DNA of 64,000 nt. It comes from Maribacter stanieri. Its GTDB lineage: Bacteria > Bacteroidota > Bacteroidia > Flavobacteriales > Flavobacteriaceae. Each line of letters begins with the position of its first letter. Positions within the stretch are counted from its first letter, which is position 1. Position numbers and translations under genes: made by a program. This document shows, one piece after another, positions 1 through 64,000 of this stretch. The stretch is taken from assembly GCF_900112245.1 (NCBI RefSeq), contig NZ_FOYX01000001.1:124001-188000 (forward strand). Direction: 5' to 3'. The notes under the pieces were generated by a model, which searched no databases, was not told where the DNA came from, and worked only from the letters and a program-made list of their open reading frames with translations.

Positions 1-1257
1 ATTGCAGTTCCTTTATGCGAAAAGCATCCCTTACCATCAATTCAATATGTACTAGAAGACACTAAAGCAACTACAGTCATCTATACCGAAGCATTCGAAG
101 AATTGCTTTCGCCTCTTTTTAAAAGCACCAATATTCAATTTCTAAAATATGCAGATATTACTCCTAAAAAATGTGAGTTACCCACAATAACCTTAGACCG
201 AAGAGCACTTATCTTATATACAAGTGGCACTACTGGGCTACCTAAAGGTGTGGTAACCACTCATGCCAATATTGAAGCACAAATTACGGCGCTAACAACG
301 TCTTGGGAGTGGAACAAAAATGACCATGTGCTGAATGTTTTACCACTGCACCACGTACACGGTATCATAAATATGTTGAGTTGTGCCTTATGGAGTGGTG
401 CCTGTTGTGAGTTCTTACCAAAATTTAGCCCGAAAGCTATATTTGATATTTTCTCGAAAGACGCGCTTAATATATTCATGGCAGTACCCACCATTTATTT
501 TAAATTAATCACCTACTTCAACGAACTTCCCCAAAATGAACAATTAGCAATTTCCGACCATTTGTCCAAATTTAGGCTCATGGTATCAGGATCTGCTGCA
601 TTGCCGGTTAGTGTTTTAGAAGAATGGAAAGATATAAGCGGACATACATTATTGGAACGTTATGGAATGACAGAAATGGGCATGGCAATTAGTAACCCAT
701 ACAACGGCACACGTAGACCAGGTCATATTGGCCAACCATTACACGGGGTATCTATTCGACTTGCAGATGAAAATAACAATGCTGTTGCTGTTGGTGAACA
801 AGGAGAAATTCAAATTAAAGGGCCTAATGTATTTAAAGAATATTGGGGGAAACCAGATGCCACGGCAGAGACATTTACGCAAGACGGATGGTTTAAATCT
901 GGCGATATAGCCATTTTCGATATTGATAGCTATCAGATTTTAGGTAGAAACTCTGTAGACATTATTAAATCTGGGGGTTATAAAATCTCGGCATTGGAAA
1001 TTGAAGAAGTACTGCGCACACATCCGAATATTAAGGATTGTGGCGTAGTTGGTATTCCAGATTTAGAATGGGGTGAAATTATTGGTGCAAGTATCATCTT
1101 AAAATTCGGAGAGTTATCTACCGATGATTTAACCTCGTGGATTCAAGAAAAATTACCAGCTTACAAAACTCCTAGAAGGTTTGTTTTTCAAGATGACTTA
1201 CCTAGAAATGTTATGGGTAAGGTTACCAAAAACGAAATTAAAAAACTGTTTATTTAA
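1..1257 (+). CDS. Acyl-CoA synthetase, probable malonyl-CoA synthetase (5' truncated by window)
   Basis: Member of the adenylate-forming AMP-binding family, which joins a carboxylic acid to CoA through an acyl-AMP intermediate. The reading frame is open from base 1, so the true start lies outside the window. Visible signatures are the P-loop YTSGTTGLPKGV (around bases 215-250), the adenylate-binding RYGMTEMG motif, the SGDIA hinge region and the C-terminal KSGGYKIS and GKVTKNE motifs with the acylating lysine. The next two genes encode the MadL and MadM malonate transporter subunits only 11 and 2 bases further on, so malonate is the likely substrate (MatB-like). That substrate is inferred from context. 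The family assignment is certain. Confidence 0.9.
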   Translation: MAVPLCEKHPLPSIQYVLEDTKATTVIYTEAFEELLSPLFKSTNIQFLKYADITPKKCELPTITLDRRALILYTSGTTGLPKGVVTTHANIEAQITALTTSWEWNKNDHVLNVLPLHHVHGIINMLSCALWSGACCEFLPKFSPKAIFDIFSKDALNIFMAVPTIYFKLITYFNELPQNEQLAISDHLSKFRLMVSGSAALPVSVLEEWKDISGHTLLERYGMTEMGMAISNPYNGTRRPGHIGQPLHGVSIRLADENNNAVAVGEQGEIQIKGPNVFKEYWGKPDATAETFTQDGWFKSGDIAIFDIDSYQILGRNSVDIIKSGGYKISALEIEEVLRTHPNIKDCGVVGIPDLEWGEIIGASIILKFGELSTDDLTSWIQEKLPAYKTPRRFVFQDDLPRNVMGKVTKNEIKKLFI

Positions 1258-1268
1258 AAAATCATCCA

Positions 1269-1643
1269 ATGAAAATTTACGGGGTAGCACTATTGGCAGC
1301 ATGTTTTTTAGTTGGAAAACTATTAGGGAATCTCTTAGGAAAACTGATTAACATTAATAGCGATATTGGAGGTGTTGGCTTTGCGATGATTCTATTGATC
1401 GCATCTAGTATTTACCTTCGAAAAAAAGGATGGTTAGTTCCTGAGACAGAGAAAGGCATCTTGTTTTGGAGTTCCATGTATATTCCGATTATTGTTGCAA
1501 TGGCCGCAACATTGAATGTAAAAGCAGCCGTCTCTGGTGGCTTCGTTGCTGTCGTTGCCGGCATTGTAACCACTTTTGCATGTATGATGCTTCTACCCGT
1601 ACTTTCCAAAATCGGTAAAAATGATACTAGCCCTAAAAACTAA
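1269..1643 (+). CDS. madL: Malonate transporter subunit MadL
   Basis: A 124-residue hydrophobic protein with about four membrane segments that matches the MadL family, the small subunit of the MadLM malonate/Na+ symporter known from Malonomonas rubra. It starts 11 bases after the synthetase stop and is followed after 2 bases by madM, so the three genes form one transcription unit. The role is malonate uptake across the inner membrane. Malonate could then be activated to malonyl-CoA by the upstream enzyme. No malonate decarboxylase genes are visible nearby. Confidence 0.88.
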   Translation: MKIYGVALLAACFLVGKLLGNLLGKLININSDIGGVGFAMILLIASSIYLRKKGWLVPETEKGILFWSSMYIPIIVAMAATLNVKAAVSGGFVAVVAGIVTTFACMMLLPVLSKIGKNDTSPKN

Positions 1644-1645
1644 GC

Positions 1646-2392
1646 ATGGAAATCATTGATAAAGTCATTGCTAAAAACGGACTCATATTTGCCTTTCTCT
1701 TTGTTGGTTTTGTAATGCTGTTTTCATTTTTAATTTCTAAAAAGCTCTTACGTAATAAAATACCTGGTGTTGCCATTGCCATTCTCATTGGTTTGGCGCT
1801 CGCATTTACAGGTAATAAAAAAGGTATGGCCGATATTCCACTTTTTGCTGGCATGGCAATTTTAGGCGGTTCCATGTTTCGAGATTTTGCTGTTGTAGCT
1901 ACAGCCATGAGTGCCGATATTTCAAAAATTAAGCAGGCCGGACTTGCAGGTATTATTTCGCTATTTATTGGGGTAACCGTGACCTTTTCTTTAGGTGCAA
2001 CCATTGCTTATTTCATGGGGTACACCGATGCTGTAAGCATGACCACCATTGCTGCGGGCGCAGGCACCTACATTGTAGGACCTGTAACCGGTACAGCATT
2101 AGGAGCCAGTTCAGATGTGATTGCTATAAGTGTAGCAACGGGTGTTATTAAAACAATTTTTACAACTATCATCACACCTGTAATCGCAAAAAGAATAAAA
2201 TTGGATAATCCGCATGCGGCAGTTGTATTCGGCGGTCTTATAGGTACTACGAGTGGTGTAGTAGCCGGTTTGGCCGCAACTGACGAGAAGCTTGTGCCTT
2301 ATGGAGCTTTAACAGCTACATTTTATACTGGGGTTGGATGTTTGTTATACCCTTCAGTTTTTTATCTGATCTTAAAATTCTTCGGGTTTTAG
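1646..2392 (+). CDS. madM: Malonate transporter subunit MadM
   Basis: A 248-residue integral membrane protein with many membrane segments and glycine-rich motifs such as GAGTYIVGPVTG and GTTSGVVAGL, matching the MadM large subunit of the malonate transporter. It begins 2 bases after madL. Length is normal for the family. It ends 32 bases before the convergent transglutaminase operon, closing this operon. The call is strong because MadL and MadM are adjacent in the expected order. Confidence 0.9.
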   Translation: MEIIDKVIAKNGLIFAFLFVGFVMLFSFLISKKLLRNKIPGVAIAILIGLALAFTGNKKGMADIPLFAGMAILGGSMFRDFAVVATAMSADISKIKQAGLAGIISLFIGVTVTFSLGATIAYFMGYTDAVSMTTIAAGAGTYIVGPVTGTALGASSDVIAISVATGVIKTIFTTIITPVIAKRIKLDNPHAAVVFGGLIGTTSGVVAGLAATDEKLVPYGALTATFYTGVGCLLYPSVFYLILKFFGF

Positions 2393-2424
2393 TTTTACAG
2401 TTAATAAACTAGCTATATAATTTA

Positions 2425-3312
2425 TCATACGGAAGCTATATCAACTGATACATGCAATTTACTCTGTCCACTGCCGTACACTACTCCTTTTAAAGGCGGT
2501 ACATCATAATAATCTCTACCCCACCCCACTACAATATGCTGGTCTTTGGGTATTTGGTTATTGGTAGGATCAAAATCTACCCAACCAAAACCTGGTATAA
2601 AAACAGCGAACCATGCATGCGATGCATCGGCACCTACCAACTTCTTTTTACCCGGTGCAGGTAATGTTTCTATATACCCACTTATATACCTCGCCGGTAA
2701 ACCAACCGAACGTATGCAGGCAATGGCAATTTGGGCAAAATCTTGACAGACACCCTTCTTCTCTTTCATTACCTCTTCTATAGGAGTAGATATTGTGGAG
2801 AATTCTGAATCAAAATCAAAATCTGTATAAATACGTTGCATCAATTCATAAGCGGCTTCAAATACAGACCTTTCCCCTTTAAAAGAAACCTCAGCATAAT
2901 CACGTATTGCCTTATCTGTTCTTCTTATAAAAATAGATTCTAATATGTATTGCTTAGCCTCTAGAATTTCTGGGTGCATGCCATTTAATGCTGCCAATGC
3001 ATCGTTCATCGTTATACTCTTACAGGCATCACTCTTGAACGATTCGTGAAACTTGGCATACTCTCTTTTAATTTTACTCCGAGTAGTAACCTTTAAGGTT
3101 TTATGTTCTGTCTGTATAGAAAAACGGGTAATATAATTACCGAAGAAATCTACTCGCTCACTTATCTCTGCCGGCTCTGGCGAAATATCAATACTGTATT
3201 CTAATAACTCTTGCCCTTTAGATTCTCTTGGGCGTAGCGTGGCTATATTATGACAATAGCTTACAGGAGCATTATAATCGTACTTAGTAATATGTGTAAC
3301 GTTAAATATCAT
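2425..3312 (-). CDS. Transglutaminase-like family protein (short form)
   Basis: A 295-residue protein with an N-terminal bacterial transglutaminase-like N domain and a transglutaminase core. The catalytic triad is visible: C189 in KGVCQDF, H232 in ASHAWF and D248 in DFDPT. The ATG at 3312 is preferred over a TTG two codons upstream, because it lies just after the stop of the preceding gene. It is the last gene of a three-gene minus-strand operon with a circularly permuted ATP-grasp protein and a long DUF2126 transglutaminase. The predicted role is peptide or amide-bond hydrolysis or transfer. The substrate is unknown. No signal peptide is seen, so it is probably cytoplasmic. Confidence 0.88.
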   Translation of the reverse strand: MIFNVTHITKYDYNAPVSYCHNIATLRPRESKGQELLEYSIDISPEPAEISERVDFFGNYITRFSIQTEHKTLKVTTRSKIKREYAKFHESFKSDACKSITMNDALAALNGMHPEILEAKQYILESIFIRRTDKAIRDYAEVSFKGERSVFEAAYELMQRIYTDFDFDSEFSTISTPIEEVMKEKKGVCQDFAQIAIACIRSVGLPARYISGYIETLPAPGKKKLVGADASHAWFAVFIPGFGWVDFDPTNNQIPKDQHIVVGWGRDYYDVPPLKGVVYGSGQSKLHVSVDIASV

Positions 3313-3314
3313 AA

Positions 3315-5876
3315 TCAAATAGGAAAAGACTGCGTAAACAATTGGGTCTGCTTGTCTGTATGATTGAAATAGGTATTGGAAATGGACTGCGATGCCTTAT
3401 ACAACAAATCTGAAAGCTCCTCTAAAAGCGTATCTAATTCTTCTCGTTTAAAATCTGTTTCTGATTTTGTCATTGCCAACTTTGTAGACTCTGCCAACCT
3501 CAACTTAGAAAATGCCTCGAAAATATACTTTTGATAATTATTTAATTGATGGTCATGTTTAGAATGTGGCAAACGTGCAATATCTTTTTGAATTCTATTA
3601 ATCATAAAGGTCAACGAACGTGCATAATCCAAATCTAACACTACCAAATCTAACACATGTGCCAACTCTATATGAGAGCGATAACTGTATCTATAAATAT
3701 TTAAGCTTTCATGACTGGTCAATAAATATTCTAGCAGATCATACTCAACCTGCTCATCATACTTTATTGTCAACAAGGCTCTGCATTTGGTAATATTTAA
3801 AGTGCTTTGCTCTAATTGTAAGCCTATAAAGTATAATAACAAACCTTGTTGTACCATAATGCTTTCTTCAATCAATCCCATAAATGCAATTAAGCGGGTA
3901 ATTAATTGATTCAACACTTTTAAAATTTTATTGATTGAATGGTCTTCACCTTCTACCAAGGCATTCCATAGTTTCTGAATATTCTCAAACACGCGCCACA
4001 TGTCTGATGACCAAAGATTACGAATGGAGTAATAGGAATTACTGAACATACTAATGGTATGTGCCAAACTACCTATTCTATTTTTATCTAAAATAACGGA
4101 TAGCATCTCTTCATACGGATTGTCCATTGCCAGATTACCGTTCTTATCCTTTTCTATAAAACCTGGGTATGTACCCGTTAACTGAGTAACTGCTTTAAAC
4201 AGTACTTTAAGCTTCTCAGAATCTGGCTTTTCATCTCTGTTCTGCACTATTGCCATTTGGCGCATTACCGTACGCAGAAATCGTGCATTGACCAATGTAC
4301 GACCTACATAACGACCTGCCCAATATAAATTCTCTGCTGTTAAGCTTGGTAGATCATCAAGACCAGAAATAGCTATCGATGATTTCTTTTGCCAATGCCT
4401 GTTTTTGTCTTCTTTTATTTCTGCATCATCCAAAATCCAAAAATCTTTACTTGTACCGCCTCTTTGGTTTGAAACTCTTACGGTTTCACCATCGGGTGCT
4501 ACTCGTACCAAACCGCCAGGCATAACAGAATATTCACCTTTTGATGCGATACAAAATGATCTAGCGACCACATTTCTAGGTTCTAGTTTATCTTTGGAAA
4601 GATTAGGTGCGGTTGAAAAATTAATTCGCTCTTGCGCAACAAAACGATAAGGGCGCTCTATAATAACTTTTTTAAGCTCTTCTAATTCTTTAGCGCTCAT
4701 TTGCTCACAAAAGTATATACTCTCTCTATTGGTGCGATCTATTCTCTTTATTACCAATTCAGATATATGCTCTAGCACATAGTTTCTTTCTTTCACTTGC
4801 CCACACCACCACGACGCAATCTGAGGTAATTTTAATTCTTCCTCCAAAAAATACTTTGCAATTGCAGGCATAAAAGGAATCAATCCTGGATTTTCAATTA
4901 CTCCGCTACCAATAGGGTTAATGACAGCTACATTTTTTCTTCGTACTACATCTAGCAATCCGGCAACGCCCAAATGGGAATCTTCACGCAATTCTAACGG
5001 ATCTGTAAACGCATCGTCTACCCTACGTAAAACCACATCTATCTGCTTTAAACCTTGCAATGATTTCATCCACAGAAAACCATCTCGCACTACCAAATCA
5101 TTACCCTGAACTAACGGGTAGCCTAAGAACGAAGCCATATAGGCATGCTCAAAATACGTTTCGTTGTGCGAACCGGGAGTTAATATTACAATTGTTGGAT
5201 TCTCTTTTTTACCTGGTGCCGCATCAATAAGCATTTGATTGAATTCTTGAAAGAAGCCAGACAATCGATTTACCTTCATTTCGGCGTACATATCTGACAG
5301 AATTCTACTTGTAGTAGATCTATTCTCCAATGCATACCCCATACCTGAAGGTGCTTCTGTACGATCATTTACTACCCACAATCGCCCATCTGTACCACGG
5401 CAAAGATCTGCTGCATAAATGGATAGATACTGTTCTAATTTAAGTTCCATACCAGAACATTGCCTTAGAAAACCACGGTGACCATAAATAACTTCATAGG
5501 GCACAATGCCATTTTTTATCAGCTTTCGTTCGCCATAGACATCTTTAAGAACCAAATTGAGCAGTTCTGCCCTTTGCTTTAAGCCTACCTCTACTTTTGT
5601 CCACTCATCTTGGTGCAACATAAAAGGAACCACGTTCAGATTCCAAGGTCTGTGCATCCCTTTTGGGTCATTATATACATTATAGGTGACACCGTTCTCT
5701 GATAACAACCAGTCAATATCTTTTTGACGGGCGGTCAATCCTGTTATTCCTAAAGTGTCAAATTCGGTTAATAATTTATTCCAATAGGGCTTCATTCCAC
5801 TGTTCAATGAATACATTTCATCATTGCCCTTTTGGGTATCATAATTATTAAACCCGCTGGTTTTCGTTGTTGGCAT
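3315..5876 (-). CDS. Circularly permuted ATP-grasp protein fused to alpha-E domain
   Basis: An 853-residue fusion. The first roughly 490 residues match the circularly permuted ATP-grasp type 2 family (old DUF404/DUF407), with motifs including GTDGRLWVVNDRTEAP, RRVDDAF and NPIGSGVIENPG. The remainder matches the helical alpha-E domain (DUF403), starting near LTAENLYWAGRYV. In many bacteria these two are separate genes, so this is the fused form. The ATG shares its A with the stop of the upstream DUF2126 gene (TAATG), indicating translational coupling. Comparative genomics predicts that such proteins form amide or peptide bonds with ATP, paired with transglutaminase-like enzymes. The product is not known. 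Confidence 0.9.
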   Translation of the reverse strand: MPTTKTSGFNNYDTQKGNDEMYSLNSGMKPYWNKLLTEFDTLGITGLTARQKDIDWLLSENGVTYNVYNDPKGMHRPWNLNVVPFMLHQDEWTKVEVGLKQRAELLNLVLKDVYGERKLIKNGIVPYEVIYGHRGFLRQCSGMELKLEQYLSIYAADLCRGTDGRLWVVNDRTEAPSGMGYALENRSTTSRILSDMYAEMKVNRLSGFFQEFNQMLIDAAPGKKENPTIVILTPGSHNETYFEHAYMASFLGYPLVQGNDLVVRDGFLWMKSLQGLKQIDVVLRRVDDAFTDPLELREDSHLGVAGLLDVVRRKNVAVINPIGSGVIENPGLIPFMPAIAKYFLEEELKLPQIASWWCGQVKERNYVLEHISELVIKRIDRTNRESIYFCEQMSAKELEELKKVIIERPYRFVAQERINFSTAPNLSKDKLEPRNVVARSFCIASKGEYSVMPGGLVRVAPDGETVRVSNQRGGTSKDFWILDDAEIKEDKNRHWQKKSSIAISGLDDLPSLTAENLYWAGRYVGRTLVNARFLRTVMRQMAIVQNRDEKPDSEKLKVLFKAVTQLTGTYPGFIEKDKNGNLAMDNPYEEMLSVILDKNRIGSLAHTISMFSNSYYSIRNLWSSDMWRVFENIQKLWNALVEGEDHSINKILKVLNQLITRLIAFMGLIEESIMVQQGLLLYFIGLQLEQSTLNITKCRALLTIKYDEQVEYDLLEYLLTSHESLNIYRYSYRSHIELAHVLDLVVLDLDYARSLTFMINRIQKDIARLPHSKHDHQLNNYQKYIFEAFSKLRLAESTKLAMTKSETDFKREELDTLLEELSDLLYKASQSISNTYFNHTDKQTQLFTQSFPI

Positions 5877-8800
5877 TACTTTTTTCGTAAATCGGTTACA
5901 TGTGGATATTCAGGATTGACTGGCATTTCCTTATACACAAATGTATTTGAACCTGACTTAGGTTTTACCATTCTACCTTTAAAATTTGTTGTAGCGACCA
6001 ATTCTTTCGGTGTTTCTTCATCTTGGGTCAAGCCAATATCCCAAAACCTATTTATTCTTCGTGATTCCGCCTCAAGACTGTTTATAGGGTAATTATCATA
6101 GGAAAGTCCGCCAGGGTGTGCCACAAAATAAGTACATCCTCCAATAGACTTTTGATTCCAATCATCTACAATATCAAATACCAATGGGGTATCTACACCA
6201 ATAGTTGGATGTAACGCCGACCAAGGGTCCCAAGCTTTAAAGCGCACACCTGCCACATATTCACCTTTTGTTCCGGTCGGACTAAGGTCTACTTTAATTC
6301 CGTTACAGGTCAGCGAATACCTTTCTAAAATGAAATTGTTAAGTTTTACCTGAATGCGTTCTAATGAAGAATCTACATAACGCGAAGTACCTCGCCCAGT
6401 CATTTCCTCACCCAATACATTCCAAGGTTCTATGGCCATACGAAGTTCTAATTGCATCGCATTTATTTCTACCATGCCATATAATGGAAAACGGAATTCG
6501 AAAAACGGGTCGAACCAATCTAACTTAAACGGATAACCCGCATCGTTTAATTGCCCAACAATATCTTTTATATCTTCTTTTACGTAATGCTCTAACAAAA
6601 ATTTATCATGTAGTTCAGAACCCCAACGCACCAACTTATGCTTATAGGGCTTTTTCCAAAACCAAGATACCAATGTACGCACCAACAACATTTGCATTAA
6701 GCTCATTTGTGCGTGTGGCGGCATATCGAATGCTCGAAGTTCTAATATTCCCAACCTACCTGAAGAAGAATCTGGGGAATATAATTTATCGATACAAAAT
6801 TCGGCCCTATGTGTGTTTCCTGTAATATCGGTCAGTAAATGACGAAACAACCTATCGGTCAACCAAAATGGCACTTCTTTATCGTCGGGTATTTGCGAAA
6901 ATGCAATCTCTAACTCATACAAGTTTTCTAATCTAGTCTCGTCGACTCGTGGCGCTTGACTAGTTGGCCCTATAAATGCTCCTGAAAATAAATACGATAA
7001 CCCAGGGTGATGCTGCCAAAAGGTCAATAAACTTCGCAGTAATTGTGGATTACGCAATAGCGGACTGTCTGCAGGAGAAACCCCGCCCAAGGTTACGTGA
7101 TTTCCACCTCCTGTACCGGTATGCTTACCATCTAGCATAAATTTCTCAGTACCTAAACGTGCTTTTTTAGCTTCGGCATAAAGCGTCAATGTATTGTCGG
7201 TTAGCTCTTGCCAGTTGTTTGCCGGATGAACATTTATTTCAATAACCCCAGGGTCAGGTGTAACTTTCAATACTTCTAATCGATTATCGCGTGGCGGCTC
7301 GTACCCCTCTAAAATAACTGGGGTCTTCAGTTTTTTAGCAGTTGCCTCGATACTCGCAACCAAATCTAAAAAGTCTTCTGCGCTATCTAAAGGAGGCAGG
7401 TACAAGTATAATTTATCTTCTCGAACCTCTGCACAAATCGCCGTACGTACAAAAGGTTGATTTTTGAGATTTCTTGTTGCATTTTTCCTTCTTCTTCTTC
7501 GCTTTAAATCGATGCCATAGGCTGGTAAATCAGGTCGTTTCTCAAAAAGTTCTGGCTCGGCAGTAGGTTCAGAAGGAATTTCAGGATTTTTTGGTAAAGA
7601 GTCTAATGGTAATCGAAGCCCTATAGATGAATTACCAGGGGTCAACAATAAATGTTTACCTCTAAACTTCCATTGATTGGTAATCCATTTGCCTTCTTTT
7701 TTCACTAAAGGAAATACATGACCTACAGCTTTGCCAATACCTTGCTCTAAAATATCACCCAACTTACGACGCAGGTGCGTATCGTTCTTATTATATTTTT
7801 TTGGATCTACATCAATAGGCAATTTACCTTCTTCCCATAAAAAGTAAAAAGCATCTTCGTAAGCAGGTATGACAGATTCATTATCTGCTCCTAAAAATTT
7901 AGCCAATGTATTCAAGAACGCTTCTGTAATATTTACAGGTAGTTTATATTTTTCTGCAAAGGATGCCAATAATTTCGGTTCTCTCCAAATTGGTTCTCCA
8001 TCCTTACGCCAATGAATTCCTATCAACCAACGGGGTAATGGTTCACCAGGGTACCATTTTCCTTGGGCATGATGCAAGACTCCACCTTTACCGAACACAT
8101 CCATTAATTGTAAAGACAATTTACTTGCCAACTTACGTTTGTGCTCACCATCGGCCTCGGTGTTCCACTCACCCGACTCCATATCGTCTACAGAAACAAA
8201 TGTTGGTTCACCACCCATGGTTAATCGTACATCATTTGCCTGTAATTCATCTTCTACCACAAAGCCTAAATCATAAATGGCTTTCCATTGCTCTTCAGTA
8301 TATGGTTTGGTAACCCGTGGAGATTCGAATATACGGGTAACGGAATTTTCAAATTCAAAAGTAGTTTCGGCAAAATCAGAAAATCCACTTACAGGCGCTG
8401 CACTTTCATAAGAGGGTGTACATGCTAAAGGTATGTGACCTTCACCCGCCAAAAGACCAGATGTTGCGTCTAAACCGATCCAGCCTGCTCCTGGCAAATA
8501 CACTTCTGCCCACGCATGTAAATCAGTGAAATCTTCTTCAGGACCTGATGGACCATCTAATGATTTTTCGTCGGACTTCAATTGTACTAAATATCCAGAA
8601 ACAAAACGTGAAGCCAAACCTAAATGACGCAGTGTCTGCACCAACAACCATGCATAATCTCTACATGAGCCTAATTTACTACTTAAGGTTTCTTCACAGG
8701 TCTGTACCCCTGGATCCATGCGTAAGGTATAGTTCAAAAAATTGTATAAATCGCTGTTCAAACCAATTAAAAAATCTATACTACGCTTAGGTGTCATATC

Positions 8801-9202
8801 AATTTTACCCAACCACTCTTTTAAAAGCGGACCACTTTCAACCTTCTCTAAATAGGGTAGTAATTCCTTTTTTAATTCTTCGGAATACGTAAAAGGAAAT
8901 TCTTCAACAGCTTCTTCAACAAAGAAATCAAACGGATTAATCGTTTTTAGATCAGCAATGATCTCAACATCTACCGAAAGTTCTGTAGTCTTTTCTGGAA
9001 ATACGATTCGTGCCAAATAATTTCCGAAAGGATCTTGTTGCCAATTAAAGAAATGATTCTCTGGTTTTATCTTTATTGAATACGATTCTATCGGAGTTCT
9101 ACTATGTGGCGCAGGCCTCAATCTAAATATGTGTGGAGATAGGTTTATGCTTCTATCATAAATATATTTTGTCTTATGCTTAATTGCAACTTTTAACGCC
9201 AT
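5876..9202 (-). CDS. DUF2126 transglutaminase-like protein (long form)
   Basis: An 1108-residue protein and the first gene of the operon. Residues 1-250 carry the transglutaminase N and core domains with C180 (LGSCRDYAW), H229 (DLHAW) and D245 (WIGLDATSG). The rest matches the large DUF2126 domain, including a basic linker KRRRRRK near residue 570 and the motif GKHTGTGGGNHVTLGG. That histidine- and glycine-rich motif resembles the catalytic parts of carboxylate-amine ligase folds, but I cannot prove it. The length is typical for DUF2126 proteins. The intergenic region upstream (9203-9442) separates it from the divergent osmC-like gene. Confidence 0.9.
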   Translation of the reverse strand: MALKVAIKHKTKYIYDRSINLSPHIFRLRPAPHSRTPIESYSIKIKPENHFFNWQQDPFGNYLARIVFPEKTTELSVDVEIIADLKTINPFDFFVEEAVEEFPFTYSEELKKELLPYLEKVESGPLLKEWLGKIDMTPKRSIDFLIGLNSDLYNFLNYTLRMDPGVQTCEETLSSKLGSCRDYAWLLVQTLRHLGLASRFVSGYLVQLKSDEKSLDGPSGPEEDFTDLHAWAEVYLPGAGWIGLDATSGLLAGEGHIPLACTPSYESAAPVSGFSDFAETTFEFENSVTRIFESPRVTKPYTEEQWKAIYDLGFVVEDELQANDVRLTMGGEPTFVSVDDMESGEWNTEADGEHKRKLASKLSLQLMDVFGKGGVLHHAQGKWYPGEPLPRWLIGIHWRKDGEPIWREPKLLASFAEKYKLPVNITEAFLNTLAKFLGADNESVIPAYEDAFYFLWEEGKLPIDVDPKKYNKNDTHLRRKLGDILEQGIGKAVGHVFPLVKKEGKWITNQWKFRGKHLLLTPGNSSIGLRLPLDSLPKNPEIPSEPTAEPELFEKRPDLPAYGIDLKRRRRRKNATRNLKNQPFVRTAICAEVREDKLYLYLPPLDSAEDFLDLVASIEATAKKLKTPVILEGYEPPRDNRLEVLKVTPDPGVIEINVHPANNWQELTDNTLTLYAEAKKARLGTEKFMLDGKHTGTGGGNHVTLGGVSPADSPLLRNPQLLRSLLTFWQHHPGLSYLFSGAFIGPTSQAPRVDETRLENLYELEIAFSQIPDDKEVPFWLTDRLFRHLLTDITGNTHRAEFCIDKLYSPDSSSGRLGILELRAFDMPPHAQMSLMQMLLVRTLVSWFWKKPYKHKLVRWGSELHDKFLLEHYVKEDIKDIVGQLNDAGYPFKLDWFDPFFEFRFPLYGMVEINAMQLELRMAIEPWNVLGEEMTGRGTSRYVDSSLERIQVKLNNFILERYSLTCNGIKVDLSPTGTKGEYVAGVRFKAWDPWSALHPTIGVDTPLVFDIVDDWNQKSIGGCTYFVAHPGGLSYDNYPINSLEAESRRINRFWDIGLTQDEETPKELVATTNFKGRMVKPKSGSNTFVYKEMPVNPEYPHVTDLRKK

Positions 9203-9442
9203 AGGTCGGTCTTATTTATGTCTTACCTAATATAAGCACTTATAATCATAAGTATGCTTTGTAAGAAGCTAATCATCAAATTTTTGTCCATAAAATAATT
9301 GATGTGCCATAAATTGATAGATTGATAATGTTTTACCCGATTATAATATTTTTATACAGTTCTGATCATACCATTTAAGAAAGAATTCATTCGTTCTTTT
9401 TTAGAAATATGGTAACTTGATAGTCAATCATAAAATATACCA

Positions 9443-9844
9443 ATGAAGTATTCCATTTCCGCAAGTTCGACTTCAAAACAAAATGCCGCCCTCCATATTA
9501 AACAATCTGATATTGCTTTTGGAACTATTGCTGAATCATCGGATACGTTACCAAATCCAGCAGAATTATTTTTAGGTTCACTTGCTGCTTGTATTCTTAA
9601 AAATGTAGAGCGTTTCTCTGACTTTATGAATTTTGAATACACATCTGCTGAAATAAAAATAAGCGCTACTAGATTGGAAAAACCTCCAAGAATGGATGAA
9701 ATCAATTATGAATTAATAATTAATAGTCAAGACAAAAGTATAAACCTGAACTTACTCAAAAAAAACATTGAAAAATTCGGAACTATTTTCAATACCGTAT
9801 TAACCTCTTGCACTATTAATGGAAAAATTGAGATAGTATCCTGA
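9443..9844 (+). CDS. OsmC family peroxiredoxin-like protein
   Basis: A 133-residue protein with the OsmC/Ohr fold pattern: an N-terminal strand region, the motif NPAELFLGSLAACI with a redox cysteine, and a second cysteine in LTSCTING near the C-terminus. Such proteins use two cysteines to reduce organic or fatty-acid hydroperoxides in the cytoplasm. It stands alone after the divergent transglutaminase operon. Subfamily (Ohr versus OsmC/YhfA) cannot be fixed by eye. Confidence 0.85.
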   Translation: MKYSISASSTSKQNAALHIKQSDIAFGTIAESSDTLPNPAELFLGSLAACILKNVERFSDFMNFEYTSAEIKISATRLEKPPRMDEINYELIINSQDKSINLNLLKKNIEKFGTIFNTVLTSCTINGKIEIVS

Positions 9845-9955
9845 TTTAAAAATTGAGGTCTAAATCTGTTGAACATCAATTTCTGAAAAAGTTTTTATGG
9901 TTGAGAATAAATTTTAAAAATCGTAACTTATTTATCCGAATTTAAATGGACTAAT

Positions 9956-10498
9956 ATGGAAAAGGCACTGCAAACCATGATTGATAATATGCCCGAGAAA
10001 ACCGGCAAGTCTTTAAATGAATGGAAATCTATTCTCAAAACAAAAACATTCGCTAAGCATTCTGAAGCTGTCAATTATCTTAAAAAAGAACATAATGTCA
10101 CCCATGGTTTTGCGAATACCATAGTCACCTTGTCCAAAGAGAAAAACAATTCACCGGCTGATTTGGTCGACCAACAATATAAAGGCAAGGAAAACCTAAT
10201 ACCAATTTACGAAGCACTTTTAAACGTAGTAAAAAGTTTAGGTGGTGATGTTACTATTACTCCTAAAAAAACAACAGTAAGTATTATTCGCAAAAAACAA
10301 TTTGCACTAATAAAACCTGCTACCAAAACCAGAATCGACCTCGGACTAAAAATTAAAGACAAGCCTACCACTGACCGACTAGAATCATCTGGACCGTTTG
10401 GTTCTATGTGTACCCACAGGGTTCAATTGATAGATGCGACCCAAGTTGATGCCGAGCTTAAAACCTGGCTCACTGAAGCATATAAAAAGGCAACATAA
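9956..10498 (+). CDS. DUF4287/DUF5655 domain protein
   Basis: A 180-residue soluble protein. The N-terminal part (about residues 1-65) has the DUF4287 pattern MIDNMPEKTGKSLNEW followed by KEHNVTHGFANTIV. The C-terminal part (about 75-178) matches DUF5655. Proteins of this build are common in Bacteroidota and Actinobacteria, and no biochemical function is established. The gene is monocistronic by spacing (111 bases after osmC-like, 79 bases before the cation transporter). Confidence 0.8.
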   Translation: MEKALQTMIDNMPEKTGKSLNEWKSILKTKTFAKHSEAVNYLKKEHNVTHGFANTIVTLSKEKNNSPADLVDQQYKGKENLIPIYEALLNVVKSLGGDVTITPKKTTVSIIRKKQFALIKPATKTRIDLGLKIKDKPTTDRLESSGPFGSMCTHRVQLIDATQVDAELKTWLTEAYKKAT

Positions 10499-10577
10499 AT
10501 TCGATTACCCTATCCAAAATATTCAATAAATACAGCTTATCACATATATTCACTTTCTGGTGTAGTACCTTTGCTTC

Positions 10578-11468
10578 ATGAGCATTGAACAGACCGCAAT
10601 TAAAACCACTTATTTCAGCATTATAGGGAATATATGCTTGGCTTTAATTAAAGGATTTGCTGGCTTTTTTGGCAATTCTTACGCCCTTATAGCAGATGCT
10701 ATTGAATCTACTACAGATATATTTGCTTCCGTTTTAGTACTCTTAGGTTTTAAATATGCGGAAAGACCTGCAGATGAAAATCACCCATACGGACATGGAA
10801 AAATCGAACCTATTATCACATTTCTAGTTGTTGCTTTTTTGGTGATTTCCGCCACGGTAATCGCTTATGAGAGTATCGAAAATATTCAAATACCACATAA
10901 AGTTCCTAAACCATGGACATTGATTGTTTTAGGAATCATTATTCTATGGAAAGAAATCTCATACCGTGTAGTCATCAAAAAAAGCGAAGAAACCAACAGC
11001 ACCTCTTTAAAAGCAGATGCGTGGCACCATAGAAGTGATGCGATTACCTCGATCATGGCTTTTATAGGAATTTCGATTGCTGTTATATTTGGTGAAGGTT
11101 ATGAAACAGCAGATGATTGGGCCGCACTTATGGCATCGGGCTTTATTCTGTACAATAGCTACTTAATTCTAAGACCTGCTTTAGGAGAAATAATGGATGA
11201 ACAACGGTATGATGACCTCTTAGAAGAAATACGTATTAAATCATTAGAAGTACCGGGTATTACAGGCACCGAAAAATGTTTTATTCGTAAAGCGGGAATG
11301 AAGTTTCATGTTGACTTGCACGCCATGGTAGACGGTAATATCTCGGTTACCAAAGGGCATGATATTGCACACCTATTACAAGACCATCTCAATAAAGAGA
11401 TTCCTAACCTAGAACATGTGTTAATTCATATTGAACCTGATGATGCTACACATCAAGATTATTTTTAG
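10578..11468 (+). CDS. Cation diffusion facilitator family transporter
   Basis: A 296-residue inner-membrane protein of the CDF family that exports divalent metal by proton antiport. It has about six membrane segments, the HPYGHGK motif after segment 2, and a C-terminal cytoplasmic metal-binding domain (about residues 205-290). In segment 2 the metal site corresponds to E43 and D47, where E. coli YiiP has two aspartates. Segment 5 carries HHRSD (HxxxD). The E-for-D change may alter metal choice, which I cannot resolve. The gene stands alone. Confidence 0.92.
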   Translation: MSIEQTAIKTTYFSIIGNICLALIKGFAGFFGNSYALIADAIESTTDIFASVLVLLGFKYAERPADENHPYGHGKIEPIITFLVVAFLVISATVIAYESIENIQIPHKVPKPWTLIVLGIIILWKEISYRVVIKKSEETNSTSLKADAWHHRSDAITSIMAFIGISIAVIFGEGYETADDWAALMASGFILYNSYLILRPALGEIMDEQRYDDLLEEIRIKSLEVPGITGTEKCFIRKAGMKFHVDLHAMVDGNISVTKGHDIAHLLQDHLNKEIPNLEHVLIHIEPDDATHQDYF

Positions 11469-11670
11469 CCTCCATACTACCAAATAGATTAGTCCATTAG
11501 AAAAATTTTGATGCTTTCCATAGAATTTCTAACACAAAGGATATCATTGTTTTTAATTGTTTGTCTCATTTTTTAAATTAAGGCATTGAAGAAACTCCTT
11601 TGGTTCACCCTTATGTATATGTCTTCTAAACCCGTATCACTTTTAAACGATAATAATTAACCAGAAATTT

Positions 11671-12144
11671 ATGGAACATCCTGAAAAAAATGAAAACCAG
11701 AAATATACCACGTTTTTATTAATGTGTATTTGTTCTGGACTTTCCATGTATATAACCATGTATTTCAATACATATGAAATTAGCCATATTTATTTTAGCT
11801 GGACACGTTTATACATGACCCTAATTGGCGTTTCTGGCATGGCCATTATTATGTTCCTATTTATGCGTAAAATGTATACCAATAAAATAAAGAATATGAC
11901 CATTGTAGGTGTAAGTTTATTAATAATAGGACTATCTACATTCTTGGTCAGAAATCAATTACCAATAAACGACATTGCATGGATGAAAGCAATGATTCCA
12001 CATCATTCTATTGCAATACTTACAAGTACCAACGCCAATATCAATGACCCAGAGGTTCAAAAGCTGGCCGATGATATCATAAAAGCTCAAGAGCGCGAAA
12101 TTATGCAAATGAAAGAAATGATCAAGAGGCTAGAGAATCAATAA
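11671..12144 (+). CDS. DUF305 domain-containing membrane protein
   Basis: A 157-residue protein with about three to four membrane segments in the first 100 residues, followed by a short DUF305 region: WMKAMIPHHSIAI, then helices rich in charged residues (KAQEREIMQMKEMIKRL). The HH pair is the signature of DUF305, a ferritin-like helical family often linked with copper resistance loci. This copy is the membrane-anchored short form common in Bacteroidota. It converges on the flavin reductase gene. Function is unproven. Confidence 0.85.
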   Translation: MEHPEKNENQKYTTFLLMCICSGLSMYITMYFNTYEISHIYFSWTRLYMTLIGVSGMAIIMFLFMRKMYTNKIKNMTIVGVSLLIIGLSTFLVRNQLPINDIAWMKAMIPHHSIAILTSTNANINDPEVQKLADDIIKAQEREIMQMKEMIKRLENQ

Positions 12145-12173
12145 ACAAAATGTAAGCTACATTAAATGCCAGT

Positions 12174-13064
12174 TTATAGATGCAACAATGCTAAAGCATC
12201 TTCAGTTTTACCATCTGCTAACCACCGTTGCGCTAATTTGTGTATTTCTAAAACATCTTCAGCTCCATTTAAAATAGATTTTACCTCAGCGTGTTCTGTA
12301 ATCTTGGCGATAGCTTCTTTAGTAGGCAATTCTTCTAAATTCCCTAATCTACCTAAATTATTGCCTGTTAGCACAACGCTATTTCGAACAGCTTCCGGTA
12401 GCATATCTACTCCTATTCCTTGGGTACGTATTGGTTTAGGTATTTCAAATAATGCATCACCATTTGCTCTGCAATACCAATTACCCCCCATGCGGGCAAC
12501 TAAGTCTAATTTTGGAGTATCTAGATTTCCGTCAGCATCCAAAAACGCTTTCTTTACATGTATCTGTACCACTTTAGCTAGCACCAAGTTTCCTGCTCCG
12601 GGTCCGTCACCCAATGCTATTACTTGATCTACCACACACTCAAATGCTACAGGCGCCTCTCCAACTCTTGGCGGTTTTACCTTATCACTTGGCACTTGAG
12701 TCAATCCGGCTTTTACAAATTCGTTTACACCATCGCCATATTCGGTACTTGACAATGACATTTGCTCTACCATATCATAATTCACGATATTGATAACCGT
12801 TTCTTTTACCTCCAACACATTCTCTAATGTATGCTTCGTAGTATTGTCACGACCTCTTCTAGAAGGGGAGAAAATCATGATTGGCGGATTTACACTAAAC
12901 AGGTTAAAATAACTGAACGGACTCAAATTTACATTGCCATCTTTATCAATCGTACTTGCAAAACAAATAGGTCTTGGCGCTACGGCAGATAATAAATACC
13001 CGTGTAATTCTTGTTGAGAAATACTGTTTGGATCTATAGAATTGATTTCCTCGTTCTTTGACAT
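12174..13064 (-). CDS. Flavin reductase family protein of the tyrosine catabolism cluster
   Basis: A 296-residue protein with a flavin reductase-like split beta-barrel domain. The FMN-binding core AVAPRPICFASTID and NLSPFSYFN lies near the N-terminus, and a C-terminal helical extension of about 100 residues follows. It is the last gene of the minus-strand group hmgA-fahA-flavin reductase, 31 bases after fahA. It may reduce flavin for a partner monooxygenase or act as an FMN-dependent enzyme. No partner oxygenase is seen here, so its part in homogentisate catabolism is inferred from position only. Confidence 0.85.
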   Translation of the reverse strand: MSKNEEINSIDPNSISQQELHGYLLSAVAPRPICFASTIDKDGNVNLSPFSYFNLFSVNPPIMIFSPSRRGRDNTTKHTLENVLEVKETVINIVNYDMVEQMSLSSTEYGDGVNEFVKAGLTQVPSDKVKPPRVGEAPVAFECVVDQVIALGDGPGAGNLVLAKVVQIHVKKAFLDADGNLDTPKLDLVARMGGNWYCRANGDALFEIPKPIRTQGIGVDMLPEAVRNSVVLTGNNLGRLGNLEELPTKEAIAKITEHAEVKSILNGAEDVLEIHKLAQRWLADGKTEDALALLHL

Positions 13065-13095
13065 GTGTTATTCTTCTATTTTGTAAAGTATTCTT

Positions 13096-14358
13096 TTATT
13101 TACTTGGCAATATTGTTCCGGTTACTTGGCCAAAACCCACTCTCTTTCCGTCTTTTTCTGCAAAACCTCGCATAGTTACGGTATCATTATCTTCTATAAA
13201 AGTACGTTTGCTACCATCTTTTAATTCAAATGGTTTTTTACCGCCCCAAGAAATTTCTAATAATGATCCGTATGAACTTTCGTCTTTGCCAGATATAGTA
13301 CCCGATGCCATTACATCGCCTACATTCAAATTACATCCGTTTACGGTATGGTGCGCCAACTGCTGCATCATATTCCAATACATGTATTTGAAGTTAGATC
13401 TACTAATGGTTGTTTCGCTACTCGATTCCGAAGACATCCCCACTTCTAACTGTATATCGTAATTATGCTCTCCTTCGTATTTTAAATAAGATAGCACCTC
13501 TGGTTGTTGTTCAGGACCTTGAACTTTGAATGGTTCTAAGGCTTCTAAAGTAACAATCCATGGAGACATAGATGATGCAAAGCTTTTCCCTAAAAACGGA
13601 CCTAAAGGCACATATTCCCACTTCTGAATATCTCTAGCAGACCAGTCATTGAACAGTACTAATCCGAAAATATGTTCAGCAGCTTGTTTTGTAGAAACTC
13701 GTTCGCCTAGTTCGGTACTTTTACCTACTACAAAACCCATTTCCAATTCAAAATCTAAATTGCCTGAAGTTTTGAAAACCGGCACTTCCATATCATTGGT
13801 TTTCACTTGCCCCATCGGTCTGTGAATATCAGTACCGCTCACTACAATTGATGATGCACGACCATGATACCCTACCGGAATATGCCTCCAATTTGACAAC
13901 AAAGCGTTTTCTGGATCACGAAACATTTTACCCACATTGGTAGCATGCTCTATACTTGAATAGAAATCGGTATAATCACCCACATGAACTGGCAAATGCA
14001 TTTTTGCATCTTTTTGACTAACAAAAACTTCTGAATGATTTTTTAATGGTGAGTTTTCAATGGTCAATAATCGTTGCACATCTAAACGGACTTTATTTGT
14101 GATTTTCTTTCCTAGGGAAATAAATTCATTTAAAGTTTTTTGTTTAAAATATGATGCATCAACAGAGATTAAACCCAACTCTGAAATTGCCTCTAAATCA
14201 ACAATCAGCTCCCCAATAGCTATGCCTGCTTTTGGGGCATCACCATTAACAGAGAATATTCCAAAAGGAAGATTATAAATTGAAAAATCTGAATTATGGG
14301 GTACAGTGACCCATGTTTTTAGTGTTGTCAAGTGCTTACTTATTTCTGTTACAACCAA
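13096..14358 (-). CDS. fahA: Fumarylacetoacetase
   Basis: About 420 residues, matching fumarylacetoacetate hydrolase, which splits fumarylacetoacetate into fumarate and acetoacetate, the last step of tyrosine breakdown. Signatures are SDFSIYNLPFG near the start, DFYSSIEHATNVG, the metal-binding ELEMGFVVG and NDWSARDIQKWE. There is no ATG. The frame can start at a TTG at 14358, overlapping the end of hmgA by 10 bases, or at a second TTG at 14331 just after the hmgA stop. The second gives MTTLKTW, closer to the usual N-terminus of the family. Coupled translation with hmgA is likely either way. Confidence 0.93.
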   Translation of the reverse strand: MVVTEISKHLTTLKTWVTVPHNSDFSIYNLPFGIFSVNGDAPKAGIAIGELIVDLEAISELGLISVDASYFKQKTLNEFISLGKKITNKVRLDVQRLLTIENSPLKNHSEVFVSQKDAKMHLPVHVGDYTDFYSSIEHATNVGKMFRDPENALLSNWRHIPVGYHGRASSIVVSGTDIHRPMGQVKTNDMEVPVFKTSGNLDFELEMGFVVGKSTELGERVSTKQAAEHIFGLVLFNDWSARDIQKWEYVPLGPFLGKSFASSMSPWIVTLEALEPFKVQGPEQQPEVLSYLKYEGEHNYDIQLEVGMSSESSSETTISRSNFKYMYWNMMQQLAHHTVNGCNLNVGDVMASGTISGKDESSYGSLLEISWGGKKPFELKDGSKRTFIEDNDTVTMRGFAEKDGKRVGFGQVTGTILPSK

Positions 14359-15503
14359 GATTGATAATAATCTCCATCATCTAATTTCATTGCATTTTCC
14401 GTAACCATTAAAGGTTTAAAAGTATCTATCATTACAGCTAGTTCTTCAGACCCTTTTTGCCCTATACTACGCTCAGCCGCACCTGGGTGTGGACCATGAG
14501 GTATACCTGCCGGATGCAAAGAAATATTACCTGGCTGCACTCCATTCCTACTCATAAAATCTCCATCAACATAATACAGCATTTCATCAGAATCTATGTT
14601 CGAATGATTATAAGGTGCCGGTATCGACAGTGGATGATAGTCATACAACCTTGGGACAAAAGAGCAAATCACAAAAGCATTTGTCTCAAATGTTTGATGT
14701 ACTGGTGGCGGTTGGTGAATTTTACCGGTAATAGGTTCAAAGTTGTGAATGGAAAATCCGTACGGAAAATTATAACCATCCCAACCTACTACATCAAAAG
14801 GATGCCCAATGTAGACCATTTCATGCATGACACCTTGCTTCTTCACTTTTATCAAGTGCTCATCGGTATCGGTAAACGTTTCTAAATCTTGCGGCAGTTT
14901 ATAATCGCGCTCACAAAACGGAGAATGCTCTAATAACTGTCCGAACCAATTGCGGTATCTTTTAGGAGTGTAAATAGGAGAAAACGATTCTGCGTATAGA
15001 ATGCGATTGTCTTCAGTATCAAAATCTATCTGATAAATAGTACCTCTGGGAATTATTAAATAATCGCCATACTCAAACGGAATCTGACCAAAAATAGTTC
15101 TTAGTATACCTGTACCTTTATGAATGAACAACATTTCATCGGCATCGGTATTCTTATAGAAATACTCGCGTAACGATTTTCTAGGGGCAGCTACGCCAAT
15201 AATAATATCGCTATTCACCAAAAGTGGTTCTCTAGCTTCTAAAAAATCATCTTTTGCCGGAGCATTAAAACTCACTAATTTCAACGAACGTATATTCTTC
15301 TCCAAAGCAATTTTAGGAGAAACATCTGTACTCTTTAATATCTCCTTGACCATTGTTGGTCTATTATGGTGATATAATAAAGAGGACATACCATCAAAGC
15401 CAATAGTACCGAACAATTGTTCTGAATACAACTCTCCATCTGGTTTTCTAAACTGCGTATGTCGCTTAGGCGGCAACGCTCCTTGTTTATGATATATAGG
15501 CAT
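14349..15503 (-). CDS. hmgA: Homogentisate 1,2-dioxygenase
   Basis: A 384-residue cupin-type iron dioxygenase that opens the ring of homogentisate to give maleylacetoacetate. Ligand region motifs are NHSNIDSDEMLYY (His and Glu) and PHGPHPG (second His). It is immediately upstream of fahA and downstream of hppD, in pathway order. No maleylacetoacetate isomerase gene is visible in the cluster, so that step must be encoded elsewhere or be replaced. The 162-base gap upstream holds a palindrome (15582-15606). Confidence 0.94.
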   Translation of the reverse strand: MPIYHKQGALPPKRHTQFRKPDGELYSEQLFGTIGFDGMSSLLYHHNRPTMVKEILKSTDVSPKIALEKNIRSLKLVSFNAPAKDDFLEAREPLLVNSDIIIGVAAPRKSLREYFYKNTDADEMLFIHKGTGILRTIFGQIPFEYGDYLIIPRGTIYQIDFDTEDNRILYAESFSPIYTPKRYRNWFGQLLEHSPFCERDYKLPQDLETFTDTDEHLIKVKKQGVMHEMVYIGHPFDVVGWDGYNFPYGFSIHNFEPITGKIHQPPPVHQTFETNAFVICSFVPRLYDYHPLSIPAPYNHSNIDSDEMLYYVDGDFMSRNGVQPGNISLHPAGIPHGPHPGAAERSIGQKGSEELAVMIDTFKPLMVTENAMKLDDGDYYQSWL

Positions 15504-15581
15504 ATGAGTTCGTTTTAGTTGATGATCGAGATTATATACTTCGAGGTTTGCATCGAAATATCAAAAATACTTGGTAATAAG

Positions 15582-15606
15582 TACCTCGAGAACTAGCCTC
15601 GAGGTA
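15582..15606. repeat. Intergenic palindrome upstream of hmgA
   Basis: Perfect inverted repeat TACCTCGAG at 15582-15590 and CTCGAGGTA at 15598-15606 with a 7-base loop, lying between hppD and hmgA (both minus strand). There is no strong T-run on either side, so it is not a convincing terminator. A related shorter element (TTCGA with TCGAA) lies just below it at about 15539-15556. It may be an attenuator, an mRNA processing site or a dispersed flavobacterial intergenic palindrome. Confidence 0.55.
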
Positions 15607-15665
15607 TTTATGATTACTTACTTTAAAAATAATCTATTTTAAGATTCTCAAGAAATCTGTTGAAC

Positions 15666-16796
15666 TTATAAAGTTCCTCTTAATTCTTGCTCACGTTCAA
15701 TAGCTTCAAATAATGCCTTGAAATTTCCTTTTCCAAAAGAAGTAGCTCCCTTTCTCTGAATAATTTCAAAAAACATAGTTGGTCTTGCTTGTACCGTTTT
15801 TGTAAAAATTTGCAATAAATATCCTTCATCATCACGATCAACCAAAATACCTAGCTTTCTTAATGATTCAATATCCTCATCAATTTCACCTACCCTTTCG
15901 GTCAATACATCATAATACGTAGTTGGTATGTTTAAGAACTCAACTCCTCTACTTTTAAGATCTGAAACCGTCTTTACAATATCGTCTGTTGCAACGGCAA
16001 TATGCTGTACCCCTTCACCTTCGTAAAATTCTAAATACTCATCTACTTGAGATTTTTTCATACCTGGTGCCGGCTCGTTAATTGGGAACTTAATACGACC
16101 GTTACCGTTACTCATTACCTTACTCATTAATGCCGTAAAATCTGTAGAGATATCCTTATCGTCAAAAGACATAATTTGCTTAAAGCCCATAACATTGGCA
16201 TAGAAATCTACCCAATAGTTCATTTTACCCTCGTGTACATTACCTACCATATGATCCACAAATTTCAAACCTGTAGATGTTGGTTGGTAATCACATTCCC
16301 ATTTTTGGTATCCTGGTAAAAATGTACCATTATAATCTTTACGCTCAACAAAAATATGAACTACCTCACCGTAAGAGTAGATACCAGAAGTAACCACCTT
16401 ACCATGTTCATCTTTCTCCGTCTTAGGCTCCATATAACTTTTGGCTCCTCTTTTCATAGCCTCTTCATAAGCATATGTAGCATCATCTACCCAAAGTGCA
16501 GTAACTTTTACTCCGTCACCATGTTTATCAATATGTCTACCTACATCAGTACCACTTTTAAGCGGAGATGTCAATACCAATCTTATCTTATCTTGCTCTA
16601 TCACATAAGATTCAAATTCTCTACTACCAGTCTCTAAACCTTTATACGCTAAAGATTTAAACCCGAAAGCTGTCTTATAATAATGTGCTGCTTGTTTAGA
16701 GTTACTTACGTACAATTCTAAATAATCTGTACCATTGATAGGCATAAAATCTTGTGCCTCTTTGTGTTTGTTCTCTGCTTTTGTTGCTGTTGACAT
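15666..16796 (-). CDS. hppD: 4-hydroxyphenylpyruvate dioxygenase
   Basis: A 376-residue enzyme with two vicinal-oxygen-chelate domains. It converts 4-hydroxyphenylpyruvate to homogentisate using Fe(II) and O2. The iron ligands are visible as His in FVDHMVGN, His in GVQHIAVATDD and Glu in FFEIIQRKG. The C-terminal motif SFGKGNFKALFEAIEREQ is typical. It lies 62 bases downstream of the aminotransferase gene, and that gap holds an operator-like GTTG-N6-CAAC palindrome. Confidence 0.95.
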   Translation of the reverse strand: MSTATKAENKHKEAQDFMPINGTDYLELYVSNSKQAAHYYKTAFGFKSLAYKGLETGSREFESYVIEQDKIRLVLTSPLKSGTDVGRHIDKHGDGVKVTALWVDDATYAYEEAMKRGAKSYMEPKTEKDEHGKVVTSGIYSYGEVVHIFVERKDYNGTFLPGYQKWECDYQPTSTGLKFVDHMVGNVHEGKMNYWVDFYANVMGFKQIMSFDDKDISTDFTALMSKVMSNGNGRIKFPINEPAPGMKKSQVDEYLEFYEGEGVQHIAVATDDIVKTVSDLKSRGVEFLNIPTTYYDVLTERVGEIDEDIESLRKLGILVDRDDEGYLLQIFTKTVQARPTMFFEIIQRKGATSFGKGNFKALFEAIEREQELRGTL

Positions 16797-16827
16797 AGTG
16801 TTGAGTTTTATTTTTGTTTTATTAATT

Positions 16828-16841
16828 GTTGCTTCTGCAAC
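16828..16841. promoter_or_regulatory. Operator-like palindrome GTTG-N6-CAAC upstream of hppD
   Basis: GTTG at 16828-16831 and CAAC at 16838-16841 flank six bases. The inner C/G pair also matches, giving TGTTGC and GCAACA arms. The site lies 32 bases upstream of the hppD ATG. The same spacing and half-sites occur in the palindrome between the aminotransferase and marR genes, suggesting one regulator binds both. Confidence 0.5.
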
Positions 16842-16858
16842 ATATATTGTAAAAAAAA

Positions 16859-17965
16859 TTATACTGTTGTCGTTTGGGTTTTCATTAAAACTTCTAAAGC
16901 AGCTAACAATGCTTTATTAGCTTCTCTGATTCCAAATGAGATACGTACTTTACCTGGAGCTCCAAAATTACCTACAGGGCGTACCATAATACCACGCTGC
17001 TCTAAGAATGAGGTAAATTCCATATCATTGATTGGCGGATCTATTAGTACGAAATTACCTTGTGCAGGCCAGTATTTAATATTCAAAGCATCAAGTCCGT
17101 TCAAAACAAAGGTTCTTTCTTCTTTTACCAATGCAACGGTCTTGTTTACAAAATCTACATCTTCCAATGCTGCAATTGCCCCTTCCAATGCCAATGAAGA
17201 CAACAAAAATGGCTTACAGATTCTTCTCATATAATTACTGATCTCTAATGGAGCATAGCAATACCCTACGCGTAAACCTGCCAAACCATAGGTCTTTGAA
17301 AAACTATTTATAGCAATTACATTTTTGCCTTCTACCACAAACGGCAAACCTGATGTGTAATCTTCTGCATCAGCAAAATGTCTATACACTTCATCTAACA
17401 CTAAAATTACATGCTCTGGTAACTTTTCAATGAAGCTTCGCAACTCTGCCATAGGAATGTAATTTCCTGAAGGATTATTTGGAGAAGCAAGAAATACCAA
17501 TTTCGTTTTATCGGTAATTGCGGCTAGAATACCATCTAAATTATAATCATAATTTTCGGTCATTGGCACATTAATTGCCTTTGCCCCCATCCAACGCGTA
17601 AAAGCTGTATAAGGAAGAAAACATGGCTGACTCACAATTACCTCATCGTTTTCGTTCAAAAATGCCTTCGAAATCATATCAATAATTTCTGAACCACTAT
17701 TTGCCGTAATGAAATTATCTGCAGTCAACACTCCGTCAAAATCCTTTACTAATGCTTCTCGCAATCTGATATCTGTGTTATCCGGATAAAAACTTAAATC
17801 ATCTAGTGCTTTTGCTAATGCTTTTTTCACTTTTGGAGAATACCCTAGCGGATTCTCATTAGACGAAAGCTTGTGTACCGTAACGCCATCGGGCATTACA
17901 ATTTTCTTACCACCACCTTTGTAAGTGCTATCTTCTAATATATATTTCTTGAAACTTAGTTGCAT
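16859..17965 (-). CDS. PLP-dependent aminotransferase (histidinol-phosphate/aromatic aminotransferase family)
   Basis: A 368-residue fold-type I aminotransferase of the HisC-like class. It has SSNENPLGYSP near the N-terminus, FLASPNNPSGN, the PLP lysine in NSFSKTYGLAGLRVGY, and the C-terminal arginine region VRISFGIREANK. It lies directly upstream of hppD on the same strand and away from any histidine operon. It therefore very likely transaminates tyrosine (and perhaps phenylalanine) to the 2-oxo acid that feeds HPPD. Automatic annotation may call it hisC. The substrate assignment is an inference from context. Confidence 0.88.
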   Translation of the reverse strand: MQLSFKKYILEDSTYKGGGKKIVMPDGVTVHKLSSNENPLGYSPKVKKALAKALDDLSFYPDNTDIRLREALVKDFDGVLTADNFITANSGSEIIDMISKAFLNENDEVIVSQPCFLPYTAFTRWMGAKAINVPMTENYDYNLDGILAAITDKTKLVFLASPNNPSGNYIPMAELRSFIEKLPEHVILVLDEVYRHFADAEDYTSGLPFVVEGKNVIAINSFSKTYGLAGLRVGYCYAPLEISNYMRRICKPFLLSSLALEGAIAALEDVDFVNKTVALVKEERTFVLNGLDALNIKYWPAQGNFVLIDPPINDMEFTSFLEQRGIMVRPVGNFGAPGKVRISFGIREANKALLAALEVLMKTQTTTV

Positions 17966-18014
17966 ATATTTCTACTTTAGACCATTTTACCCTATGTAAA
18001 AATACAATTATTTT

Positions 18015-18044
18015 TTAATATTGTTGCATTAACAACAATATTAA
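18015..18044. promoter_or_regulatory. 12-bp-arm palindrome, probable MarR operator
   Basis: Perfect inverted repeat TTAATATTGTTG (18015-18026) and CAACAATATTAA (18033-18044) with a 6-base spacer, centred in the 119-base divergent region between the aminotransferase and marR genes. It overlaps the expected -33 region of the marR promoter, whose -7 element TACTTTTG is at 18058-18065. This is the classic position for autoregulation by a divergent MarR protein. Confidence 0.7.
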
Positions 18045-18057
18045 CGATAAACTCCTT

Positions 18058-18065
18058 TACTTTTG
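18058..18065 (+). promoter_or_regulatory. Putative Bacteroidota -7 promoter element for marR
   Basis: TACTTTTG fits the TAnnTTTG -7 consensus of Bacteroidota primary sigma factors. It lies 19 bases upstream of the marR ATG. The palindrome at 18015-18044 covers the place where the -33 element would sit. Confidence 0.45.
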
Positions 18066-18084
18066 GAAGAATAACATATGATGT

Positions 18085-18531
18085 ATGGACAGGACCGAAG
18101 GATTTGGAGTATATATAGACCGTACTCTTAAAAAAGTACAGAGCACCTTTTTACAAGTGTTTGCCGAAAACAATATTGATTTAACTATTGAACAATGGGT
18201 CATATTACAACGTGTACATTTAGAAGGCAAAGATGCTTCACAGGCAGATATTGCCAAATCTAATTTTAGAAATAGGGCAACAACATCTAGGGTTATTAGC
18301 GGACTTTGCAAAAAAGGACTGTTAAGAAAGTCTAGATTTAGGGATGATCAAAAAAGATATAAGTTGGTAATCACCGAAGAGGGATCTGCACTCATCAAGC
18401 AGGTGATGCCATTTATTAAAGACTTAAGAAGAGTTAGTACGCTGGGAATCACCGAAGAAGAATTTGAAATATTCTACAAAGTACTTGATCAGCTATGGGA
18501 AAATTTCGATCAATACGAGGGGCGTTCATAG
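18085..18531 (+). CDS. MarR family transcriptional regulator
   Basis: A 148-residue winged-helix protein of the MarR type: dimer helix at the N-terminus, recognition region KSNFRNRATTSRVISGLCKKGLLRK (shown here only as start and end of the motif, about residues 54-78), and wing with RDDQKRYKLVITEEG. It is divergent from the tyrosine catabolism genes with a strong palindrome between them. MarR regulators usually repress until an aromatic ligand binds. A pathway intermediate such as homogentisate or 4-hydroxyphenylpyruvate is a plausible ligand. Confidence 0.9.
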   Translation: MDRTEGFGVYIDRTLKKVQSTFLQVFAENNIDLTIEQWVILQRVHLEGKDASQADIAKSNFRNRATTSRVISGLCKKGLLRKSRFRDDQKRYKLVITEEGSALIKQVMPFIKDLRRVSTLGITEEEFEIFYKVLDQLWENFDQYEGRS

Positions 18532-18602
18532 CCGTAAATTGGCATATTAAAGAAATAATTAAATTTTTGTTGATTTTGGTTTTACCAGTCTATAAAAATC
18601 AC

Positions 18603-18610
18603 TAAGTTTG
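18603..18610 (+). promoter_or_regulatory. Putative -7 element of the tRNA-Arg promoter
   Basis: TAAGTTTG matches the Bacteroidota TAnnTTTG consensus and lies 25 bases before the mature tRNA end. A TTTG at 18575-18578 could be the -33 element, though the spacing is slightly long. Confidence 0.5.
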
Positions 18611-18635
18611 CACCCACATTTGAAAAAATGGTGTC

Positions 18636-18709
18636 GGTCGCATAGCTCAGCTGGATAGAGCATCTGCCTTCTAAGCAGACGGTCGGAGGTTCGAATCCTC
18701 CTGCGATCA
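18636..18709 (+). tRNA. tRNA-Arg (anticodon TCT)
   Basis: The cloverleaf reads well. The acceptor arms GGTCGCA and TGCGATC pair with one G-U, followed by discriminator A. The D arm is AGCTCAGCTGGATAGAGC. The anticodon stem is TCTGC/GCAGA with loop CTTCTAA, giving anticodon TCT (codon AGA). The T arm is GGAGG-TTCGAAT-CCTCC. CCA is not encoded, as is usual in Bacteroidota. A terminator follows 6 bases later. Confidence 0.96.
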
Positions 18710-18715
18710 CTCTGA

Positions 18716-18743
18716 AGCCCCTTTTAGGGGCTTTTTTGTTTTT
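18716..18743 (+). terminator. Rho-independent terminator after tRNA-Arg
   Basis: Stem AGCCCC (18716-18721) and GGGGCT (18727-18732) with a TTTTA loop, followed by a T-rich tail. Confidence 0.85.
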
Positions 18744-18845
18744 AGTACTTTCCTCTTACATTCATTTTCTTCACTTATCTGCCTATCTATAGAGTTACTT
18801 TAACATTTTTATTATTTTTACCAATTAAGAAAAAATTCATTTTAG

Positions 18846-19277
18846 ATGTATACTTTGACTTATGAATCTGTCGCTACTGAAACACTTAAAAGCTTTGAAA
18901 TGGAAGAGCTTCTTGAGAAGGCGCGTGAGAACAATATGCGTGATGATATTACAGGTTGTCTAATCTATTACAAAGGTGGATTTGTACAGTTGCTTGAGGG
19001 CGATAAAGAAAAGATTGAAGCTCTCTACGCTAAAATTGAGATAGATCCACGCCATAAGAATGTCACAATTTTCTCAGAGGATGAAATAAGTAAGCGAACT
19101 TTCCCAAACTGGGGCATGGCCTACTACCCAATTAATGAGAATAATACCAACCAATATGAGTACGAACAGTTTAAAAGAAATCTAATTCTTTTATCTGATC
19201 TAGTTGAACCTACCAATATTACCTCAAAACAATTCTGGAAAAAAATTAAAACCATGATTGCGGAGCCACCAATGTAA
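18846..19277 (+). CDS. BLUF domain blue-light photoreceptor protein
   Basis: A 143-residue protein made almost entirely of a BLUF domain, which binds FAD and senses blue light. The photoactive residues are present with exact family spacing: Y6, N30 and Q48 (PixD numbering Y8, N32, Q50). The motif DDITGCLIYYKGGFVQLLEG and the strand FPNWGMAYY are also present. There is no fused output domain, so it must act through a partner protein, like PixD/PixE or BlrP-free short BLUFs. A block of response regulators, histidine kinases and AraC proteins begins 3.5 kb downstream. Confidence 0.93.
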   Translation: MYTLTYESVATETLKSFEMEELLEKARENNMRDDITGCLIYYKGGFVQLLEGDKEKIEALYAKIEIDPRHKNVTIFSEDEISKRTFPNWGMAYYPINENNTNQYEYEQFKRNLILLSDLVEPTNITSKQFWKKIKTMIAEPPM

Positions 19278-19311
19278 AGATTGGTATTTAACGACATTTG
19301 GTTTTATAATA

Positions 19312-19848
19312 TTACTCGTCATTATCATCATCATCTTGTTGAATTAATGGGTGATCAGTTTTGCCCAACCCTATAATTTTAATAATATTAATTATGGTAT
19401 TGTAAAGCATTAGCACTACCACTATTAATGCAGAACTCAATATTGCACTTACCGCTATAGTTACATAGTAGATGAAATCAAACCAATTCTCTGGAATGTT
19501 TTCACTCTCTGTAACAGGTAAATTGAATACCAAAAAGAAAAGTAACGATGCAATAAAAATAGCCGTATCCAACTTTGCTATTTGCATAATATGCATGTAA
19601 TGATCATTTTTTAATGTTGAATTAGTTCCTGAACTAACACCTAACAAGGTCAACATTAAAGCTAGAATAGTAGCCGAAGCTAATACGATGGTATTACACA
19701 AGGTGTTTAAACCTGTTAAACTAGACTTGATCAGAACTTTTGCCTCATAACCACTTAAATTGCCTAACATAAAAGTACCCAACCCTATAAATCCTAAAGA
19801 AATAATTCCTCCTATTATTGCCCTCTTTGTGTATCCTGATATTTTCAT
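19312..19848 (-). CDS. Hypothetical four-segment membrane protein
   Basis: A 178-residue protein with four predicted membrane segments (about residues 10-30, 52-70, 93-110 and 128-155) and an acidic C-terminal tail (QQDDDDNDE). I do not recognise a named family. It is 44 bases downstream of another small membrane protein on the same strand, so the two may be co-transcribed. Confidence 0.75.
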   Translation of the reverse strand: MKISGYTKRAIIGGIISLGFIGLGTFMLGNLSGYEAKVLIKSSLTGLNTLCNTIVLASATILALMLTLLGVSSGTNSTLKNDHYMHIMQIAKLDTAIFIASLLFFLVFNLPVTESENIPENWFDFIYYVTIAVSAILSSALIVVVLMLYNTIINIIKIIGLGKTDHPLIQQDDDDNDE

Positions 19849-19892
19849 GATTAATTATTATTAATGGTTGATTGAAAATCGACTATTACCTA

Positions 19893-20342
19893 CTAATTCT
19901 TGAATATGAATCTGATAAACACCCAGGTTACCACTACCCCAAAAACTACATGAGCTACTACTAACTGAACAAAAAAGGAATACCAATTAATTTCAGGTGG
20001 TTTAGAATGGCAATTCTTCATAATTAACCATCCTGCTATACCAATTATTCCCAAAACAAATCCAAGAACTATTCCTAACCATAGACTTATATAATTAGAG
20101 ATATACATGTAATAGAAGTAGAGCATTGCAGCCATACAAATGCCAATAGTAAAATGGAATATCCATCCCAAAAAATTATTCTTCTGAATATTTGAATTTG
20201 AAAACTTAGAACGATCTAAAAGACCATTCAACAAATGGGCTTCATTAAACTTTGATCCAGTCAATAATTCTAAAATATGACTAAAAACAGTCATCATAAA
20301 CGTACCTAAAATTCCCGAAAAAAATATCTTCAAAACTTCCAT
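19893..20342 (-). CDS. Hypothetical small membrane protein
   Basis: A 149-residue protein with four membrane segments. The pattern GILGTFMMTVFSHILELLTG near the start and GIAGWLIMKNCH in the middle resembles the DUF2938/DUF6789 type of small membrane proteins, a tentative likeness only. Function is unknown. It lies upstream of the other membrane protein in the pair. Confidence 0.7.
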   Translation of the reverse strand: MEVLKIFFSGILGTFMMTVFSHILELLTGSKFNEAHLLNGLLDRSKFSNSNIQKNNFLGWIFHFTIGICMAAMLYFYYMYISNYISLWLGIVLGFVLGIIGIAGWLIMKNCHSKPPEINWYSFFVQLVVAHVVFGVVVTWVFIRFIFKN

Positions 20343-20562
20343 AGTACATATTAAATTAAACAGTTATAGTTATGAAAATTAGTGAATTAACTACTTAATT
20401 CATCGAACAATATTTATTGCGCAAACAATTCATTTGAATGGATTATTTTTTGAATGAACCTAACGCTTTTTACATCTCATTAGTTTTTATTTTGCAGTAG
20501 GCATGAAGTATTGTCCGCAACTATTTAACAACTACAAAAACCAATTACTAATTAAAATTTTT

Positions 20563-20817
20563 ATGGAAGAACTAATAGGAACTTTAGCAGGAATATTTAC
20601 TACGGTAGCCGCTGTACCGCAAATATTCAAAGCATGGAAAACTAAAAAAGTAGATGATGTTTCTCCCAAAATGTTTTTAGTATTAACACTAGGCGTTGCA
20701 CTGTGGACAGTTTATGGCATCTTAAAAGCAGATACCCCCATTATTATAACAAACGGAATTTCAACTATATTGAATAGCACTATGTTATTTCTAATTCTAA
20801 AATTTCGAAATACTTAA
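20563..20817 (+). CDS. SemiSWEET sugar transporter (PQ-loop family)
   Basis: 84 residues from the internal ATG at 20563. An upstream ATG at 20503 would add 20 residues not typical of the family. Three membrane segments with the PQ motif AAVPQIFKAWKTKKVDDVS and the later TNGIS region match bacterial SemiSWEET proteins, which dimerise to carry sugars down a gradient. It is a single gene with no sugar enzymes beside it. Confidence 0.88.
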   Translation: MEELIGTLAGIFTTVAAVPQIFKAWKTKKVDDVSPKMFLVLTLGVALWTVYGILKADTPIIITNGISTILNSTMLFLILKFRNT

Positions 20818-20948
20818 AAATTGCATTATTAGCTATTCTCGCCTATATCAGGTGGGTTAAACATTGCATTATATGGACAAATGGAAGTGGTCAATATTCT
20901 CAAACTTTGCAAAGTGAACAATTTTTCTCACTTAAAACTATCAAAAAA

Positions 20949-21470
20949 ATGAAAGAACTATTCAACACCTCTTGGGAAACAGCAATGCTAATTATACTTA
21001 GCACTCTAGGTATTTATACTGCGGTTATATTATTTACCAGAATAAGTGGCAAACGTAGTTTTTCAAAGATGTCAAGCTTTGATTTTGCGATGACAGTTGC
21101 CATAGGCTCCATAGTTGCCTCAACGATTTTATCCTCTTCGGTAAAATTGATCGAAGGTGTTTTAGGTTTGGGTGTGGTTTATTTAATACAATCTATTATT
21201 GCGTTTGCGCGTAGAAATAAGACCGTTCAAAAAATAGTTGACAACTCTCCATTATTATTAATGGACGGTAATGAAATTATCTCTTCCAATTTAATAAAGG
21301 CAAAAGTGACTGAAGGCGATTTACGTTCAAAATTAAGAGAAGCGAATGTAACCGAGCTTAGCCAAATAAAAGCAGTAATTTTTGAAACTACCGGTGATAT
21401 TTCTGTACTACACAAAGAGGACAATAATCCTATTGACCTTTGGTTAATGAAAGATGTAAAAAGAAATTAA
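20949..21470 (+). CDS. DUF421 (YetF-type) membrane protein
   Basis: 173 residues from the ATG at 20949. An upstream TTG at 20907 is less likely. Two to three N-terminal membrane segments, then TRISGKRSFSKMSSFDFAMTVAIGS, the DUF421 signature, and a small cytoplasmic domain (LLLMDGNEIISSNL, LREANV, VIFETTGDISVL). Homologues such as YetF/YdfS in Bacillus are membrane proteins of unclear function linked to spore and stress biology. The role here is unknown. Confidence 0.85.
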   Translation: MKELFNTSWETAMLIILSTLGIYTAVILFTRISGKRSFSKMSSFDFAMTVAIGSIVASTILSSSVKLIEGVLGLGVVYLIQSIIAFARRNKTVQKIVDNSPLLLMDGNEIISSNLIKAKVTEGDLRSKLREANVTELSQIKAVIFETTGDISVLHKEDNNPIDLWLMKDVKRN

Positions 21471-21640
21471 TGTCTATAGAAAATTCTTTAAAACAAATCA
21501 ATATTTATTTTTAAAATCTCAACTTCTCAATACTTCTAGCTCTTTTGCTTTTACGTTCATCTTCTAATTAAAAGAGCAAATCAATTGTGTTTTCAAATTA
21601 TAATTTCATGGTTCAAAACATAGAACTAAAAATTAAAATT

Positions 21641-21958
21641 ATGATTTCTAAATATCAAAATTGTATAGACGCGTGCCAACAGTGCTTTATTGATTGTCAA
21701 AACTGTATTGTAAATATGGTTGGTAAAAGTAGTATGAACGATTGTCCTAATTGCTGTATTGAATGTGTTGATATTTGTTTATCCACTATTAAACTTTTAA
21801 TTGCCGATAGCAAATTCGCTACTAAACAGGCCGAGTTATGTGCAGAAATATGCGAATGGTGTGCTCAACAATGTCAAGAGCACGACCATGAACACTGTAA
21901 AATTTGCGCAGAGTCATGTCTTACATGTGCAGCAGAATGTAGAAAATTGGCAGCCTAA
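21641..21958 (+). CDS. Cys-rich four-helix-bundle copper-binding protein (Csp-like)
   Basis: 105 residues from the ATG at 21641. A GTG 54 bases upstream is possible but gives a non-family leader. Nineteen cysteines are arranged as repeated CxxxC and CxxC steps along helices (CIDACQQC, CPNCCIECVDIC, CAEICEWCAQQC, CKICAESCLTCAAEC). This is the pattern of the Csp four-helix bundle that stores many Cu(I) ions in its core. No signal peptide is seen, so it resembles the cytosolic Csp3 type. The following SDR gene may be co-transcribed. Confidence 0.9.
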   Translation: MISKYQNCIDACQQCFIDCQNCIVNMVGKSSMNDCPNCCIECVDICLSTIKLLIADSKFATKQAELCAEICEWCAQQCQEHDHEHCKICAESCLTCAAECRKLAA

Positions 21959-21992
21959 TTGAATACTAAGAATCCCGTATAAATCTATAGAA

Positions 21993-22850
21993 ATGAAAGA
22001 TATCCAAATTAAAAAAAGTGAGGAACAATCTTCCCAACCTGGACAAGAAAATAAAATGACACCAGAACCAATTTCCATTCGCGATAATTATAATGGAAGT
22101 GATAAATTAAAAGACAAAGTAGTTCTTTTAACCGGTGGTGATAGCGGCATAGGCAAAAGTATTGCTTTACACTTTGCAAGAGAAGGAGCCCACTTAGCAA
22201 TTATTTATCTAAGTGAAGATGACGACGCTAGACAAACCATGGCTGAAATTGAAAATGAAGGCACAAGATGTTTATTACTTAAAGGCGATATTAAAGATGA
22301 GGAATTTTGTAAAAAGGCGGTCAATGAAACCATTTCACATTATGGCAGCTTAAACTGCGTTATAAACAATGCTGCAATGCAATTCCCAGCAGAACATATA
22401 GAAGAGATAACCTCAGCAAACCTACACACTACTTTTGAAACGAATATCTATCCTTATTTCTATATCGTAAAGGCAGCCATTGGTTTTTTAAATGAAAACG
22501 ATACTATCATAAACACAACATCTGTAACCGCATATAGAGGATCTGAGCATTTAATAGATTATGCCAGCACCAAAGGGGCCATTGTTTCCTTTACGAGAAG
22601 CCTGTCTAAATCATTAGCTAAAAAAGGTATACGGGTCAATGCAGTTGCTCCTGGTCCTATTTGGACACCACTAATACCAGCAACATTTAATGGTGAGGAT
22701 TTAGAAAACTTTGGAAAAGATGTGCCTTTAGGCAGACCGGGACAACCAGCTGAAGTAGCTCCTGCTTACGTATACCTAGCAAGTCAAGATAGTAGTTATA
22801 TGACAGGACAGGTTTTACATGTTAATGGCGGAGAAATAATTGGTGGATAA
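21993..22850 (+). CDS. SDR family oxidoreductase
   Basis: A 285-residue classical-type short-chain dehydrogenase with a longer N-terminus of about 40 residues, as in the YghA/general-stress SDR group. The NAD(P) motif TGGDSGIG is at residues 47-54, NNAA at about 125-128, catalytic S177 and the Y190-x3-K194 pair. The C-terminal NGGEIIGG closes the fold. Related proteins are induced by general stress and act on small alcohols or aldehydes. The substrate cannot be told. Confidence 0.9.
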   Translation: MKDIQIKKSEEQSSQPGQENKMTPEPISIRDNYNGSDKLKDKVVLLTGGDSGIGKSIALHFAREGAHLAIIYLSEDDDARQTMAEIENEGTRCLLLKGDIKDEEFCKKAVNETISHYGSLNCVINNAAMQFPAEHIEEITSANLHTTFETNIYPYFYIVKAAIGFLNENDTIINTTSVTAYRGSEHLIDYASTKGAIVSFTRSLSKSLAKKGIRVNAVAPGPIWTPLIPATFNGEDLENFGKDVPLGRPGQPAEVAPAYVYLASQDSSYMTGQVLHVNGGEIIGG

Positions 22851-22866
22851 TTTATAATGGGATAAG

Positions 22867-23307
22867 ATGAAAGCGAATGAAACCTTTTGCATTTACATGG
22901 CTGAAGACGATATGGATGATCAACAAATATTCAAGGACGCCATTTCAAGTATAGATAAGGATTTAAAACTTACCATATTCTCTGACGGCGTAGCTTTACT
23001 AGAGGCTCTTAACAATAAGAAACATAAACCAAATGTTATCTTTTTAGATTTGTATATGCCCAAAATGAATGGCGAAGAAACACTATTAAAAATAAGGCAA
23101 AATTCAATTTTAGATAGAATTCCCGTAGTCATATTCTCAAATGAATATAATATAGACCACATATCCGATTTGTTTGAATATGGTGCAAATAGATACTTAC
23201 ACAAACCTAATTCGTTTCAAACATTAACAACAGCACTTAATAGAACTATTGAATCTATAAAAAATAACACTTTAGGAGGCACTGCAATAATTAAATACGC
23301 AGAATAA
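22867..23307 (+). CDS. Single-domain response regulator (CheY/Rcp-like)
   Basis: A 146-residue receiver domain without output domain. The acidic pocket EDDMDD is near residue 13, the phosphoacceptor D61 is in IFLDLYMP, and the conserved lysine is K113 in LHKPNS. It starts 16 bases after the SDR gene. It belongs to the same type as the two other single-domain regulators at 23528 and 27586, with D61 and K113 at identical positions. Its likely kinases are the soluble PAS histidine kinases in this block. Confidence 0.92.
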   Translation: MKANETFCIYMAEDDMDDQQIFKDAISSIDKDLKLTIFSDGVALLEALNNKKHKPNVIFLDLYMPKMNGEETLLKIRQNSILDRIPVVIFSNEYNIDHISDLFEYGANRYLHKPNSFQTLTTALNRTIESIKNNTLGGTAIIKYAE

Positions 23308-23527
23308 ACATTTGCCAATCAAATTTAGAATGGTCGTTAATATAATTCAGGGTGTAATATTGAACTCTTGAATACGTTAATCTATTAGTGATTGAGCTAT
23401 TTTTAAAACCAATCGCATTACAGTTAAGGCACATTTACCTATACCTTGCAGTTAGATTTTAACATATTTTTTTAAATATTTTATTTTAAAGATTACTTAT
23501 TTTTAATGTTTAATTCATTTTTTTGAC

Positions 23528-23971
23528 ATGAACAAAACTATACTAAATGTCTTCCTGGCTGATGATGATAGCGACGACAGAACTTTCTTTTCTGATGCAT
23601 TGCGGGAAATTCCCATACAGACTAAAATATCTGAATTTAATAATGGTGTAGATTTAATGGCAGAATTGCTTTCGGGCAATGCAAACAAACCAGATGTAAT
23701 ATTTCTAGATTTAAAAATGCCAATGATGGACGGTTTTGAATGTCTTGCAGATATACGTGATTTAGACCAATACACTGATACACCTGTTATTATTTATTCT
23801 ACTTCTTTTCACCCTAAAGAAATTACACGATTAAGCGAAATGGGCGCTTCGCTATATCTACAAAAACCATCTTCTTACAATCAACTAAAAACACTTCTAC
23901 ATAAATGTCTACGATATGTAAACAATACAGAAGGAACTAAAATTGACAAAGAGTTCGTTATCTCCATTTAA
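23528..23971 (+). CDS. Single-domain response regulator
   Basis: A 147-residue receiver domain: ADDDSDD pocket, phosphoacceptor D61 in IFLDLKMP, and K113 in LQKPSS. It is clearly paralogous to the regulator at 27586-28032 (shared DDRQ/TFFxDAL, MDGFECL and KPSS motifs). It has no DNA-binding domain, so it likely works by protein contact in a phosphorelay. The gene stands alone between two non-coding gaps. Confidence 0.92.
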   Translation: MNKTILNVFLADDDSDDRTFFSDALREIPIQTKISEFNNGVDLMAELLSGNANKPDVIFLDLKMPMMDGFECLADIRDLDQYTDTPVIIYSTSFHPKEITRLSEMGASLYLQKPSSYNQLKTLLHKCLRYVNNTEGTKIDKEFVISI

Positions 23972-24192
23972 AGAATACCACCTACAGCATCTCCTTATAT
24001 TTTAATATAATTCTATAAAAGAGTACTTACCAAAACCATAATTAATATCTAGAATTATCTACTTCTAGAATTACCTCTCCACATTATTAGTTTTACTTTC
24101 TACTACCCTTTATCCAAAAAGTAATTATCTCTCCTTAATGCTCTTTAAAAACAATATATAAACATTCTTTTAACTGATTAATGAAACAATTA

Positions 24193-24227
24193 GAAACAAA
24201 AAAGCCAACTCAATTGAGCCGGCTTCT
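24193..24227 (-). terminator. Terminator of the AraC-type regulator gene
   Basis: On the minus strand an interrupted stem (AAGCC/GGCTT outer, CTCAA/TTGAG inner, with a two-base mismatch) is followed by TTTTTTG. It lies 20 bases after the stop of the gene at 24247-25242. Confidence 0.65.
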
Positions 24228-24246
24228 TCATTTTCTGTTTTATTTA

Positions 24247-25242
24247 TTAAGCTGAAAGTGATACGTTTCTAATATTCATTAAATACGCTTTAGGTGTACA
24301 TTTAAATTTATTTCTAAATATTTTAGAAAAATAACTTCTGCTTGTAAATCCTATTGAATAAACAATCTCTGAGATATTCATATCAGAAGTTTGTATCAAC
24401 TCTTCTGCTAAGATCAATCTTTCGTTTCTAATGAAATTTGTTACCGTAGTACCTTCCATTACTTTAAATCCTTCTTGAAGCTTTGTTGGTGAAAGACCAT
24501 ATTCTTTACTTAAGTCTGTTACTGTGTATGGAAACTCTGGCTTTCTTTTAATCGCATTAACTGCTTCTTCAATTCTTAAAAGCTCTTTTTTCGTTAACAT
24601 CGTAGAAACTTGACCGCTGTTCTCAATATCTTGCTTACAGTGTAAAATTTCTAATGCCAATGTGAAGTTTACAATACCTTCTATAAGAAGTTTTCTAACC
24701 AACCCAACTTGAGTAATTGCTCTAATCTGTAATAACTGTTCTTTTATCTTAAGATTAAAAGTACCTATATGTGGTTGACCATCCTCATTTGAAAACGAAG
24801 CGAACAACTGCTCATATAGCTCTGTATTATTTATATTCTTACTTAAAGCTTCTCCATCTTGGGTTACTTTAATTATAGATATGTTAGACTTTGTAGCCTC
24901 TCTTAATTTTATATTGATTGTTTCGTTTGACCCACCTACAACTACTGTTTGTAATGCTTCAACCTTATTCGTTTCTTTTCCTTTTGAAAAACTGAAATTA
25001 CCTTCTAAACAGTAGATAAAATATAAACTACGGTTTTCATCCAATTTTAAATCAAAATTGAAATTTTCTTTAAGATCCATATCATATTCCGTATAAGAAA
25101 TTCCAGAACCTAAAGAAACTGTTTGTATTCTACCTGTTCCTTTCTCGTTATCATATTGAAGTATACGATCTCCTTGAAAACTAGAAATACTACCTCCTAA
25201 AACACTATTGAAATAACTTAATTGATTATGGACTACTTGCAT
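24247..25242 (-). CDS. AraC family transcriptional regulator
   Basis: A 331-residue protein with an N-terminal cupin-like sensing region (about residues 1-210) and a C-terminal pair of helix-turn-helix motifs (about 225-325). The latter include VTDLSKEYGLSPTKLQEGFK and NISEIVYSIGFTSRSYFSKIFRNKF. The final helix-turn-helix region is strongly conserved. Ligand and targets are unknown. Its ATG overlaps the end of a possible 53-codon gene upstream (25233-25394). Confidence 0.9.
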   Translation of the reverse strand: MQVVHNQLSYFNSVLGGSISSFQGDRILQYDNEKGTGRIQTVSLGSGISYTEYDMDLKENFNFDLKLDENRSLYFIYCLEGNFSFSKGKETNKVEALQTVVVGGSNETINIKLREATKSNISIIKVTQDGEALSKNINNTELYEQLFASFSNEDGQPHIGTFNLKIKEQLLQIRAITQVGLVRKLLIEGIVNFTLALEILHCKQDIENSGQVSTMLTKKELLRIEEAVNAIKRKPEFPYTVTDLSKEYGLSPTKLQEGFKVMEGTTVTNFIRNERLILAEELIQTSDMNISEIVYSIGFTSRSYFSKIFRNKFKCTPKAYLMNIRNVSLSA

Positions 25243-25394
25243 GATATATTATTTAGATGGTTATTGTTATTTGCAGCTTCTTGCGCTTTAAAAGCACCTG
25301 AAAAATTAGAACTAACTTGTTGCTCGTTTAAATTTTGGTCATAAGAACCTTTGGGTCTTACATTACCAACTCTAGCATATTGAAGATTTTTCAT
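25233..25394 (-). CDS. Possible small protein upstream of AraC gene
   Basis: A 53-residue open frame starting MKNLQYARVGNVRPKG, polar and Asn/Gln-rich, with no membrane segment. Its stop overlaps the AraC start codon (ATGCAAGTAG contains both), which suggests translational coupling. No family is recognised. Chance cannot be excluded for a frame this short. Confidence 0.35.
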   Translation of the reverse strand: MKNLQYARVGNVRPKGSYDQNLNEQQVSSNFSGAFKAQEAANNNNHLNNISCK

Positions 25395-25518
25395 AAAGCC
25401 TACATTTCTTGTTGATACAAAGATGCAGGGTATGCAAGGTAAATCTGTTACATCATTTCAAGAAGCTGTTACACAATTTTAAGAAGGATGTAATTTTAGA
25501 TTGTAAATTTCAATCTAA

Positions 25519-27450
25519 TTATAACAATGTGGGAAGATAAATAGTAAACTCGGCACCCTTGTTTAGCTCACCTTTTGCCAGTATAGCACCATTGTGAGAT
25601 TGTACTATTTTTTTACATATAGATAAACCTAATCCTGTTCCGGAAAATTCGGTTTTTCCATGAAGTCTTTGAAATATCTCGAATATTTTTTCTTGATACT
25701 TTTCTTCGAACCCTATTCCGTTATCTATAAATTGTAGTTTAACATAATTGATATTAGGCAGTAAAGCATCTACTGAAGACGTATTACCATTAACCACACT
25801 ACTTAAAATTTTAATTTGTGGCTGCACACCTTCTTGTACATATTTAAGGGAATTACCTATAAGGTTGGCAAATAACTGCTCTAACTGAAATTGTATTCCG
25901 TTTACTACAGGTAAGCTCACAGAATCTACTGTAGCGTTTAAATCATTAATACGCTCACCCAAATCTTCAAGTACATTATTTAGAACGTCGTTTAAATCTA
26001 CACGTCTTGGCTGCTCAGTAACCTCATCTACTTTTGAATATGATAGTAGATTGTTGATTAGATTACGCATTCTGTCGGATGAAGATTTAATTTTATCCAA
26101 ATACTGCTGAGACCTAATACTTAAATGCCCCTGTTCCTCTTCATCTAAGCGACTAACGAACATTTGAATCTTACGCAAGGGTTCTTGTAAATCATGACTG
26201 GCAACACGGTTAAAGGCTTCTAAATCTGCGTTTGTCCTCTTAAGTTCTGAGTTTTTGATCTGCAGTACAGATTCTGATTCTATCTGCTTGGTTACATCTC
26301 TAATTACACCTACCATATACCAATTACCTTCTTTTTGGTAACATTCGCCAATGGTATTCATATACCGTAATTCACTAGATTTTGTATAAACCCTAAATAC
26401 CAAATCTAACTTTGCTTTGTTTATTCTAGCTTCTTTAAAACTCGCCTTTACTTTTTCCAAATCATTAGGATGTAAAAAAGTCAATAAACGGTCGTATTTA
26501 TTGTCAAACTCATTAGGCTCAAAACCAAACAATCGGTAAACATTATCCGAATATTTAATTTCTTCTTTTCCTAAATTCCATCTAAAACTGCCAATATTAG
26601 CTACATGCTCTGCTTCAGACAATAATCTATTCTGAATAAAAAGTTGCGCTTCATATTTCTTTTCTTGAGTAACATCTTTAGAAAAAAGAACTAATCCATC
26701 ATTCATTTTAACAGCACGCGTACTGAGCCATATCGAGACATCATTAAAAATAAATTCTCTAGTATATTCTTTATTTTCCCCTGTATTATAACACTCGGCA
26801 AGTATACCTAATACTCCATTTTCTAAATTTTTAGGGTAATATTCTAGAATAGTCTGTCCTGCAATTAATTCTGTTTCTTCATTAGCAATTTCTCCCATTC
26901 GATTATTTATATAATCAATGAGGAAATCCTTAATCTCATTCTTTTGATCGAGAATAGGTTTTAAATAACAGATTATACTATCATTACTATCTAAAACTCT
27001 TACACCAAAAAGGTTTGATATTTCAAGTTCGCGTGTTCTGGCTTGAATATTTCCTAAAGGTAATTTTGATTCTTTGTCTAATAAATATTCAAGTTGTAAC
27101 TCCGTAATAGTAATTAAAACACCGTCATAAAACGATTCTATTTTTACATTGTAATTGATAGTATCGGTATCCTCTATTCTTGAAATATTAAAAACTTCAG
27201 ACTCTTGGTTTTCTAAAACCTTATTTGCCAATAAGATAATTTCACCACCATTATTAAATTGAATTAGAGGAAGACCTTTTATACTCTCTGAAGAATTTGT
27301 AAAAAATTTATTAGCCTTATGGTTTGCATATTTTACTATAAACTCTCTAGTCTTTAAAGAACCTTCAACTGATGTGGCTATATACAATAGAGCAGCATTG
27401 GCATCATCTACTATTTTCTTAAAAAAATCATCTGCCATACCGTCTAACAT
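25519..27450 (-). CDS. PAS-domain sensor histidine kinase (cytoplasmic)
   Basis: A 643-residue kinase without membrane segments. Two or three PAS-like domains fill the first 400 residues, the last being a PAS_3 type with its C-terminal GVIRDVTKQ cap. Then come a HisKA domain with H-box ASHDLQEPLRKIQMF and a HATPase with N-box FANLIGNSLKY, G1 DNGIGF and G2 GTGLGLSI. There is no attached receiver, so the free receivers nearby are good partners. It is 135 bases downstream of one of them (27586-28032) and separated from it by a terminator. Confidence 0.93.
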   Translation of the reverse strand: MLDGMADDFFKKIVDDANAALLYIATSVEGSLKTREFIVKYANHKANKFFTNSSESIKGLPLIQFNNGGEIILLANKVLENQESEVFNISRIEDTDTINYNVKIESFYDGVLITITELQLEYLLDKESKLPLGNIQARTRELEISNLFGVRVLDSNDSIICYLKPILDQKNEIKDFLIDYINNRMGEIANEETELIAGQTILEYYPKNLENGVLGILAECYNTGENKEYTREFIFNDVSIWLSTRAVKMNDGLVLFSKDVTQEKKYEAQLFIQNRLLSEAEHVANIGSFRWNLGKEEIKYSDNVYRLFGFEPNEFDNKYDRLLTFLHPNDLEKVKASFKEARINKAKLDLVFRVYTKSSELRYMNTIGECYQKEGNWYMVGVIRDVTKQIESESVLQIKNSELKRTNADLEAFNRVASHDLQEPLRKIQMFVSRLDEEEQGHLSIRSQQYLDKIKSSSDRMRNLINNLLSYSKVDEVTEQPRRVDLNDVLNNVLEDLGERINDLNATVDSVSLPVVNGIQFQLEQLFANLIGNSLKYVQEGVQPQIKILSSVVNGNTSSVDALLPNINYVKLQFIDNGIGFEEKYQEKIFEIFQRLHGKTEFSGTGLGLSICKKIVQSHNGAILAKGELNKGAEFTIYLPTLL

Positions 27451-27527
27451 TCTTTATCACTTTTTAAATAATCTTTTTATTAAGATACTACAAAATAAGA
27501 GGTTCTATTGCGTTTTCACTAGTGCTA

Positions 27528-27563
27528 AAACAAAAAAAGTTGTTCCTAATGAAACAACTTTTG
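27528..27563 (-). terminator. Terminator between response regulator and histidine kinase
   Basis: Perfect 10-base arms AAAAGTTGTT (27535-27544) and AACAACTTTT (27553-27562) with an 8-base loop. On the minus strand the stem is followed by a T-run, placing it 24 bases after the regulator stop. Confidence 0.8.
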
Positions 27564-27585
27564 TACTACTTATTATACCTAAAAA

Positions 27586-28032
27586 TTAAATCTTCAATAA
27601 AAAATTCTCTTTCTTAAAATCATTTAAATGATATGCCCAGTTCATTTTCACTACTTGCTTTAATGATTTTTTAAGCTCAGTAAAACTAGATGGTTTTTTA
27701 ATGTAAATATTCGCTCCTTTTTCAAAGGTTTCTTCAATATCTCTTTCAGCAGAAGATGTTGAATAAATAGCAACTAATAAATCTTTTAAATGAGGAGTAC
27801 GTCTAATAGCTTCTAAACATTCAAACCCATTCATTATTGGCATATTCAAATCTAGAAACACCAAATCTGGAGTATTCTCTGGATCGCCCAATAAATATTC
27901 CATACAGCTTTTACCATTCTCTAATTGGCATAATTCTGTATTAAGTTCAATTCCTTCCAATGCATCTGCAAAAAATTGTCTGTCGTCTTCGTCATCGTCA
28001 ACGAGAAGTATTTTTAATTTATCCATTTTCAC
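27586..28032 (-). CDS. Single-domain response regulator
   Basis: A 148-residue receiver domain: VDDDEDD pocket, phosphoacceptor D61 in VFLDLNMP, and K113 in IKKPSS. It is close to the regulator at 23528-23971. It lies 31 bases downstream of a short AraC-type protein on the same strand, so these two are probably co-transcribed. It ends at a terminator before the histidine kinase gene. Confidence 0.92.
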   Translation of the reverse strand: MKMDKLKILLVDDDEDDRQFFADALEGIELNTELCQLENGKSCMEYLLGDPENTPDLVFLDLNMPIMNGFECLEAIRRTPHLKDLLVAIYSTSSAERDIEETFEKGANIYIKKPSSFTELKKSLKQVVKMNWAYHLNDFKKENFLLKI

Positions 28033-28063
28033 TTTTCATGTATTGAAAGAAGAAATATTCTTC

Positions 28064-28597
28064 TCATTTTTTTCTAAACTTCAAATACTGAGTAATGGTT
28101 AACCCAGTAACTTTTTTGAACTGATTTGATAAATGAGGTACGCTACTAAAATTTAAATCATGAGCAATCTCACTTAAACTTGTATTATCTAATAGCACCA
28201 ACTCCTTCACTTTTTCAATGCGCACTAATATATAAAAATTCTCTATTGAGGTGAACGTTTTACTAGAAAATAGATTAGAAAGATATGGATAACTAAAACC
28301 CAACTGATTAGATAGCGATTCTGATATTTTTACATTTCTAATATCGCCTTCATAAACCATTTTCTTTATGTAAATCTTAATCTCCTCAACGATATCTCGA
28401 TTCTCTTTCGTTTGAATCTTTATACCAAAACCTTCTAGCTCTTCTGAAATTGACTTAAGTTTTTCATCACTTAAATTTTCAGGCAACTTAATGGTTCCAT
28501 CTTGCAAAATTTCAAAATCAACCCCAGCAGCGACCATTGTTTTTTGAAATACTTCATTAACCAATTTTTCAGGGTTATATATGAAACTATATTCCAT
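28064..28597 (-). CDS. Short AraC-type helix-turn-helix protein
   Basis: A 177-residue protein. The first 65 residues form a small unassigned domain. The rest is an AraC-type DNA-binding region with SESLSNQLGFSYPYLSNLFS and SLSEIAHDLNFSSVPHLSNQFKKVTG, ending in TQYLKFRKK. Short AraC proteins of this kind accompany single-domain receivers in Bacteroidota. Here the receiver gene follows after 31 bases, so it may read out phosphorylation by protein contact. That link is inference. Confidence 0.85.
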   Translation of the reverse strand: MEYSFIYNPEKLVNEVFQKTMVAAGVDFEILQDGTIKLPENLSDEKLKSISEELEGFGIKIQTKENRDIVEEIKIYIKKMVYEGDIRNVKISESLSNQLGFSYPYLSNLFSSKTFTSIENFYILVRIEKVKELVLLDNTSLSEIAHDLNFSSVPHLSNQFKKVTGLTITQYLKFRKK

Positions 28598-28776
28598 TCA
28601 ATAAATCACAATTAATTCGCAACATAAAAGTTTGTAAAATTATTATTTTAGAAAAACATTATATAACAAAATACGATAAATTATTACCACTTTTAGACCC
28701 TAGACAAAAAATCATATACAATGTAAGATTTAAGCTACAAAATTTAAGTTGTAAGTAATAAACTACAGGAAAATCA

Positions 28777-30573
28777 TTAAGCTTTGGTAAAAATTAAAGA
28801 AGCGTATGCCGGAATATTAATCTTCCCAGTCCAATTTTTTGCATCTGTATTCTCTTCTACCACCTCAACACTATCCACTGGCAACTCAGAAAAAGCTTCA
28901 TCATAAATTTTACTGGCCGCATTTATCTTTAATTCAAAAGGCTCATTTGCTTTTAAACCAATACCATAATTTTCATATTCTTGGTTACTAAAATTCAATA
29001 CTACGAGTACTGGTTCTGTGGGGTCATTAGCATCAAATCTGTTATAAGCCAATATCTTAGTATCATGATTAACGTGCAAGATTTCAATATGCTGACTTCG
29101 CAATCCTTTAGCACCTACAGATTCTCCTGTTCTCAATTTTATAATATCTCCAATCAATTTCTCTATACCCCTGTGTTTCTTTTCCTTTTCCCAATCCAAG
29201 CCTTCGGTATCTTGAAAATATTCGTCCTCAATAAATTCTTGCCCTTGAAATAACATGGGTATGCCAGGCGCGGTCAATGTAAGTACAATACCTAAAATGG
29301 CTCTTTTTTTAGCAAAATCACTTTCTGCATCACCAGGCTGAATCTCTTCTGGTACTCTTGCCTTACCATTAGCTACCTCATCATGAGATTCTGTATACAC
29401 AATACGACTAAAGGCATCATTACTATACCTAAATTCTAAGGCATCTACTACTTTCTGTAAATCTCTGCTGTCATCATGTGTATCTTCAATTACTTCTCTT
29501 ACCGGATGTACAAAATTCATATCCCACTGAGAGCCATAAGCCAGTCCATTTTCCTCTATAGAATCCGTTACCCTACTATCACCTTTTAAATCTTCTGCAA
29601 TAGTAAGTACATGTGGATACTTCTCTCGAATTTCTGAATTGATATCGCGCATAAGAATATTACCTTCTTCAATTTCAGTATCATATCCAAGACCACCAGC
29701 CTCATAACGTATGTAAGATGTAGCATCCATTCTAAGACCATCACAATGATATTTTTCAATCCACATTAATGCATTGTCCCTCAAATATTGCCTTACCTCT
29801 TCCCTACCATAATCTGGTCTAGTATCTCCCCAAGGTGTATCGCTTCTATGGTCATTGTAGAAATAAATTCCACCTTTATCATTCTCGCTCCATCCATCAA
29901 AATGCCATAAATCTACATCAGACGGACCAAAGTGGTTGTAAACCACATCCATGATTACGGCAATTCCTATTTTGTGCGCTTCGTTTACCAATTTGGCAAA
30001 TCCATCAGGACCACCATAATCTTGCTCAATAGCAAATGGGTGTGCAGGATTATATCCCCAAGATATGCCACCGGCAAATTCTGCAACAGGTAGTAATTCA
30101 ATGCAATTAATACCTAATTTCTTTAAGTAAGGTAGTTTGGTAATTACATCTTCAAACGTGCCAACAGCCTCTGGAGCAGAACGGTTAAATGTACCTACAT
30201 GTAGTTCATAAATAACAAGCTCGTTCCAACTTGGCATTTTAAAATCGGCATCGTCCCATGAAAAATCTAGTCTTCTAATAATAGAATTACCATCGCTATT
30301 GGTTACTTCAAAAGCATATGGATCATTTCTAGATAACAGTTTACCGTTATATTCAATAAAGAATTTATACTCATCTCCTTCAGAAGCTGCATCGGTACTT
30401 ACTGCCCAATAGCCATTTTCTTCTGCTTCTAGAGCAATTTCTTTTTTATTCCAATCATTAAAGCTACCACCTACGAAAACCTTCTTCGCATTCGGAGCCC
30501 ACACTCTAAAGGTTACAGCACCATCATTTATGACAGCACCCATACCTGCCGATTTTGTTATTGTAGTATTCAT
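28777..30573 (-). CDS. GH13 alpha-amylase family enzyme with CBM48 (branching-enzyme or trehalohydrolase-like)
   Basis: A 598-residue protein without signal peptide. An N-terminal CBM48/isoamylase-N domain (residues about 1-95: VTFRVWAPNAKKVFVGGSFNDW) is followed by the GH13 barrel. The catalytic residues are D in DGLRMDATSY, E in TIAEDLKGD and D in YTESHDEVAN. Conserved region I is DVVYNHFGP. The C-terminal domain is beta-sheet. Length and layout fit small 1,4-alpha-glucan branching enzyme-like proteins or malto-oligosyltrehalose trehalohydrolase. No other glycogen or trehalose genes are nearby, so the reaction is not settled. Confidence 0.88.
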   Translation of the reverse strand: MNTTITKSAGMGAVINDGAVTFRVWAPNAKKVFVGGSFNDWNKKEIALEAEENGYWAVSTDAASEGDEYKFFIEYNGKLLSRNDPYAFEVTNSDGNSIIRRLDFSWDDADFKMPSWNELVIYELHVGTFNRSAPEAVGTFEDVITKLPYLKKLGINCIELLPVAEFAGGISWGYNPAHPFAIEQDYGGPDGFAKLVNEAHKIGIAVIMDVVYNHFGPSDVDLWHFDGWSENDKGGIYFYNDHRSDTPWGDTRPDYGREEVRQYLRDNALMWIEKYHCDGLRMDATSYIRYEAGGLGYDTEIEEGNILMRDINSEIREKYPHVLTIAEDLKGDSRVTDSIEENGLAYGSQWDMNFVHPVREVIEDTHDDSRDLQKVVDALEFRYSNDAFSRIVYTESHDEVANGKARVPEEIQPGDAESDFAKKRAILGIVLTLTAPGIPMLFQGQEFIEDEYFQDTEGLDWEKEKKHRGIEKLIGDIIKLRTGESVGAKGLRSQHIEILHVNHDTKILAYNRFDANDPTEPVLVVLNFSNQEYENYGIGLKANEPFELKINAASKIYDEAFSELPVDSVEVVEENTDAKNWTGKINIPAYASLIFTKA

Positions 30574-30783
30574 GTGTCAAAAGTAGACTGCATGAAATGC
30601 AAATAGTATCCTTAAAAGAAGATGCTTTAACTCTAAAACTATTTTACACTAAATTTTTATTAAAATGGTATCGCTGCCTGTAGTTTACTGATGATTAGGG
30701 GAATATTAAAAATATGACCTCGCTAACCAAACAAAGCAAATGACTATAAATGAATTGAAAAAGCGATACTCCAGACCAAAAAA

Positions 30784-32436
30784 CTATTGATTTTTAGGTA
30801 CCAATATTTTAAACACAGAACCTTCGCCTGGAATGCCTTCTGCACTAATACTTCCTAAATGATTTTGAACAATCTTTTTTACAATAGCCAATCCAATACC
30901 TGTACCAACATACTCTTGCTTAGAATGTAGTCGTTGAAATACTTCAAATATTTTTTTAGAAAATTGCTCTTCAAATCCAATTCCATTATCGGTAATGGTG
31001 ATTTGAACATATTCTTTATTATTTAATAAATTCTCATCTATAGATTTAGCATTTGTAATTATCTCTGTTTCTACTGTAACTACTGGCGCTACATCGCTTC
31101 TAGAATACTTAATGGAGTTCGATAAAAGATTGTACATCAATTGGCGAAATTGGAATTTTACCACTTCAATTTCAATTGAATTTTTTAGCGTAATTGTACC
31201 ACCCTTTTTACTTAATTCTTCTCCTAAATCATTTTTAACATCGTCTACGAGATTTTTTAAATCGATTGTTTCAAATATCCTTTTTTCGGTATCTGTACGA
31301 GAGTATGATAAAAGATCATTTATTAATGATTGCATTCTGTATGCAGCAGACTGTATTTTTTCAAACTTGGTCTTTCCTGAAGATGATAGTTTATCATATT
31401 CTTTCTCCATCAACACCTCAGAAAACATTTGAATTTTACGTAGCGGTTCTTGTAAGTCATGACTGGAAATATAAGCAAAGGATTGAAGTTCTTTATTCAT
31501 TTCCTCTAGCTTTAAATTACTATCTGCCAGTTGTTTTGTTCTACTACTTACTTCTTCCCTTAATTGATCAGCAAATGATTTTTGCTTGTCTATATTCATG
31601 GCAGTACCAATAAAACCTACCATTTTACCTTCCTCAAATTTAGGAACGCCCAATACTTTAAACCATTCAAATTTACTAGTAGCATGATTTATAACCCTAT
31701 ATTCTAAGGCAAAACCTGTCTGTTGTTCTAATGCTTTTCCAAAACCGGCATATACTACAGCCAAATCATCGGGGTGCACCACATCTATCCACACTTGTCC
31801 TGTAAATTCTGACTCTTTTTCTACACCTACATAATCTAATAATGCCCTGTTGGCATATTCAATATTAATATCGTTATCGGTAATCCAAATCCAAACCGGG
31901 GAAAGATTCGCTAGTTCCCTAAACCTACGTTCACTTTCTCTCAATCGTCGCTCTGCCAATACAGCCTCGGTAGTTTCGGTAACTATAACCAAAACCCCAG
32001 AAATACGACCAGACTCATCTTTTACAGGACTGTAGCTAAAGGTCCAATAAACATCTTCCATTTGACCATTTCTAAAAATAGGAATCATTAGGTTCTCCCG
32101 CCAAATAGATTCTCCTTGATCAGTAACTACTTTAAGCATTGGCTCAATATCTTCCCAAATCTCAGCCCAAGATTCCTTAGCATTTAAACCTAATATATTT
32201 GGATGTTTACCATCAACACCTAAAATTGGTCTATAAGCATCATTATAAAAACTTTTTAAAGTGTCTCCCCAAAACAAAAACATGGGAAATGGAGAGTTCA
32301 ATAAGATATTAAGCGTAGTTCTAAGACTCTGCGGCCAACCTTCAGGTTTTCCTAGTGGTGTTAAAGACCAGTCTTTCTCTCTCATTAACCTACCCATCTC
32401 ACCACCATCATCGAGAAAATGAAATTTTTTATTCAT
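30784..32436 (-). CDS. PAS-domain sensor histidine kinase (cytoplasmic)
   Basis: A 550-residue kinase without membrane segments. The N-terminal PAS region (WSLTPLGKPEGWPQSLRTTL, a motif common in Bacteroidota hybrid kinases) is followed by a PAS_3 domain, a coiled linker, HisKA with H-box SSHDLQEPLRKIQMF, and HATPase with DNGIGF and GTGIGLAI. It shares the H-box sequence DLQEPLRKIQMF with the kinase at 25519, so the two may feed the same free receivers. It diverges from the sigma factor gene. Confidence 0.93.
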   Translation of the reverse strand: MNKKFHFLDDGGEMGRLMREKDWSLTPLGKPEGWPQSLRTTLNILLNSPFPMFLFWGDTLKSFYNDAYRPILGVDGKHPNILGLNAKESWAEIWEDIEPMLKVVTDQGESIWRENLMIPIFRNGQMEDVYWTFSYSPVKDESGRISGVLVIVTETTEAVLAERRLRESERRFRELANLSPVWIWITDNDINIEYANRALLDYVGVEKESEFTGQVWIDVVHPDDLAVVYAGFGKALEQQTGFALEYRVINHATSKFEWFKVLGVPKFEEGKMVGFIGTAMNIDKQKSFADQLREEVSSRTKQLADSNLKLEEMNKELQSFAYISSHDLQEPLRKIQMFSEVLMEKEYDKLSSSGKTKFEKIQSAAYRMQSLINDLLSYSRTDTEKRIFETIDLKNLVDDVKNDLGEELSKKGGTITLKNSIEIEVVKFQFRQLMYNLLSNSIKYSRSDVAPVVTVETEIITNAKSIDENLLNNKEYVQITITDNGIGFEEQFSKKIFEVFQRLHSKQEYVGTGIGLAIVKKIVQNHLGSISAEGIPGEGSVFKILVPKNQ

Positions 32437-32777
32437 AAGAATGCTAAATTGAAGTATCCATATTACTATTAACGGTCAAAATTCTAAACATGCCAAAGCC
32501 AATTGCGCTACAAGAATAACACAATTTTCAACAAATCGTTTTAAACAGTATATGCAAATAAAGCAAATTGAAAGGATAATCTTAACTCAATAAAATTGAA
32601 TTTCGTTTTTTTTGAAAATCAATAAACCACATTTTTTAAAAATTATCAAAAAACTCTCGTTTTCACCCAAAAACAAGCAAAAAACCATTGAAAATAGTCA
32701 AATAAATCACAAAACGTGCAAATTTCTTGCATTTTAACTATTTTTTACTATGTTATAGATTAACCCAATTATATTCT
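32437..32777. other. Non-coding divergent region between histidine kinase and sigma factor genes
   Basis: A very AT-rich stretch of 341 bases with A and T runs, expected to hold the promoters of both flanking genes. A weak inverted repeat TGCAA-N5-TTGCA lies at about 32716-32730, roughly 50 bases before the sigma factor start. I see no RNA gene or open frame worth calling. Confidence 0.6.
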
Positions 32778-33638
32778 ATGCGACAATTAAAGATTACCAA
32801 ACAAATTACGAACAGAGATGCCAAATCATTAGAAAAATATTTCCAAGAAATCAGTAAAATAGATTTAATTACTGCAGATGAAGAGGTAGAACTGGCACAG
32901 AAAATTCGTGATGGTGATCAGAAAGCACTAGACCAACTAGTGAGCGCAAATTTAAGGTTCGTGGTGTCTGCCGCTAAGCAGTACCAAGGTAGAGGTCTGC
33001 GCCTAACCGACCTTATCAATGAAGGCAATTTAGGGTTGGTCAAGGCAGCTAAACGCTTTGATGAAACCAGAGGATTTAAATTTATTTCTTACGCCGTTTG
33101 GTGGATTCGCCAATCTATTCTACAAGCGCTATCCAACAAATCTAGGATGATACGCATACCTCAGAATAAAATAGCCGTAAACACTAAAATCTATCAAGTA
33201 TATTCCACTTTAGAGCAAGCCAATGAACGACCGCCAAGTGCCGGTGAAATTGCCACGGAACTAGATATAAATGTGTCAAAAGTTAAAAGTTCAATTAAGA
33301 ATTCAGGTAAATCTATTTCTTTGGATGCCCCTTTTAAAGAGGGCGAATCTTCATCTTTATACAACGTGCTAGAGTCTACCACAATGAGCAGTCCAGATAA
33401 AGGAATGATTGCAGAATCTTTGGAGACCGACATTAATCAGGTACTGAAAAAAATACCAGAGCGCCAAGGAGATGTCTTGCGCCTTTTCTTTGGCTTAGGC
33501 AACCAACCCGCCATGAGCCTGGTTGAAATTGGTGAAGTTTTTGATGTAACCAGAGAACGTGTGCGTCAAATAAAAGACAAAGGTTTAAAATCGTTACGCC
33601 GCACAAATAATACAGAAATCTTACGCGCTTATTTATAA
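32778..33638 (+). CDS. rpoD: Primary RNA polymerase sigma factor (RpoD/SigA family)
   Basis: 287 residues from the ATG at 32778 (MRQLKITKQITNRD). A longer frame from 32727 has no family support. It has region 1.2 (YFQEISKIDLITADEE), region 2 with DLINEGNLGLVKAAKRFD and FISYAVWWIRQSI, region 3, and region 4 ending EIGEVFDVTRERVRQIKDKGLKSLRR. There is no long N-terminal region 1.1, typical of the 287-residue Bacteroidota housekeeping sigma factor that reads TTG/TAnnTTTG promoters. The last residues ILRAYL are also characteristic. Confidence 0.95.
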   Translation: MRQLKITKQITNRDAKSLEKYFQEISKIDLITADEEVELAQKIRDGDQKALDQLVSANLRFVVSAAKQYQGRGLRLTDLINEGNLGLVKAAKRFDETRGFKFISYAVWWIRQSILQALSNKSRMIRIPQNKIAVNTKIYQVYSTLEQANERPPSAGEIATELDINVSKVKSSIKNSGKSISLDAPFKEGESSSLYNVLESTTMSSPDKGMIAESLETDINQVLKKIPERQGDVLRLFFGLGNQPAMSLVEIGEVFDVTRERVRQIKDKGLKSLRRTNNTEILRAYL

Positions 33639-33778
33639 AAACAAGCTAAACACACTAGCTAAAATTCTCATTTAGAGCTTATTATTAACATCTGTAAGCA
33701 ATAGTATAACACAAGCTTAACACCTCTAATTTGGAGTTGGCAAGGCATATGTTATGTTACTGCTTTAAATATTATTAC

Positions 33779-33970
33779 ATGAAATTTATTTACATCAAAA
33801 GAGAAAGTCATATCAAAGAATTATACAGAACACGCACCGGACTTAAAAAAGCGAAAGTGACGTCTATTGCAAAATACTTTATGGGCATTCGCATAAAAAC
33901 ATTACACACTTATAAGCAAATTTACCTTGGGCGTAAAAATAATGCCATTGAAAAAATGCTTTTTATCTAA
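33779..33970 (+). CDS. Hypothetical small basic protein
   Basis: A 63-residue frame beginning MKFIYIKRESHIKEL, rich in Lys and Arg, without membrane segments or known motif. It lies between the sigma factor and proC, with 44 bases to proC. It could be real or fortuitous. Upstream codons extend the frame to 33731 but look unlikely. Confidence 0.35.
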   Translation: MKFIYIKRESHIKELYRTRTGLKKAKVTSIAKYFMGIRIKTLHTYKQIYLGRKNNAIEKMLFI

Positions 33971-34014
33971 AAAAACAATCACACATATATTATCCAATAA
34001 TTTAAATTGAATTC

Positions 34015-34830
34015 ATGAAAATACTAGTAATAGGAGCCGGAAACATGGGATTGACGTATGCAGAAGGCATGTCCAAATCAAAATTACTGAAGAAAAGAAA
34101 TATAATGGTACTTGATACTTCTGAAGATAAATTAGAAGAATTAAGAGAAAATCCACAATTTGATGCTTTTGATGATTTAAAGAAATGTGCCCCACAGGCA
34201 GATATCATTTTTATAGCCGTAAAACCCTATCATGCAGAGAGTGTTTTTCTAAAATTAAATCCGTTAGTAAAACCTGGTCAAATCGTTATTTCGATAATGG
34301 CTGGTGTTACTATAGAAACCATACAAAACTTAACGGGACTCACAAAAATAGTGCGTGCCATGCCTAATTTACCAGCATCAATAGGCAGAGGGTTAACCTC
34401 TTTTGTTGCTTCTGAAGAAGTAACCAGAATTGAACTGCTGACTATTGAAAGTTTGCTGGACACTACAGGGAAGTCTATTCAAGTAAGTAATGAAAATTTC
34501 ATAGATGCTTCTACCGGAATATCTGGTAGTGGTCCTGCTTATGTATTTTACTTTATGCAAAGCATGATGGAAGCTGCATTGAAAATGGGCTTTACACCTA
34601 ATGTATCTAAGGTATTAGTAGCACAAACATTTACGGGAGCTATTGAACTTTTTAATCAAAATGAATTGTCACCAAATTCTTGGATGGACAAAGTTGCCAG
34701 TAAAGGCGGTACCACACGTGCCGCTCTTGATTCTATGGAAAATAATAATGTAGGAGAATTAATTAAAGAAGCTGCGTTCGCCGCATTTGAACGTGCCGTT
34801 GAACTTGGAAAAGAAAAGGTAAATGTATAA
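34015..34830 (+). CDS. proC: Pyrroline-5-carboxylate reductase
   Basis: A 271-residue NAD(P)H-dependent enzyme that makes proline from pyrroline-5-carboxylate. It shows the Rossmann motif VIGAGNMG at the start, AVKPY, the conserved RAMPNLPA, and the C-terminal GSGPAYVFYF and SKGGTTRAALDSM motifs. It overlaps proB by 8 bases, and proA follows proB with an overlap, so all three steps from glutamate to proline are in one operon, in the order C-B-A. Confidence 0.95.
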   Translation: MKILVIGAGNMGLTYAEGMSKSKLLKKRNIMVLDTSEDKLEELRENPQFDAFDDLKKCAPQADIIFIAVKPYHAESVFLKLNPLVKPGQIVISIMAGVTIETIQNLTGLTKIVRAMPNLPASIGRGLTSFVASEEVTRIELLTIESLLDTTGKSIQVSNENFIDASTGISGSGPAYVFYFMQSMMEAALKMGFTPNVSKVLVAQTFTGAIELFNQNELSPNSWMDKVASKGGTTRAALDSMENNNVGELIKEAAFAAFERAVELGKEKVNV

Positions 34831-35614
34831 ACAGAAAATAGTAATTAAGGTAGGCACCAACGTAATGACCAATAAGGACAATCGTATTGTGAGACCGGTA
34901 TTGCGAAATTTGGTACAACAAATTGCTGAATTATATGAAAGAGATATAATAACCGTACTAGTTTCTTCAGGCTCCGTTATTGCGGGGCGTGAAGTATTAG
35001 GTGCTTCATCTATTGAAGACGATACACAACGCAGGCAAGTATACTCAGCCATTGGGCAACCGCGTATGATGCGTTTGTATTACAATATATTTAATGATTA
35101 CGGAATGAAATGTGCACAGGTACTGCCTACAAAGCGAGATTTTACACCAGGTGTGCATAGACAGAATATGATTGATTGTGTCGAAGGATTATTATCTGAA
35201 GGTGTAATTCCTATTGCAAATGAAGATGATGCCGTTTCGGTAACCATGAGCATGTTCTCAGATAATGATGAGCTAGCCAGTTTAATTGCACAGCTTATTG
35301 ATGCCGATAAGATGATTATTCTAACTGATATTGACGGACTATACACAGGTCACCCAAATTTAGACAGTAGTGATCTTATTGAACATGTAAATCCTGATGA
35401 AAATCTTGATGAATTTATAAAAGACAGTAATAAAAAAGCCGGTGAAGGTCGTGGTGGCATGGGGTCTAAATTAGATTATGCCCAACAAGCAGCTGCCAAC
35501 AACATACCTACCTACATTGCAAACGGTAAAAAAGACCGAACCATAATTGATATTATAGACGGAAAAAATGTGGGTACAAAAGTGACCCTAGAAGAAAAAG
35601 CAGAAGCGTTATGA
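34823..35614 (+). CDS. proB: Glutamate 5-kinase (without PUA domain)
   Basis: A 263-residue amino-acid kinase: IVIKVGTNV at the start, VSSGSVIAGREVLG, ANEDDAVS, and the ATP region GRGGMGSKLDYA. It phosphorylates glutamate for proline synthesis. The C-terminal PUA domain of the E. coli enzyme is absent, as in many Bacteroidota and in other short forms. That domain is not required for activity but can affect feedback properties. It overlaps both proC and proA. Confidence 0.94.
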   Translation: MYKQKIVIKVGTNVMTNKDNRIVRPVLRNLVQQIAELYERDIITVLVSSGSVIAGREVLGASSIEDDTQRRQVYSAIGQPRMMRLYYNIFNDYGMKCAQVLPTKRDFTPGVHRQNMIDCVEGLLSEGVIPIANEDDAVSVTMSMFSDNDELASLIAQLIDADKMIILTDIDGLYTGHPNLDSSDLIEHVNPDENLDEFIKDSNKKAGEGRGGMGSKLDYAQQAAANNIPTYIANGKKDRTIIDIIDGKNVGTKVTLEEKAEAL

Positions 35615-36810
35615 AAATAATTTCAACAGATATAAAGAATAAGGTTTTAAGTAGTATGATGCAACTTTTGGATAGTAACCGAAATAGCATTCTTACTGCT
35701 AACAAAAAAGATTTAGAACTATTTAATCTAGAAGACCAAGCGATGTACGACCGGTTAATTGTTACCGATGGCAAGATTGATGGTATGATCGCATCTATTA
35801 AAGAAGTTAGGTCACAAGAAGATCCAGTGAGCAAGACTATTTCTACAAAGTTATTGGAGAACGGATTAGAAATAAATAATAGAACCTCTCCATTTGGCAC
35901 TATTTTAATTATTTATGAATCTAGACCAGATGTTACCATTGAAGCGGCTGTATTAGCATTTAAAGCTAACAACAAGATTTTTCTAAAAGGTGGTAAAGAG
36001 GCATTACATAGCAACACCGTTCTTGTTGAACTTTGGCACCAGGCATTAGAGGAAAATGGTTTATCAAAGAATTTCATTCAACAATTGATTTTAAACCGAG
36101 AAGAAACCCAAATGTTCTTGAAAAATCCGCCAGAGAAGTTAGATTTGATTGTACCACGTGGTGGCGAGCGTCTTATAAACTTTGTAAAGCAACATGCCAC
36201 ATGCGCCGTGTTAGTTAGTGGCCGCGGTAATAATTTTCTATATATAGATGAAGATGCCAATTGGGAGAAAAGTGTAAAGGTTATTCTTAATGCAAAAACC
36301 GCTAAAATATCTGCGTGCAATGCATTGGATAAAATATTAATTAGCTCACAAATTGAAAATTATGAGGATAAGCTAAAGGACCTTTACAACTTACTAACTA
36401 TAAATGGTGTAGAAACTTTGGTAGACTCAGATGTCAGTTCCTTAATTAAAGTAGCTAATCGCATAGAAAATCCATCCGTTTGGAAAGAAGAATTTCTAGC
36501 CATGAAATGTTGTTTGGGTTCTGTGGAATCTCTTGAAGAAGCAGTTGAGAAAATCAACGATAATTCTGGAGGACATTCTGCCACTATAATGACCACCAAT
36601 AAAAATTCGGCCATGCAATTTATGGAAGAAGTAGATTGTGCTGCCGTGTATCAAAATGCATCTACTAGATTTACAGATGGCGGGCAAATGGGTGTTGGCG
36701 CAGAATTAGCCATTAGTACAGATAAGCTTCACCATAGGGGGCCACTTGGTCTCAAGCAATTGGTCACCAATAAATACTATGTATTTGGAGATGGTCAAGT
36801 TCGAGAATAG
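35611..36810 (+). CDS. proA: Glutamate-5-semialdehyde dehydrogenase (gamma-glutamyl phosphate reductase)
   Basis: A 399-residue NADPH-dependent enzyme of the aldehyde dehydrogenase superfamily. Signatures are IIYESRPDVTIEAAVLAFKANN, LIVPRGGERLI, the catalytic cysteine region KISACNALDKIL and STRFTDGGQMGVGAELAIST. The ATG overlaps the proB stop (ATGA). It completes the glutamate to glutamate-semialdehyde step, which feeds ProC. Confidence 0.95.
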   Translation: MKIISTDIKNKVLSSMMQLLDSNRNSILTANKKDLELFNLEDQAMYDRLIVTDGKIDGMIASIKEVRSQEDPVSKTISTKLLENGLEINNRTSPFGTILIIYESRPDVTIEAAVLAFKANNKIFLKGGKEALHSNTVLVELWHQALEENGLSKNFIQQLILNREETQMFLKNPPEKLDLIVPRGGERLINFVKQHATCAVLVSGRGNNFLYIDEDANWEKSVKVILNAKTAKISACNALDKILISSQIENYEDKLKDLYNLLTINGVETLVDSDVSSLIKVANRIENPSVWKEEFLAMKCCLGSVESLEEAVEKINDNSGGHSATIMTTNKNSAMQFMEEVDCAAVYQNASTRFTDGGQMGVGAELAISTDKLHHRGPLGLKQLVTNKYYVFGDGQVRE

Positions 36811-36843
36811 CTAACGGAATAATTTACTAGAAAATCGAAATTT

Positions 36844-37698
36844 ATGTTTGAAACAATTGAAAACATAGACGGTGCATTAGTCTATCATGGCAATATGCAC
36901 AATCGTATTTATTTAACCGAAGCAGATCATGTTGATTTAGACAGCCTACTTCCTAAAATGAAACAACTTGCAAAAGAAAAGCAATATGAAAAAATTCTTG
37001 GCAAGGCCTCTGAGAAAGGGGTGAATACTTTTAAGTCTAAAGGGTTTATGATAGAAGCTAAAATCCCCGGACTTTATAATGGTACTATAGATGGTTATTT
37101 TCTTGCCGATTATACCAATCAAAAACGTCTTTTGAATGATGAAAAAAACAATAAGACAATTGCCACTGTAAAAACCATTGCGAAGGCAGCCAATAAACCA
37201 AATACAGATTCACATTTTGAGTTGCCATTGAATCTCGACATTAAAGAGCTTTCTTCTAGTGATTTTAGTACATTAGAAGATTTGCACAAGAAAGCTTACA
37301 AATATCATCCTCATCAAATTAAAGATGTTTCTTATTTCGCCCAACTAGAGCAATTGGACCATCAATTTTATGGCCTGTATAAAAACGGAGAATTATTAGT
37401 CTCTGCCATTTTAGACGTGAATACCAATGAGGCAAATGTTGAAATTGTTGATTTTGTAACTCATCCAGATTATAGAGGTCAAAATTTATCTTATTTCTTG
37501 GTACAAGAGATTAAAAAACAAATGGATAAACTTTGCTGCAAAACCATATACACAATGGTTAGGGCCACTTCTTACGGATTAAATATTACTTTTAGTAAAC
37601 ACGGTTTTATTTTGGCAGGAACGCTCATTAACAATTGTATTGTTAGAGATTCTTTAGAAAGTATGAACGTATGGTATTACAAAGGTATTAACGCATAA
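36844..37698 (+). CDS. ablB: Probable beta-lysine N6-acetyltransferase
   Basis: A 284-residue protein of the AblB family: an N-terminal domain with GALVYHGNMHNRIYL, FMIEAKIPGLYNGTIDGYFLADY, and a C-terminal GNAT domain (about residues 140-284) with VTHPDYRGQNLSYFLVQEI as the acetyl-CoA site. AblB acetylates beta-lysine to N6-acetyl-beta-lysine, a compatible solute. It follows proA by 33 bases and ends at a strong terminator, so it seems to be the fourth gene of a proline/osmolyte operon. The partner lysine 2,3-aminomutase (ablA) is not in the window. Confidence 0.82.
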   Translation: MFETIENIDGALVYHGNMHNRIYLTEADHVDLDSLLPKMKQLAKEKQYEKILGKASEKGVNTFKSKGFMIEAKIPGLYNGTIDGYFLADYTNQKRLLNDEKNNKTIATVKTIAKAANKPNTDSHFELPLNLDIKELSSSDFSTLEDLHKKAYKYHPHQIKDVSYFAQLEQLDHQFYGLYKNGELLVSAILDVNTNEANVEIVDFVTHPDYRGQNLSYFLVQEIKKQMDKLCCKTIYTMVRATSYGLNITFSKHGFILAGTLINNCIVRDSLESMNVWYYKGINA

Positions 37699-37723
37699 GT
37701 CTTTTAGACATATCATTAGCTAT

Positions 37724-37772
37724 AAATATGCTGATTAAGAATGCTAGCCCATTCTTAATCAGCATATTTTGT
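37724..37772 (+). terminator. Strong terminator after the proCBA-ablB operon
   Basis: A 20-base perfect stem (arms 37724-37743 and 37750-37769, core ATGCTGATTAAGAATG) with a 6-base loop and a short T tail. Confidence 0.9.
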
Positions 37773-37865
37773 CTATTGTCTCACTTTATGACAATAATTC
37801 TTTGATTCCATATATTTTTGTGCTTTATTTGATATATTACAACTAATATATTATCAAATTCACTA

Positions 37866-38564
37866 ATGAAAGGTTCAGATAATACGAATTTCATACCCAA
37901 CCTTTCCTATGATTGTGTCATTTTCGGCTTTAATGGGAAAACACTAAAAATACTTATTCTTGAATATCAGAATACTGGTTTTTTTGCACTTCCTGGCGGA
38001 TTTATCAGAAAAAACCAAAGCTTAAAAGAGGCGGTAGACCAAGGGGTAGAAGAACGTACCGGCTTAAAAAATGTGTTTTTAGATCAGTTTCAAGTTTTTG
38101 GATCTCTTGACAGATCTGATTCTTTTGCAATGCGTAAAATATTAGAAGCAAATAATAAAGATATAGAAGAAAATAAATGGATGATGAACCGCTTTATAAC
38201 CGTAGGTCATTATGCGTTAATAAATTACGAAGACGTAGACCCAAAACCTGATCACCTTTCAGATAGTATTGGCTGGTATGCAATTGAAGATGTTCCAAGA
38301 TTAATGATGGACCATAATGATATTGTTGACAAAGCACTTGAGGTTCTTCGCAATAACATTAGCGAGAAAATAATTGGCATGAACCTGCTACCTCAGAAAT
38401 TTACCATGAAGCAATTACAACAAGTCTTTGAGGCTATTTTAGACCAAAAATTAAGACGTACAAGTTTTCAGCGTAAAATGCTATCCTTAGACATATTAGA
38501 ACGGCACGAAAAACTCTTTGAAGGCAAGGCTCACAAAGCTCCGTACTTATACAGCTTTACATAA
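37866..38564 (+). CDS. Nudix-domain transcriptional regulator (NrtR/AraR-like)
   Basis: A 232-residue protein with an N-terminal Nudix fold (about residues 10-150, ALPGGFIRKNQSLKEAV) and a C-terminal winged helix (about 160-230, LLPQKFTMKQLQQVFEAIL and RRTSFQRKML). The Nudix box is degenerate: the usual REUxEE is QGVEER, so catalysis is doubtful and a sensor role fits. Bacteroidota relatives of NrtR control sugar use, for example AraR in Bacteroides. The genes downstream encode secreted carbohydrate- and ester-active proteins, so local control is likely. Confidence 0.85.
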   Translation: MKGSDNTNFIPNLSYDCVIFGFNGKTLKILILEYQNTGFFALPGGFIRKNQSLKEAVDQGVEERTGLKNVFLDQFQVFGSLDRSDSFAMRKILEANNKDIEENKWMMNRFITVGHYALINYEDVDPKPDHLSDSIGWYAIEDVPRLMMDHNDIVDKALEVLRNNISEKIIGMNLLPQKFTMKQLQQVFEAILDQKLRRTSFQRKMLSLDILERHEKLFEGKAHKAPYLYSFT

Positions 38565-38601
38565 AAAATTAATTCTAAATCAAATTATTAAAACAACAAC
38601 A

Positions 38602-39480
38602 ATGAAAAACTCAACACTCAACAACTTTTTAAAATGTTTCGTTCTCGCCATTTTCATGAGCGCTACATTAACGACCTATGCCCAAAAGAAATTTGGCGGT
38701 CTTGCACTTTATACGGTAAGAGATGACATGGGCACAGATGCTAAGGCAACTCTACAAGCCGTTTCAGATGCCGGTTATAAGAACATAGAAGCAGCTGGTT
38801 ATGAAGATGGCAAGTATTACGGCATGACACCTACTGATTTTAAAGACCTATTGAAATCTTTAAAATTAAAACCAATAAGTACGCACCAAAGTGCGGTTAC
38901 TCTTGACAATGCAGATAAAATGATGGCAGATGCAAAGGCTGCAGGTTTCAAATATTTTGTAGTTCCAATTCCACCGATGGGTATGTTTACTTTTAACCAA
39001 GAAAACAGAACAATGGGCATGACCGGTACAGTTGAAGATTTGGCTAAAATTTTAACTACACTTGGCGAGAAAGCGAACAAGGCAGGATTGAAATTATTAT
39101 ACCATAATCATGATTTTGAGTTCAAGAAAAATACTGACGGTATCGTACCTATAGATTACCTATTAGAAAATGTAGATCCTAAATTATTGAATTTTCAAAT
39201 GGATTTATTTTGGGTAACAAAAGCTGAAGCAAACCCAATTGCTTACTTCAACAAATACCCAGGTCGTTTTAAAATATGGCATGTTAAGGATATGGATGAA
39301 CAAGGTAGATTTGCACCAGTAGGTACAGGTTCTATAGGTTTCAAAAATATTCTTGATAACAAAGAACTTTCTGGCATGAAATACTACATGGTAGAGCAAG
39401 ACATGACTTTTGAAGGTCTTAAGCCTTTAGATGCCATTAAAATTAGTCATGACGGACTTAAAGAAATAGGGTTTAAATAA
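38602..39480 (+). CDS. Secreted sugar phosphate isomerase/epimerase-like TIM-barrel protein
   Basis: 292 residues from the ATG at 38602, giving an N-terminal signal peptide (FVLAIFMSATLTTYAQ). A longer frame from 38518 overlaps the regulator gene and has no signal at its start. The body matches the xylose-isomerase-like TIM barrel (AP endonuclease family 2 fold): FGGLALYTVRDDMGTD, LKLLYHNHDFEF, NFQMDLFWVTKAEANP and IWHVKDMD give metal-ligand-like His, Asp and Glu residues. Such exported proteins are common next to Bacteroidota glycoside hydrolases. The substrate is unknown. Confidence 0.87.
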   Translation: MKNSTLNNFLKCFVLAIFMSATLTTYAQKKFGGLALYTVRDDMGTDAKATLQAVSDAGYKNIEAAGYEDGKYYGMTPTDFKDLLKSLKLKPISTHQSAVTLDNADKMMADAKAAGFKYFVVPIPPMGMFTFNQENRTMGMTGTVEDLAKILTTLGEKANKAGLKLLYHNHDFEFKKNTDGIVPIDYLLENVDPKLLNFQMDLFWVTKAEANPIAYFNKYPGRFKIWHVKDMDEQGRFAPVGTGSIGFKNILDNKELSGMKYYMVEQDMTFEGLKPLDAIKISHDGLKEIGFK

Positions 39481-39504
39481 GCAGTTAAAACTACAAGAAA
39501 CATT

Positions 39505-41121
39505 ATGAAAAATCTTATTCAATTAACGACTATACTAGTCGTTACGATATTCTGTACTTCTATTTCTGCGCAAGATGTGGTACTTACGGGATCACAGGTT
39601 CCTGCTACAAATACTAAATTCGGACAAATACGGGGTTATATCCATAATGATATTACTACGTTTAAAGGTATACCCTATGCACAGGCAAAAAGATTTGAAG
39701 CTGCCGTAAACCCTACAAAATGGGAAGGTATTAAAAGCACGACCATGTATGGTCCGGTTGCTCCTTTATTGAATCCTACTACTGCTATTCAAGATGAATC
39801 TGAATTCGTTTTTGATCATGATTGGGGATTTCCAAATGAAGATTGCCTTAGTTTAAATGTGTGGACACCTCAAGCAACTACCGCTAAAAAAAGACCGGTA
39901 TTATTTTGGATTCACGGTGGCGGATTCACAACCGGCTCTAGTCACGAATTACCATCATATGACGGAGAGAACTTAGCTAAAAAGGGTGATGTAGTGGTCG
40001 TTTCCATCAATCACCGGTTAAATGTTCTTGGTTTTTTAGATTTATCCGCTCATGGCGAAAAATATAAGCACTCTGCCAACAACAGTATTCTAGATATGGT
40101 AAAGGCGCTAGAATGGGTAAAGAACAATATCGAAAACTTTGGTGGCGACCCTAATAATGTTACCATTTTTGGTCAATCTGGTGGTGGAGCCAAAGTAACT
40201 ACCCTTATGGCGATGCCTAAAGCTAAAGGACTTTTTCATAAAGCTATAAATCAAAGTGGCTCTTTTAGAACGGCCATGTTAGAGAAAGAAGATACGCAAG
40301 CAATTGCCACAGAAACATTAAAGATTCTCGGTTTAAACACAACGAATGTTGACAGTATTCAAAATATACCTTTTGAAGTTTTAGCAGAAGCAAGTGGCAA
40401 AGCACTTAAAGTTGTAGGCGCACAAATGAAAGCGGCAGGCAAACCTGTTATTGGTTTCGGATTAAATTGGGGGCCTAGTAGAGATGGCACGGATCTTCCA
40501 TATCAATTAAGCTCTAAAGAAGCGTTAGCAGTTTCTAAGGATATTCCTTTTTTAATTGGTACCGCAAAAAACGAGTTCGCCCCTTTTGCTAATATGCGTT
40601 TTGTTGGAGCTTCTGATGAAACCATCATGAAGCACATTAAAGATACCTACAAAGACAAAGCTGATGCCTATGTAAAAGCCGTTAAAAAAGCCTATCCAAA
40701 CGATACAGAAGCAAAAGACCTTCTAGATGTAGACACCATGTTTAGACCTGGCGCCGTACAAGAAGCCAATGACAAATCTGGGTTAAATGGAGCACCCGTA
40801 TATATGTATTTATTTACATGGCAATCTCCAGTTTTCGATGGTAAATATAAGGCACTGCATTGTATGGAACTTCCGTTTGTTTTTGACAATATAGACCTTG
40901 CCAATAAAATGACCGGTGGCGGTGAAGAAGCTCATCAACTTGCTGATAAAATGAGTAGCGCATGGCTAAATTTTGCAAAAACCGGTAATCCTAATCATGC
41001 TGGCTTACCAGAGTGGCCAGCGTATAACAGTAACAATACCGCAACGATGCATTTTGATGTTACGTGTGAAGTAAAGCCACAGCTGGATAAAGAATTATTC
41101 AGTATTGTTTTAGGCAATTAA
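39505..41121 (+). CDS. Secreted type B carboxylesterase
   Basis: A 538-residue alpha/beta hydrolase with signal peptide (LVVTIFCTSISAQ). It has the oxyanion motif HGGGFTTGSS, the nucleophile elbow FGQSGGGAKV, the acid Glu region TAKNEFAPF and the base His in LHCMELPFVF, all typical of carboxylesterase type B. It is 24 bases after the TIM-barrel gene, probably in one operon. It may remove ester groups from plant or algal polysaccharides or from phenolic esters. That is inference. Confidence 0.9.
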   Translation: MKNLIQLTTILVVTIFCTSISAQDVVLTGSQVPATNTKFGQIRGYIHNDITTFKGIPYAQAKRFEAAVNPTKWEGIKSTTMYGPVAPLLNPTTAIQDESEFVFDHDWGFPNEDCLSLNVWTPQATTAKKRPVLFWIHGGGFTTGSSHELPSYDGENLAKKGDVVVVSINHRLNVLGFLDLSAHGEKYKHSANNSILDMVKALEWVKNNIENFGGDPNNVTIFGQSGGGAKVTTLMAMPKAKGLFHKAINQSGSFRTAMLEKEDTQAIATETLKILGLNTTNVDSIQNIPFEVLAEASGKALKVVGAQMKAAGKPVIGFGLNWGPSRDGTDLPYQLSSKEALAVSKDIPFLIGTAKNEFAPFANMRFVGASDETIMKHIKDTYKDKADAYVKAVKKAYPNDTEAKDLLDVDTMFRPGAVQEANDKSGLNGAPVYMYLFTWQSPVFDGKYKALHCMELPFVFDNIDLANKMTGGGEEAHQLADKMSSAWLNFAKTGNPNHAGLPEWPAYNSNNTATMHFDVTCEVKPQLDKELFSIVLGN

Positions 41122-41255
41122 ATAGTTGATCCTATTTATTACGAATAAAAAAGCCCTGTCGTTCAGATAGTTAAAATGGTCGTTGGCAGCATTTCATTCT
41201 TTAAATAAACCCTCAACATTTAATTTCCTAGAATATCAATTTAACAAATAAATCA

Positions 41256-43550
41256 ATGAAAAAAATAACTTTCAAATTTAGCGCAACTACCTTCATCATA
41301 CTTTCTATGATGGCAAGTTGTAGTGAAAAATATACTTCTGAAGTTAAAGAAGGTATTACTATAGTTACAAATGAAGATGGTGCTACTTTAGGATATTCAA
41401 CCGAATCTGGCGTTGCCATTATTGCGCAAGATAGATATGCGTTTAAAGATTTGAATAAAAACGGAAGCCTAGATAGTTATGAAGATTGGCGATTACCTGT
41501 AACGGAAAGAGCCAAGGATTTGGCAAGTAAGATGAGTCTTGAAGATATTGCGGGACTTATGTTATACAGCTCACACCAATCAATACCATCTGGTAGCCGT
41601 GGATATGGCTCTTCGGTATATAACGGAAAACCATTTGACGAAAGTGGCGCTGCTTCTAGTGATTTATCTGACGGGCAAAAGAAATTTTTAACAGACGATC
41701 ATTTACGCCATGTATTGATTACTTCAGTTGAAAGTCCGGTAGTAGCTGCACAATGGAACAATAATGCCCAAGCATTCGCTGAGAGTTTGTATTTGGGTAT
41801 ACCGGTAAATACCAGTTCAGACCCAAGACATGGCAGTGATTCTTATGCAGAATTCAATGCCGGTGCAGGTGGCGCAATTTCTATGTGGCCCGGCACTTTA
41901 GGCATTGCCGCATCTTTTGATCCAGAATTAATGAAGCAATTTGGGGAAATTGGCTCTGTAGAGTATAGGGCTTTGGGTATTACAACTGCCTTATCTCCTC
42001 AGATAGACTTGGCTACGGAACCACGTTGGAGCCGTTTTGATGGTACTATGGGTGAAGATCCAGATTTGACTACAGATTTGGCACGTGCCTATGTAGATGG
42101 CTTTCAGTCATCAGATGGTGGCGATTGGGGAACACAAAGTGTCAATGCCATGATAAAACACTGGCCAGGTGGTGGTCCAGAAGAAGGTGGTCGTGATGGT
42201 CACTTTGGTTATGGTGCTTATGCTGTTTACCCAGGAAAAAATATAAAAGATCATTTACAGCCTTTTACGGAAGGGGCATTTAAGTTAAACGGACCTACTA
42301 AAATGGCTTCTGCCGTTATGCCTTATTATACCATTTCAGACGGTGAGGGTGAAGCGGTTGGTAACGGATTCAACAAATACCTTTTAACAGATGTACTTCG
42401 TGGAGAATACGGTTACGACGGTGTAATCTGTACCGATTGGGGCATTACAAACGATGTTAAGGCGGTTGACAAATTTGAAGGTAAAAGTTGGGGCGTAGAG
42501 ACTATGACCATTGCAGAGCGTCATTATAAGGCAATTGCTGCAGGTGTAGATCAATTTGGCGGAAACAATGATATGGGACCGGTAATAGAAGCCTATAATA
42601 TGGGCGTTGCCGAACATGGGGCAGAAGCTATGCGTACCCGTTTTGAAGCCTCGGCCGTTCGTTTACTGACCAATATTTTCAGAGTCGGACTATTTGAAAA
42701 TCCTTATTTAGATGTTACCGAAACTTCTAAGATCGTAGGTAATAGCGAATTCATGAAAGCTGGTTTCAACGCACAATTGAAATCAATAGTGATGCTTAAA
42801 AATCAAAAAAACACTTTACCAATTAAAGATAAAAAGAAGGTGTACATACCACAACGATATGTTGCACCAAGTACCAATTGGTGGGGTATGACATCTGAAG
42901 AAAAAATGGTTGACCCTTACAATCTAGAGGTGGTAGCCAAATACTTTGACGTGGTATCTACACCAGAAGAGGCAGATTTTGCCCTAGTTGGTATTTATAG
43001 TCCAGATGGCGGTGTTGGTTATAACCGTAACGATCTAGAAAAAGGGGGCAATGGTTACGTTCCTATTAATTTACAGTATGGAGATTATACTGCAACTACT
43101 GCTCGTGAAGTTAGTTTAGCCGGTGGTAGTCCATTAGAAGATTTTACGAATAGATCTTATAAAGGAAAATCTGTTAAAACTATTAATACAACAGATATGC
43201 AATTGGTCAACGAGACGAAGAAAAAAATGGGCAACAAACCCGTTATCGTTTCCGTAAAAGTTTCTAAACCAATGGTTTTTTCTGAAATCGAGAAAAGTGC
43301 TTCTTCCATATTAATTCACATGGGCGTTCAAGACCAAGCCTTAATGGAAATTATTACAGGAGCTGCAGAACCTTCTGCACTACTCCCCTTTCAAATGCCT
43401 GCCGATATGTTAACCGTAGAGGCTCAATTTGAAGATGTACCAAGAGATATGCAGCCGTATATAGATTCTGAAGGTAATTCATATGATTTTGCATATGGAT
43501 TGAACTGGAACGGAGTTATAGCCGATGAACGTGTAAAGGCATATAAATAA
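41256..43550 (+). CDS. GH3 family glycoside hydrolase lipoprotein (beta-glucosidase-like)
   Basis: A 764-residue exported lipoprotein with lipobox MMASC near residue 22. The GH3 N-domain carries the nucleophile Asp in VICTDWGITND, KHWPGGGPEEGGRDGH as the substrate-site motif, and the upstream EPRWSRFDGTMGEDP loop. A GH3 C-domain follows (LKNQKNTLPI onward). It hydrolyses terminal beta-linked sugars, most likely beta-glucosides, at the outer membrane. It is the last of the group started by the NrtR-like regulator and ends at a terminator. Confidence 0.92.
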   Translation: MKKITFKFSATTFIILSMMASCSEKYTSEVKEGITIVTNEDGATLGYSTESGVAIIAQDRYAFKDLNKNGSLDSYEDWRLPVTERAKDLASKMSLEDIAGLMLYSSHQSIPSGSRGYGSSVYNGKPFDESGAASSDLSDGQKKFLTDDHLRHVLITSVESPVVAAQWNNNAQAFAESLYLGIPVNTSSDPRHGSDSYAEFNAGAGGAISMWPGTLGIAASFDPELMKQFGEIGSVEYRALGITTALSPQIDLATEPRWSRFDGTMGEDPDLTTDLARAYVDGFQSSDGGDWGTQSVNAMIKHWPGGGPEEGGRDGHFGYGAYAVYPGKNIKDHLQPFTEGAFKLNGPTKMASAVMPYYTISDGEGEAVGNGFNKYLLTDVLRGEYGYDGVICTDWGITNDVKAVDKFEGKSWGVETMTIAERHYKAIAAGVDQFGGNNDMGPVIEAYNMGVAEHGAEAMRTRFEASAVRLLTNIFRVGLFENPYLDVTETSKIVGNSEFMKAGFNAQLKSIVMLKNQKNTLPIKDKKKVYIPQRYVAPSTNWWGMTSEEKMVDPYNLEVVAKYFDVVSTPEEADFALVGIYSPDGGVGYNRNDLEKGGNGYVPINLQYGDYTATTAREVSLAGGSPLEDFTNRSYKGKSVKTINTTDMQLVNETKKKMGNKPVIVSVKVSKPMVFSEIEKSASSILIHMGVQDQALMEIITGAAEPSALLPFQMPADMLTVEAQFEDVPRDMQPYIDSEGNSYDFAYGLNWNGVIADERVKAYK

Positions 43551-43575
43551 TTACAATTACCAAACAACGGAGATT

Positions 43576-43611
43576 GCCCTAAGGAGATTTTTCTTCTTGG
43601 GGCTTTTTTTT
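43576..43611 (+). terminator. Terminator after the GH3 gene
   Basis: Stem GCCCTAAG (43576-43583) and CTTGGGGC (43596-43603) with one G-U pair, then an eight-base T-run. Confidence 0.85.
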
Positions 43612-43711
43612 AATGAAATAGTTTATCCATTCTAATTATCCTTTCAAATGTATAAGACATATTAAACCTTTCGATAAAAACAATGTCTAATTCCATTAGT
43701 ATAGATGTTTC

Positions 43712-43719
43712 TATTTTTG
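43712..43719 (+). promoter_or_regulatory. Putative -7 promoter element
   Basis: TATTTTTG fits TAnnTTTG and lies 32 bases upstream of the PepSY-like gene start. No good -33 TTG was found at the usual spacing. Confidence 0.4.
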
Positions 43720-43751
43720 CAGACAGAACAACAACCATTAAGAATTAAAAA

Positions 43752-44264
43752 ATGAGAATGACTACAGGATTACGCATGAGAATTATTCACCGCTACTTAG
43801 GTTTCTTCCTAGCTGGTATTATGGCTATGTACGCCATTAGCGGAATTATCATGATTTTTAGAACTACCGATTTTTTAAAGAGCGAAAAAATAACGGAAAG
43901 ACAATTGGACCCAAACTTGTCTGCCGGTGAACTTAGTGGTGCTCTTCGCATCAAAGGCGGCGTAAAACCTGAAAAAACAGAAGGAGATATCGTTTATTTT
44001 AAACAAGGCCAATACAATTCAAAAACAGGTATGGCCACGGTAAAAAAAATGGAGCTTCCTTTTATCTTGGATAAAATGGAGCACTTACATAAAGCGACCA
44101 CCAATAGCCCTGTTTATTTTCTAAACATATTTTTCGGCTTGTCATTACTCTTTTTTGTAATTTCTTCCTTTTGGATGTTTATGCCCAAAACTACTGTGTT
44201 TAAAAAAGGTGTTTATTTTACTTTGGGCGGTATGGTATTGACTATTATTCTGCTCTTTGTGTAA
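43752..44264 (+). CDS. PepSY-like small membrane protein
   Basis: A 170-residue protein with an N-terminal membrane segment (IIHRYLGFFLAGIMAMYAISG, a PepSY-TM type motif), a periplasmic loop, and two C-terminal membrane segments. The HRYLGFFLA pattern resembles the first helix of PepSY-associated iron-reductase-like proteins. It is shorter than full PepSY_TM proteins. A second in-frame ATG lies two codons in. Function is unknown. A strong terminator follows. Confidence 0.8.
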   Translation: MRMTTGLRMRIIHRYLGFFLAGIMAMYAISGIIMIFRTTDFLKSEKITERQLDPNLSAGELSGALRIKGGVKPEKTEGDIVYFKQGQYNSKTGMATVKKMELPFILDKMEHLHKATTNSPVYFLNIFFGLSLLFFVISSFWMFMPKTTVFKKGVYFTLGGMVLTIILLFV

Positions 44265-44290
44265 ATAATATGCAATAAATTATAGTTTAA

Positions 44291-44335
44291 AAGCCTCTAT
44301 TTAAGGAAACTTAAATAGAGGCTTTTTCATTTTTT
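44291..44335 (+). terminator. Terminator with 15-bp stem and GAAA loop
   Basis: Arms 44291-44305 and 44310-44324 (AAGCCTCTATTTAAG and its complement) around a GAAA tetraloop, then a T-rich tail. Confidence 0.92.
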
Positions 44336-44356
44336 AACCACTACTACACTATAAAA

Positions 44357-44420
44357 GTAATTCAATCTTAGTATCTTGAAGATTATAAGTTAAAAATTAC
44401 TTCCCCTACCACTTTTACCC
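44357..44420 (+). repeat. Leader-type repeat with CCCCTACCACTTT core, copy 1
   Basis: The sequence GTATCTTGAAG...TTCCCCTACCACTTTTAC lies about 135 bases upstream of the methyltransferase gene. The core CCCCTACCACTTT recurs at 47941-48004 and 54895-54957 with more extensive flanking similarity between those two. It may be a shared regulatory site or a dispersed repeat. Confidence 0.5.
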
Positions 44421-44552
44421 AAACAGTTAAATAACAGCTACATACATAAAGCTGTCAGCTATCTATTTTCATATACACCAATATTTGTGTTGGTAAATGC
44501 TTTTAAAAGGTTCCCAAAAAATTTAAGTCAATAAATTTCTAAAACCATTACT

Positions 44553-45359
44553 ATGAGTAAACCAAATAACAATGAAGTTCGTGAATATGAACTGGAAACA
44601 TGGACAAGATGCGCTACCAGTTATAATGATACTTGGGCTACCTTAACCAATGAAACTTTACCATTATTAATAAGAAAAACGGATATTAAACCTACTAGTT
44701 CTGTATTGGATATTGGCTGTGGCGCAGGTAACTCTACTAAGAAAATTAGTGATTCTGGAGCTGACGTAATTGGAATAGATTTTTCCGAAAAAATGGTAGC
44801 GGAAGCAAGTAGTACGCATCAAAATATCACCTTTAAACAATCTGATGCAGAGAACATTCCAGTTGAAGACAACTCAAAAGATGTGGTGATTTCCAATTTT
44901 GTAGTGCATCATTTCGCAGAACCAAGTAAGGTTTTTAAAGAAATAAGTAGAGTTCTTAAACCAAATGGAAAATTTGCCTTCGCTGTTTGGGGAGCAAATG
45001 AAGAACAAAGTTCGTTAGGTGCTTTTTTTCAAGCCTTCTCTAATCATCACGAATTATCAGCACTGCCTCACGGTCCGTTATTCGGAGTTACAGATTTTGG
45101 AACTTATGACCAACTTGCAACTCAGGCGAATCTGAAAAATTTTAAACTAGAAAAGCTAGATACACAGTGGAAGATGGATTCGCTAGACCCACTTATAAAT
45201 GGCTGTTGGGATTGGGGCAACCTGCATTTATTTCCTAAAGAGAAACAACAAGCCATTAAAGCTGATTTTATTAAAAATTGCGAGCCTTTTAGAAAAGAGA
45301 ATGGATACTCATTTCCGCACTCAGCAATGATCGGGTATGCAGAAAAATATAGTTCTTAG
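44553..45359 (+). CDS. Class I SAM-dependent methyltransferase
   Basis: A 268-residue protein with the Methyltransf_11 pattern: motif I SVLDIGCGAGNST, acidic loop GIDFS, SDAENIPVEDNSKDVVISNFVVHHF and LKPNGKFAFAVWG. The C-terminal half carries family-specific helices. The substrate is unknown. A DUF6090 gene follows after 15 bases. Confidence 0.88.
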   Translation: MSKPNNNEVREYELETWTRCATSYNDTWATLTNETLPLLIRKTDIKPTSSVLDIGCGAGNSTKKISDSGADVIGIDFSEKMVAEASSTHQNITFKQSDAENIPVEDNSKDVVISNFVVHHFAEPSKVFKEISRVLKPNGKFAFAVWGANEEQSSLGAFFQAFSNHHELSALPHGPLFGVTDFGTYDQLATQANLKNFKLEKLDTQWKMDSLDPLINGCWDWGNLHLFPKEKQQAIKADFIKNCEPFRKENGYSFPHSAMIGYAEKYSS

Positions 45360-45374
45360 CTTAAAAATATACCT

Positions 45375-46184
45375 ATGATAAAATTCTTTCGGAAAATTCG
45401 TCTACAACTTATCTCTGAAAACAATCCTTCCTCTTCGACAGGTAGATTCAGTAAGTACTTACTATACGCCGTAGGGGAAATTATTCTAGTGGTTGTTGGA
45501 ATATTGATTGCCTTGGCTATTAACAACTCCAATGAAAATCGAAAAAGTTTAGCGCAAGAACAGGTAATTCTAAAACAGTTAGCAACAGATTATAAAGCGA
45601 ACCTTATTCAATTAGAAAATAAAATTGAAATGAGGCGTAGACTAATCGCTGAAAGCTTAAATGTTCTGGACATTACCGCAAAAGACAAAACTATAAGTGA
45701 AGATTCACTTTCTGTAATTTTCGCTACTTTTTTTATGGATCCAACTTTTGACCCCATAGAAAATGATGTGATGAATTCTGGCAATATTAAATTGATACAA
45801 AATGACTCACTGAAACAAGCTTTGTCTCACTGGACATCGGACGTTAAAGCCTATTCAGAATCTGAACATATACAACATGACCATTACATTTCCGAAATAA
45901 TACCTTTTATGAAAGAAGTAGGTATTATGCGTAATGCAAACCACGTTTTTTGGAGGGCACAAGAACTTAGAATGGGATTTTTGGATAAGGGTAAAAACGA
46001 CAAAATTTCAACCATCGGTAAAAGCCAAAAACCAATAGCTGTGGATGCTATTTTAAAAGACCCAAGATTAGAAGGTCTAGTCACCTTCATTTTTACATTT
46101 TCTCAAGTTTGTAATTTAGAGGGACAAACACTTAAAGAAAAAATGGAAAAAATTATTGAAATTCTTGAAAGTGAGATTGAATAG
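45375..46184 (+). CDS. DUF6090 family membrane protein
   Basis: A 269-residue protein typical of Flavobacteriia: basic start MIKFFRKIRLQLI, the linker SSSTGRFSKYLLYA, one membrane segment VGEIILVVVGILIALAINN, and a coiled extracytoplasmic domain. Families of this build are abundant in Flavobacteriaceae genomes, often in several copies. No function is established. It lies between methyltransferase and esterase genes on the same strand. Confidence 0.82.
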   Translation: MIKFFRKIRLQLISENNPSSSTGRFSKYLLYAVGEIILVVVGILIALAINNSNENRKSLAQEQVILKQLATDYKANLIQLENKIEMRRRLIAESLNVLDITAKDKTISEDSLSVIFATFFMDPTFDPIENDVMNSGNIKLIQNDSLKQALSHWTSDVKAYSESEHIQHDHYISEIIPFMKEVGIMRNANHVFWRAQELRMGFLDKGKNDKISTIGKSQKPIAVDAILKDPRLEGLVTFIFTFSQVCNLEGQTLKEKMEKIIEILESEIE

Positions 46185-46216
46185 ATAAGCACATTTGTCA
46201 TAAAAAAACTTTGGTA

Positions 46217-47071
46217 ATGAAGCACCTACTTAAAATCATATTGACCTTAATCATGTGTCCACTACTCTATTATTCTTGTAATAAACGACTCTACACCTCA
46301 ACGTTTCATCACAACAAAATAGACCGTGAATATTTCCTTTATATTCCTGAAAAATTACCAGAAAATGCACCGTTAGTTTTTGTGCTACATAGTTATGGGC
46401 GTTACGCAAAAGACCATATGCAGAGCCTTCAATTAGATAGTCTTGCCGAAGTACACAAGTTTGCTGTCTGCTACCCACAAGGCACTTTAGATGTTAATAC
46501 AGGCCAGCCCTATTGGTCTGGCGGGCTAGGTTCTACATCTATTGATGATGTTGGCTATTTAACTGCACTGGCAAAAGAGCTACAAACCACTTATAAACTA
46601 GATACAGATAGAACTTTTACGTGTGGCATTTCTAATGGCGGTTTTATGAGCTATATTTTGGCTGCAGAAGCTCCAGAGGTATTTAAAGCTGCAGCTTCTG
46701 TAACGGGAACTATGACAGGGCGCGTTTGGGACACCAGAAAAACAATCTCCAAACCTATACCTATTTTACAGATTTCCGGAGTAAAGGATAGCGTTGTTCC
46801 TATCGACGGCAGCATGTCTACTGAATACGGATGGGGAGGTGCTCCACATATGGATTTGGTAATGAACTTTTGGAGTACATTTAATCATTGTACTAAAATT
46901 GACACTTTGACTATTTCAAATACTATTGATGCCTATCACTACAAAACGTGTATAAACGACAATGAAGTCTGGTATTATAAGTTGAAAGAATTTGGACACG
47001 ATTTACCTACTTTAGAAAATTCGGGCATTAATGCCAATGAACTGTTATGGGAGTTCTTCAGTAAGTACTAA
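46217..47071 (+). CDS. PHB-depolymerase-type esterase lipoprotein
   Basis: 284 residues from the ATG at 46217. A TTG two codons earlier is unlikely. A signal with lipobox-like LYYSC points to an outer-membrane lipoprotein. It is an alpha/beta hydrolase of the LpqC/PHB depolymerase group, with VFVLHSYGR, the nucleophile motif CGISNGGFMSY, Asp in ISGVKDSVVP and His in FGHDLP. Relatives act on short polyesters or feruloyl esters. The substrate is unknown. Confidence 0.85.
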   Translation: MKHLLKIILTLIMCPLLYYSCNKRLYTSTFHHNKIDREYFLYIPEKLPENAPLVFVLHSYGRYAKDHMQSLQLDSLAEVHKFAVCYPQGTLDVNTGQPYWSGGLGSTSIDDVGYLTALAKELQTTYKLDTDRTFTCGISNGGFMSYILAAEAPEVFKAAASVTGTMTGRVWDTRKTISKPIPILQISGVKDSVVPIDGSMSTEYGWGGAPHMDLVMNFWSTFNHCTKIDTLTISNTIDAYHYKTCINDNEVWYYKLKEFGHDLPTLENSGINANELLWEFFSKY

Positions 47072-47143
47072 ATTCAATCTGTCTTTGAAAATTGGTTAAG
47101 AGCGCTATAAATTATCGACTTTAGCCTAAGATAAAAATAGACC

Positions 47144-47824
47144 ATGACTTTAGAATCCAATCAAGTATCAGTTGTTATGTTAGGGGCAAGTGGTGCAGTA
47201 GGTACAGAAGCCTTACATACACTTCTTCAGTTAAAGAATATTAAGCAAATTACCTTGTTGGGCAGAAGTCCTATTTCGAATATTACTGCAAGCAACGTGC
47301 AACAGCATAAAATAGATATTGGTGATGCTAGTTCTTACCAGAACTTTGTACAAAATAATACCATTGCAATTTGTACACTTGGGGTTGGTCAGCCTTCAAA
47401 AATCAGTAAAGAAGATTTTATAAAAATCGATAAAACCGCAGTATTGGATTTTGCGACGGAATGTAAAAAAGCCGGAGTGAAACATTTTGAATTATTGGCA
47501 TCGGTAGGTATTAGTTCTACCTCATCATCTTTTTACCTCCGTACTAAAGGCGAGTTGGTAGAAGAGCTAAAAGCTTTGAATTTTGACCGACTAAGTATTT
47601 TTCAACCTTCTATGATATTAACGCCCAACAATCGCTACGGTATTGGGCAAGCAATTACCTTGAAAGTATGGCCATTGTTAAAACCGGTATTACTTGGAGG
47701 TTTAAGAAAGTACAGAGGTGTTCCCGTGAGCATTTTAGGGCAAGCCATGGCAAAGAATATCTTGAGAGATGGTAAAGGGCATGAAACCCTTCAATGGGAC
47801 GATTTTTATGCTATCAGTACATAA
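47144..47824 (+). CDS. NAD(P)-binding atypical SDR protein
   Basis: A 226-residue Rossmann-fold protein: VMLGASGAVGTEAL nucleotide motif, CTLGVGQPSKIS, and FQPSMILTP toward the end. It resembles the HTATIP2/oxidoreductase group of NAD(P)H-binding proteins. No catalytic Tyr-Lys pair is obvious. It stands alone, and a 318-base non-coding region follows. Confidence 0.82.
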   Translation: MTLESNQVSVVMLGASGAVGTEALHTLLQLKNIKQITLLGRSPISNITASNVQQHKIDIGDASSYQNFVQNNTIAICTLGVGQPSKISKEDFIKIDKTAVLDFATECKKAGVKHFELLASVGISSTSSSFYLRTKGELVEELKALNFDRLSIFQPSMILTPNNRYGIGQAITLKVWPLLKPVLLGGLRKYRGVPVSILGQAMAKNILRDGKGHETLQWDDFYAIST

Positions 47825-48142
47825 ATCAGCAAAAATCATATCTTAAACCAAAACACCATTTAGAACTTAATTATGGTATTAAATTTATAAACCTAATATT
47901 AAATTAAAACGCTCTTTTCTGAATTTCAATATCATAAGAAAAATACCATCAAACTTCTGTATCTTGCAGTAGACCAAGCTAAGTACACTCCCCTACCACT
48001 TTAGCACAATTAATAAATAAAAATTCTGAAACTATTATTCGCAATCCTTTTGGGAAGAAGTGAATGCTTGTTAGTTTTCATATTCAAAATATTTAGTATT
48101 AACCTAGCCCAATAAAAGGCTACAAGAACCAAACTACCATTT
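47825..48142. other. Non-coding region upstream of amidohydrolase gene
   Basis: 318 bases without a convincing gene. It contains the second copy of the CCCCTACCACTTT leader-type repeat (47941-48004), about 140 bases upstream of the amidohydrolase start. No terminator hairpin was recognised. Confidence 0.6.
47941..48004 (+). repeat. Leader-type repeat with CCCCTACCACTTT core, copy 2
   Basis: Closely similar over about 60 bases to 54895-54957: both share AAACTTCT, ATATTGCAG or ATCTTGCAG, ACCAAGCTAAGTA and CCCCTACCACTTTA in the same order and spacing. It is 139 bases upstream of a start codon. Confidence 0.65.
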
Positions 48143-49417
48143 ATGAAACATTTTTTACTGTTATTCCTATTTGTAACCACATCCATCTCAATTCATGCAC
48201 AATCTAAACTGATAAAAGCAGATTCGTACTTAGATGTCAGAACCGGAAAATTAATTTCTCCTGCTAATCTTCTTATCGAAAACGGACGTATTAAAGCCAT
48301 TAACCCAAAGGCACTTCCCGAAGGTATTGAAACAGTCGATTTAACAGGCAAAATATTATTGCCAGGTCTTATGGATATGCATGTGCATTTAGACGGTGAC
48401 TTTACTGGTAGCTGGGATTATGTGTATAAAGAAAGTGCTAGCCAAGGTACCGTTAGGGCTGTGGTCAACGCAGAAAAAACATTAATGGCCGGTTTCACTA
48501 CCATAAGAAGTATAGGGCAATTACACATTACACCCGAGCTTATCGATGTTGCCGTTTCCGAGGCTTCTGATAAAGGGATGATCGCTGCACCTAGAATTAT
48601 TCCTTCGGGACATATGATTTCTATTAGTGGCGGACACGGAGATATTTCTCTTGGTCTTGCCGAGGGATTAGTGACTGTTGGTCCTAATGACGGAATCATC
48701 AACGGAAAATATGATGCCATCGAAGCGGTACGCTATCAAATTAAGCACGGAGCAAAATTCATTAAAATGCATGCCACGGCAGGTGTACTTTCTATGGAAG
48801 ATGCCATTGGCGCACAACAATTAAGTAATGAAGAAATGAAAACCGTTGTAGACGAAGCTGCAAGACATCACATTAAAGTAGCTGCCCATGCACATGGTAC
48901 CAAAGGTATTAAAGAAGCTATTAGAGCTGGCGTGTATTCTATTGAGCACGGTTCTATAATAGATGATGAAGGCATCCGGTTAATGAAAGAAAACGGTGTT
49001 TACCTAGTACCGACAAGAGGACTCGCTACCATAATCGAGCCTATGATCGACAAAATGGATCCTGTTATGGCCGGTAAAGCTAAATATGTAATGCCTATTG
49101 CCAAGCAAAACCTTAAAAATGCCATTAAAGCAAACGTCAAAATTGCCTTTGGTACAGATACGCCTATCATCCCTCATGGAAAAAATGCTATTGAATTTGC
49201 GGCATTAATGGAATGTGGCATGAATTCTATGGAAGCTATACAAACAGCTACCACCAATAGTGCAGAAATGTTGGGGCTTACGGATCGTGGTGAGCTAAAA
49301 CAAGGGTTACTAGCAGATATTATTGCCGTAGATGCAAATCCTATTAAAGATATATCCACTTTAGAGAATGTAAAATTTGTTATGAAAGACGGAGTCATTT
49401 ATAAGAATGAAAAGTAA
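48143..49417 (+). CDS. Secreted amidohydrolase family protein (Xaa-Pro dipeptidase/imidazolonepropionase-like)
   Basis: A 424-residue exported metal-dependent hydrolase with signal peptide ending SIHAQ. Metal-site motifs are LMDMHVHLDG (HxH), the probable carboxylated lysine in KFIKMHAT, HAHGTKGI, IEHGSIID and FGTDTP. This is the pattern of the amidohydrolase group that includes secreted prolidases and carboxypeptidase-like enzymes. The periplasmic location and closeness to a serine hydrolase suggest peptide scavenging. The substrate is not provable here. Confidence 0.88.
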   Translation: MKHFLLLFLFVTTSISIHAQSKLIKADSYLDVRTGKLISPANLLIENGRIKAINPKALPEGIETVDLTGKILLPGLMDMHVHLDGDFTGSWDYVYKESASQGTVRAVVNAEKTLMAGFTTIRSIGQLHITPELIDVAVSEASDKGMIAAPRIIPSGHMISISGGHGDISLGLAEGLVTVGPNDGIINGKYDAIEAVRYQIKHGAKFIKMHATAGVLSMEDAIGAQQLSNEEMKTVVDEAARHHIKVAAHAHGTKGIKEAIRAGVYSIEHGSIIDDEGIRLMKENGVYLVPTRGLATIIEPMIDKMDPVMAGKAKYVMPIAKQNLKNAIKANVKIAFGTDTPIIPHGKNAIEFAALMECGMNSMEAIQTATTNSAEMLGLTDRGELKQGLLADIIAVDANPIKDISTLENVKFVMKDGVIYKNEK

Positions 49418-49557
49418 ATAACCTCGGGGCAAGCCCGCGATACATTGTATTGAAAAATAATTAATATTTCGACCCAATCGTCGCGGCATTTGAATCTCGA
49501 TTATCGAGTAGAAGCCACTTGTTGGTACTATAGTCAATCAATTAAAAAACGAACATC
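49418..49557. repeat. Degenerate intergenic palindrome region
   Basis: Begins CCTCGGGGCAAGCCCGCG, which looks like a decayed form of a dispersed flavobacterial palindrome (CCTCGGGGC with GCCCCGAGG), and includes the palindrome CTCGATTATCGAG. It lies between the amidohydrolase and serine hydrolase genes. Confidence 0.4.
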
Positions 49558-51318
49558 ATGAAATCATCGCATCACATTTTAATCAGAACACTTCTTTTAG
49601 GCTTTTCCGTAATATTATTTTCAGGTACTGTAGCATACGGCCAAACGAAAGCCGAACAGATAGATGAACTTTTAAAAGAATATCTAGCCTATTCTAAATT
49701 TAATGGTTCTGCTCTAGTTGCCAAAGATGGAAAGGTCATTTTCAAAAAGGGATATGGCATGGCGAATATGGAATGGGATATTCCAAACAACCCCAACACC
49801 AAACATCGCCTAGGCTCTGTGAGCAAGCAATTTACTGCCATGCTTATTCTACAATTGGTAGCCGAAGGTAAACTAGATCTGCAGGCACCTATTACTAACT
49901 ACTTGCCAGAGTATCCAAAAGAAAACGGAGACAAAATTACCACCCATTATTTATTAACCCATACTTCTGGTATACCGAACTACACGTCATTTCCCGATTT
50001 TTTCAAAGACGTAAGTAGAGACCCGTACACCCCAGAAGAGTTTACTACAAAGTTTCAAGATATGGAACTAGAGTTTACTCCCGGCGAAAAGTTCAATTAC
50101 AGTAATTCCGGTTATTTTTTATTGGGAGTGCTTATTGAAAAACTATCCGGTAACACGTATGAAGAAATGCTAGACGAGAAGATATTTTTTCCATTAGGTA
50201 TGAAGGAATCCGGATTCGATCATCATTCCGACATCCTAAAAAATAGAGCAACAGGTTATGAAAATAATGGAAACGGATTTATCAATTCCCCTTTCCTAGA
50301 TATGTCTATTCCGTATGCTGCAGGATCGTTATACGCTACCGTAGAAGATTTATACCTGTGGGACCAAGCATTGTATACCAACAAATTGTTATCCCAAAAA
50401 CATATGGATATGTATTTTAAACCACACACACCCGCTTTCGGTAGTTTTCATTATGCCTACGGATGGATGGTTGGTAATGAAGCCTTAGGTAACACAACCG
50501 ATAGTATAGCAGTAATTACCCATGCTGGTGGTATTAACGGATTCAATACACAAATTTCAAGACAGCTTTCAGACAAGTCATTGATTGTGCTTTTAAACAA
50601 TACAGGTGGTGCCCCATTAGGTAAAATCACGCAATCTATACTTGGTATCATAAACGATAAAAGTTACGACCTCCCTAAAACTCCTTTAGCATCTAAACTT
50701 TTAGAGGTCATAGCATCAAAAGGTATTGATGCAGGGGTTGCATATTTTAATAAAAATAAAGACAACAAAGATTTTGATGTCAATGAAAATGAAATGAACC
50801 AAACGGGATATCAACTATTGAGATCGGACAAAACCAAAGAAGCTATTCAAGTTTTTAAACTGAACGTAGACGCGTATCCAAAATCTGCCAATGTATATGA
50901 TAGTTATGCCGAAGCATTAATGAAATCTGGCGATAACAAAGGTGCTATTGAGAACTATACAAAAGCGGTAGAAATGAATCCTGGTAATGAAAATGCCATA
51001 GATATGCTTACAAAATTAGGTGTCGATACCAGTAACTTAACAAAAGTGTTCGAAGTACCAGAGCCACTATTAGAAAGCTACATAGGTGTCTATGAATTAA
51101 TGCCCACTTTTAAAATTACCATAACCAAAGAAGGCAAGCAATTAAAAGCACAAGCAACAGGGCAGCCGATGTTGGATATTCTCGCCAAATCGAACGATAC
51201 TTTTTACTTAAAAGAAGTTGCTGCTCAAATTCAGTTTATTAAAGATGAAAACGGAGCAATTGAAAGTTTAACTCTATTTCAAAACGGGCAAGAAATGAAT
51301 GGTAAGAAGGTGGAATAG
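49558..51318 (+). CDS. Secreted serine hydrolase (beta-lactamase class C family) with TPR region
   Basis: A 586-residue exported protein with signal peptide ending AYGQ. The beta-lactamase/esterase domain (about residues 30-370) has the SxxK nucleophile in LGSVSKQF, YxN in NYSNSGY and HxG in THAGGING. A short TPR-like stretch follows (about 420-500, AKSANVYDSYAEALMKSGD and the next helix pair), then a small beta domain of the DUF3471 kind. It probably acts as a D-amino-acid peptidase or esterase, not on antibiotics. The gene borders the repeat-rich zone. Confidence 0.9.
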   Translation: MKSSHHILIRTLLLGFSVILFSGTVAYGQTKAEQIDELLKEYLAYSKFNGSALVAKDGKVIFKKGYGMANMEWDIPNNPNTKHRLGSVSKQFTAMLILQLVAEGKLDLQAPITNYLPEYPKENGDKITTHYLLTHTSGIPNYTSFPDFFKDVSRDPYTPEEFTTKFQDMELEFTPGEKFNYSNSGYFLLGVLIEKLSGNTYEEMLDEKIFFPLGMKESGFDHHSDILKNRATGYENNGNGFINSPFLDMSIPYAAGSLYATVEDLYLWDQALYTNKLLSQKHMDMYFKPHTPAFGSFHYAYGWMVGNEALGNTTDSIAVITHAGGINGFNTQISRQLSDKSLIVLLNNTGGAPLGKITQSILGIINDKSYDLPKTPLASKLLEVIASKGIDAGVAYFNKNKDNKDFDVNENEMNQTGYQLLRSDKTKEAIQVFKLNVDAYPKSANVYDSYAEALMKSGDNKGAIENYTKAVEMNPGNENAIDMLTKLGVDTSNLTKVFEVPEPLLESYIGVYELMPTFKITITKEGKQLKAQATGQPMLDILAKSNDTFYLKEVAAQIQFIKDENGAIESLTLFQNGQEMNGKKVE

Positions 51319-51340
51319 TGTGAGATTATTTAGTCTTATC

Positions 51341-51371
51341 ACCCATCCCTAGCCCCTCCCAAGAGGGGAAC
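51341..51371 (+). repeat. REP-like hairpin repeat, copy A (right-end type)
   Basis: ACCCATCCCTAG followed by the hairpin CCCCTCCCAAGAGGGG and GAAC. It is 22 bases after the serine hydrolase stop. It is followed by AACTAGCGTCTTTAAT, the same right flank as the end of the DUF559 element, so it looks like a solitary right end. Confidence 0.85.
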
Positions 51372-51463
51372 AACTAGCGTCTTTAATTAAAATATAATCT
51401 AAGAATAATTTTATGAAAACAGAAGTTTCAACTAACTCTAATTTCGCAATCAATAATGTACTT

Positions 51464-51904
51464 CTCCCCTCTTGGGAGGGGATTAAGGGGTGGGTCTTAC
51501 GATGAGAAAGATTATTCCATACAACCTAAATTTAGTTGAACTCGCTAGAATACTAAGAAACAACATGACTCTTGGTGAAATTGCGCTATGGAGAGAGATT
51601 AAAGGTAAAAAGCTAGGTCAAAAATTTAATAGACAAATTCCTATCGATCAATATATAGTTGATTTTTATTGCAAAGATCTTCAACTCGCAATAGAAGTAG
51701 ATGGTAGTATTCACTTTAAAGAAGGACACGAGGAAAAAGATAAGAAAAGGCAAGCACGCTTAGAATCTCTAGGAGTACATATGCTCAGGTTTTCAGATAC
51801 TGATGTGAAGAATAATTTAGATTTTGTTTTAGAAGAGATTAAAGTAATAATTGAGAAATTAGAACAAACAAGAACCCACCCCTAGCCCCTCCCAAGAGGG
51901 GAAC
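51464..51904 (+). mobile_element. Complete REP-bounded element carrying a DUF559 endonuclease
   Basis: A 441-base unit. The left boundary is an inverted repeat copy (51464-51495, minus orientation). The right boundary is a plus-orientation copy (51874-51904). The single gene begins 6 bases after the left repeat, and its last codons and TAG stop are inside the right repeat. Each end carries a hairpin of six-base arms (CCCCTC and GAGGGG). The left-end type has TTAAT where the right-end type has TAG. This tight fit of gene and ends is what a minimal mobile element looks like. No target-site duplication was established. Confidence 0.6.
51502..51885 (+). CDS. DUF559 endonuclease (Vsr-like fold)
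   Basis: 127 residues from the ATG at 51502. A GTG at 51490 lies inside the left repeat and is less likely. It matches DUF559, a PD-(D/E)XK-type family related to very-short-patch-repair endonucleases: RNNMTLGEIALWREI, YIVDFYCKDLQLAIEVDGSIHF with the acidic active-site residues, and RQARLESLGVHMLRF. The C-terminal THP and stop codon are encoded by the flanking hairpin repeat. Such genes recur in flavobacterial genomes beside the same repeats. Nicking or cutting of the hairpin ends is a testable idea, not a known activity. Confidence 0.9.
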   Translation: MRKIIPYNLNLVELARILRNNMTLGEIALWREIKGKKLGQKFNRQIPIDQYIVDFYCKDLQLAIEVDGSIHFKEGHEEKDKKRQARLESLGVHMLRFSDTDVKNNLDFVLEEIKVIIEKLEQTRTHP

Positions 51905-52006
51905 AGCTAGTGACTTTAAATAATTTTTTTAGATAAAACAGACGAAATAGTTCTTTTAAAAACGCAATTCCCCAACAACCAAAAACTCGCAACCAAAAAC
52001 GAAAAC

Positions 52007-52112
52007 CTCCCCTCTTGGGAGGGGATTAAGGGGTGGGTGCTGCGATGATGAAGATTTCATTGAACATACTAACTCAAAAGAACCCACCCCTAGCCCCTCC
52101 CAAGAGGGGAAC
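52007..52112 (+). mobile_element. 106-bp miniature derivative of the DUF559 element (REPIN-like)
   Basis: The left repeat in minus orientation (52007-52038) and the right repeat in plus orientation (52082-52112) enclose only 43 bases. The inner left flank GCTGCGATGATGAAGATT matches the gene start of the complete element (CTTACGATGAGAAAGATT), and the inner right flank AAAGAACCCACC matches its gene end (CAAGAACCCACC). It is therefore an internally deleted, non-autonomous copy. Confidence 0.7.
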
Positions 52113-52196
52113 AGATAGTAACTAAAATTGAATAATTGCAGACCTATACCCTTTACCTCACCCAACACTGGTATCTTGCATGTATAAACTACCCTT

Positions 52197-52421
52197 ATGA
52201 AAATCAATTTACTGACTTGTGATGCTCAAAGACCAGATAGAAGAGCGATAGCGAAATGCATTACAGAATTATCATCTAATGTTAGCGATTCGCTTGCCAA
52301 TGAACTTACAGATATTCTTTTAGAAGGTGATGCAGTAGCTATTGAAGTAAGCGATAAGAATTCTGGTTCAGCTTTAAGGGCTTTGCGAAAGCTGAGTATA
52401 GATTATGAGATTATAGAATAA
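52197..52421 (+). CDS. Hypothetical small protein in the repeat zone
   Basis: A 74-residue acidic soluble protein: MKINLLTCDAQRPDRR at the start, LSSNVSDSLANELTDILLEG in the middle and ALRKLSIDYEIIE at the end. The alternation of helices and strands looks like a real small alpha/beta fold. I do not recognise the family. It is placed between the miniature element and a second repeat family. Confidence 0.6.
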   Translation: MKINLLTCDAQRPDRRAIAKCITELSSNVSDSLANELTDILLEGDAVAIEVSDKNSGSALRALRKLSIDYEIIE

Positions 52422-52452
52422 GGCGTTCTACATTCAGCTCTTGTTAGCTTGT

Positions 52453-52700
52453 TCGTTATAAGTACTCTTGTCACTTCGGGTGAACTACGAGGTACGAAGA
52501 GTTTGTATCGAGAAACATTCGTGTACCAAAGGGTTCTCGATACAATTTTAAGTTCCCATTGCATTACAACTTAAAACCACTCGAACAGACGATGCATATT
52601 CAATTCAATAAATGTTAGCCCTTTCGTTCTAAGTAACATTGTCACTTCGAGTGAATTTTCGAAGATTGTTAAAATTTGTATCGAGAACTCGTTTGTCACC
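52453..52700. repeat. Two diverged copies of a flavobacterial GTCACTTCG-type repeat
   Basis: About 75 bases recur: GTTAGC...AAGTA...TTGTCACTTCGGGTGAA...TTTGTATCGAGAA (about 52449-52514) and GTTAGC...TTGTCACTTCGAGTGAA...TTTGTATCGAGAA (about 52614-52687). The first copy continues into a perfect inverted repeat, TTGTATCGAGAA at 52503-52514 with TTCTCGATACAA at 52534-52545. No gene is visible between 52422 and 53131. Confidence 0.65.
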
Positions 52701-52727
52701 ATCTCCCAACTTGCCAAAACCCAAAAT

Positions 52728-52758
52728 ACCCACCCCTAGCCCCTCCCAAGAGGGGAAC
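52728..52758 (+). repeat. REP-like hairpin repeat, copy D (right-end type)
   Basis: ACCCACCCCTAG plus the hairpin CCCCTCCCAAGAGGGG and the right flank GAACAGACCGTGACTGT, the same pattern as the end of the complete element. No matching left end lies close upstream. Confidence 0.85.
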
Positions 52759-52903
52759 AGACCGTGACTGTGATTAAGCTTATTAGATTAAGACCACACA
52801 ACAGCACCAAACTGCGCAATGGCACCTTTAGGGTTGGGTGAGCGGGGCATTGCAAAAACGCAACTCCCCATCCACCAAAAAACCCACAACCAAAAACGCA
52901 ATT

Positions 52904-52935
52904 CTCCCCTCTTGGGAGGAGATTAAGGGGTGGGT
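52904..52935 (-). repeat. REP-like hairpin repeat, copy E (left-end type, hairpin damaged)
   Basis: The minus-orientation repeat has one base change (GGGAGGAG for GGGAGGGG) that breaks the outer hairpin pair. It is followed by GCTACGATACTGAAGATTTCATT, close to the inner left flank of the miniature element, but no right end follows. The left outer flank has the recurring AACCAAAAACGCAA. Confidence 0.8.
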
Positions 52936-53131
52936 GCTACGATACTGAAGATTTCATTAAACTCCCTAACCAATTTCTTCTCAAGATTATTCCACTAAAA
53001 GCTTAGCAGAAATTAATAGTATCTATCCCTAAACAGTACCTTCTCAGCATAACTTCTTGAGTTTAAGATAGTATTGGTAAAGTTCAAGTATTAAAGCTGT
53101 ATACTATGAATGAACAATTAAAACAATAGAT

Positions 53132-53275
53132 ATGGGAATGATTAAGGATAGAAAGAAATTCAATAGAACAAAAGAGCAAACCAATCCAACGAATCCGACC
53201 GGTAATACCAATCAGCTGAACAAAGAATACAACATTGATAAGCCGACCATAAAAAAACAACAAAAAGATAAATGA
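53132..53275 (+). CDS. Small polar hypothetical protein
   Basis: A 47-residue frame: MGMIKDRKKFNRTKEQ, then Asn/Thr/Pro-rich (NPTNPTGNTNQLN), ending in lysine- and glutamine-rich KKQQKDK. It is probably disordered. It heads the group of small genes leading to the HPF-like gene, all on the plus strand. No family recognised. Confidence 0.5.
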   Translation: MGMIKDRKKFNRTKEQTNPTNPTGNTNQLNKEYNIDKPTIKKQQKDK

Positions 53276-53342
53276 TAATGGCTATAAAAAAGTGCTATAA
53301 CAATCCCTTTTAAAAAATATAATAAGATTAAAATCAGAAGAA

Positions 53343-53543
53343 ATGGAATCACAAAATGATCTTAATACTAATATTCGATTAACAACCATAAAAATACAGG
53401 AGGAACATCCAGAACTGGTTAAATACATAAATGAAATACCACGAATCTTTTTTAAAGATGAAGAAGAAGTAAATAACAAAGCGCTAAAAGGATATTTAGA
53501 TTCCCTAAATATGATACTAGAAACCTATTCAGAAAAACACTAA
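53343..53543 (+). CDS. Conserved small hypothetical protein
   Basis: A 66-residue acidic helical protein (MESQNDLNTNIRLTTIKIQEEHPELVKYINEIP, given here as the start region, residues 1-33 in two parts: MESQNDLNTNIRLTTIKI and QEEHPELVKYINEIP). It ends YLDSLNMILETYSEKH. Similar short proteins occur in Bacteroidota near stress and ribosome-hibernation genes, by recollection only. It starts 67 bases after the 47-residue gene and 12 bases before the HPF-like gene. Confidence 0.65.
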   Translation: MESQNDLNTNIRLTTIKIQEEHPELVKYINEIPRIFFKDEEEVNNKALKGYLDSLNMILETYSEKH

Positions 53544-53555
53544 AAAACTATACAT

Positions 53556-53876
53556 ATGACAATCCAGATAAATACAGACAAAACCATTAATGGAGAAAAA
53601 AGAAATGCCGATTTTTTTTCTTCTCAGATTAAAGAGGCATTACAAAGGTTTGAGTCTCACATTACCAGAGTAGAGGTTCATTTAAAAGATGAGAATGGAA
53701 GAAAAGACGGATTCAATGATATCTCGTGTCTGCTAGAAGCAAGAATAGAGGGCAGAAATCCCATTGCGGTTTCTAATCAAGCAGATACTATGGATCAAGC
53801 CGTAAAAGGTGCTATCGATAAAATTAAAACTGCTATAGAAAGTATTCTTGGTAAAATTCAAAAACAAAATCATTAG
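53556..53876 (+). CDS. HPF/RaiA family ribosome-associated protein
   Basis: A 106-residue short-form hibernation factor-like protein: beta-alpha-beta-beta-beta-alpha pattern, ITRVEVHLKDENGRKDGFNDISCLLEARIEGRNP split across strands 2 to 4, and the final helix AVKGAIDKIKTAIESILGKI. Members bind the decoding centre of the 30S subunit in stress or stationary phase. The C-terminal dimerisation domain of long HPF is absent. It is followed after 2 bases by a gene of the release-factor-like kind, suggesting coordinated action on ribosomes. Confidence 0.85.
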   Translation: MTIQINTDKTINGEKRNADFFSSQIKEALQRFESHITRVEVHLKDENGRKDGFNDISCLLEARIEGRNPIAVSNQADTMDQAVKGAIDKIKTAIESILGKIQKQNH

Positions 53877-53878
53877 AT

Positions 53879-54259
53879 ATGAAAGCAAAAAGTAATTTAG
53901 GTATTTGGATGGATCACTCCATCGCTAATTTAATTGATATCGATGCAAGAAAAGAATGTGGATCTATTGCATCTAGTTTTACATCAGATACAAAGGAAGA
54001 TGCATTGAACAGGAGCGAAAACCTTATGCATAATAAAAGACAGCAAATGAATGAAAAATTCTATGACACAATTGGAGCTCAAATTTTAAAATATAACCAT
54101 GTGCTGCTATTTGGACCAACAAACGCAAAAGTAGAATTGCACAATTATTTGAATAAAGATTCACATTTTAAGAATATTAAGATTGATGTAGCATCATCAG
54201 ACAACATTACAGATAATGAACAAGTAGCTTTTGTAAAAAATCATTTTGCTAAAGTTTAG
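53879..54259 (+). CDS. Small protein resembling bacterial eRF1-like/host-attachment proteins
   Basis: A 126-residue protein: NLGIWMDHSIANLIDID at the start, KFYDTIGAQILKYNHVLLFGPTNAKVELHNYL in the middle (helix, strand, GPTNAK turn), and IKIDVASSDNITDNEQVAFVKNHF at the end. The layout recalls the baeRF group of bacterial proteins related to archaeal/eukaryotic release factor eRF1. The likeness is from pattern memory, not a search. The 2-base gap from the HPF-like gene supports a ribosome-linked role. Confidence 0.6.
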   Translation: MKAKSNLGIWMDHSIANLIDIDARKECGSIASSFTSDTKEDALNRSENLMHNKRQQMNEKFYDTIGAQILKYNHVLLFGPTNAKVELHNYLNKDSHFKNIKIDVASSDNITDNEQVAFVKNHFAKV

Positions 54260-54333
54260 AATTCTGATAGAGCAATAGTAGTTGTACAAACGGAAGCGCC
54301 CAGCAACCAAAACCCACAAACAAAAACGCAACT

Positions 54334-54458
54334 CTCCCCTCTTGGGAGGGGCTAGGGGTGGGTGCTGCGGTGCACTAATTTCAACTGCAAACGCAGCTCA
54401 TTATATTCTCTTTACCCCCCTCTAATTTTTCTGACAGTTTTACGGAAACCCGTAAGAA
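54334..54458. repeat. REP-like repeat copy F with 95-bp flank (direct repeat unit 1)
   Basis: The minus-orientation hairpin repeat at 54334-54363 (TAG-type spacer) is followed by GTGCACTAATTTCAACTGC, CGCAGCTC, TATATTCTCTTTAC and the hairpin TTACGG-AAAC-CCGTAA. The whole unit recurs at 54768-54894 in the same orientation with about 90 percent identity by eye. The pair flanks the Ser/Gly-rich small gene. Confidence 0.8.
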
Positions 54459-54563
54459 GTTATGCAAAGTACTTTATAACTTGTGATATCGAGTAAAGTA
54501 TAATTTGAAATAAACATTTTACTGAAAGAATTAAACAATTATTAAATCTAAAAACAGACAATT

Positions 54564-54707
54564 ATGGCTAAATCTAGCGGAATGAAAAATGCACCAAGTA
54601 CAACTGGAAATAAATCTGGAGGTGGAAGAAGTAACGCACCAAGTAAATCTAGTGGAAGTTCTAATGGTTCTTCTTCTACATCGAAAGGCAGCTCAAAAGG
54701 AAAATAA
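54564..54707 (+). CDS. Ser/Gly/Lys-rich small protein
   Basis: A 47-residue low-complexity protein starting MAKSSGMKNAPSTTGNKSGG and ending STSKGSSKGK, with no hydrophobic segment. It has a clean start, a stop, and a hairpin 6 bases after the stop. It resembles short disordered stress proteins. Function is unknown. It sits between two 125-base direct repeats, so it could be a passenger of the repeat duplication. Confidence 0.55.
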   Translation: MAKSSGMKNAPSTTGNKSGGGRSNAPSKSSGSSNGSSSTSKGSSKGK

Positions 54708-54713
54708 TTAAAT

Positions 54714-54742
54714 ATGCACGATAAGTTTTACTTATCGTGCAT
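54714..54742 (+). terminator. Hairpin after the Ser/Gly-rich gene
   Basis: Perfect 12-base arms ATGCACGATAAG and CTTATCGTGCAT around TTTTA. The T tail is weak, so termination is likely but not certain. Confidence 0.7.
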
Positions 54743-54767
54743 TTAAATAACAACCAAAAACGCACAT

Positions 54768-54894
54768 CTCCCCTCTTGGGAGGGGATTAAGGGGTGGGTG
54801 CTTCTGTGCACTAACTTCAATTGCAAACGCAGCTCGTTATATTCTCTTTACACCCCCTTTATTTTTCTGACAGTTTTACGGAAACCCGTAAGAA
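54768..54894. repeat. REP-like repeat copy G with 95-bp flank (direct repeat unit 2)
   Basis: The minus-orientation hairpin repeat at 54768-54799 (TTAAT-type spacer) is followed by the same flank as unit 1 (GTGCACTAACTTCAATTGC, CGCAGCTC, TATATTCTCTTTAC and TTACGG-AAAC-CCGTAA). It runs directly into the CCCCTACCACTTT leader repeat. Confidence 0.8.
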
Positions 54895-54957
54895 AATATA
54901 CCGTAAACTTCTTTATATTGCAGTACCAAGCTAAGTATACCCCCCTACCACTTTAAC
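54895..54957 (+). repeat. Leader-type repeat with CCCCTACCACTTT core, copy 3
   Basis: Matches 47941-48004 over about 60 bases (AAACTTCT, ATATTGCAG, ACCAAGCTAAGTA, CCCCTACCACTTTA). It is followed by a further imperfect palindrome centred on CCTCAATATTGAGG (about 54990-55003), then the first cassette boundary at 55032. Confidence 0.65.
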
Positions 54958-55031
54958 GGAAATTATATTAATAATTATTACATATATACCTCAATATTGA
55001 GGAGTATGCGTAATTGTACATATACCGATAC

Positions 55032-55899
55032 GTTGCCACCAATTTGAAAAATGAACTGGAAAAAATACGAAAAGGAAATATTTGAAATTTTCAGAAATGA
55101 ATATCCAGATGCCGAAATAACTCTCGATGCGAAAATTGTTGGCAGATATTCCAAAAGAAGCAGACAAATTGATATTCTAATTGAACAATATGTTGCAGGA
55201 AATAGATTGAGAATTGCAATAGATGCAAAGTTTTTTAATAAAAAAATAGATGTAAAGACCGTTGAAAACTACATCTCTATGTTAAATGACATAGAAGCAC
55301 ATAAAGGACTTTTGATTACGAATGTTGGATATTCACAGACTGCTTTAAATCGAGCTTATTATGACCCGACTGACATAGAACTTGACATTTTGAATTTTGC
55401 CCAGTTAAAGGAATTTCAAACAGAATATGCTCTGCCCTTTGCCGGAAATAATGCTGTTGACCTATTCGCACCATTCGGTTGGATTATAGATGCTAGAAGT
55501 TGTCCCAATTGGTTAGCTACGCTTTATCAAAGAGGTGCTGAGTTTGATGTTGAAATGGACGAATGGATGTATGTAAACTTTTGGAACAGAAAAGAAAATG
55601 ATGACACCGTTGATGACTTATTAAAAATTCAAAAAGACGAATTTGAACAAGGTAATTATGAGGTTGAAATCGAGTATTTAAATACAATAAAAAGAAAAGA
55701 CTCTAAAGTTGTTTTAAGAAAGGTCAAATACAAGAAACATCCAATTCCTGAATATACTGGATTTGTGGAATTTGAGGATTTCATATTTTTTATTGTTATG
55801 TTTTCACCTGTCGAACTATCTAACAAAAATATAAGGAAAATGGAAAATATTTTGACCACTATAACACCTAGGAGAATTGAAATAAAAACTGGTGGCAAC
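55032..55899 (+). mobile_element. Single-gene cassette 1 (Mrr-like nuclease)
   Basis: The unit begins with GTTGCCACC (55032-55040), 11 bases before the gene start. It ends with the exact complement GGTGGCAAC (55891-55899), inside the last codons of the gene. Such complementary head and tail tags are what a gene cassette cut from a circular form with one recombination core would show, as in integrons. The next unit has its own different tag pair. Confidence 0.55.
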
Positions 55900-55908
55900 A
55901 ATGTATAA
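55051..55908 (+). CDS. Restriction endonuclease-like protein (Mrr/PD-(D/E)XK type)
   Basis: A 285-residue protein. Residues about 1-120 form a PD-(D/E)XK nuclease core: helix WKKYEKEIFEIFRNEYP, the RQIDILIEQ strand with the first Asp, IAIDAKFF as the second acidic residue and lysine, and GLLITNVGYSQTALNRA as the usual QxxxxA-type helix. The remainder is an unassigned alpha/beta region. No methyltransferase or helicase gene accompanies it, so it may be a stand-alone Mrr-like enzyme. It is the gene of cassette 1. Confidence 0.82.
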   Translation: MNWKKYEKEIFEIFRNEYPDAEITLDAKIVGRYSKRSRQIDILIEQYVAGNRLRIAIDAKFFNKKIDVKTVENYISMLNDIEAHKGLLITNVGYSQTALNRAYYDPTDIELDILNFAQLKEFQTEYALPFAGNNAVDLFAPFGWIIDARSCPNWLATLYQRGAEFDVEMDEWMYVNFWNRKENDDTVDDLLKIQKDEFEQGNYEVEIEYLNTIKRKDSKVVLRKVKYKKHPIPEYTGFVEFEDFIFFIVMFSPVELSNKNIRKMENILTTITPRRIEIKTGGNNV

Positions 55909-56028
55909 CCGCAATTACGGCGGATTCGACTACGTCCGAATCCACTCGGAATTGCTAACGTCTGTGCTAAACCGAAAATTAACGCATATAAACCCGTAAC
56001 TGACGGTTATACGAGACCGTTGGCAGTA
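55891..56028. repeat. attC-like imperfect palindrome between cassettes
   Basis: 138 bases from GGTGGCAAC to GTTGGCAGTA. Inner arms GTATAACCG (55903-55911) and CGGTTATAC (56004-56012) are complementary. The next arms TTACGG and CCGTAA pair after unequal spacers of 3 and 4 bases, giving bulged bases. A smaller hairpin GGATTCG with CGAATCC sits at the centre-left. Length, bulges and end position after each gene recall integron attC sites, but the end boxes are GTTGSCA rather than the canonical GTTRRRY. Confidence 0.6.
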
Positions 56029-57098
56029 ATAGGTAAATAAAAACTATGAAAAAGATAATATTGACTATTCAAGAGAACTGGAAAGACCCAGTTTGGAGTA
56101 AAGTAATTGCATTTGTTATTATTACAATAATAACTTTCTTCGTCTCATCATTAATAGCACTTTTTAAAGCTGTTTTCGATAAAGTTCCATTCTTAAAAAC
56201 ACTTGAAAATATATGGGAATTTTTAAACAAGTCAATTTCGTTAAGTTTATTATTTTTTATTATTCTTCTGTTAACATATTTGATTCTAGTTTTAAAACCT
56301 TTTTTAAAATTCATAAAACAAATAATTTTTAAAATTAAGAATCCAAAATCCAAAGTTGATAAAACTGAAATAGCTGAACTTCCGAATGCTTTTGACCATT
56401 CCACTACTTTTTTTTCTTACAGAATGTCATCAGCATTTCCAGGAACTAGGGATATAACTTGGTTTAACAATCCTACAAAAGCAGTTGAGCGATTAGAATT
56501 ATTACTTAAAGAACCTTTACGATTCAAAGGTTCAGCTGAATTTGAATCTGACCCTGTTTGGTGGTGGCGAGGTGGAAGTGCGATGTACATTGATAAATTC
56601 AGAAAGATTGGAAGAAAAAGAGTATTGATGGATATTAAACAACTAAAAATTAAACGAATTGCTGCTTATCACGGAGAGTCATATTATAAAGATTTTGTTT
56701 ATGTAGAAGTTGAAGGAGAAAAATCAACTGGACTTTATAATTACACAAAAGAAGATATTGACAGACATATTAAAAATATTGGATATAGCTGGGAGGAGTA
56801 TGGAGTGATAAAAAATTGGTTAGGATGGAGTATTCCTATTAGACGAGAAGAATATGATGATGGTGCAACTGTAATCAGAGGAAAAGTACGGAATGCTATG
56901 AAAGCTAAATTAAGAGGACGATATTTATCTGATTATAATTTTATTATTGCTGCCAAAGGCTCTCCATATAACTCTAGAAAATTTTCAAGAGAATCAAAAC
57001 CTTATTTTGATGGAATCTTAAAAAAAGAAATTGAACCAAATGAATTTTTCGAGTTTTTAAAAGGATTTGCAAAAAATGAAAGATAAACTACTGCCAAC
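56019..57098 (+). mobile_element. Single-gene cassette 2 (unknown membrane protein)
   Basis: The head tag GTTGGCAGTA (56019-56028) and the tail tag TACTGCCAAC (57089-57098) are exact complements. They lie 17 bases before the gene start and 2 bases after its stop. The tag pair differs from that of cassette 1, as expected if each cassette carries its own matched core. Confidence 0.55.
56046..57086 (+). CDS. Conserved hypothetical membrane-anchored protein
   Basis: A 346-residue protein. Two membrane segments (about residues 18-40 and 65-87) and a basic linker are followed by a soluble domain of about 230 residues with memorable motifs: WFNNPTKAVERLELLL, DPVWWWRGGSAMYID, YKDFVYVEVEGEKSTGLY, REEYDDGATVIRGK and NFIIAAKGSPYNSRKF. 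The domain looks well conserved and folded, but I cannot name a family. It is the sole gene of cassette 2. Confidence 0.75.
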   Translation: MKKIILTIQENWKDPVWSKVIAFVIITIITFFVSSLIALFKAVFDKVPFLKTLENIWEFLNKSISLSLLFFIILLLTYLILVLKPFLKFIKQIIFKIKNPKSKVDKTEIAELPNAFDHSTTFFSYRMSSAFPGTRDITWFNNPTKAVERLELLLKEPLRFKGSAEFESDPVWWWRGGSAMYIDKFRKIGRKRVLMDIKQLKIKRIAAYHGESYYKDFVYVEVEGEKSTGLYNYTKEDIDRHIKNIGYSWEEYGVIKNWLGWSIPIRREEYDDGATVIRGKVRNAMKAKLRGRYLSDYNFIIAAKGSPYNSRKFSRESKPYFDGILKKEIEPNEFFEFLKGFAKNER

Positions 57099-57227
57099 AA
57101 CTGGTATATTTTATTGTTTGGTTCTAGCCTACTTACGAAAATCCTCACGGATTTTATAGGTCAGTAATTATTTACTAAATTTAATGCTTAAACACTCAAC
57201 AAAACATACCAAAAACCGTTATGTAAT
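57089..57227. repeat. Second attC-like imperfect palindrome
   Basis: From TACTGCCAAC (57089) to CCGTTATGTAAT (57216-57227). The outer arms GGTATATTTTATTG (57103-57116) and CAACAAAACATACC (57197-57210) pair with two G-U type changes. A perfect inner hairpin AAAATCC-TCAC-GGATTTT lies at 57138-57155. It follows cassette 2 as the first palindrome follows cassette 1. Sequences of this kind recur between unrelated single genes in Bacteroidota genomes, by memory. Confidence 0.6.
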
Positions 57228-57338
57228 TTTAAAAAAGAACATAACAACAAAACCTAAACCTCACCGCAAAACCTGTTCACCGAAACAGACCCACTCAACA
57301 TTTTCATCCCATTTTCTAGCAATATGATAGCAATTATC

Positions 57339-57370
57339 ACTATTTTCAAAAGTATCTTATTGAAAATAGT
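57339..57370. promoter_or_regulatory. Inverted repeat upstream of the alginate-lyase-family gene
   Basis: Perfect 11-base arms ACTATTTTCAA (57339-57349) and TTGAAAATAGT (57360-57370) with a 10-base spacer, 118 bases before the gene. There is no T tail. Position and symmetry fit a transcription factor site, but no regulator gene is adjacent. Confidence 0.45.
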
Positions 57371-57487
57371 CATTTCTATGCATTAACAGCATCTTTAGCA
57401 TACGCTATAAACATCAAGTTTAAATGAAAATGTAATTAGATTGTTGACCTCAATTTTCAGTTCAAACTTGCCATAAAAAATTACATC

Positions 57488-58729
57488 ATGAATACTCTGC
57501 AAAAGCAACTGTTGCATTATCTTTCTTTTTCATTGGTATGCATTCTATGTACAACATTCACTTTCGCCCAAGACATTGAAACTAATACCACACCAGCCTT
57601 GTTACTTGGTCAAGGCGATCAACTCCCTCGAATAAAAAGAGAGCTTGCAGCGGGTAATACTGATTTGGTTGCTGCTTTAAAAAAAATCGTTGCAGAAGCA
57701 GATGCTGCACTTGAGCAACCCATTGTCAACGTAGTAGCAGAAGGTGCTTTGCCACCGAGTGGCGACGCCCACGATTACTTTAGCTATAGTCCTTATTGGT
57801 GGCCAGATGCTGAAAATCCTGATGGACCATACATTTGGCGTGACGGGGTTACAAACCCTGATCGCCGCACTTCTGATGTCTCTAGGCTAGAGGCAATGAA
57901 CAAGGCGGTAACATCTCTTGTTCCTGCTTGGTATTTCACCGGCGAAGAAAAGTATGCCGAACGTGCCGTAGAACAAATTCGTGCTTGGTATCTGGATCCT
58001 GAAACTAAGATGAACCCTAATTTCCGCTATGGTCAAAAGCGTCGTGGCCACGACTATAACAGTAGTGGTGGTATTTTAGAATCTAATCGTATGGATTGGG
58101 TTGTGGATTGTGCTATTCTGCTAGAGGACTTTTCTGGCTGGACAGCTAAAGACAAAACCGACCTACGTAACTGGTTTGGTGAATTAGCTACTTGGATGGT
58201 GGAAAGTCCGGAAGGTATTGAAGAAGCTATGCAACCCAACAACCATGGCGCTTGGTATAATCAGCATCTCATTCTCTTTTCGCTCTATGGTGAAAAACCC
58301 GAGATTGCACGCGCCTATCTTGAGCTCATGCCCGCACGTATTTTTGGTCAGGTCTTTATAGATGGTCGCCAACCGCAGGAACTTATTCGTACAAATGCAT
58401 TAAGCTATAGTATTTACGGTGCACGTGCGCTAGTAGGTGTTGCCCGGCTTGGTCGTCATCTTGATGTTGACCTATTTGCCTATCGCAGCACCGAAGGCAG
58501 AAGTATACGGCTTGCTATAGATTACATTACGCCCTTTATTCTCGGTGAAGAAGAATGGCCTGGCAGTCAAATTCGACCAATCCGTACCGGAAGAGCCAAC
58601 GAGTTATATTGGAATGCAGCCCTCGGATTTCAGGAACGTGAATTTGCCACTATTCTACAAAAGCTTCCGGGAGATCCATTGCCATCGCCTATTGTGCAGT
58701 TACTAGATCCATTGCCTGAAGGTTGGTAA
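57488..58729 (+). CDS. Secreted alginate lyase family protein
   Basis: A 413-residue exported protein with signal peptide ending TFTFAQ. It matches the alginate_lyase (alpha/alpha toroid) family: PPSGDAHDYFSYSPYWWPD, WRDGVTNPDRR, the catalytic-type NNHGAWYNQH, and the C-terminal WPGSQIRPIRTGRANELYW. Related CAZy families are PL5 and PL38, and the YFSYSPYWWPD signature favours the latter group. It would cleave uronate-containing polysaccharide in the periplasm or outside. Codon use looks richer in G and C than its neighbours by eye, and it follows the cassette zone, so transfer is possible. Confidence 0.85.
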   Translation: MNTLQKQLLHYLSFSLVCILCTTFTFAQDIETNTTPALLLGQGDQLPRIKRELAAGNTDLVAALKKIVAEADAALEQPIVNVVAEGALPPSGDAHDYFSYSPYWWPDAENPDGPYIWRDGVTNPDRRTSDVSRLEAMNKAVTSLVPAWYFTGEEKYAERAVEQIRAWYLDPETKMNPNFRYGQKRRGHDYNSSGGILESNRMDWVVDCAILLEDFSGWTAKDKTDLRNWFGELATWMVESPEGIEEAMQPNNHGAWYNQHLILFSLYGEKPEIARAYLELMPARIFGQVFIDGRQPQELIRTNALSYSIYGARALVGVARLGRHLDVDLFAYRSTEGRSIRLAIDYITPFILGEEEWPGSQIRPIRTGRANELYWNAALGFQEREFATILQKLPGDPLPSPIVQLLDPLPEGW

Positions 58730-58858
58730 ACTTTCCTCTGGTGGAAAACAAAGTGGAATCCATTTTCTGGTAAACTCAGGTTATAAAAGTATATGACAAC
58801 GAAAATTTGGGCTTATTATGATTAAATTTAATTGCTAATCACCTCATCATCAATCATC

Positions 58859-59395
58859 ATGAAAAAAACAATCACACTTATCACCTTCCTCTTATTTACA
58901 ACAACTTGTCTTTTCGCCCAACAAGACAAATTCATTGACGACTCCATAGAGCGATTAGAAAACTCCCGCAAATACTTGTTACTGGTAGCCGATATGATGC
59001 CCGAAGAAAAGTATGGGTTTAAGGCAACAGATGAGTCCTTGAGTTTTTCAGAGAACTTAATGCATATTGGTTATGCGCTAGATTGGCACAGCCAGTCGCT
59101 CATTGGCGACAGAGAAGCACGCGTGTACCAAACGGACACCATTTTTAAACCTGCGAACAAAACCAAGGCTGAAATGATGGCACGTATAGACCAAACGTTT
59201 ACCGAAGCCATTGCGCTTTTACAAGATGTTGAACCCGCACAATTAGATATTGAACTAGACTATTTTGGATCTACCAGAAGTAAGCGCCAAATTTATATGC
59301 TATTGGCTGACCATATTACGCACCACAGAGCACAAATGCTGGTATCTATGCGATTAAACGGGTTGGTGCCACCAAGGTATGTGTTGTATCAATAA
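58859..59395 (+). CDS. Secreted DinB family protein
   Basis: 178 residues from the ATG at 58859, with signal peptide MKKTITLITFLLFTTTCLFA. The rest is a DinB-like four-helix bundle: SFSENLMHIGYALDWHSQS with the first metal-type His, and LLADHITHHRAQMLVSMRLNG with the HxxxH pair. An upstream TTG start at 58832 would spoil the signal peptide. The DinB/YfiT superfamily includes thiol transferases and metal-dependent hydrolases. The activity here is unknown. Confidence 0.88.
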   Translation: MKKTITLITFLLFTTTCLFAQQDKFIDDSIERLENSRKYLLLVADMMPEEKYGFKATDESLSFSENLMHIGYALDWHSQSLIGDREARVYQTDTIFKPANKTKAEMMARIDQTFTEAIALLQDVEPAQLDIELDYFGSTRSKRQIYMLLADHITHHRAQMLVSMRLNGLVPPRYVLYQ

Positions 59396-59400
59396 GAAAC

Positions 59401-59535
59401 TTACTCCTGCTTTTTCTTATCGTTCTTCATTAAATTTAGAACAACTAGTACAAGCCCTAAACATACTACTCCAAAACTGGCAATAAGAATTACGCCATAG
59501 CTCCAATTAACAAGGGGTATCATCTGTGAAATCAT
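59401..59535 (-). CDS. Small single-pass membrane protein
   Basis: A 44-residue frame on the minus strand: MISQMIPLVNWSYG, one membrane segment (VILIASFGVVCLGLVLVVL) and a lysine-rich tail (KNDKKKQE). The topology is typical of real small membrane proteins. No family recognised. It converges on the DinB gene. Confidence 0.5.
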   Translation of the reverse strand: MISQMIPLVNWSYGVILIASFGVVCLGLVLVVLNLMKNDKKKQE

Positions 59536-59711
59536 AGGTCGGTTATTTTAGAGCAACAAAAATATAATGAAGTTGCAAGGCATCATATGACAATTGTCAG
59601 TAAATCAAAATACTAGCACATTAATACATTTTCATTTCATAAGAGTGCGATCAAATATTGTAGGCTTGGTAAGGGTTCTGTATTTTTATAGTTGAATTTG
59701 GTATGTTATAA

Positions 59712-60953
59712 ATGATGGTAGATAAAATTAAGTGTCCCAATTGCGCACATGAGTTTGATGTTGAAGAGGCATTATCCGGTAAAATGCAAGCACATTTTAA
59801 GGCAGAGTACGAGCGTAAAGTAGCAGAACAGGCAGAAATCTTTAATAAGGAGCGTAATAAATTGGCGCTAGAAGTTGAGGAATTCGAAAAGAAAAAAGAG
59901 AAAGAAAACGAGCTTTTTAAAGAAAAACTAGCACAACGTCTTGCCAAAGAATCTGAAAAAATACAACAGCAGACCAACGAATCTTTTGAGCAAAAGTTAA
60001 AAGCGCTACAAGAAGAGAACGAGAAAAAGAAAGAGGAAAACAGGGCATTACGTTCGCAAGAAATAGATTTACTAAAAAGGGAGAACGAGCTTAAAGAAAA
60101 AGCGGAGGACCTAAAGCTGAACGTGCAAAAAGAATTGCTGGAAAAGCAGACCGAAATTGAAGAGAAAGCCAAGGCCAAAGAACGCGAATCTATGGCGCTT
60201 AAGGAAAAGGAATACCAAAAGCAACTAGACGACCAAAAGAAGCTTATTGATGAAATGAAGCGCAAGGCAGAGCAAGGTTCTATGCAAATGCAGGGCGAGG
60301 TGCAAGAACTGGCTTTAGAGGAGCTGTTACGTGCCACCTACCCTTTTGATGATATAGATGAGGTAGGTAAAGGTATACGTGGTGCAGATTGCGTGCAAAC
60401 GGTTATCAACTCATTACAGCAGACCTGTGGTTCTATAGTTTATGAGAGTAAGCGTACCAAGAATTTTAGTAACGACTGGATCAATAAGTTAAAGCAGGAT
60501 CAAATTAACTGTAAGGCAGATATTGCAGTGATCGTCACGGAAACTTTTCCGCCAGATATGGATCGCTTTGGAGAGAAAAATGGTGTGTGGATCTGCGGAT
60601 TCAACGAGGTAAAAAGTGTATCGCTGGTATTACGTGAGTTGCTGCTTAAAACCCAATCTATTAAATCTTCGGATGAGAATAAAGGTGATAAGATGGAGCT
60701 GCTATATTCTTACCTTACCAGTAACGAGTTTGTACAGAACATTAATAGAATTATAGAGAACTACGATTCTATGATCAAGCAACTGAATTACGAGAAGAAA
60801 GCGGCATTCAAAAATTTTGCGGTTCGTGAGAAACAAATTTGGGGCGTTCAAGAAAATATCAACGTACTATTCGGTTCTATTAAAGGGATTGCGGGTAATG
60901 CGTTATCTACAAGTACCATATTAGAATTACCGGATGCGGAGATAGATGATTAG
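59712..60953 (+). CDS. DUF2130 domain-containing coiled-coil protein
   Basis: A 413-residue protein. A zinc-ribbon-like N-terminus (IKCPNCAHEFD, residues about 5-15, with only one CxxC) is followed by a long coiled coil (about 25-195), then the DUF2130 domain: ALEELLRATYPFDDIDEVGKG, GADCVQTV and SIVYESKRTKNFSNDW. The order E...D...ExK resembles a PD-(D/E)XK nuclease core and the RmuC layout. The coiled coil gives rise to a low-complexity shadow frame on the other strand, which was rejected. Function is unproven. Confidence 0.88.
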   Translation: MMVDKIKCPNCAHEFDVEEALSGKMQAHFKAEYERKVAEQAEIFNKERNKLALEVEEFEKKKEKENELFKEKLAQRLAKESEKIQQQTNESFEQKLKALQEENEKKKEENRALRSQEIDLLKRENELKEKAEDLKLNVQKELLEKQTEIEEKAKAKERESMALKEKEYQKQLDDQKKLIDEMKRKAEQGSMQMQGEVQELALEELLRATYPFDDIDEVGKGIRGADCVQTVINSLQQTCGSIVYESKRTKNFSNDWINKLKQDQINCKADIAVIVTETFPPDMDRFGEKNGVWICGFNEVKSVSLVLRELLLKTQSIKSSDENKGDKMELLYSYLTSNEFVQNINRIIENYDSMIKQLNYEKKAAFKNFAVREKQIWGVQENINVLFGSIKGIAGNALSTSTILELPDAEIDD

Positions 60954-61083
60954 TGTTTAGTTGTTGGAAATTAGAATTTCCATGTACGCAAGCAAATTTC
61001 AGCTGGAAATCATTTATAACACTCCTGAAGACCTATATTAGCACATTACACAATTACGACTCAAGTTCACGAAAGCATAGCAC

Positions 61084-61383
61084 ATGGATATTTTAGATTG
61101 GATACAAGATTGGTTTAAGGAGAATTGTGATGGCGATTGGGAACATGGAGAAGTTATACAAATAACCACCATTGATAATCCTGGATGGGAAGTTGAAATT
61201 GACATTTCCAATACTTCTATTGCCACTATGGAGCTAGATTGGATCCTTAATGAAACCAGTAAACAAGATTGGTATGGGGTTAAAATAGCGGATCAAAAAT
61301 TTACTGCAGCAGGTGATATTGGCAAACTGAAATTTTTGCTAGGTCTATTTAAAGAGATGATCGATAAAATTGAAAATCAGTAG
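61084..61383 (+). CDS. Imm53 family immunity protein (orphan)
   Basis: A 99-residue acidic, Trp-rich protein: DWIQDWFKENCDGDWEHGE, TTIDNPGWEVEID, ELDWILNE and DWYGVKI, matching the Imm53 family defined from polymorphic toxin systems. Immunity proteins normally neutralise a toxin encoded next to them. No toxin, Rhs or secretion gene is visible within the window, so it is an orphan here. The binding partner is unknown. Confidence 0.87.
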   Translation: MDILDWIQDWFKENCDGDWEHGEVIQITTIDNPGWEVEIDISNTSIATMELDWILNETSKQDWYGVKIADQKFTAAGDIGKLKFLLGLFKEMIDKIENQ

Positions 61384-61411
61384 TGAGAATTTCTTTTCTA
61401 GTAACGGTTGA

Positions 61412-62173
61412 TTAAGAGCCTACCCAACTTTTAAAGTCCGATGCTTTTGCCTTGCTTACCACAATACGCTCACTACATACTGGATGTACATCAACCAACA
61501 ATTTACTATTAAAATGGAATTTTATGGCAGTAATGGCTTCGCGCCTAACAATAAACTGCCTGTTTGCCCTGTAAAAAACTGAAGGATCTAGAGCTTCTTC
61601 TACATCTTCTAATTTTATATCCAACACATACGACCGATCTTGTACCGTTACGGCTTTTACAACACCCGTATCTATAAAGAAATAGGCAATATCTGCTGTT
61701 TTAACGGGTAATAAATGGTCACCGACACCTACCAAGAACGTTTGCTTAAAATTAGCCGGTTTGGTCTGTATTAGATGCAGCAGACTTTGTATTTGCACCT
61801 CATCTATTCCCTTTTGTTGATTTAGGGCATTAAACCGATCTAGCGCATCAGACAATTCTTCTTTATCTATTGGCTTCAATAAATAATCGATGCTATTTAC
61901 CTTAAACGCTTTTAACGCATATTGATCATAAGCGGTGGTGAATATGATCGGAATATTAATATTTACTTGATCAAAAATCTCAAAGGAGATTCCGTCAGCC
62001 AAATGAATATCCATAAATACCAAAACCCCATCATGCGGCTTGGAAAAAAAATCAACGGTAGCTTTTACCGTATCTAGAATTTGAATTACCTCTATGTCTG
62101 GGTCTATTTTAGTCAATAGATACGACAGGTTATCACTGGCGGCAAGTTCATCTTCTACAATAATTACTTTCAT
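61412..62173 (-). CDS. LytTR family response regulator
   Basis: A 253-residue protein with a receiver domain (about residues 1-120; phosphoacceptor Asp in LVFMDIHLADG, Lys in YLLKPIDKEEL) and a C-terminal LytTR DNA-binding domain (about 150-250; YFFIDTGVVKAVT, FYRANRQFIVRREAI). It binds DNA as a beta-type domain. The start codon overlaps the stop of the sensor kinase (ATGA), so both form one two-gene operon. Direct targets may include the secreted repeat protein gene upstream (63325-63708). Confidence 0.93.
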   Translation of the reverse strand: MKVIIVEDELAASDNLSYLLTKIDPDIEVIQILDTVKATVDFFSKPHDGVLVFMDIHLADGISFEIFDQVNINIPIIFTTAYDQYALKAFKVNSIDYLLKPIDKEELSDALDRFNALNQQKGIDEVQIQSLLHLIQTKPANFKQTFLVGVGDHLLPVKTADIAYFFIDTGVVKAVTVQDRSYVLDIKLEDVEEALDPSVFYRANRQFIVRREAITAIKFHFNSKLLVDVHPVCSERIVVSKAKASDFKSWVGS

Positions 62174-63204
62174 GCCGGTTGGTTTAAAGGGAGTTCTACT
62201 TTAAAGGTTTCATTATCGTTGGTTACAATTACTTCATTTTTCAACAAAAGCGAATACCGCTTTTTTAGATTATAGAGTCCGGTTCCCATGCCTTCTGCCA
62301 ATGTGCTACGGCTACGAATTGGGTTTTCTACAAATAACGATTCTCCGTTAGAATATACTTTTACCGTTAACGGGTTGGTAGAGGAAATCTCATTATGCTT
62401 CACCGAATTTTCTACCAGTGATTGCAATGCCAACGGTGGCACCATACGATCCAAGAAATCATCTGCCACATCCACTTCTATTTGTATGCGGTCCCTATAA
62501 CGGGTTTCCATTAAAAAAATATAGCTACGTAAAAATTTTAATTCGTCTTTTACCGTCACCAAATTAGTTTCCCCACTCTGTAAAATATAACGATACATGT
62601 ACGAGAGTTTATTTACGAACTGGGTCGCCTTTTCATTCTCCCGAATTAACGATGACAACGAATTTAATGAATTGAATAAAAAGTGTGGATCTACCTGATT
62701 TTTAAGTGCAGCAAGCTCATTCTCCAAGTTCTGCTGCTTTAACTGCTCGTTCTCTATTCTACTCTCTTGCTTATCTGTACTTACCCGCAACAATCGCGCG
62801 ATAAAAAACAAAACGATCGATAGATTGATAAATGTAAAATTGACCCAGCCTTCTTCATGAGAATCTAATACCCGACCATTTATTAGTGGATAGAACAGCT
62901 TAATCACTTTTACTACTGCCAATAGTAGTATAATATTAATGATCAATATGAGAATCCACTTTACAAAAGGCGGCCATTTAAGACCATCATAATCTATGTT
63001 GGCATTTAACTGAATAACGGACCACGAGAAACAAAAAAAGAACAGGTAACGGTACAGAAAATCTGCCACCCAAGACATGGAGAAATCTAAGTTCCCCTCC
63101 ATGATACCATTATACAAATAGATGGTTTTAGGTAGTGAAACTAGAATACCAATTAATAGTGCCGTTTTTACAACCTCGCCCTGTTTTACTTTCATTATTG
63201 CCAT
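62170..63204 (-). CDS. LytS-type sensor histidine kinase
   Basis: A 344-residue membrane kinase with four membrane segments in the first 140 residues, a coiled linker, and a His_kinase domain with the motif QVDPHFLFNSLNSLSSLI. A HATPase follows, with LQSLVENSVKHNE and GMGTGLYNLKKRY. It lacks an extracellular sensing domain, so it is probably an intramembrane sensor. It is co-transcribed with the overlapping LytTR regulator. Confidence 0.93.
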   Translation of the reverse strand: MAIMKVKQGEVVKTALLIGILVSLPKTIYLYNGIMEGNLDFSMSWVADFLYRYLFFFCFSWSVIQLNANIDYDGLKWPPFVKWILILIINIILLLAVVKVIKLFYPLINGRVLDSHEEGWVNFTFINLSIVLFFIARLLRVSTDKQESRIENEQLKQQNLENELAALKNQVDPHFLFNSLNSLSSLIRENEKATQFVNKLSYMYRYILQSGETNLVTVKDELKFLRSYIFLMETRYRDRIQIEVDVADDFLDRMVPPLALQSLVENSVKHNEISSTNPLTVKVYSNGESLFVENPIRSRSTLAEGMGTGLYNLKKRYSLLLKNEVIVTNDNETFKVELPLNQPA

Positions 63205-63324
63205 GTAAATCCTTTTCTAACGGTACGCTATAAATGTACCTAATAAACCTATTAAATCCGTAACCACAAAAAGCTGATCTTCACAAAAGCGAAGACCAAC
63301 CTTAATCTAAACTACACTAACTTC

Positions 63325-63708
63325 TTAAAGCGCATAGGCATTAAACTCAGATGGTAAATATGCTGTAGTATCAAAACCTAGGTCTACTATTTCTTCGTTT
63401 TCAAAAATATCAAAGTCTTGTTCGGTTAAATCTGTACCTGCATAGGCATTAAATCCTATTGGTAAATATTCAAAAGCATCAAAACCTAAATTTACTTCCT
63501 CGTTGATTTCTACCAATTTAATATCATCAACTTTTAAATCGTCCATTTTTAGCGATGCTTCCAGTTGCGCATTAAGGTCAATTATACAATCATCGAAAAT
63601 TGCAGTGATTTCTGCCTTTTCGGCTGCTTTATGTTTTTGAACTCCTTTAAAGGAAATAAAGGTGACGGCCAATATAACTACTGCAGATAAAATTTTAATG
63701 TTTTTCAT
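63325..63708 (-). CDS. Small secreted protein with two LGFD..YLP..FNAYA repeats
   Basis: A 127-residue protein with an N-terminal signal or anchor (ILSAVVILAVTFISF). The C-terminal half holds two similar units: EEVNLGFDAFEYLPIGFNAYA and EEIVDLGFDTTAYLPSEFNAYA in split form, ending at the protein terminus. Such LGFDTxxYLP units recur in Flavobacteriia exported proteins, by memory. It lies 120 bases upstream of the LytS gene on the same strand. Function is unknown. Confidence 0.7.
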   Translation of the reverse strand: MKNIKILSAVVILAVTFISFKGVQKHKAAEKAEITAIFDDCIIDLNAQLEASLKMDDLKVDDIKLVEINEEVNLGFDAFEYLPIGFNAYAGTDLTEQDFDIFENEEIVDLGFDTTAYLPSEFNAYAL

Positions 63709-63923
63709 TATGTATGTTTTTAAATTTTAGAATTGTTTTTCTATACCCCAAAGATATTGAGGATTACCGCTGCCCGATAGGATAAGTAACCCAACCGTCT
63801 ATATTGCCATCTAAAACAGCTTTAGACTATTATGAAATTTTAATAGATTGAAAATGAAGTGTATGTAGTTGTAAAATTGTTTAATTTTAATAGTAACAGT
63901 TGCAACTTTAAATCAATAGTATC

Positions 63924-64000
63924 ATGTGGAAAAAAGCAGGAATCGCCATCGTTATTATTCTAATTGTCATTCAATTTATACGACCGGATAAAAATATTTC
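63924..64000 (+). CDS. Probable haem-binding domain protein (3' truncated by window)
   Basis: Only the first 25 residues are present: a membrane anchor (AGIAIVIILIVIQF) followed by IRPDKNIS. The IQFIRPDKN start is characteristic of the small periplasmic haem-binding (Haem_bd) proteins of Bacteroidota, which carry a CxxCH motif further on. The motif itself is outside the window, so this is a guess from the start alone. Confidence 0.6.
   Translation, partial: MWKKAGIAIVIILIVIQFIRPDKNI

Follow-up and report, generated by a model that had tools for sequence, protein, structure and literature searches.

Hairpin repeats in bacterial genomes are today explained by HuH transposases. The REPtron (TnpA-REP/RAYT, with REP/BIME sequences) combines one gene, alternating palindromes, non-coding copies and variants for each gene lineage, and it is outlined, in the relevant part of PMC8266576, as a HuH enzyme with a GTAG motif. 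Elements of the IS200/IS605 type have a TnpA Y1 transposase, and their subterminal hairpins come with a short guide-like segment. Transposons with terminal inverted repeats (TIR) and a DDE transposase (MITE) have short exact target duplications.

A second set of relatives is defined by the fold of a nuclease. The Vsr mismatch endonuclease nicks T:G mismatches and is linked to a cytosine methylase. Homing endonucleases of the EDxHD type, such as I-Bth0305I, spread by cutting a cognate site without the gene, into which they are then copied. Extra DNA-binding regions are described for them in PMC3943268. NGO0050 (3hrl), YcjD of E. coli and VsrA of Caulobacter belong to the same family, DUF559, as the protein studied here. 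According to the partial texts of the two papers, YcjD is a PD-(D/E)XK nuclease (PMC1189080), the Caulobacter DUF559 protein triggers the DNA-damage response when a methylase is missing (PMC12907096), and flanking hairpins are not described for either protein. Among the open-licence PubMed Central papers that name DUF559, in the portions of text available, none was found that treats repeats beside DUF559 genes as a topic. The system described below is therefore called new with respect to that literature, subscription papers and preprints lying outside its scope.

We describe herein a hairpin-framed DUF559 gene in a 64,000-nucleotide stretch of the Maribacter stanieri genome (referred to as the window). 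As in a REPtron, inverted palindromes flank the single gene and copies are dispersed. However, the enzyme is of the PD-(D/E)XK type, the genome is without Y1, and a purine foot stands where a REPtron has GTAG; no GTAG-type tetranucleotide was found beside the palindrome in the consensus of 203 Maribacter repeats. With neither Y1 nor GTAG, the unit is not a member of the REPtrons, although it may work like one. It shares subterminal hairpins and a short guide-like segment with IS200/IS605, but not the TnpA transposase. It resembles I-Bth0305I in fold, in its E, D and H residues and in the idea of spread by cutting; unlike the homing endonucleases, its protein is compact, no intron or intein was seen, and there are terminal hairpins and non-autonomous repeats. 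The fold is also common to Vsr, from which the unit differs in being small and hairpin-framed. As to the duplications of TIR transposons, direct repeats of greater length were seen here in 13 of 76 units. We show that the nuclease gene recurs with a hairpin at each end and that gene and hairpins, in part, vary together.

Results

Structure of the unit

The DUF559 gene is the only gene between its hairpins (Table 1). The preliminary description placed its start six bases past the left repeat and its stop codon in the right repeat, and direct reading agrees with both to the base. On the left, a hairpin (51466-51481, CCCCTC-TTGG-GAGGGG) is followed by a linker and the purine foot AGGGGTGGGT, which ends at 51495, six bases before the ATG at 51502. 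The right repeat is an inverted copy of the left and contains the final codons ACC CAC CCC TAG (51874-51885) together with the hairpin at 51886-51901, and the stop TAG (51883-51885) is thereby supplied by the repeat. The CCCCTC/GAGGGG hairpin is perfect at both ends, as had been claimed, and the seven further copies announced within 3.5 kb are exactly accounted for: a scan yielded nine hairpins in total, starting at 51353, 51466, 51886, 52009, 52094, 52740, 52906 (with a single mismatch in the stem), 54336 and 54770, over a span of 51353-54785.

Table 1. Positions of the features within the window
Feature	Position	Strand	Remarks
DUF559 (EDxHD/Vsr-like) nuclease gene	51502..51885	+	127 aa; TAG in right repeat; E65/D67/H71 invariant; fold match
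Left end: hairpin, linker, foot AGGGGTGGGT	51465..51495	+	Direct reading; similar plan in other lineages
Right end (inverted copy of the left), with foot ACCCACCCCT and hairpin 51886-51901	51874..51902	-	Direct reading
Leader frame, 30 codons, crossing left hairpin; TGA overlaps nuclease ATG (ATGA)	51413..51505	+	
Upstream module, from the right-type (51353-51368) to the left-type hairpin (51466-51481)	51341..51495	.	
Downstream module, direct copy of upstream: hairpins 51886-51901 and 52009-52024	51874..52038	.	
Connector, 43 nt, between facing left and right hairpins; start resembles nuclease gene start	52039..52081	+	
Right-type repeat, hairpin 52094-52109	52082..52109	-	
Right-type repeat, hairpin 52740-52755	52728..52755	-	
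Left-type repeat, one stem mismatch (GAGGAG)	52906..52935	+	
Left-type repeat	54336..54363	+	
Left-type repeat	54770..54799	+	
Possible relic of a hairpin of the second DUF559 subtype	52821..52848	+	By eye; inference

With its loop restricted to YYRR, the exact repeat, CCCCTCYYRRGAGGGG, occurs eight times in the 4.46-Mb genome, all eight inside the 3.4 kb described here, and the exact hairpin with a free 4-base loop occurs 11 times; the reversed control gave 0 in both cases. Since eight of the 11 exact copies are local, the label "REP" attached to the repeat earlier fits other genomes better than that of the window.

Two kinds of hairpin can be distinguished in Maribacter. A left end (F) typically has ..CT before and ATTAAGGGGTGGGT after the hairpin; a right end (R), when the opposite strand is read, carries CTAGGGGTGGGT. 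Their usual order is R-(about 123)-F-(about 85)-R, from which G035, G027 and the arrays L191 and L192 deviate in spacing. Since the gene stands in place of one F-R connector, it has a copy of an R-F module on each side, both in direct orientation, and in the window these copies are 73% alike (51341-51513 versus 51874-52056). A fixed distance between the repeats, which had been suggested as a check, holds for most of the 12 Maribacter stretches with the gene: hairpin to hairpin, it is 420 nt in nine and 419 nt in one more. In Fulvivirga imtechensis (L058), the two R-F modules are 98.5% alike over 327 nt, which points to a recent event. The connector (52040-52081) resembles the start of the gene with a score reached by 6 of 2000 shuffles. 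The idea that it arose from the gene by deletion was rejected, this likeness being confined to the start side; the gene-end side was not significant (1394 of 2000 shuffles).

Some further observations concern the repeats. On one strand, four runs of G, as in the G-quadruplex pattern, are found at the repeat ends 51474, 52017, 54344 and 54778 (+) and 51342, 51875, 52083 and 52729 (-), by eye not in every lineage. The segment 52442-52655 recurs in G022 (L186:5087-6059) as several copies spaced at a period of 171 bp. In G004 and G008, what by eye is a putative histidine kinase gene contains one in-frame hairpin repeat (..KRTPLLGGVGGGSQSVQI..; L191:536 and L203:1870). An Rfam search gave a single match, to a microRNA precursor family and below the gathering score, which was taken as spurious.

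A leader-type frame starts at -89 in 11 of 17 Maribacter sequences (one with a TTG start; in G035 the stop comes 12 bases earlier). G018 and G003 have a leader frame of similar length, and the remainder have none or a much shorter one. The frame and its position are kept in relatives; its amino acids are not clearly conserved. Pairwise differences by codon position amount to 138/170/212 in the leader versus 58/10/303 in the gene, which does not support a functional peptide. Because its amino acids appear nearly unconstrained, the leader is read as a device of translational coupling and not as a peptide with a task: crossing the left hairpin and stopping at ATGA, it would couple translation of the nuclease to a start in element-adjacent sequence.

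The encoded protein

The protein matches Pfam DUF559 (PF04480) with an E-value of 3.2e-30 and 104.7 bits, against a curated cut-off of 20.6. E65, D67 and H71, which we take to be the EDxHD residues, are invariant in 61 aligned sequences, comprising the window's and those of 60 of the 80 named loci introduced below (five were left out for stops or frame and 15 by choice). A confident AlphaFold model (pLDDT 90, pTM 0.84) predicts the EDxHD catalytic fold. Its best structural match is the DUF559 structure 3hrl (NGO0050 of Neisseria; Z 16.0, rmsd 0.8); I-Bth0305I (PDB 3r3p) gives Z 12.4 with rmsd 2.3 over 95 aligned positions, and Vsr (1cw0) Z 9.9 with rmsd 2.2. Chains of the mitochondrial ribosome reach scores similar to that of Vsr (9.7-9.8). 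Holliday-junction resolvases (7.0) and TnsA (6.4) fall in a range in which a common arrangement may be of little significance. A weak PADLOC match, to a methyl-directed restriction enzyme model, was also obtained (2.9e-8). An Mrr-type restriction endonuclease gene (E 1.4e-7) lies 3 kb downstream, at 55051-55908 of the window.

A profile search of the window's genome for the Y1/HuH transposase (PF01797) gave 0 matches. Within the genus, Y1 is present in 10 of 36 genomes, namely 4 of the 20 that bear the repeat and 6 of the 16 others. With the recombinase search covering Y1, the DUF559 nuclease appears to be the best candidate enzyme for the hairpins. No relative of the window protein was found in the viral contigs searched, and DUF559 matches at E 1e-5 were confined to 2 of 50,697 phage records and 36 of 72,556 plasmid records; with so few matches, the unit is not chiefly a phage or plasmid module.

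Association of the gene with flanking repeats

A scan of species genomes, using an alignment of ten relatives, supplied 80 named loci. For 76 of them (four had flanks too short), the 200 bases on each side of the gene were compared as inverted repeats with a threshold score of at least 30. Such repeats flank 52 of the 76 genes, versus 1 of 567 positions shifted within those loci (kinship ignored). The recurrence suspected in flavobacteria is thus real and wider, spanning several phyla: repeat-positive loci come from Bacteroidota, Balneolaceae, an ignavibacterium, a neomarinimicrobium, a nitrospina, a brevinema and two candidate-phylum genomes, several being metagenome assemblies. The 24 loci below threshold include all four cyanobacterial loci tested. 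That genes of this kind would mostly lack the repeats, which had been named as a disproof, is contradicted by these counts. Five long DUF559-domain proteins (scores 17-25) were uninformative as a negative control, because in these the flanks used for comparison are part of the open reading frame.

Within the genus (36 genomes), the exact repeat is present in 16 of 16 genomes with the window's DUF559 subtype and 4 of 20 others (p 7e-7, kinship ignored), the subtype being defined by at least 70% identity (70-100%, broken copies included; other small DUF559 genes compared reach at most 53%). Two of the four exceptions, G008 and G031, have a second subtype at this locus, and G009 and G028 have one copy of the repeat each. 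The second subtype (G031:C4:423832-424146; G008:C3:4535-4849), found at this chromosomal locus together with hairpins of its own, is 41-42% identical over the aligned part. In G007, G017 and G024, which have small DUF559 genes and lack the window's repeat, other hairpins (scores 24-32) flank four of five genes: one of two in G007, one in G017 and both in G024. The remaining one of the two G007 genes and a further DUF559 gene of G018 are without flanking hairpins (scores 20 and 21).

Across the phylum (296 genomes), 124 genomes have a strong DUF559 profile match, and 58 of these hold at least three generalised hairpin-plus-foot repeats, as do 1 of 21 with a weak match and 15 of 151 with none (odds ratio 8 for 58/124 versus 15/151, kinship ignored). 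A reversed-pattern control ran in the opposite direction (3/124, 0/21 and 14/151, respectively). Repeats without the gene, the other proposed disproof, do exist in part, in those 15 genomes and in some E. coli, where the gene may have been lost in the past. In E. coli, a related repeat is on the 3' side of ycjD only. The ycjD region is covered to at least 80% at one place in 3362 of 5426 genomes, and its repeat-bearing flank is matched in 5348, at a median of 13 places; some repeats are kept in genomes without ycjD. As a source of strain-level empty sites ycjD was discarded, three strains without it having an unrelated operon after fabI.

Similarity of the protein and similarity of the repeat are correlated over 75 of 120 loci kept for the test (Mantel r 0.33, p 0.001; highest of 999 permutations 0.21; kinship ignored). 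Five units in G301 have visibly different hairpins, save L256 and L257, whose genes are the most alike and which by eye share CCCCCTTC..AAGGGGG, with a computed repeat score of only 0.38. A counter-example is G183, where the proteins of L247 and L248 score 0.75 and their repeats 0.33. Across lineages, most ends follow one plan: a pyrimidine arm, a purine arm and a purine foot. Among the 68 of 75 loci with a perfect hairpin (some of the other seven, e.g. L263, were compared as shortened pieces), the 5' arm is all pyrimidine in 61, and at least four bases of the purine arm recur as the foot just inside in 54. The match of arm to own foot exceeds that to swapped feet by a small but consistent amount (5.17 versus 4.69 bases, p 1e-4, 53 loci, kinship ignored), over a baseline that is high because feet are G-rich.

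Copies of the unit and their surroundings

Whole copies at unrelated sites, non-coding copies and tandem arrays of the unit exist. G113 has two complete units, 86% alike, in which similarity stops at the hairpins and the flanks are unrelated. In the genus g57, which also has dispersed copies of about 34 nt, a unit-bearing block lies between the same two genes in four of eight species and is missing in four; the flanks are 93% alike between G198 and G135, the outer edges of the block are blurred, and a small second frame adjoins the unit. By eye, this short frame (about 57 codons; L276, about 1760-1925) is beside the unit in G198 and G089 and is gone with the unit in G135. Presence and absence of whole units, another suggested check, can thus be seen, but with blurred edges; an empty site clean to the single base was not found among them.

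At the der locus, seen in 30 of 35 Maribacter loci, hairpins are present in 12 (from one to five or more each) and absent in 18, some hairpin-free loci having another neighbouring gene. An insertion in the window's genome and G004, relative to an empty G000, was not upheld, recombination being as likely because the intergenic DNA of G000 by eye resembles that of G020. Nor was the difference between G004 and the window accepted as transposition, since it is a tandem copy of about 220 bp. The locus is mostly inherited in the window's clade, which counts against recent movement there. Beside the serine hydrolase gene, where its relatives have module-gene-module, G005 carries just one R-F module, in degenerate form; suggestively, this might be the cognate-site stage of a homing-type copying.

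Direct repeats scoring at least 30 lie outside the ends of 13 of the 76 units tested out of 123 (swapped pairs 0.5%). Some of these are hairpin arrays, and several are starts of the downstream gene. In G018, the left hairpin is preceded by, and in frame with, the first 49 bases of a DUF6090 gene; these recur, with 47 of 49 alike, 13 bases past the right end, so that an intact DUF6090 gene follows the unit. Ekhidna lutea (L052) has a similar duplication of a quite different DUF6090 start (32 of 36 alike). At four of six such loci, the left copy best matches its own downstream gene; the exceptions are G003 and L046. DUF6090 as a general target was dropped: the pattern holds at 5 of 152 loci (three of the 152 were included because they had been noticed beforehand), plus L052 by eye, versus 7 of 4376 control windows. 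DUF6090 genes form tandem families in the genus (window 45375-46184; clusters in G013, G007 and G003), and in a few loci one directly follows a DUF559 unit. Because they are clustered, truncated paralogues are a real alternative source of the duplicated starts.

Discussion

Taken together, these results suggest, with moderate probability, that the unit is an autonomous palindromic-repeat element with a Vsr/EDxHD-like PD-(D/E)XK nuclease as its sole gene and a REPtron-like way of working. The nuclease would recognise its own ends through pyrimidine arm, purine arm and purine foot, and would nick or cut there or at a target. Replication and repair by the host might then copy the unit, or a gene-less module, into the break, a process that would leave long direct duplications and tandem arrays. 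Of the earlier proposal of a nuclease-driven REP, the recurring gene-hairpin unit in a genome with no Y1 stands, and the drive by the nuclease is what we infer.

A more general reading is tentative, and we would sooner doubt than accept it. It supposes a widespread class of mobile repeats with a lone Vsr/EDxHD-type nuclease, recognition of hairpin ends, and repair copying with long target duplications; insertion would occur just inside gene starts, and the duplicated start would keep the target whole and lend a translation start to the nuclease.

Alternatively, the hairpins may be control or binding sites of the nuclease itself, either RNA hairpins in the leader and 3' end or operators, spread by tandem duplication, recombination and horizontal transfer and never by transposition. 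The leader frame with its ATGA overlap across the left hairpin, the inherited locus and tandem arrays whose length differs from one species to another all agree with it. Non-coding copies far from any gene, however, need a way to move, and the two full units at unrelated sites in G113 and the dispersed copies of about 34 nt in g57 need a mover; we consider it unlikely. An improbable reading, ranked below it, has another enzyme (a DDE, serine or Y1 recombinase) move the unit in trans as a passenger, with the nuclease as cargo. Modules that lack the gene, and repeats in genomes where no DUF559 was detected, speak for it, but repeats tend to differ with the nuclease, and Y1 is absent here and not associated with the repeat in the genus.

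Still less credit is given to a defence or addiction enzyme with the repeats as self marks or decoys. The PADLOC match and the nearby Mrr-type gene would fit such a role, but the unit has a single gene, and the repeats stand at its very start and stop. A plain REP/RAYT system, despite sharing the outline of a gene between a REP and an inverted REP, is refuted for this genome by the lack of any Y1 in the Pfam search, and chance GC-rich hairpins were rejected on reversed and shifted controls near zero, so that either is scarcely credible.

If the reading as an autonomous nuclease-bearing element is true, a second, unrelated enzyme class would be tied to its own hairpins, and many orphan GC-rich palindromes would have a cause. 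DUF559, a common family without an assigned function that includes YcjD of E. coli, would gain a role, and the compact pair of nuclease and hairpin would be amenable to tests at the bench.
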